Below are positions 1-22,605 of a DNA stretch of 22,605 nt, in pieces. The translations under genes and the position numbers were made by a program. Positions within the stretch are counted from its first letter, which is position 1. Each line of letters opens with the position of its first letter. Below the pieces are notes generated by a model. That model saw only the letters and a program-made list of their open reading frames with translations, had not been told where the DNA came from and made no database searches. Source of the stretch: a virus; the IMG/VR virus record IMGVR_UViG_3300027832_000115, positions 1-22,605 of that record; one strand, 5' to 3'.

Positions 1-2093
1 GCAGCGGTAGTCCCGAAAACCATACGACCACCAGCAGCGTTATCAATGAAGTAACCTGCGTTAACAACGTCTGTAAAGGTAGTCTTACCTGCACTAATGG
101 AGCCTGAAGCTCCGACAGTAACAGCACCAAAGCTACCTGTAGAGCCGGTAATATCCCCTTTGACAATCAGGTTTCCTGTAGTCGCGTCGATGCTGAACGT
201 GATCCCCGACGCGTTGCGCCCGACGAACCCTTTGGAAGTCATGGCTGTGCCCGAGCCTGACGTAACAGTACCTGCCGCATCCCAGTCGATTGTGCCGACC
301 TTTATGCCGCCGACTCCAGAAAGGACGTTTTTCTGTGCCGTGCCCATTTTCGTGGCAAGACCTGTGGTGCCATCGTTTATCGCTATGAGGGCATTATTAC
401 CATTACTGGCCTGTGTGGTTAGTGTCACCGCCGCAACGCCGCCGACTGTGCCAGTGATATTGCCTGCGAAGGCGACATTGGCAGCAGGTTGGTAGGGGTT
501 CTCTGCGCCTAACGATGGGATTACTCTGGTGGAGCGAATAATGCCAGCGGCGTTGATATCCGGGTCAACAATCCGGTAGGCTTGTACACCAAGCCGGTAG
601 TAGTGGTCGGCAGGATAGCCGTAACCAATCAGCGCCCGCTTGCTGGCGGGGACAAAATACTCAGACTCTGCTGCAGGCGTGGTGCCCAGTGTATAGGCAG
701 CGCCTGTTGTGGCGGAATAAGCAGTGATGATAAAACCATCAATGTCCCCTTCGCTGCCTGCCCACGACCACTCGAAGCTGACATCCACAGAACCGTCTGT
801 GTTGGTGGTGTGGTCAATCGCAGTGCCATCGCTGGCAATGGTGGGGGCGAGCACAGCGGAGGGATTCCGATCATTGCGCCCGTCGAAATTAACCGCTGAT
901 GAATTGACCGCGCTGAGCGTGTTGCCCGCGCTGTTGCCTACCCGCAGAGAGCCAGTCACATACGTTGTGTTGGTGAGCGTGTCGATACCAAAAGGCACTA
1001 TTGGCGTGTGCAGTGTCCAGCTTCCGGTGCCAGTGGCCGTTGCCCGGTAGGTCAGCTCAGTTGAGGGGACGTACCACAGCTGCCCGATAACCGTGGCAGA
1101 AGGTGTGGCTTCCTGTGAGAAGTTCACTGCCGCGATAAGCGCGAACGTGTCCGCCTGGATGATAAACGAACTCTCTGGCACCCCATCGCGCTCTGTGGCT
1201 GCGATACCATACCCGGCAATCGCCTTGCCTGCGTTGACTTTGAGGGTGTACTGCGCGGACAGCCCATCGGTTTTATCCGCCGTGACAAGCAGCACCTGCT
1301 CCAGTTTAGCGCTCTGATCTGAGCCGACAAGGTTCCACGTGGAACCATCTGAGCGATACAGCGCTTCGTTCACCCCGTCCTGCACCCTATAATACTTGCG
1401 CGTGTCTGCTGATGCCGCAGACACCGCGCTCTCCAGCGCTGCGAAATCCGAGTACGCGGCGGCGGGTTGCAGCGGGACAAGGTCTTCAGCAGCGACAGCA
1501 ACCCTCATCCGGGCTTCCAGCTGCGTGACCTGCCCGGCTGTTGCTCCGCTCTCGGTGGCGATGGCGAACTGTGTGCTGCGAATACCTGCAGCCGTTGTGT
1601 TCAGTGCCGCGGTCATCTCGCTGGTAACACCCACCAGCGAGCGGGAGACTTCGTTGATCAGCAGCTCCGCTCTGGCTACCTGCGCCCCGCGTCTGGTGGT
1701 TTCGCTGGTGATGCTGCGCTGTAGCGCCTGAATCTCTGGGCCGTACTTAGCGAAGCGGTTGGATGCGCTGACCGAGGTCTGTAGCTCTCGCAGCAGCTTG
1801 GAGCCTCGCAGCTTGTTCGCAAACGCCTCAGCATCCATAGCCTGTAGCAGCGCGCTGCCAGTATCCGCAGGCGTCAGGGCACGGACGCCCTGACTGCGTG
1901 GGGCACTCGCGCTGCTGGGGGATATCAGGGGGGCGTACTGCGCCAGTTCACGGCGCGTAACGACCTTCTCCAGAATGTCACCTCGTGTGCCTTCTCGCAC
2001 TTCCAGGCGCTCAGAGACAGCCTCGGCCCAGCGCTGCAGGGCGGGGTCACTGAACCGGGGGGCTGGTAGACCAGGGAGTTTTGCCACTTTCAT
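1..2093 (-). CDS. J-like tail fibre / host-specificity protein with DUF1983-type domain (3' end outside window)
   Basis: An open minus-strand frame starts with ATG at 2093 (MKVAKLPGLPAPRF) and is still open at base 1, so at least 697 residues are visible and the C-terminus is missing. The first ~230 residues are helical and coiled-coil-like. Residues ~245-265 read 'YYRVQDGVNEALYRSDG', a small fibre motif. There follows a stretch with 'LSAQYTLKV', 'GYGIA' and 'SFIIQADTFALI', which I recognise as the DUF1983 signature found after the central region of lambda J-type tip proteins. After it come a fibronectin-III-like stretch ('DGSVDVSFEWSW') and Gly/Thr-rich beta repeats. The start overlaps the upstream stop as TGATG, implying translational coupling to the nozzle-like gene. 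Role inferred: host-contact fibre or tip. The DUF1983 assignment is from memory of the motif, not a search. Confidence 0.75.
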   Translation of the reverse strand, partial: MKVAKLPGLPAPRFSDPALQRWAEAVSERLEVREGTRGDILEKVVTRRELAQYAPLISPSSASAPRSQGVRALTPADTGSALLQAMDAEAFANKLRGSKLLRELQTSVSASNRFAKYGPEIQALQRSITSETTRRGAQVARAELLINEVSRSLVGVTSEMTAALNTTAAGIRSTQFAIATESGATAGQVTQLEARMRVAVAAEDLVPLQPAAAYSDFAALESAVSAASADTRKYYRVQDGVNEALYRSDGSTWNLVGSDQSAKLEQVLLVTADKTDGLSAQYTLKVNAGKAIAGYGIAATERDGVPESSFIIQADTFALIAAVNFSQEATPSATVIGQLWYVPSTELTYRATATGTGSWTLHTPIVPFGIDTLTNTTYVTGSLRVGNSAGNTLSAVNSSAVNFDGRNDRNPSAVLAPTIASDGTAIDHTTNTDGSVDVSFEWSWAGSEGDIDGFIITAYSATTGAAYTLGTTPAAESEYFVPASKRALIGYGYPADHYYRLGVQAYRIVDPDINAAGIIRSTRVIPSLGAENPYQPAANVAFAGNITGTVGGVAAVTLTTQASNGNNALIAINDGTTGLATKMGTAQKNVLSGVGGIKVGTIDWDAAGTVTSGSGTAMTSKGFVGRNASGITFSIDATTGNLIVKGDITGSTGSFGAVTVGASGSISAGKTTFTDVVNAGYFIDNAAGGRMVFGTTA

Positions 2094-4564
2094 CAAACCC
2101 CCTGCAGTTCTTGGGTTGAGCTCGCGAGCGTTACCCGCGTTACCCGTGTGGCAGATTCGACCTGCACGGAGTGCTCCAGCCAGCGACCTGGAGGTAGTCG
2201 GACAGGCGTTATATCAGTTACCGTCGCGGTGTGTCGCAGCGCCCCATCCCCGTACCAGCGCACTGTCACAGGGTCATCCGCGCTCTGCGCACCGAACACT
2301 TGCAGCCAGGCCATTCCGACCTGCGCTGGCATGACGACTAGCGTGGACTCCCACAGCGCTGTGCGCGGCTGCGCGGAGAAAACACTCACAACAGCAGTCC
2401 CGTCGCACACGAACAGCTCATCCGCCTGACGATCCACGAAAGCGGTAGTGAGGGTATTTACGCCGGTAATAGAACCCAGCTTCCCGCGCACGATGTCAAA
2501 AGCGTACCCACCCTTAGTCACCCCGGTATCATAGAAGAAGTAGTAAATATCCTCGTGGGTGACAGCAAAGATGCTGCTGGGCACCAACAGCTGCCAGTCC
2601 TCACGGGTAAACATACTGCGTGTGGCAACCTGCACGCCCGTGTTGGACACGAAGCACAGCCCGTCCGGGGAGGCGTAGATCACCCCGCCTGGTACGGATG
2701 AAATCGAGCGCCGGGAAACACATGCCTGATTACTCTCCAGCTTGATCGCAGACATGGAGGCAGAATCCGCACCGCTGATCAGGTAGGGGTTGCCCGTGGT
2801 GCCCACGAACAGCGTCTGGCCAAATGCGCCAAGGCCCACGACCGGGTACTCAGTAGTTACCTGATAGCTGGGCGGGAACGCGTAGGGGGCGTATGGCTCG
2901 CAGAAGTGCAGGGTATTATCCTTGAACGCGGCCATGATACCGTTGGGCAGACTGGTCAACCCTTTAAGGCCCACGTCTGGTTCGAGCCAGCCGATTGTCT
3001 CGATAATTTCCCCCATCGCGGCGTTGGAAGTGGTATCCGTGAAGCTGGTGGTGGCAATCGGCAGTTCTTTGACGAATTGGAACATCGTCAGGTCATCCAC
3101 GGTATTACTGCGGTATATACGCCACAAAGTAATTGCGCGCCCCGTCGGAACGGTTGGCATAGCGACCATTGTGGAGGAATACTGGTCGATTTCCTGCTGC
3201 GCGCTGGGCGGACTGGGCGCGGATTCCTCGTCCCGGTCACTGACGAACGCTGACAGATAGAACCGGGTCTGGATGGTTCGCTGGGCGTCGATGTCGCTGA
3301 AATCCTCGGTGTACCGGTAGAGTTTGTCAGATACCCACACAGACTCCTTGGCTATTTCTGTCCACAGCACCAACTGGATAGCTTCTATCTGCCGCGTGGC
3401 GACCTGGGCTTTTTCCTGAAGGTCACGGATACGGTCAGTGGCTGAGCGGTTGTATATCTCGTTGTCTTTGACGAGCTGGTTGTAGTCCGCTTTGTTGCGC
3501 AGATACCCAGCTAAATTGTCATTATAATCAACCCAGTCCGGGTTTCTGTACTCGCTCCCGCCCTCAAATATCCACTCCGGGGTAGTCGGGTGGGACGGCC
3601 CGTTACCAGTGGGGTCAGTCACTGTGCCCCCCCCAGGTATCGCTGCAGGCTTGTCCGGGTACACGAACAGCATGTTGAAGAACTCCGTGACGAAAGAAGT
3701 CAACTCGGTGCGCAGGCTGTATGCGTTCTCCTCGGAGTCCAGCGCGCTGCTGACATCAGCCTGCAGGTCGGTGATGTTCTGCGCAGTGAGTACCTGTGTT
3801 GAGGTTCTCGGGTTAACAATAGCTGGCAGACTGGTTGCCAGCGGCACCCCGTTCTCCACGTACCCATAGGGCAGGGCGACGATGGGGATATACGCGAAGC
3901 TGGCATCGGAGAACGCCACCCCGACATCAGCAAGTTTGATATCCAGCAGGGCGACTCTGGCTGCGGTTACTTTCGCATACAGCTTCCAATGCTCCCCGGC
4001 ATTGGTGATGTCAGTGGGGAGGTTTACCGTATCGTTAGCAAAGTACAGCGCCCCCGAAGGTACTGTGAATGGCCCGGCGACGGGGGTGGTGCCGGTATAT
4101 CGGATATCCGGTTCCTGATCAATGATGGAGCCTTCGATAGCCTGCCGTACCGACTCTATCAGCGAGTCAATCGTAAACACCACCCCCGCTGTGGTTGTTA
4201 CTACAGTTTCTGTCGGAGACGGCACACCCAGCTGCCGGTCGTTGCCGTCTTTGTCAAACGTGCGCAGCGCAGCAGCAGTGGTGTTGTTCGCATAGTATGT
4301 GCGTTTGGTCGCGTCGTTGTTGTTCTGCCCGCGGGCGTAGCTCAGTTCACTGGTCGAGAGAATCCAGTCTGAATCCTGATCAATGCGGTATAGGGTCTTT
4401 GCGCCAGCCAGCCCTGCAGCCGCGAAAGTATCCCCCAGCAGCGGACGGAACTCACTGCTGCCAAGAAACAGGTCGCGGTTGGTCTGGGCAGCGCTGAGTG
4501 GCAGCGCTCGCGGGGAAACCGACGGCATCTGCCCCCCAAAATTGTCTATTCTAATCACCGTCAT
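2093..4564 (-). CDS. Large virion protein, probable tail nozzle/stabilisation protein (823 aa)
   Basis: The N-terminus 'MTVIRIDNFGGQMP' followed by 'FRPL' is typical of a podovirus structural family of about 600-850 aa that I recognise by pattern but cannot name with certainty. The second half is rich in beta strands, with phrases such as 'GGVIYASPDGLCFVS', 'WRIYRS' and 'IYYFFYD'. These resemble the repeated-blade architecture of T7 gp12-like or P22 gp10-like nozzle and packaged-DNA-stabilisation proteins. Residues ~330-410 look helical ('EIYNRSATDRIRDLQEKAQ') and may insert between the beta regions. There is no signal peptide or membrane segment. It sits between the lysis cluster and the J-like fibre, with a TGATG junction to the latter. 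Family function is inferred from fold-like patterns and context. Confidence 0.6.
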   Translation of the reverse strand: MTVIRIDNFGGQMPSVSPRALPLSAAQTNRDLFLGSSEFRPLLGDTFAAAGLAGAKTLYRIDQDSDWILSTSELSYARGQNNNDATKRTYYANNTTAAALRTFDKDGNDRQLGVPSPTETVVTTTAGVVFTIDSLIESVRQAIEGSIIDQEPDIRYTGTTPVAGPFTVPSGALYFANDTVNLPTDITNAGEHWKLYAKVTAARVALLDIKLADVGVAFSDASFAYIPIVALPYGYVENGVPLATSLPAIVNPRTSTQVLTAQNITDLQADVSSALDSEENAYSLRTELTSFVTEFFNMLFVYPDKPAAIPGGGTVTDPTGNGPSHPTTPEWIFEGGSEYRNPDWVDYNDNLAGYLRNKADYNQLVKDNEIYNRSATDRIRDLQEKAQVATRQIEAIQLVLWTEIAKESVWVSDKLYRYTEDFSDIDAQRTIQTRFYLSAFVSDRDEESAPSPPSAQQEIDQYSSTMVAMPTVPTGRAITLWRIYRSNTVDDLTMFQFVKELPIATTSFTDTTSNAAMGEIIETIGWLEPDVGLKGLTSLPNGIMAAFKDNTLHFCEPYAPYAFPPSYQVTTEYPVVGLGAFGQTLFVGTTGNPYLISGADSASMSAIKLESNQACVSRRSISSVPGGVIYASPDGLCFVSNTGVQVATRSMFTREDWQLLVPSSIFAVTHEDIYYFFYDTGVTKGGYAFDIVRGKLGSITGVNTLTTAFVDRQADELFVCDGTAVVSVFSAQPRTALWESTLVVMPAQVGMAWLQVFGAQSADDPVTVRWYGDGALRHTATVTDITPVRLPPGRWLEHSVQVESATRVTRVTLASSTQELQGV

Positions 4565-4576
4565 AAAACAGCCCTT

Positions 4577-4792
4577 TTAGCAGTCCGGCGGATTGTCACC
4601 TTGTTTCTTCACCATAGATACGTTTATATTCGAGCTGGCGAAGGGGTTGCCACCTACAGCGACCTGCCCCGCTGCTCTGATGCACCCCTCCTGGCCATCT
4701 TTGAACTCCAGCTTATCGAAAAGCCCCCCGACATCGCTGCTGCCTGCGCACGCGGTAAATAAGAATAGCATTGCAATTAAGAGTAGTTTCAT
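4577..4792 (-). CDS. Small lipoprotein, candidate outer-membrane spanin or lysis accessory (71 aa)
   Basis: The protein opens with a short hydrophobic signal 'MKLLLIAMLFLFTAC' ending in a lipobox-like Cys15; Phe at -3 is unusual but tolerable. The mature part is about 57 residues, polar, with two more cysteines. A GGGGGG stretch just before the ATG can serve as ribosome binding site, and the ATG overlaps the upstream stop by 4 nt. Its place directly after a lysozyme-like gene and a PLA2-like gene suggests an Rz1-like o-spanin or another envelope lipoprotein. It lacks the Pro-rich mature region usual for Rz1, so the spanin reading is only a possibility. Confidence 0.65.
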   Translation of the reverse strand: MKLLLIAMLFLFTACAGSSDVGGLFDKLEFKDGQEGCIRAAGQVAVGGNPFASSNINVSMVKKQGDNPPDC

Positions 4793-5145
4793 TTGCCCCC
4801 CTTCTCGGCCCAGAAAGCCTTGCTACCAAAGGTGATAACGGCCTCATAGTACTTAAGTGCCCGACGTCTGCGTAGCGGTTTAAGCACTACCTGACGCCAG
4901 CCCGTTTGTGCCTCAATCAACAGCAGCATATTGTAGAGCATCCGCAGGTCTTCCCTCTGCTTGTCACAAATGTCCTTGCCATGCTTATACCCCCAATCGT
5001 GGATATTACACACTTCAGTCATTGACAACCAATAGATGGTGTCAGGTACATCCAGGCCACCTTTCGCTCCGCATCCGTTGCAGCAAATACGGCGATCTTC
5101 CTCTGTGGCATCCCAGTAAGCTTGGTCAGCGTCAAGTTTTATCAT
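4789..5145 (-). CDS. Phospholipase A2-like phage protein with CNIHDWGY motif (118 aa)
   Basis: Residues 46-53 read CNIHDWGY, which matches the PLA2 catalytic helix pattern (Cys, then His-Asp, then aromatic Tyr). It is preceded by a Cys/Gly-rich loop at 20-31 (ICCNGCGAKGG) in the place where PLA2-type enzymes carry a Gly-rich calcium loop. Cysteines 21, 22, 25, 46 and 60 could form disulfides or bind metal. The C-terminal half is basic and helical (RRRRALKYYEAV). The ATG overlaps the end of the lysozyme-like gene by 14 nt and the stop overlaps the lipoprotein start by 4 nt, so it is embedded in the lysis cluster. By analogy to PLA2 families it would hydrolyse phospholipid acyl esters; activity is inferred and no export signal is seen. 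Confidence 0.6.
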   Translation of the reverse strand: MIKLDADQAYWDATEEDRRICCNGCGAKGGLDVPDTIYWLSMTEVCNIHDWGYKHGKDICDKQREDLRMLYNMLLLIEAQTGWRQVVLKPLRRRRALKYYEAVITFGSKAFWAEKGGK

Positions 5146-5650
5146 ACTTATTCACCACGCGCCAGGCTTCTTCCCAGCACGCCAGCCACTTCAGCGGCTT
5201 GGCCTTGCCCGGTGCCCAGATTTGGATGTATTGTCTCCAGCCTTCTTCAGGGTTATTCTCTTTCGCCAGCGGCTCCCGCACCCGCCACAGGGCCAGTCGT
5301 GACCACACCGCGCCTAAGAGGTCGTTGTGTACCAGTGCTTTGTGTATGACGGAAGGCTCTGGCGGGTAGCCGAAAAGATCACAGACATACAGCGCTCTTT
5401 GTCTGGTAGCTGGATTTCTCAGCACTTCTGTTACCCCAACCAGCTCAAACTGCTGGAAGCCGGTAGCGGGGCCGTTGATCGACAACCACCAGTGGGCTTT
5501 GCTACCAATGAGCTGTTGCCGATGCACGAAGTCCGACTCCTGCAGGCCGATAGTCAGAATTTCAGCCCGCGCCTCCTTGCTGCTGTAGTTCGCAGGGAAG
5601 AACTTCAGCGCAGCAGGTAGAATCAGATCATGGTAGGTCTGTGTATTCAT
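5132..5650 (-). CDS. Lysozyme-like phage endolysin candidate (172 aa)
   Basis: Residues 28-45 (RAEILTIGLQESDFVHRQ) and 59-69 (NGPATGFQQFE) match a recurrent phage family with the pattern 'IxLQESxxxHRxQ...GPAxGFxQFE', which resembles lysozyme/transglycosylase folds. Glu38 in the 'LQES' helix would be the catalytic acid. The rest is Trp-rich and helical ('WRQYIQIWAPG', 'WLACWEEAW'), typical of the same family. No signal peptide is present, so access to peptidoglycan would need a holin. The ATG overlaps the stop of the upstream membrane protein (ATGA), a common holin–endolysin arrangement. Catalytic class (muramidase versus lytic transglycosylase) cannot be decided from sequence alone. Confidence 0.65.
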   Translation of the reverse strand: MNTQTYHDLILPAALKFFPANYSSKEARAEILTIGLQESDFVHRQQLIGSKAHWWLSINGPATGFQQFELVGVTEVLRNPATRQRALYVCDLFGYPPEPSVIHKALVHNDLLGAVWSRLALWRVREPLAKENNPEEGWRQYIQIWAPGKAKPLKWLACWEEAWRVVNKYDKT

Positions 5651-5943
5651 CGTGGCTGCTGCTCGTTGCGCTCAATGCTGTTTAATATCCGCTCCACCAT
5701 CTCACGGGTGTACACAATGTTCTGATCCATGCGGGCCATGTAAACTTCCTGCACCTGCACTTTGTTCTCCACCACCTCGGCTCGCGCTTTGATCGCAGCG
5801 ATATCAGTTTGGTTACGGAAAATCTGCGCCTCCAACTGTCCGGCGTAGCGTACGAACGCCACTGTCTGTAGCAACAGGCCGAGTATGATGGTGACGGGTA
5901 CTGCTTTTGCCAGATGCCAGTCGACCACTTTTACTTTTTCCAT
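5647..5943 (-). CDS. Small membrane protein with coiled coil; holin or i-spanin candidate (98 aa)
   Basis: The preferred start is ATG 5943 (MEKVKVVDWH), because AGGGAG lies 5 nt upstream; an in-frame ATG at 5970 has no comparable site. Residues ~12-32 form one hydrophobic segment (KAVPVTIILGLLLQTVAFV), and ~36-90 form a charged heptad-like coiled coil. One N-terminal transmembrane segment followed by a coiled coil fits an i-spanin (Rz-like). The position just before the lysozyme-like gene, with a 4-nt overlap, fits a type III holin-like role. Both readings are inference. With the downstream lipoprotein it could make a split spanin pair. Confidence 0.6.
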   Translation of the reverse strand: MEKVKVVDWHLAKAVPVTIILGLLLQTVAFVRYAGQLEAQIFRNQTDIAAIKARAEVVENKVQVQEVYMARMDQNIVYTREMVERILNSIERNEQQPR

Positions 5944-5975
5944 CTTGACTCCCTGTGTCTCATAACCCATGATTT

Positions 5976-6311
5976 TTAATCTTCCTGCTTTTGCGCACTC
6001 ACTAATAATAGTGTACCGTCAGGTTGCAGTAGACACTCAGCCGTAAAGGTTCCATCCACCCCTGCTATTTGCTTGAGTTTAATAACCTCACACATCTGCC
6101 CGCGCACCATTTTGCTGCCCTCAACCGTGACGTTATCCAGCACCCCCCCATCCCACTGAGTCTCGTCCCCCAGCACCCATGAGTGGGCAAGCGCCGACCC
6201 GGTGTAGGGCAGATCAAGAAACAGCACTCGGCCATCGGGGTGTGCTGCGGCTGGTATGGTCAGGCTCAGATCGCTGTCGATCTGCCCGTTGGCGTCACAG
6301 TATGCCGACAA
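5976..6311 (-). CDS. Unknown small phage protein (about 111 aa, start uncertain)
   Basis: I do not recognise this protein. The frame has no ATG near its start. TTG codons at 6356, 6320 and 6311 are possible; 6311 gives the smallest overlap (17 nt) with the preceding gene and a sensible N-terminus (xSAYCDANGQIDSD), but no strong ribosome binding site favours any of them. The product is beta-rich, ending in 'ECLLQPDGTLLLVSAQKQED', with no membrane segment. It follows another ~126-aa beta-rich protein and precedes the lysis cluster, so it may be a virion accessory protein. The reading frame is long and uninterrupted and the neighbours are packed, which supports it being real. Confidence 0.5.
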   Translation of the reverse strand: MSAYCDANGQIDSDLSLTIPAAAHPDGRVLFLDLPYTGSALAHSWVLGDETQWDGGVLDNVTVEGSKMVRGQMCEVIKLKQIAGVDGTFTAECLLQPDGTLLLVSAQKQED

Positions 6312-6672
6312 TAGCCGCCGCAATCTCTGCCGGTGTTGTTTCCAGTGTAAAGTCAAACGCTACCGCGCAGTCTCCGCTGTACGGCCCGCCACGCCATCTG
6401 AAATTGATCAGGCCCGCTACATAGTCCACATCCGTTATCTCGGCCTGTGGGTGTGTGACCGATGGCAGATCAAGTATCCAGCCCTCGCCTGTCGACTCAA
6501 CCACTAATGGAGCACCGTCTAAAAACGCCTCAATCGCAAGAACAGCAGCCGGAACTGTAAATCCCAGCGTCCATTCAAAAGGAACTACGCCGACGCTTGT
6601 ATCAATGGTGTCCTGCACTAAGTACCCACGATAAACCTCTACTGGATTACCATTCGCTGTGACTGTTAACAT
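6295..6672 (-). CDS. Unknown beta-rich protein downstream of fibre genes (125 aa)
   Basis: The start at ATG 6672 (MLTVTANGNPVEVYRG) is chosen because a perfect GGAGG lies 7 nt upstream; the frame extends to 6708 but that start has no such site. That GGAGG is also the end of the preceding fibre gene, whose stop lies between it and the ATG. The sequence is mainly beta ('FEWTLGFTVPAAVLAI', 'GLINFRWRGGPYSGD') and the C-terminus is helical. There is no signal peptide or membrane segment. It sits right after the last fibre gene, so it may be a fibre partner or assembly factor; this is inferred from position only. Confidence 0.6.
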   Translation of the reverse strand: MLTVTANGNPVEVYRGYLVQDTIDTSVGVVPFEWTLGFTVPAAVLAIEAFLDGAPLVVESTGEGWILDLPSVTHPQAEITDVDYVAGLINFRWRGGPYSGDCAVAFDFTLETTPAEIAAAIVGIL

Positions 6673-6674
6673 AA

Positions 6675-8621
6675 TCAAGCCTCCAAAATGTTGTAAGTAA
6701 TTGTCCATGCAATGCTCATGGTGCAGTTGGCATCAGGGTCAACAGTAAGTTTTAGGTTTGTCAGATCAGTAGTGTTTGCCGCTAACGTAAACGTCTGCGT
6801 CCCAGCGGCAAGCCCTGTGGTGATTGTCACATAATGATCTGTGTCAGACCCATTTCCTACGATTACGTCTTGCACCCCTGAGCCGCCTGTGGAGGTAATT
6901 ACGCCGATGATAGAGGTGACATAGGCTCTAGCAGGCAGAATTGGCTGATTCACCCCACCGATATACTGTGCTTCGTGCGTTTCTGCCCATGAGTTTGTCC
7001 AGCGAGCAACAAGCCCTTCTGTCTTGATGGGGATGCGCGTAGCACCGCTTGCTGGCATAAGAGCGTGATTGTTATTAGCGCGGTCTAGTATCTGCCCTGT
7101 GTCGGCTTGGCAGTCTTCTGCTGAGAGGCTTGAGGTGATGCCAATTTGCTCTGCAAAAACTTCTTTGAAATAAAGAACGTCCCCAGATGTGAAACCAGTA
7201 TTAAACCAGATCACAGCATGTTGACCGCTGGTGGGAATAATGAGTACAGTGCTGCCAGCAACAGTTGTTATCACGTCTTTTATTATTGGCGATTCCGTGA
7301 TAAACCGATACGAACTCGATGTCGAGGTAGAGTTGCTCACACTGAACACACTAACAACTGATGCTGATGGCACATAGTATTTAAGCCCCACTCTGCGCCT
7401 ATTACCATCAGGCGGAAGGCTTGTTGCTGCCCGCTGAATACGTGATAATCCTGTAGCTGTTGCTGTAACTTTAAGCCAGCCCGACTCGCCCGCGATTGTT
7501 TCCCCTCCTGCCAATGTTGCCCCGCTCCCAACCCACCCATCAACACCCGCACTGAAATCACTTGCGTAACTTGGCGTCTGACTGGGCCGATTACTAGGCG
7601 CCCCCACATCAGCAGCACTAGGGCCGCGTATTGATAGGTTGAGGGCTTCTGCTGCGGATAGGGCGCGGTTGTATAATCGTGACTGTTGAAACTGTGCGTC
7701 TGTGCGCGTGGTGACTGTGCCGAGGACGTAGCGGATGGCAGTGGTGGTGGCTGTGGGGGCGCTTTTTATAGAGACATTATCGTAGTTCACGATATCGCTG
7801 CCCGTTGCTCCAAGAACCACATACATCGTGGTTGCAGTAGCAACAAAGTTGAAACTGTGCGTGCCGACGCCTAGCGTTGATTGCGTAAGTATACGCCCAA
7901 CTGCTGACGGCGTAGCCCCACTCGTTATTATAATAAAACCTGTACCTACTGCTGCGGTTATCTGTGCTGTTATTGTGTAGGACTTACCAATGACAGCAGT
8001 GAAAGAACGATACGCAGATGAGTCAGCGCCAGCACTTGCACTGTCATCAACTTTTATGGTGCCAGCGTCGAAAGTCACTACTGCGTTGAATGCAGTCCAG
8101 CCCGAAATATCAGTATCAAAAGTGCCGTTCGTCACACGCTCTGTAGCAGGGTCTGGATGTGCCGTAATCGCAACAGCAGTACCGACAATCACGCCCTGAC
8201 TGTAAAACGTCACACTGCCCGCTACTGCTGAGGTCTCCCGTACTACTGAAACCAACAGCTTGGGATTGACGTTAGTGGCAGAGGCTATGGCAACAGTTGA
8301 GTAATAATTCGCGCCGTTGATTTGCAGCCGCACGATGCCGGTTGTGCGCAGCGAGAGGATGTAGCCGTTAGTGCCATCGTGCTTGCGGTCTAAAACAATA
8401 TCGGCAGCGGGGCGCGTGGTCGGAACTACACTGTCAAACTCAATCGAGAAATTGCCGGTGCCAAAATTGTTATTTACACTGCTCAGTTGCTGTATCCCGC
8501 CGACCGTAGCCGATGCCGTCATAGCCACCCGCACAGCCAGGGCAAGGGTCTCTACCCCTCCGCCAGAAAGCGCGCCACGGACTTGGAGATTATCGACTAT
8601 CTCATTGCGTATATCTGTCAT
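6675..8621 (-). CDS. Modular tail fibre with LamG-like and jelly-roll (CBM-like) domains (648 aa)
   Basis: The start ATG 8621 (MTDIRNEIVDN) has GGAG upstream and forms a TAATG junction with the previous fibre gene. Approximate order after a ~25-aa lead-in: first half of a LamG/concanavalin-like fold ('GTGNFSIEFDS', 'YILSLRTTGIVRLQING'); then a jelly-roll insert opening 'NGTFDTDISGWTAFN' and closing 'NYDNVSIK', which is the CBM4/9-type pattern; then the end of the LamG fold ('QSRLYNRALSAAEALNL'). A second jelly-roll follows ('SDFSAGVDGWVGSGA'). The last ~130 residues begin 'SSLSAEDCQADTGQILD' and are shared with the 745-aa fibre. No enzyme motif is seen. Inferred role: glycan-binding receptor-recognition fibre. 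Domain names are from pattern recognition, not search. Confidence 0.7.
   Translation of the reverse strand: MTDIRNEIVDNLQVRGALSGGGVETLALAVRVAMTASATVGGIQQLSSVNNNFGTGNFSIEFDSVVPTTRPAADIVLDRKHDGTNGYILSLRTTGIVRLQINGANYYSTVAIASATNVNPKLLVSVVRETSAVAGSVTFYSQGVIVGTAVAITAHPDPATERVTNGTFDTDISGWTAFNAVVTFDAGTIKVDDSASAGADSSAYRSFTAVIGKSYTITAQITAAVGTGFIIITSGATPSAVGRILTQSTLGVGTHSFNFVATATTMYVVLGATGSDIVNYDNVSIKSAPTATTTAIRYVLGTVTTRTDAQFQQSRLYNRALSAAEALNLSIRGPSAADVGAPSNRPSQTPSYASDFSAGVDGWVGSGATLAGGETIAGESGWLKVTATATGLSRIQRAATSLPPDGNRRRVGLKYYVPSASVVSVFSVSNSTSTSSSYRFITESPIIKDVITTVAGSTVLIIPTSGQHAVIWFNTGFTSGDVLYFKEVFAEQIGITSSLSAEDCQADTGQILDRANNNHALMPASGATRIPIKTEGLVARWTNSWAETHEAQYIGGVNQPILPARAYVTSIIGVITSTGGSGVQDVIVGNGSDTDHYVTITTGLAAGTQTFTLAANTTDLTNLKLTVDPDANCTMSIAWTITYNILEA
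7039..7130 (-). repeat. Segment shared with 8979-9070 (start of common fibre C-terminal domain)
   Basis: About 86 of 92 bases match 8979-9070, including 57 identical bases at 7048-7104. It encodes 'SLSAED' to 'ASGAT' at the start of the shared C-terminal domain. The rest of the domain aligns at protein level only, so the DNA identity peaks here. Confidence 0.85.
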
Positions 8622-10858
8622 TATGATATCTCCAGTACGTGACCAAGAGCGGTCACATTTAGGCTCACAGTCCATGCAGCCATCGGGGTGATTGTTAGTT
8701 TGCGGTTAATGCCGTCACTGAAACGGTTAGCAAGGGGAATGTAAATAGGATCACCTGCTACCAATGGCCCTGGTACAGTGGCGTAATAAGAAGCGTTAGC
8801 CCCGTTACCTACAGTGAAACCAGTTGTGGTAGCAGCAGATGGAACAACAATAATCCCCTCAAAATAGTGTGATGCACTGTACAACGCCTGATTTACACCA
8901 GAGACGTATTGCAACTCGCTTGTAGCTGCCCAAGTATTCTTCCCTCTAATTTCAGGGCGTAGATTTTGCGGGTAGACAGTAGCACCACTTGCTGGCATAA
9001 GAGCGTGATTGTTATTAGCGCGGTCTAGTATCTGCCCTGTGTCGCTTTGGCAGTCCTCGGCGGAGAGGCTGGAAGCAATGAGGTTTTTGATAATCAAAAT
9101 ATCCGTAGCCTCGTACGGCCCACAATAAAGCTTGCCGTCTGCACCGGCAGCTATGCTAGTCCATTTATTCGAACCCGTTAGCGTTGCGCCCATAGCTGAG
9201 CGGGTAGCTGTACCCGCAACTGGATCAATAATCAAAATATCCGTAGCAGAGCGTGTCGCACAATACAGCTTGCCGTCTGCACCGGCAGCTATGCCATTCC
9301 ATTTAAATGTGCCCGTTAGCGTTGCACCCATAGCTGAACGAGAGGCCGTACCAGCAACTGGATCAATAATGAGAATATCCGTAGCGTTGAAAGGCGCACA
9401 ATAAAGTTTACCGTCAGCACCGGCGGCGATGCCCTGCCATTTAGATGAGCCCGTTAGCGTTGCACCCATGTCTGAGCGTGTAGCTGTTCCAGCAACTGGG
9501 TCAATAATGAGAATATCCGTAGCCTCGTAAGGCCCACAATAAAGTTTGCCGTCTGCACCAGCAGCTATGCTAGTCCATTTAAATGTGCCCGTTAGCGTTG
9601 CGCCCATATCTGAACGAGAGGCCGTACCAGCAACTGGATCAATAATGAGAATATTCGTATCGTTCAAAGGCGCACAATACAGCTTGCCGTCAGCACCAGC
9701 GGCAATGCCAATCCATTTAAATGTGCCCGTTAGCGTTGCACCCATGTCTGAGCGTGTAGCTGTTCCAGCAACTGGGTCAATAATGAGAATATCCGTAGCG
9801 TTGAAAGGCGCACAATACAGCTTGCCGTCAGCACCGGCAGCGATGCCATTCCACTTAGCCGAACCCGTTAGCGTTGCGCCCATGGCGGAGCGTGTAGCTG
9901 TTCCAGCAACTGGATCAATAATGAGAATATCCGTAGCGTCGTACGGCCCACAATAAAGCTTGCCGTCTGCACCGGCAGCTATGCCCGACCATTTATTCGA
10001 ACCCGTTAGCGTTGCGCCTATACCTGAGCGTGCCGAGTCTGCTATTTGCGTCCCATTGACAAGGGTGCTCAGTATTTCCGCCGGAGTTCGGTGCGACTTC
10101 CAAAGCTTGTAATACAAAAATACCGCGCTTTCGCTTACAGACGATGTGCCCAAAACAAATTTATTAGCCACGTTAGTGGTGTTAATCGGCGTCCCCGCAG
10201 TGACGCTAACTGTCGTGCCAATCTGCACGCCATTAACTGCAAAAACAATACCGCCCGCCGAACTTGCCGCTGGTATAAAGTAAGACCAGTCAAAAACTGT
10301 AAAATCGCCGTCGACAACCGAGACCGCCACAGTTGAGGTGTACGTTGTGGCGTTAAGCGTAAGGCGTAAAAAGCCGGTAGTCAGTAACTCAAAAATTACC
10401 CCCACAGACCCGTTGTGCTTGTTGCTTAGTTTAACTATTCCAGATGGCGTATAGTCAATCAGAGCAAGTGCCACTGTCTCACCACACGGCAAAGATGCGG
10501 AATCAATTCTGGAACTCGACAACTGTTGTATGCCCCGTTCACTACTGGACGATGTTCTAATCTGCACAGCGCGGGAAAGCGGGTTTGTGAACGTGGTTAC
10601 CGATGATATGTTCACTATCTCAGCAGCGCTGGCAGCACTGGCAGCAGAGGCATTAGCACTGCTAAGCGCTTCTGTGGCTTTACCTGTAGATATGCCCGCC
10701 TGAGTGGTTGCAATACCGGCCTGTGTAGTAGCGTCAACTGCCGCAGCTACCGCAGTGTCTTTTGACGCAGTGAAGCTATCCTTAACCGCTGTAACGGTTG
10801 TAAGCATCCCATCGGTATTAGCGACTAAGATAGCCAGTTGTTCGGCTGTTGTGGGCAT
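8621..10858 (-). CDS. Tail fibre with LamG-like domain and seven-repeat beta-propeller (745 aa)
   Basis: Start ATG 10858 (MPTTAEQLAILVANTDG) with GGAG upstream and a TAATG junction. Residues ~35-80 are an Ala/Thr coiled-coil stalk ('ATTQAGIATTQAGISTG') also seen in the 451-aa fibre. Residues ~95-275 resemble a LamG-like sandwich ('GIQQLSS', 'FLRLTLNATTY', 'FVLGTSS'). Then seven 46-residue repeats follow, consensus 'KWxGIAAGADGKLYC' plus 'ATDILIIDPVAGTATRS', predicted to fold as a seven-bladed propeller. The final ~125 residues start 'SSLSAEDCQSDTGQILD' and match the C-terminus of the next fibre. Repeat differences cluster after KW and after LYC, where binding loops would be exposed. Role inferred: receptor binding. 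Confidence 0.72.
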   Translation of the reverse strand: MPTTAEQLAILVANTDGMLTTVTAVKDSFTASKDTAVAAAVDATTQAGIATTQAGISTGKATEALSSANASAASAASAAEIVNISSVTTFTNPLSRAVQIRTSSSSERGIQQLSSSRIDSASLPCGETVALALIDYTPSGIVKLSNKHNGSVGVIFELLTTGFLRLTLNATTYTSTVAVSVVDGDFTVFDWSYFIPAASSAGGIVFAVNGVQIGTTVSVTAGTPINTTNVANKFVLGTSSVSESAVFLYYKLWKSHRTPAEILSTLVNGTQIADSARSGIGATLTGSNKWSGIAAGADGKLYCGPYDATDILIIDPVAGTATRSAMGATLTGSAKWNGIAAGADGKLYCAPFNATDILIIDPVAGTATRSDMGATLTGTFKWIGIAAGADGKLYCAPLNDTNILIIDPVAGTASRSDMGATLTGTFKWTSIAAGADGKLYCGPYEATDILIIDPVAGTATRSDMGATLTGSSKWQGIAAGADGKLYCAPFNATDILIIDPVAGTASRSAMGATLTGTFKWNGIAAGADGKLYCATRSATDILIIDPVAGTATRSAMGATLTGSNKWTSIAAGADGKLYCGPYEATDILIIKNLIASSLSAEDCQSDTGQILDRANNNHALMPASGATVYPQNLRPEIRGKNTWAATSELQYVSGVNQALYSASHYFEGIIVVPSAATTTGFTVGNGANASYYATVPGPLVAGDPIYIPLANRFSDGINRKLTITPMAAWTVSLNVTALGHVLEIS
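8979..9070 (-). repeat. Segment shared with 7039-7130 (start of common fibre C-terminal domain)
   Basis: Second copy of the 92-bp segment, located directly after the seventh propeller repeat. A hot spot of this kind is where receptor-binding modules could be swapped by recombination. Confidence 0.85.
9089..10015 (-). repeat. Seven tandem 138-bp repeats (46 aa each), the last one partial
   Basis: Starting at the Ala codon 10015-10013 and running leftward, seven units of 138 bp follow each other; the seventh stops after 33 residues and runs into the shared C-terminal domain. Invariant core: ATLTG..KW..IAAGADGKLYC, then T.ILIIDPVAGTA.RS.MG. Variable residues: the two after TG, the two after KW, and about five after LYC. 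Period was measured directly between 'CTTGCCGTCT' at 9131 and 9269. Confidence 0.9.
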
Positions 10859-12213
10859 TATAATAGCTCCAGTGCGTGTATGTTTTGTAGGGTGATAATT
10901 GCGGAGGTGTGGCTCATAAGAAATACATCTATCTCAGAGACATTTGCAGTGGTAGTCACCGCATCAGCATTGGTAGCAGCAACGTCTAAACCAGTTTGAA
11001 TTCTGTCGTCGGCAGTAGCGGTGGTGGCCCCAGCTATCGTAATCACATCAGCAGCCGTGCTGGCAACGTCAGCATTAGTAGCCACTACATTAGCGTTAGT
11101 CTGTGTAAGATCACTAGCAGTACTCAAAACGTCAGCAGCGGTGGCCGTAGCATCGGAGCCAGTGAGTAGTGCATTTGCCGTTGTAGCAGCAACGTCTAAA
11201 CCAGTTTGAACTCGATCAGCATCGGTAGCAGTTCTATCCAGGGCCGTTTGAACTCGATCCGCGGCAGTAGCCGTTCTATCCAGGCCCGTTTGAACTCGAT
11301 CGGCAGCAGTAGCAGCTTTATCGGCGGCGACAATAGCTTTGTCAGCAGCAACAATAGCCTTGTCGTTGGCGACAGTGTTTTTATCTTCAAGGACTGCGGC
11401 TGCCTTCGCGGTGGAAAGCGTAGCCTGCTCAGTTGAGATCACAGCCTGCTGTGTAGCTGTGTTGGCGCTGGCAGCGGACTCCCCGGCTTTCGTGGTGGAG
11501 ATACCGGCCTGCTGTGTAGCTGTGTTGGCGCTGGCAGCGGACTCCCCGGCTTTCGTGGTGGAGATACCGGCCTGTGTGGTAGCGATTACCGCCTGCGCTG
11601 TGGCTGTGGTGGCTTCGGCAGGGGCAGCGGTAATAGCGGCCATGTTCGCACTCGCAGCGAGCACAGCGTCGATACTATCACCCACTGCGACCACTGCGAC
11701 GATGTTACCCGCAACGATGGTTATGTTGGCATCATTGGCAGCAACTACGGGGACGGTCAGTGCCAGCCCTGCGGTGGTGGTTACATCGTCGGCTATCGCC
11801 GCCACGATGTCCAAATTGGGGGACATCGGCAGCAGTGCTGCGTGTAGCGTCTGGAAGGCGTCGAGGGAGGTTGTGATATACGCTTCAGTCGCAACCGGAG
11901 AGTCCCCAAAAAGGTCATCCAGAAACGCGTGCGCTGAAAACACAGTGAACGCTTTGCGACTGTATATGCGCCCGCCCAGCGCGTTCGTGGCTGAGATCAG
12001 ATACTGTGTACCGTTCAGCCCTGCAGAGTTGGGCACCAGAGGCATGACCGCCAGACCATCGGCGTCACAGGTGAAACTTTGTCGAAACGGGGCAAAGGTG
12101 CCGTCCGCTGTGCGATCCGTTGCGCTAAGCACAACCTCCAGGCGTGCTCCTGCTATGGGCACCCCGGACTGGCCGTAGATTCGTGCGGTTACATTGAACG
12201 TCGTTAGTGGCAT
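10858..12213 (-). CDS. Tail fibre stalk protein with N-terminal beta domain and long Ala/Thr coiled coil (451 aa)
   Basis: Residues 1-90 look like an Ig/carboxypeptidase-regulatory-type beta sandwich ('ARIYGQSGVPIAGARLEV', 'DADGLAVMPLVPN'), probably the virion-attachment end. Residues ~115-190 carry repeated 'xxIVAGNIVAVVAVG'-type strings common in phage fibres. From ~205 to ~430 the protein is an almost uninterrupted low-complexity helix with 21-residue repeats ('AGISTTKAGESAASANTAT') and then 14-residue repeats ('TAADRVQTGLDRTA'). This suggests a trimeric coiled-coil rod. It lacks the LamG and C-terminal modules of the next two genes, so it probably forms the proximal stalk or anchors them. 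GGGG upstream of the ATG is a moderate ribosome site. Confidence 0.7.
   Translation of the reverse strand: MPLTTFNVTARIYGQSGVPIAGARLEVVLSATDRTADGTFAPFRQSFTCDADGLAVMPLVPNSAGLNGTQYLISATNALGGRIYSRKAFTVFSAHAFLDDLFGDSPVATEAYITTSLDAFQTLHAALLPMSPNLDIVAAIADDVTTTAGLALTVPVVAANDANITIVAGNIVAVVAVGDSIDAVLAASANMAAITAAPAEATTATAQAVIATTQAGISTTKAGESAASANTATQQAGISTTKAGESAASANTATQQAVISTEQATLSTAKAAAVLEDKNTVANDKAIVAADKAIVAADKAATAADRVQTGLDRTATAADRVQTALDRTATDADRVQTGLDVAATTANALLTGSDATATAADVLSTASDLTQTNANVVATNADVASTAADVITIAGATTATADDRIQTGLDVAATNADAVTTTANVSEIDVFLMSHTSAIITLQNIHALELL
11444..11569 (-). repeat. Two tandem identical 63-bp units in the fibre stalk
   Basis: Bases 11444-11506 and 11507-11569 have the same 63-bp sequence, encoding two copies of a 21-residue unit (AGISTTKAGESAASANTAT + QQ). 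Identity at third positions shows a recent duplication rather than protein-level selection alone. It keeps the reading frame and would lengthen the coiled-coil rod by 21 residues. Confidence 0.85.
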
Positions 12214-12245
12214 CAGCGCACCCCGGTGTAGTCAATCCAGAATTT

Positions 12246-12947
12246 TTACCCCGGCTGTTGTCGGGGTAGCTTGTTGGGGTTCCCCACCGCGCTGGGGCCG
12301 ACGTTTACTGTGCCAGCGACTTCCGCCCCCAGCGCGGTGGCGAACGCGGCGTAGTGCCCCTGTGCCCGCTGCGTGTTACCAGCATACTCACTGTCTTTGT
12401 TGTATGCTCGGTATAGAATGTAGTCTTGCAGCACGTTGCTGTAGATATCCGGCAGGTGGATATCCCCGCTGACAGCGTTGTACAGTGTTCCGTCCGCTGG
12501 TTCAGTGGCATCAGTCGGGTAGGCCGAGTAGACAATATCCAGCTGCGTTGTCTCCAGCGCGGGTGGGTACACATAGAACACTTTCGGGTCACGGGGATCG
12601 AACATGAAGTGCATCGTGTTCACGCTGCCCGGCAGGGCGTGCCAGCCCGGAGTCTGTGAGTCCAGAATTTCCCGGTTGATCATTCGCACAGCCCGCTTAG
12701 TCGATGCGGCAGCGGCGTTGCGGATCACCTCAATCAGTTTTGAACCTCCTGTGGGCAGAGCCTGTTTCGTCCCCGAGACACAGGTCATCGTGCCGTTTGT
12801 CACCATAGCGTCCGGGCGATACAACACAACTTCCCGCTGCCCGTCGTTAAGGTATCGGACAAGCTCTGAGATGGGCCAGCGTACAGAGGTGGGGTCTTGC
12901 AGGGTTTCCACACACCGACGAATTATGGACTGGGCAGTGATTGCCAT
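12246..12947 (-). CDS. Head-tail adaptor-like protein (DUF6682-type) (233 aa)
   Basis: The N-terminal helices 'AQSIIRRCVETLQDP' and 'ISELVRYLNDGQREVVLYRPDA' are typical of a podovirus adaptor family that I associate with DUF6682. The middle holds 'MFDPRDPKVFYVYPP' and 'LDIVYSAYP', a beta insertion, and the end holds 'LQDYILYRAYNKDSEYAGN' followed by 'AQGHYAAFATALG', the paired helices of the family. Such proteins form a ring below the portal and attach the tail. GAGG lies 8 nt before the ATG. Length and gene position, after capsid and before fibres, agree. Family name is from memory. Confidence 0.7.
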   Translation of the reverse strand: MAITAQSIIRRCVETLQDPTSVRWPISELVRYLNDGQREVVLYRPDAMVTNGTMTCVSGTKQALPTGGSKLIEVIRNAAAASTKRAVRMINREILDSQTPGWHALPGSVNTMHFMFDPRDPKVFYVYPPALETTQLDIVYSAYPTDATEPADGTLYNAVSGDIHLPDIYSNVLQDYILYRAYNKDSEYAGNTQRAQGHYAAFATALGAEVAGTVNVGPSAVGNPNKLPRQQPG

Positions 12948-12957
12948 GGGTTAATCC

Positions 12958-13584
12958 TCACGCAAATGGGCGGCTTCTAATCCGCATTGATCCTCGGATG
13001 CGCCCGAAGTTACCTTCGACACGCGCTGTGTTTGTCAGTCGTTCTGCAACCCGCGCAGCGTAGGCCGCGTGCCCTGCGTCGGAAAAAGGCTGTCCTGGGG
13101 TCAGCATGGCGCGGGCTTTGGCCCCGGCGATGATCGCCTCACTCCAGGTGTTGAACAGCTCATCGGGCACCAGTGTCGCCGTGCGCAGCGGGCGCACTGC
13201 TACCGTTACCAGAACCTCGTACTCCGCGTCGGGGATAGGGCTGAGCATGAGCGTGAAATACTCCTCCGCATGAGAGGAGTAGAACTCACTGGGTCGCCGT
13301 GGACTAACGACAGGGCTGAACTGCTCAGCCAGCACGCCGGTCAGGGGCAGCTCGTCGATGGATACCTGCAAAACCCGCGTCACACTCAGCTGGCTGTGGG
13401 AGGTGTCCATCTGATAGCTGGCTATATCCGCGACGGTGTATATCGCAGGGAGCGTTTCGCGCAGCACCTGAGATTTCTCACAGAACTCGATTGCGGAGTC
13501 CAACAGTGCCTGTTCCGCCAGCGGCTCAGAGCACGCGGGCAGGTATGGAAGCAGGCGCGGCAGGAACTCTCGCAGCGCAATCAT
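12958..13584 (-). CDS. Connector/tail-completion-like phage protein (208 aa)
   Basis: The N-terminus 'MIALREFLPRLLPYLPACSEPLAEQALLDSAIEFCEKSQV' is a helical pattern common in a podovirus head-tail gene that sits next to the adaptor. The middle is beta ('EYFTLMLSPIPDAEYEVLVTVAVRP'), then 'LFNTWSEAIIAGAKARAML' and 'HAAYAARVAERLTNTARVEG' give two closing helices. The architecture parallels the adaptor that follows, so the two may be paralogous connector rings. The ATG overlaps the upstream stop (ATGA) with GGAG 9 nt before it. Function inferred from layout and family resemblance. Confidence 0.6.
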   Translation of the reverse strand: MIALREFLPRLLPYLPACSEPLAEQALLDSAIEFCEKSQVLRETLPAIYTVADIASYQMDTSHSQLSVTRVLQVSIDELPLTGVLAEQFSPVVSPRRPSEFYSSHAEEYFTLMLSPIPDAEYEVLVTVAVRPLRTATLVPDELFNTWSEAIIAGAKARAMLTPGQPFSDAGHAAYAARVAERLTNTARVEGNFGRIRGSMRIRSRPFA

Positions 13585-13955
13585 TCAGACAGCGCTCCAC
13601 CGAACAGGTCAACGTCGCCTGCGGGGGTTTGCGCCGGGGGAGCCTCTACAGGAGACGGCTCGGTTTTCGCGGCTTTGTCTGCAGCAGCCTTGGCTGTTTT
13701 GGCTGTTTTGGCAGCGGCGGCTTTGTTCGCCTTGCCAGCAGCGGCTTTAGCAGCAGCAGCTTTGATAGCAGCGGTTTTGTCCGCCAATGATGGCTCGTTG
13801 CTTAAAGCATCAGCAATCGCTGAGCCTTCCGGGGTGAACACCAGCTCCGTACCCTGGAATATGCCTATCTTTACTCGCTTCCCGCCGTGGTTGGCAAAGA
13901 CCTTGTTGGCAAGGAATTCCCCCTTCAGCTTAGCTATGAGAACGTGGATATCCAT
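13581..13955 (-). CDS. Unknown Ala/Lys-rich protein after the capsid gene (124 aa)
   Basis: Residues 1-52 form a small mixed domain ('IAKLKGEFLANKVFANHGGKRVKIG'). Residues ~58-97 are almost only Ala, Lys and Thr, a likely long helix similar to histone-H1 or TolA-like linkers. The last ~25 residues are Pro-rich and acidic ('PSPVEAPPAQTPAGDVDLF'). AAGGA lies 6 nt before the ATG. It is the first gene after the capsid terminators. It could be a capsid accessory or DNA-contacting virion protein; nothing in it decides this. Confidence 0.6.
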   Translation of the reverse strand: MDIHVLIAKLKGEFLANKVFANHGGKRVKIGIFQGTELVFTPEGSAIADALSNEPSLADKTAAIKAAAAKAAAGKANKAAAAKTAKTAKAAADKAAKTEPSPVEAPPAQTPAGDVDLFGGALSE

Positions 13956-13983
13956 ACGTATTCCTTATTATTTCTCAACAGTT

Positions 13984-14008
13984 AAAAGGAAGCCCCCGAA
14001 GGGGCTTC
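13984..14008 (-). terminator. Terminator-like hairpin upstream of the 124-aa gene
   Basis: On the minus strand GAAGCCCC-TTCG-GGGGCTTC forms a perfect 8-bp stem with a UUCG loop (13989-14008), followed by CTTTTAAC. The U-run is short (4), so termination may be partial, letting late transcripts pass to tail genes. Confidence 0.75.
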
Positions 14009-14083
14009 GTCATGTTATGTGCTAAGTATCACCACCCAGTGCGCGTGTGTATCGCATAGTGATTCTCCGAAAATATATGCCAT

Positions 14084-14108
14084 AAAAGGATGGGGGCTTG
14101 CGCCCCCA
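14084..14108 (-). terminator. Terminator-like hairpin after the major capsid gene
   Basis: On the minus strand TGGGGGC-GCAA-GCCCCCA forms a 7-bp stem with a GNRA tetraloop (14091-14108), followed by TCCTTTTAT. It starts 18 nt after the capsid stop codon. With the second hairpin it could lower expression of tail genes relative to capsid. Confidence 0.75.
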
Positions 14109-14125
14109 GCTGTCTGGCTAGGCTG

Positions 14126-15124
14126 TTAAGCCGTGCCTACCTGCGCCACCACCAATGCTTCTGGCTTAGTCACTTTGGTGCCAAACACAGCCAGACCACG
14201 AACGATGTCACCAAAGTCTGTCTGGTTACGCAGTGGTTCGGTTTTGTTGATAGTCATTGCGAACGAGGAGGCCGTCTTCGTGCCAGCAACCATGATGCGT
14301 CGGGCTTTCGCACTAGTAACTACGCCGCCGGTAGTCGGGTCGGTTAACCCGGCGACCAGTGCTTTGCCCGCATTGCCGCGTGGCAGCAGATTGGAGACAT
14401 ACACATGGAAGCGATCCAGCATACCAATCTTGCCGGTTCGCAGAACGCTGGCGTTGTCACCAGTGAAGTACGCCTGGGCGATGTTGGACTGCATCAGCAG
14501 GTTACGATCAAACGGAGTGATGATCAGGAAGCGACCATCTTCTGGTACGTTCTGCTCATCAAGGGCAGAGGACATGCGCAGAATCGCGTTCAGTACGTTG
14601 GCAGGAGTCGCCTGATCAATCGGGGCGACGTCTGTTCCCAGGTTGTAGGCAGCAGAGATCGCGCCAGCGGTAGCGCCCTCGTTGGAGGCGTGCGGGCCTT
14701 CGGTCACGAAGCTGTTGAAAAACACATCGTTTTCGATGGATATTTTCAGCTGTTTGGCCGCATCTTCGGTGAACATGTTCATCAAGTCCATGTCTGCCTG
14801 GTACGCCAGCACATCGTTGACCTGCACACCGAAATATTTACCCTTGTTTACCTGCATATCCTGATAAATCGGGACAGGTACTTCATAGTTCAGGTTCTGG
14901 CCGATAACATAGTCAGAGATATTGATAGACGGAGCCAGTCGGATACGGATCGTATCACCCTGGTTCTTCAGCTCGCCTTCGTAATCCGTGTTGGTTACTT
15001 CGGTAAGCATGGTGTTCTGGTAAAATTTGGCCAGCAGCTTGCCAGACCAAAGGGTAGGGATAAACGCGCCGGAATAGGACGGGCTTGTGTTAAACGGGGC
15101 ATTAACGGGGAATACAGCAGACAT
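14126..15124 (-). CDS. Major capsid protein (332 aa)
   Basis: The protein has the pattern of an HK97-fold coat protein without a leading delta domain: an N-arm ('YSGAFIPTLWSGKLLAKFYQNTMLTEVTNTDYEG'), the strand-rich 'GDTIRIRLAPSINISDY', a long helix region ('DLMNMFTEDAAKQLKISIENDVFF'), and the A-domain-like 'EDGRFLIITPFDRNLLMQ'. It follows a separate scaffold gene, and no protease gene is seen, which points to P22-like assembly with scaffold exit rather than proteolysis. GGAG lies 6 nt before the ATG. Two hairpins follow the stop. The identification rests on fold-type pattern plus position. Confidence 0.85.
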   Translation of the reverse strand: MSAVFPVNAPFNTSPSYSGAFIPTLWSGKLLAKFYQNTMLTEVTNTDYEGELKNQGDTIRIRLAPSINISDYVIGQNLNYEVPVPIYQDMQVNKGKYFGVQVNDVLAYQADMDLMNMFTEDAAKQLKISIENDVFFNSFVTEGPHASNEGATAGAISAAYNLGTDVAPIDQATPANVLNAILRMSSALDEQNVPEDGRFLIITPFDRNLLMQSNIAQAYFTGDNASVLRTGKIGMLDRFHVYVSNLLPRGNAGKALVAGLTDPTTGGVVTSAKARRIMVAGTKTASSFAMTINKTEPLRNQTDFGDIVRGLAVFGTKVTKPEALVVAQVGTA

Positions 15125-15169
15125 AAATTACTCCACAAAATCGGGTTGGTTTACGCTGCCAGGACAAAA

Positions 15170-16114
15170 TTACGCGATTACGCGCCCTTCCGTGTAGGCA
15201 GCATCAATTTTAGCTTCAAGTTCAAGTGCCTTGTCGATCTGCCCTTTGCTGCTCAGTGCTGCAGCTTGCGCGAACATTGTCGTGACTTCCGCGTTCGTAT
15301 AAGTACGAGGTTGTGCGGTGCCCGTGCTGTTCGAGGCGTTTCGCTTCGGCTGGACTTGACGTTCGAGTTCCGCGGCTTTATCGGCTGCTTTTGTGTCGGA
15401 GGCTGTCAGGGTTATAGTCCCCTGGAACAGGCCAACATAATGGGCAATCGCCTCCACATCTCCCTGATTGAACGCTTGTTGGGCAACGCTTTTGCGCGGG
15501 CCTCGCAGTATTGGGTCAATTTCTTCCAGCCAGGCGATCCAGCGGGGATCAGCGTTAACTGCGTTGAAATCAGGCACTGCTTGGCTAAGGCGCTGTTCAA
15601 AACCAGCCGTTGTAACCTGTGCGGAAGTGTCGTCAACCCGTTTCTTCAGGTCTGCGTTCTCCGTTCTCAGGCTGTCAAGCTCTGCTCTGAACTCGTTGGC
15701 TACTTCACGTGCAACCTTGCGCTGGACTTCGATCAACTCGGCTCCAAACGCATCAACATCTTCATCCGTCACCAGTTTCTCGGCGGGTTTCTCTGCAGGC
15801 TTGACTTGGGGTTCTGGCGGATTCCGCAGTGTCTGCATTTCCGTGCGCAGTTCCTTCATCTGGGCGTGCAATCTGGGCACTTCAGCGTCGTACATCCCTT
15901 TCAGGGTGCGATACTTCTGCTGCCAGTCCTCCTCGATAACGGGTGGTTCCGCCACTGGTTCCGTGGGCTTTGGCTCGGCGGGTGTCTCAACTTTAGCGAC
16001 TGGCTCTGCTGGGGGCGTTACTTCCGGTTCTTCTACCGGAGCTGGCGTACCAAGCTGCTTCTCGATTGCTTCAACTTCCTTAAGCCGTGCTTCGACCTGA
16101 CGGGGCAATGACAT
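15170..16114 (-). CDS. Capsid scaffolding protein (314 aa)
   Basis: The N-terminal 65 residues are Pro/Glu-rich and disordered ('EEPEVTPPAEPVAKVETPAE'). Two coiled coils follow ('WQQKYRTLKGMYDAEVPRLH' and ~130-170). A compact helical C-terminus contains 'FEQRLSQAVPDFNAVNADP' and 'WLEEIDPILRGP', a pattern I know from phage scaffold proteins of the podovirus/siphovirus type. It lies just before the capsid gene, with GAGGAG 6 nt upstream of its ATG. It guides procapsid assembly and is expected to leave or be degraded. Confidence 0.8.
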   Translation of the reverse strand: MSLPRQVEARLKEVEAIEKQLGTPAPVEEPEVTPPAEPVAKVETPAEPKPTEPVAEPPVIEEDWQQKYRTLKGMYDAEVPRLHAQMKELRTEMQTLRNPPEPQVKPAEKPAEKLVTDEDVDAFGAELIEVQRKVAREVANEFRAELDSLRTENADLKKRVDDTSAQVTTAGFEQRLSQAVPDFNAVNADPRWIAWLEEIDPILRGPRKSVAQQAFNQGDVEAIAHYVGLFQGTITLTASDTKAADKAAELERQVQPKRNASNSTGTAQPRTYTNAEVTTMFAQAAALSSKGQIDKALELEAKIDAAYTEGRVIA

Positions 16115-16192
16115 CTACTTCTCCTCTAAGCTCCAGACTCTGCTACGTGGCTCCACTGTGGTCTGCCGTTTCGCGTAATGGTTTGCTGTGGT

Positions 16193-16441
16193 CTAACGGG
16201 TGGGCTGTGAAACCCGGTTCAAAATCGTGGGCGCTATTTCCAGCGCCTCCAACAAATCGCTAAGCATCTGGGCCTTTCCCTGCAATCGGTGGACGCGATC
16301 TTCATCCGCACTAATCAGAAGGGTTTTTACCTCATCTAATTTAGCTTGGAGTAGCGTGACCAGCACCGGATTGTGCAGCTTACAGTTCACAAGTGCCTGT
16401 ATATGCTGCGGGTCTGGCTTCGGGCCTAGAAAATTACTCAT
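16193..16441 (-). CDS. Small helical phage protein of unknown function (82 aa)
   Basis: The protein is almost wholly helical; 'VNCKLHNPVLVTLLQAKLDEVKTLL' and 'VHRLQGKAQMLSDLLEALE' form two amphipathic helices. The 'LQG.A..L.DLL' element recurs in small proteins found between portal and scaffold genes in many phages; function unknown. No ribosome binding site precedes the ATG. A strong promoter ends only 7 nt before it, so the mRNA would be leaderless or nearly so. Confidence 0.65.
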   Translation of the reverse strand: MSNFLGPKPDPQHIQALVNCKLHNPVLVTLLQAKLDEVKTLLISADEDRVHRLQGKAQMLSDLLEALEIAPTILNRVSQPTR

Positions 16442-16448
16442 GTGCGCA

Positions 16449-16477
16449 TTTATACGACACGGTTACAGGTCAGTCAA
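16449..16477 (-). promoter_or_regulatory. Strong sigma70 promoter with start site at the ATG of the 82-aa gene
   Basis: Minus strand: TTGACT (16477-16472), exactly 17 nt spacer, TATAAA (16454-16449). The predicted start is 16442-16441, which coincides with the A of the ATG at 16441. It can drive scaffold and capsid genes separately from the terminase–portal transcript. Confidence 0.75.
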
Positions 16478-16501
16478 GTATTTGTTACTTACCGCACATA
16501 A

Positions 16502-18601
16502 CTATTTGCCATTAGGCCGGGCGGACACCGTGTTGGACGCCCGCCCGCCCGCCTGCGAGCCATCAGCCAGCAGATTTTTAGGCTTGGCTGAGCTGGTCGC
16601 CCCGGACGCTTTCTGGGCTTCCTGCATCACCGCCAGATGCTGCGCCATCTCCTGCTGCAGCTGCTGGATAATCTGCTGCTGCTGCTCGATAGTCGTGATC
16701 TGCTCCCGATCTGGCACGATCCGGTCGACATTACCACTGAGGTTGCCTGCCGCTCCGCGCAGCAGCTCCGCTGCCCCCGGAAGCCCAACAATCTGCTGTG
16801 CCATCGGGCTGTTGAGCACCAGCGTCAGGAACTCATTGCGCCGTACCGCCTCGGATTCCTTGACCACCAGGGACGCTGCGCCTTTGGCTACGATGTGGAT
16901 GTCCCCGATCAGGTCTTCGTCTTTGCTGTAGCGCAGGTTGTCCTGGTACAGCCGCTCTATCGCAGGCACGATGATGTTGGTGTCGATGTTGGTGATCACC
17001 TGCTTGATGCCCTTGCCGGCGTTGCTGATCATCATCGACAGCCCGGAGGAGGTGCGCCCGGCCCCAGGGGTGCTCTCCCCGGTCATGTATTTGGGCAGCA
17101 TGGTGTCCTCATCAGCGCGGGCGCTGAATTTCTCGAACACCGCCATCAGCTCGTTGGCATTGCTATGGGGCTGGAAAAAATCCAGTGGTTTATCTGAGTT
17201 GTTGAACTGCGCCTCCGTGAACTGCCAGATTTTCCACGGGTACATCTCAGTGATTTCCTCCCCCAGCGGCAGGCGACCGATGTTCACCGCCACCTGTGGC
17301 CCGGAGCTGATGCCCATGTTGTTGGCCAGCGCCCGCGCCGAGGAGTTCACCATCGCCTGGGAGTCCCGGCACAGGTCTGGCACCCCGGAGCCTTCCACGG
17401 AGCCTGGGGATTTCTCGTAGGAAGTCACGTAGTACGGCTTGCGCCCCAGCGGGTCGTAGTTGAGCACCGCCCGGATCACCACAGAGCCGATCATCCACAC
17501 CTCGCAGGGGTAGTGCAGCAGGGGGTTGGGCACATCTTTCTCGGCCAGTCCCCATTCCAGCAGGGATTTACCTGGCACGGAGTCCCACAGCTGGATCGCG
17601 TCGATCAGATCGAGGGTGTTCGTCACCTCGTTGACCTGCTTGCCTTCGGCCTCAGCCTGCTCTGTGTCGATGAACAGCCACTCGCGCAGCCCGCCCACTG
17701 CGAAATCAGCCAGCACGGTGTTGATCGCCACATCGCTATAGCCAGGCACACCGATCAGCGCCTGCAGGTCTTCCGCGGTCAGTTTATGTCGCTCGATCAC
17801 AAAGCCGTCCTGAATATCCGAGGCCCACGGTGCCCAGTACAGCATGAACGGGTCAACCCGCTCCCACTCGTTGCGAATCTCCTCCACCGGCACCAGCTGC
17901 CTGTTCTGCCACTGCATCGTCTTGCGCCGACGTTTAACCGGCCCTTTAATCGCCCCGAAGGGGAAGGTCACGATGTCATCCAGAAACTCATCGAAGGCTT
18001 TTTTCCAACCCCCCTCGATGAGCTGGTCTTCCATCTTACGCTCCATGCGCGCCACCCGCTCGTTGGCCAGCTCCCGCAGCTCCCGCGCTGTCTTGTCTTT
18101 CATTTTCGCCGCGATCTCGCGCAGCTGCTTATCATCGGGCGCAGCCCCGGTCTGCTCCATCATCACCGCCAGATGCTGCGCCATCTCCTGCTGCAAGGAC
18201 TCCAGCATCTCCGGGGGCAGTGTGGGTTCAGGAGTCGCCTCCAGTGACCAGGGCTTGTCTGACCCGGAACCGAGCAGCGTGTCCCGCAGCCAGCTCGTCG
18301 CCGCCCGGCATTTCACACTGGTCAGCTGCACAAATATCTGCGAGCCGCCCTGGGACTTGACCTCACTGAGCTTGGCCGGGTCGTACTTTCCCCGGCGCTG
18401 GCGCAGGCATTTAAGCATCCGCTCCTCCAGCTCAATGCGGGAATCCTTGGCCGTCGACCAGCGCTTGCGCACGTGGGCGGCCAGCCCCTGCAGGGCCGGA
18501 CGCATCTGCACCGCTTCATTGCGTTTTTTCTCTTGGGCTTCCAGATCAGAGGCACGGGCTACCGGGATAAGCGCGAGTCCAGTTCCAACGGTTGCGTTCA
18601 T
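16502..18601 (-). CDS. Portal protein (699 aa)
   Basis: Start ATG 18601 (MNATVGTGLALIPVA) is preferred, with AAGGTGA upstream; GTG 18610 is an alternative. The size and features fit a podovirus-type portal: N-terminal helices with 'RWSTAKDSRIELEERMLKC', the wing/stem region, the central 'YEKSPGSVEGSGVPDL' and 'DSQAMVNSSARALANNMG', and the 'GESTPGAGRTSSGLSMMISN' segment followed by a crown-like helical region and a Gln-rich coiled coil ('IEQQQQIIQQLQQEMAQHLA'). The motif LQQEMAQHLAVM occurs twice, near residues ~147 and ~660. It forms the dodecameric channel at the packaging vertex. It directly follows the terminase genes. Confidence 0.85.
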   Translation of the reverse strand: MNATVGTGLALIPVARASDLEAQEKKRNEAVQMRPALQGLAAHVRKRWSTAKDSRIELEERMLKCLRQRRGKYDPAKLSEVKSQGGSQIFVQLTSVKCRAATSWLRDTLLGSGSDKPWSLEATPEPTLPPEMLESLQQEMAQHLAVMMEQTGAAPDDKQLREIAAKMKDKTARELRELANERVARMERKMEDQLIEGGWKKAFDEFLDDIVTFPFGAIKGPVKRRRKTMQWQNRQLVPVEEIRNEWERVDPFMLYWAPWASDIQDGFVIERHKLTAEDLQALIGVPGYSDVAINTVLADFAVGGLREWLFIDTEQAEAEGKQVNEVTNTLDLIDAIQLWDSVPGKSLLEWGLAEKDVPNPLLHYPCEVWMIGSVVIRAVLNYDPLGRKPYYVTSYEKSPGSVEGSGVPDLCRDSQAMVNSSARALANNMGISSGPQVAVNIGRLPLGEEITEMYPWKIWQFTEAQFNNSDKPLDFFQPHSNANELMAVFEKFSARADEDTMLPKYMTGESTPGAGRTSSGLSMMISNAGKGIKQVITNIDTNIIVPAIERLYQDNLRYSKDEDLIGDIHIVAKGAASLVVKESEAVRRNEFLTLVLNSPMAQQIVGLPGAAELLRGAAGNLSGNVDRIVPDREQITTIEQQQQIIQQLQQEMAQHLAVMQEAQKASGATSSAKPKNLLADGSQAGGRASNTVSARPNGK
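16625..16659 (-). repeat. 35-bp direct repeat inside the portal gene, C-terminal copy
   Basis: Identical over 35 bases to 18161-18195 in the same gene, same strand. It encodes QQEMAQHLAVM. Confidence 0.85.
18161..18195 (-). repeat. 35-bp direct repeat inside the portal gene, N-terminal copy
   Basis: Partner of 16625-16659, 1.5 kb away. It encodes the same motif; flanking sequence is unrelated. Confidence 0.85.
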
Positions 18602-18634
18602 AGGTATCACCTTTGTTACTTTAGGTTACATAAT

Positions 18635-20032
18635 TTATGTGTAGGCGTAGCGGGCGGGCTGGATGGTGCGTCTGGTCGTGCCCTGCCCCAGCCCGCGCAC
18701 GTTCATGTCGATGACTGAATCGGCGTACTGGTTCGCGTCGTGCACGTGGGAAAACTCGTTCTTGTCCGGGGCATCCTCCAGCTCGCCGTTGCGCTTGACC
18801 TTGTAGCGGTAGCCGTTGGTGAACCCGCGATTCAGCACGGTGCAGCTGGGGTCGATCAGGTACATCGCCTTGCCCTCCAGCTGCCGCACTAGCAGCCGCT
18901 CGACCGCCTGGATGCGCAGCTGTGGTTTGTTGGTCGGCGGGCACACGCACTTAAACCCCGCGTTTTTGAGCGCATCGACCAACGTCATCTCGTTGAGCTG
19001 GGTCTTGTGGAACCCCGCCGGGTCAGGGGCGCACAGGAACTCAAAGCCCGCGTAGTGGTTGGCGATGTGGGGGTTGAGTCGGGTGGTGATAAACGTCTCG
19101 ATCCCCATGTTCTCAGAAGTCAGCTCCGAGAGCGTGAGCACCCGCCCGCGGGCATCGCGCTGCTTAAAGACCGCCGCCGGGGTACGCCCGAAGTCCACCC
19201 CGATGATGATCGGGTGCGCGGAGGACTGGATTGGCATCAGCGGGGTGGGGGAGACGTGGAAATCGCGCACGAACGTCTTGCTGTACACCGGGGTGCCAGA
19301 GAGCGATCGACCAAATTTATTGTGGATGTACACGTCGATCCAGTCCTGCTTTTTCCCCTCCACCAGTGTGGTGTAGTAGCCTTCGATCAGGTTATCCAGC
19401 CAGTCCGCCTCATCGGACAGCGCACTGGGCTGCTTGAAAATCTGCGCTGTAGAAGGCGGATTCTCCATGTATTCTTCCCAGAAGGTGTCCGCATCCGGCG
19501 CGTTGGTCGCCCCCCAGATGTGGTGGTTGGGCCGCCCGTTATCATCGACACACCCGCCGTTGGCCACCGAGGGGTAGCGCCCGACCCGGCCCTGCATCGC
19601 ATCAAAGATATCCGGGTGTATCTCCCGGTACTCATCGAACACCCCGAACGAGCACTCCAGCGAGAGCAGCCGGCGCACATCGTTGGCCTCATCCAGCCCC
19701 CGAAAGAGCACCTCGCACTGCACATCGTCAAAGCGCAGGTAAAACCGCTTATCGGTGCGGGCGAACGACCCAGCCGCCCCTTCCGGGAACCATGTCATAA
19801 ACGTCGGGATGGTGGCGTCCGAGAGCATCTGGTTGGTGTTGCGCACGATCACAGCGCGGGAGCGCCGGACGCCATCGGCACCGGCTCGCATCTGCTTGGC
19901 GTGGTAGGCGATCTTGATCATCGCCGCGCTCGACTTCCCAGAACCCACAGGCCCGGAAATCAGGGATATAAACGACTGACACGTAAGAAACGGGGCCAGT
20001 GAGAGCGGCGGGTTGTAGACAATTCCACTCAC
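18635..20032 (-). CDS. terL: Terminase large subunit, ATPase/nuclease (465 aa)
   Basis: Walker A is GPVGSGKS at 27-34 and Walker B is VFDEYRE at 131-137 with acidic Asp133/Glu134. The nuclease part shows GVDFGRTP at 278-285 (Asp280), CAPDPAG with Asp337, and HDANQYADS with Asp432, the three acids expected of the RNase-H-like fold. It packages DNA into the procapsid through the portal. Start is GTG at 20032, overlapping the stop of the preceding gene by 4 nt (GTGA), with AGGAG ~10 nt upstream. Length is typical. The packaging mode (cos or headful) cannot be read from this. Confidence 0.92.
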   Translation of the reverse strand: MSGIVYNPPLSLAPFLTCQSFISLISGPVGSGKSSAAMIKIAYHAKQMRAGADGVRRSRAVIVRNTNQMLSDATIPTFMTWFPEGAAGSFARTDKRFYLRFDDVQCEVLFRGLDEANDVRRLLSLECSFGVFDEYREIHPDIFDAMQGRVGRYPSVANGGCVDDNGRPNHHIWGATNAPDADTFWEEYMENPPSTAQIFKQPSALSDEADWLDNLIEGYYTTLVEGKKQDWIDVYIHNKFGRSLSGTPVYSKTFVRDFHVSPTPLMPIQSSAHPIIIGVDFGRTPAAVFKQRDARGRVLTLSELTSENMGIETFITTRLNPHIANHYAGFEFLCAPDPAGFHKTQLNEMTLVDALKNAGFKCVCPPTNKPQLRIQAVERLLVRQLEGKAMYLIDPSCTVLNRGFTNGYRYKVKRNGELEDAPDKNEFSHVHDANQYADSVIDMNVRGLGQGTTRRTIQPARYAYT

Positions 20033-20628
20033 AGGATGTCATCTCCTGCGTACACATAGTCGGCTGGCTCGCTGAAGGTCAGCCGGCGCGGGCGCAGGGG
20101 TGTTATGGGCGTGTGGGGTGTGAAATCGTGCTCCGCAGGGGTATCGTCGTCGTTTTGGCCGCTTTCCAGCGCCTCATGGGGCTGAATTCCTTCCAGAACC
20201 AGCGTTTTCGCGCCATTCTGGGGAGTTCCAGGCAGGTTTATGGTGATGCTGAACCCCGGCCCACCACCGACGCCAAGGGTGTTTTTAGGCTTCAGATCGC
20301 CCCATTCGACCAGATTTTCGATAATTTTCTGCCTGACACCGGCAGGGACGTCGCTATCTTTGGCCATGTTGTAGGCCGTGGGCAGCAAATCTTCGGCCAG
20401 CACCCGACTTTTGGCAGCAAAGGAGAACCCGGACTCTTTTAGCTCCGCAGTGTAGCTGTCCACGTAGCGCAGGAACTGCGGATTGCGGTTGATCTGCTCG
20501 TATTCAGCCTGTGTCAGACCGGCACCCACATAAATTTCCCATGCAGGCAGCATGGCACCCACGTTGTTGCGGGCGGTCGAGAGCGCAAGGGTGCGCAGGA
20601 CAGTATCGGCTTGGATGGCTGTGTGCAT
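20029..20628 (-). CDS. terS: Terminase small subunit (199 aa)
   Basis: It directly precedes and overlaps the large subunit gene. The N-terminal 95 residues are helical and contain 'LTQAEYEQINRNPQFLRYVDSYTAEL', a pattern like the DNA-binding region of small terminases. A second helical part ('AKSRVLAEDLLPTAYNMAKD' and 'GVRQKIIENLVEWGDL') would be the oligomerisation core. The C-terminus after ~118 is Gly/Pro-rich and acidic, probably contacting the large subunit. Only one ATG is possible, since an in-frame stop lies 4 codons upstream; its ribosome site is weak. Function is inferred from architecture and position. Confidence 0.75.
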   Translation of the reverse strand: MHTAIQADTVLRTLALSTARNNVGAMLPAWEIYVGAGLTQAEYEQINRNPQFLRYVDSYTAELKESGFSFAAKSRVLAEDLLPTAYNMAKDSDVPAGVRQKIIENLVEWGDLKPKNTLGVGGGPGFSITINLPGTPQNGAKTLVLEGIQPHEALESGQNDDDTPAEHDFTPHTPITPLRPRRLTFSEPADYVYAGDDIL

Positions 20629-20730
20629 GGCGGCAATGTATCACGCAGGTAACGCCGCTGTCTATCGGGTGTATGATGGCACACACATAGCTTGGGACGG
20701 GGAGGCCGTGGCTTAACTGGCGACTGACTG

Positions 20731-20856
20731 GCGGACTTCTTTATACACAAACAGTTTAACAGGCGGACTTCTTTATACCTAAACAGTTTAACAGGCGGAC
20801 TTCTTTATACCTAAACAGTTTAACAGGCGGACTTCTTTATACCTAAACAGTTTAAC
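20731..20856 (+). repeat. Four tandem 32-bp iteron-like repeats
   Basis: Units begin at 20731, 20763, 20795 and 20827, exact period 32, the last lacking 2 bases. Units 2-4 are identical and unit 1 differs at two bases (ACA for CCT at the middle). Each unit starts GCGGACTTCTTTATACC and contains the 11-bp palindrome TAAACAGTTTA. There are no spacers and no genes. It lies between the leftward late block and the rightward genes. Likely an iteron array for a replication initiator or an operator array for a regulator. Confidence 0.85.
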
Positions 20857-20923
20857 TGACAGGTAAGTTTGTGACAGGGATAGCTTAATTTTTGGGAAAT
20901 TTTATGCGCGTGACGGATAAAGA

Positions 20924-20968
20924 GGGGGGGAGGGGGTGGGGGGGTGTGGTGCCCTGTGGGGGGTGGGG
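20924..20968 (+). other. G-quadruplex-prone G-tract
   Basis: Runs of 7, 5, 7, 6 and 4 guanines on the plus strand are separated by A, T, a 13-base stretch and T. Nothing similar occurs elsewhere in the window. It lies between the iterons and the first leader cassette. Confidence 0.8.
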
Positions 20969-21023
20969 TGCCCACGTGCAGAGCACTCCTCTCCTTACTA
21001 CTATCACGCGGCAGGGCACTTAT
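20964..21023 (+). repeat. 60-bp block, copy 1 (59/60 identical to 22199-22258)
   Basis: Begins TGGGGTGCCCACGTG and ends GCAGGGCACTTAT. The only mismatch is C20988 versus A22223. It contains GTGC-AGA-GCAC and an outer GTGCCC/GGGCAC inverted pair, so it can form nested hairpins. Confidence 0.9.
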
Positions 21024-21036
21024 CCAGGCGTTTAAT

Positions 21037-21090
21037 TTGCCACTGTGCGATAATATACATGCTAGATAAAAAACTTACTTTAGGAAAAAG
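21037..21090 (+). promoter_or_regulatory. Leader cassette copy 1: altered promoter, leader and ribosome site
   Basis: TTGCCA (21037-21042) and GATAAT (21049-21054) match the -35 and -10 of copy 2, but only 6 bases separate them. The leader GCTAGATAAA...ACTTACTTTAGGAAAAAGATT precedes ATG 21094, with AGGA as ribosome site. A fallback pairing TTTAAT/TATACA with 17-bp spacing exists. Confidence 0.6.
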
Positions 21091-21093
21091 ATT

Positions 21094-21606
21094 ATGATTA
21101 GTGCTTTTCACGGCGTCGGGGCTTATAGGGGGCAGAGAAACCCAATAGCTCTAAGAAACGCGCTAGTCACCGCACTGAGCGGTGTCGAACTGTGTGTCGC
21201 GGACCGACCAATCGGCGCTTTTGGGGCGTTGCTGTTCGGGTACCACACCGCGACGTTTCAAGGTGACGTGTGGTCATACGTCATGCAGGACGGCACCCGC
21301 AACACACACAATTATTGCCCCGTTTTATCCGGGGATGTCGAACAACACGCCTACGAAGAAGCGTGTCGGCATGCACTAAAGGAGCGCGGCTCCGATAGAC
21401 AGTATTGTGAGTCGTGGGTTTCCTGCTCGACCGTTCGTGCCCTGTGGGTAAAAGCCTGGGCACCGGCGGCGACTAAAAAAGCGGCGGCAATAATGGCAAA
21501 AAACAGGGGCGTTCCCCTGCTAGAGATATCCGGCGCAACCCGCGTATGGGATGTGCTGGACAACGTCCGACTACCTTTTTCAGTGTGTGGAGCAAAAGCG
21601 GTATGA
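21094..21606 (+). CDS. Unknown protein, first rightward gene (170 aa)
   Basis: I do not recognise this protein. It is soluble-looking, rich in Ala, Cys and Trp, with 'GALLFGYHTATFQGDVWSYVMQDG' suggesting a beta sheet, then helices 'QHAYEEACRHALKERGSD' and 'AATKKAAAIMAKNRGVPLLE'. No catalytic motif stands out. The ATG follows AGGAAAAAGATT, the same leader as the right-edge gene. It overlaps the next gene by 4 nt, so the two products are made together. Its GC content and codon use do not obviously differ from the late genes. Probably an early or accessory gene. Confidence 0.7.
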   Translation: MISAFHGVGAYRGQRNPIALRNALVTALSGVELCVADRPIGAFGALLFGYHTATFQGDVWSYVMQDGTRNTHNYCPVLSGDVEQHAYEEACRHALKERGSDRQYCESWVSCSTVRALWVKAWAPAATKKAAAIMAKNRGVPLLEISGATRVWDVLDNVRLPFSVCGAKAV

Positions 21607-22013
21607 TTATCTTAAATTTGACGCAACACCCGGCATCGTTGGAGCAGCTCGCCGCAGGCGTGGTTGACCCGGATGTAGATGCACTGCAGTTTATTAAAGA
21701 TCGGATCACGTTCGACTCAATCCCCATTCCGGGTGAGATGGAGCGCCGCGCTGCAGATGTGGCAGATATGGCGGCTATGTACGCACTCAACCGGGAGGAT
21801 GACTCATCCGATGGGCCGTACCCGACGCACGCGATGATTGGGGGCGCTCCGTTCTTTATGAGCGTACTGGAGGCCGCGCTCATGGATGTGTTTATAACGC
21901 CGCTGTATGCGTTCTCAGTCCGGGAAAGTGCAGAGCAGGAGCAGCCAGATGGATCAGTCCGAAAGGTCGCGGTGTTCAAGCACCTGGGCTTTGTTCAAGC
22001 GGGCAACCTGTAG
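21603..22013 (+). CDS. Small 'LNLTQH' family protein of unknown function (136 aa)
   Basis: The start ATG 21603 (MIILNLTQHPASLEQLAAGV) overlaps the upstream stop as ATGA, with GGAG 10 nt before it; an upstream in-frame ATG at 21546 would lie inside the preceding gene. The sequence matches a recurring family I know from plasmids and phages: N-terminal 'ILNLTQHxAxxEQ', central 'AMIGGAPFFM', then 'ITPLYAFSVRES' and the C-terminal hairpin 'DGSVRKVAVFKHLGFV'. The order of strands suggests a small Rossmann-like sheet. The N-terminal pattern vaguely recalls Csx20-type ring nucleases, but this is weak. No function is established to my knowledge. Confidence 0.75.
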   Translation: MIILNLTQHPASLEQLAAGVVDPDVDALQFIKDRITFDSIPIPGEMERRAADVADMAAMYALNREDDSSDGPYPTHAMIGGAPFFMSVLEAALMDVFITPLYAFSVRESAEQEQPDGSVRKVAVFKHLGFVQAGNL

Positions 22014-22034
22014 CATAACAACAGCTCCAACAAG

Positions 22035-22058
22035 ACCTCGCTCCGGCGGGGTTTTTTT
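22035..22058 (+). terminator. Rho-independent terminator after the LNLTQH gene
   Basis: ACCTCGC-TCCG-GCGGGGT forms a 7-bp stem with one G-U pair, followed by seven T. It lies 22 nt after the stop codon. Confidence 0.85.
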
Positions 22059-22099
22059 ATGCTCAGAGTTTCCCCTGGCCGTCCCTAAGCGGTCCTTAT

Positions 22100-22127
22100 G
22101 CCCGGTGTAACAGCCGGGCTTTTTTTT
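22100..22127 (+). terminator. Second rho-independent terminator in tandem
   Basis: GCCCGG-(8 nt)-CCGGGC followed by eight T. It insulates the next promoter from upstream transcription. Confidence 0.85.
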
Positions 22128-22198
22128 GGACGGAGTGCCAGCGCATGGAGCAACAGCTTTTCAACATAGTTTTTTCAGTTGCTGGGGTTTTGGGAGGA

Positions 22199-22258
22199 TG
22201 GGGTGCCCACGTGCAGAGCACTACTCTCCTTACTACTATCACGCGGCAGGGCACTTAT
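22199..22258 (+). repeat. 60-bp block, copy 2
   Basis: Partner of 20964-21023, located upstream of the promoter of the right-edge gene. The near-perfect identity 1.2 kb apart implies a recent duplication or gene conversion. Confidence 0.9.
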
Positions 22259-22273
22259 TCCGGTCGGAATAAG
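22254..22273 (+). promoter_or_regulatory. Palindromic operator candidate upstream of the right-edge promoter
   Basis: CTTATTCCG-GT-CGGAATAAG is a perfect 9+9 inverted repeat with a 2-base centre. It ends 21 bp before the -35 box. The 18-bp core recurs, inverted, at 22521-22538. Copy 1 of the cassette lacks it. Confidence 0.75.
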
Positions 22274-22294
22274 CTGAATATACAGGGGCTTAAT

Positions 22295-22323
22295 TTGACA
22301 CACCCATATGTACGTGAGATAAT
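22295..22323 (+). promoter_or_regulatory. Near-consensus sigma70 promoter of the right-edge gene
   Basis: TTGACA (22295-22300), 17-bp spacer, GATAAT (22318-22323). Predicted start near 22330, giving a ~46-nt leader with ACTT repeats and AGGA 8 nt before ATG 22376. Confidence 0.85.
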
Positions 22324-22375
22324 ATACAGGCTAGATAAAGAAACTCACTTACTTACTTACTTTAGGAAAAAGATT

Positions 22376-22605
22376 ATGAATACTTCCAATGTTGTTACGC
22401 CCGCTACTCTGCTGTCTCGTGATATTGCAGTGGCGAAGTTGTTAATAAACGCGGTGAATGCAGAAGTTTCCGCGTTTAACTTCACCCGTATGGCGGCGCT
22501 GTTATGCGCTAAAAAGCACGTTATTCCGACCGGAATAACGATTGCGCAACACAGCGAGCAAATAATGCTCGTCTACGGAAAAGACTTATCCAGCGCAAAT
22601 GTGAA
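22376..22605 (+). CDS. Unknown protein, cut by right edge (76 aa visible)
   Basis: ATG 22376 (MNTSNVVTPATLLSRDIAV) follows the same AGGAAAAAGATT ribosome site as the 170-aa gene. The visible part is helical ('DIAVAKLLINAVNAEVSAFNF', 'RMAALLCAKKHVI') with no motif I recognise. The second copy of the palindrome is inside its coding sequence at 22519-22540. The same frame is open upstream to ATG 22145 with no stop, so an N-terminally longer product cannot be excluded, though the promoter and leader evidence favours 22376. Confidence 0.65.
   Translation, partial: MNTSNVVTPATLLSRDIAVAKLLINAVNAEVSAFNFTRMAALLCAKKHVIPTGITIAQHSEQIMLVYGKDLSSANV
22519..22540 (+). promoter_or_regulatory. Palindromic operator candidate inside the right-edge gene
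   Basis: A perfect 10+10 inverted repeat with centre AC; its 18-bp core TTATTCCGACCGGAATAA is the exact reverse complement of the upstream operator core. Centre-to-centre distance to the first is 266 bp. Confidence 0.7.

Follow-up and report, generated by a model that had tools for sequence, protein, structure and literature searches.

A palindrome pair at a phage early promoter belongs to a putative family of dyad control sites dispersed over the early genes of related uncultured phages

What role might two matched palindromes play on either side of the first early promoter of an uncultured phage? The window analysed here (G000) is a virus record of 22.6 kb (22,605 nucleotides), in which genes for the terminase large subunit, the portal/head-tail adaptor and the major head protein lie on the minus strand and the right end is a short rightward early region. 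In this region the initial annotation had reported two 18-bp palindromes, exact reverse complements of each other and 266 bp apart centre to centre, and both were located as described (Table 1). Each consists of perfectly inverted 8-bp arms separated by a 2-bp centre (GT upstream, AC downstream), giving 8 of 9 matched pairs; the dyad extends to 9/10 pairs over 20 bp at the upstream site and to 10/11 pairs over 22 bp at the downstream site, with 248 nt between the arms. The pair is indeed unlikely to be fortuitous, as had been argued: about 0.005 exact inverted 18-bp pairs are expected anywhere in the window, and none of 100 dinucleotide shuffles gave a match. The downstream site lies about 145 nt after the ATG of a reading frame that opens at 22376 and runs past the window end, and encodes V-I-P-T-G-I. 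The contig stops at the right edge of the window, and the two copies visible in it are at that end.

The strong promoter claimed between the sites was likewise recovered: TTGACA (22295-22300) and GATAAT (22318-22323), separated by a 17-bp spacer, agree with the consensus at 11 of 12 positions. The upstream palindrome is centred at about -66 from the predicted transcription start and ends 22 bp before the -35 hexamer. Promoter and leader belong to a module of 110-180 bp that is a diverged duplicate of the one ahead of the preceding early gene, the palindrome being an extra segment in the second copy. A peptide search of IMG/VR found no relatives of that preceding gene (21094-21606), and there are none in 19 terminase-related records. 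The start of a small membrane-protein-like gene (MEQQLFNIVFSVAGVLGGWG, 22145-22195) runs into the duplicated module, which suggests that the module was copied into this gene. The ACTACTATCAY element upstream of the palindrome also occurs at 20998-21007, and relatives carry 2-7 copies per genome. Repeats of ACTTACTTACTTAC lie in the leaders directly 5′ of the Shine-Dalgarno sequence, both in the window (22347-22375) and at many early genes of relatives. The minus strand carries a signal resembling a terminator (22540-22519), probably an incidental one; the other palindrome has no T run, and we reject a terminator reading.

Table 1. Positions of the palindromes and neighbouring features in the window.
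Feature	Position	Strand	Basis
Promoter/leader module, first copy without palindrome, ahead of gene 21094-21606	20970..21093	+	duplication
Promoter/leader module, second copy with palindrome	22199..22378	+	duplication
ACTATCACGCGGCA with conserved element ACTACTATCAY, before the upstream palindrome	22235..22248 (ACTATCACGCGGCA); 22233-22242 (element)	+	conservation in relatives
Upstream operator-type palindrome TTATTCCGGTCGGAATAA = TTATTCCG-GT-CGGAATAA	22255..22272	.	same promoter-relative position in related genes
Sigma-70-type promoter TTGACA-17-GATAAT, TG before the -10 hexamer	22295..22323	+	sequence scan
Right-edge gene, 5′ part, conserved early family of about 200 aa	22376..22603	+	E=1.8e-5, sole match among 406 window frames
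In-gene operator-type palindrome TTATTCCG-AC-CGGAATAA	22521..22538	.	homologous position to relatives' in-gene palindromes

Eighty terminase relatives taken from IMG/VR place the pair in a wider setting. Upstream of their terminase genes, these relatives have in common a AAATTTTATGCGCGTGACGGATAA-like stretch, a G-rich run, ACTACTATCAY, a promoter and a ACTTACTT leader. Palindromes that match those of the window in register are present too, YTAATCCC-RY-GGGATTAR, with the related versions TTATTCCC, TTATTCCG (that of the window) and TTAACCCC. Most have TAATCCC-RY-GGGATTA; the form TTATTCCC-RY-GGGAATAA is found in L051, which bridges the majority class and the window class TTATTCCG, and in three other lineages, and TTAACCCC-AT-GGGGTTAA is found in G013/L048. 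The natural classes are TAATCCC, TATTCCC, TATTCCG and TAACCCC, and a hybrid site, TAATCCCACGGGAATA, occurs in G055. Copies with exact arms number 15 in G010 (within 12 kb), 10 in G006, 6 in G011 and 4 in L051; G014 has 9 perfect copies, or 11 if one mismatch is allowed, and the 59-61 kb contigs G050-G053 have between 6 and 10, clustered in the early block of each. Copy number in relatives is usually 6-15, the sites are confined to the early block, and a reversed control pattern gave no matches in the records where this control was run. The window pair is best described as two members of a putative control-site family that is dispersed over the early genes of related uncultured phages. The suggestion in the initial annotation of operators for a dimeric regulator, with plausible autoregulation by the right-edge gene, gains from the placement kept in relatives; the idea of a private pair does not survive. 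Since the sites are repeated up to 15 times over the early genes, a DNA-binding protein would probably switch the whole block.

The arms are invariant in nearly all genomes and behave in an almost all-or-none manner, and where classes differ the changes are symmetric and occur in both arms, as expected if the two half-sites contact identical subunits. All 239 distinct sites of multi-copy loci have a purine-pyrimidine centre (AT 88, AC 71, GT 65, GC 15), whereas singleton loci, which are mostly chance occurrences, have any centre (Fisher p about 1e-22). Because the scan left the centre free, this uniformity is an independent sign that the multi-copy sites are recognised as symmetric DNA. By a simple gene caller of our own, and therefore approximately, 73 of 86 sites in ten genomes are intergenic in an early block that is 77% coding. 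At many sites in relatives the TAA of the palindrome is the stop codon of the upstream gene, with the next start 10-50 nt downstream. The possibility of a common host repeat, raised against the operator idea at the outset, was checked within IMG/VR, where the TTATTCCG class recurs elsewhere solely in single copies that seem unrelated. Other contigs with the exact window 18-mer (L001, L002) or a 16-mer hold single copies, apparently by chance, and contigs with TATCACGCGGCAGGG are mostly unrelated coding DNA. The nearest cultured terminase relatives, Rollin and Hodr, have no palindromes (the Rollin record has runs of N); the right end of the window has no DNA similarity to cultured phages, and the exact majority palindrome had no match in the literature searched.

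Every genome in which the start of the early block is present encodes there a protein of about 200 aa, often flanked by palindromes, and the right-edge gene of the window belongs to this family. Among multi-copy contigs of 20 kb or longer the family is present in 5 of 7, as compared with 0 of 14 control contigs; the two that lack it are apparently fragmentary. Between ACTACTATCAY and the -35 hexamer most family loci have a palindrome that is either perfect or altered at 1-3 positions; across about 30 loci it usually lies about 108-135 nt before the ATG (-120 in the window). The distance from ACTACTATCAY to this palindrome is about 8-9, 18-20 or 26-29 nt, values that differ by close to full helical turns. 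At least four lineages (the window, G010/L084, L181 and G014/L027) have a further palindrome inside the gene, 119-147 nt from its start and at one shared position of the alignment. In G014/L027 it is read in another frame, encoding LIPRDY rather than VNPMGL or VIPTGI, and in the window it has another operator sequence than in relatives at a homologous codon position. That the in-gene site is kept in two frames and with different operator sequences argues for selection on the DNA and not on the protein, and this conserved placement is the strongest support for the putative operator function and for autoregulation. Searches with the family gave no convincing sequence relative in Pfam, PHROGs or the PDB and no recognisable DNA-binding domain, and two queries found no member in cultured phages. 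A confident AlphaFold model (pLDDT 85) had no fold match in the PDB; one match in BFVD is an uncultured phage protein. The family does share a conserved basic segment, KHxMRxAAKxVREDxGxGRxxGGGRKP, which could contact DNA. The early block also encodes a MoxR-like ATPase, a DUF2201 VWA protein and a DUF3150 protein, and one early protein of genome L109 (G006) matches the Acb2/Tad1 hairpin domain PF24729 (3.8e-16), which belongs to an anti-CBASS/anti-Thoeris sponge family.

The sites are perfect dyads, dispersed, confined to the early block, located at gene borders and conserved in their placement at the promoter. From this arrangement we infer that they are quite probably dyad operators of a sequence-specific dimeric regulator acting on the early block; this reading takes in putative binding by a protein, and putative repression in preference to activation. 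The window sites bracket the first early promoter and probably autoregulate it. A dimer on the upstream and in-gene sites would most likely block or limit this promoter, with shut-off by an in-gene road-block, by occlusion or by a loop, and bound sites at later gene borders would block or modulate the remainder of the early operon. The upstream site may possibly serve as an activator site, with centres at roughly -55 to -66 by our own estimate from promoter positions. By its position the right-edge gene product is the leading candidate for the regulator, an assignment to which we give a little less than an even chance. Against it count the lack of a recognisable DNA-binding domain and the different operator classes of close family members (L053 as against L254/L256), whose conserved basic segment has no obvious change. 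More tentatively, and on the unlikely side, the family may represent a hitherto undescribed kind of dimeric DNA-binding regulator, one that shuts down the early genes of virulent phages through dispersed palindromes, of which one sits at a fixed place within its own gene. For sites less than 450 bp apart, the pair spacings in relatives tend towards whole turns of 10.5 bp (R=0.28, nominal p=0.007, the pairs not being independent), which hints at looping there. At 25.3 turns the window pair misses whole-turn phasing by about one third of a turn, so that looping is no more than a possibility in the window.

The regulator could instead be a host protein, with the four site classes reflecting different hosts. 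The TAATCCC arm is identical throughout phages whose right-edge proteins are often only about 25% identical, and no phage helix-turn-helix repressor is conserved (HTH_3 was above the cut-off in 2 of 17 records). This reading is nevertheless rather unlikely in our estimate, given that the sites are confined to the early block and positionally conserved around one phage gene, and that classes differ between phages with close right-edge proteins. That the palindromes act in mRNA, as hairpins close to the starts and ends of genes that serve in processing, stability or the control of translation, is improbable. Both sites of the window form good RNA folds (-9.0 and -11.5 kcal/mol), the overlap with stop codons shortly ahead of the next start would suit such a role, and there is a slight strand asymmetry (centre AC 33 vs GT 16, with a C/T bias at the outer base). 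The upstream copy in the window, however, precedes the promoter and so would fall outside its transcript; the TAATCCC hairpin shows no clear gain in stability over shuffled sequences (z -1.25), few tolerated G-U variants occur in arms that are nearly all-or-none, and a set of purine-pyrimidine centres that is closed under reverse complement points to DNA.

The remaining readings were rejected. A promoter enclosed by exact inverted repeats, each with an asymmetric 2-bp centre, is reminiscent of serine-invertase sites, and 22255-22538 might flip as an inverton that switches the promoter. Up to 15 copies in relatives, many with a symmetric AT centre, would then cause deletions, the flip would break the gene, and no serine recombinase or resolvase (PF00239, 11 records) and no tyrosine-type integrase (PF00589, 17 records) was found in relatives, some of whose contigs may be incomplete; we consider this very improbable. 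Much the same low probability attaches to partition sites of the parS or KorB kind for a ParB-type protein: the palindromes are dispersed, and KorB both partitions and represses, but these palindromes are tied to gene borders, and ParB_N (PF02195) was absent from 15 records of relatives, again from contigs that may be incomplete. A coincidence of chance or of coding for VIPTGIT has next to no probability. The unrelated contig L001 does have the same 18-mer in a sequence coding for VIPTGIT; against this stand the low chance expectation for the window and the conservation of both positions across the family, which already contradict such a reading.

With many near-identical sites per genome, placed at the gene borders of one region, the palindromes resemble dispersed operator arrays. 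The conserved inverted repeats (CIRs) of the temperate phage phiC31, which are bound by the c repressor, are also near-perfect and found at many loci, mostly between early genes; they differ in having a presumably different sequence, a known repressor and a temperate phage. Auxiliary operators of the lac/gal type pair one operator at the promoter with one in coding sequence and can repress by looping, whereas the window pair has a spacing of 25.3 turns and is part of a larger array. The 15-bp motif SPBRE of the temperate prophage SPbeta, repeated at many intergenic and promoter regions, was first seen in silico and later found to be the operator of the phage master repressor MrpR, which has an unusual tyrosine-recombinase fold (PMC10516654). 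The element described here is similarly repeated at many intergenic sites but is a dyad of 16-18 bp whose arms are perfect, in phages in which no integrase was found. The stoperators of Cluster A mycobacteriophages (L5, Bxb1) are asymmetric, have one predominant orientation and serve lysogenic immunity (PMC6550527). Like them, the present sites are short, numerous over one part of the genome and mostly off promoters, and fall into classes that vary between phages; unlike them, they are symmetric dyads with perfect arms in phages that show no sign of lysogeny. Perfect-arm dyads, natural classes with symmetric changes and the lack of detected lysogeny genes set this putative array apart from the known systems. 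Peptide searches of a one-genome-per-species collection found no prophage relatives.

The dispersed operator arrays known so far come mainly from temperate phages, in which their role is to enforce immunity. When such an array is conserved in phages that have no detectable lysogeny genes, this suggests either a lytic, genome-wide early shut-off or a hidden lysogeny without integration. With several natural operator classes available, the specificity of the binder is directly testable, and the short palindrome is a marker of this uncultured phage group in metagenomes.

Several other features of the window deserve mention. Between the terminase genes and the early promoter lie four tandem 32-bp repeats (GGCGGACTTCTTTATACCTAAACAGTTTAACA, 97% alike, 20730-20856), which are iteron-like and perhaps mark an origin. 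At 20895-20950, AAATTTTATGCGCGTGACGGATAA followed by G-runs, conserved across relatives upstream of the small terminase gene, is a candidate packaging (cos/pac) site. A perfect palindrome inside a tail-protein gene, GGTTCCACGTGGAACC (1331-1346), is one base from the bacterial ParB site parS (TGTTCCACGTGGAACC). A gene in the tail region contains 6.8 copies of a 138-bp repeat (9090-10032), the unit of which encodes GADGKLYCGP..TDILIIDPVAGTATRS.
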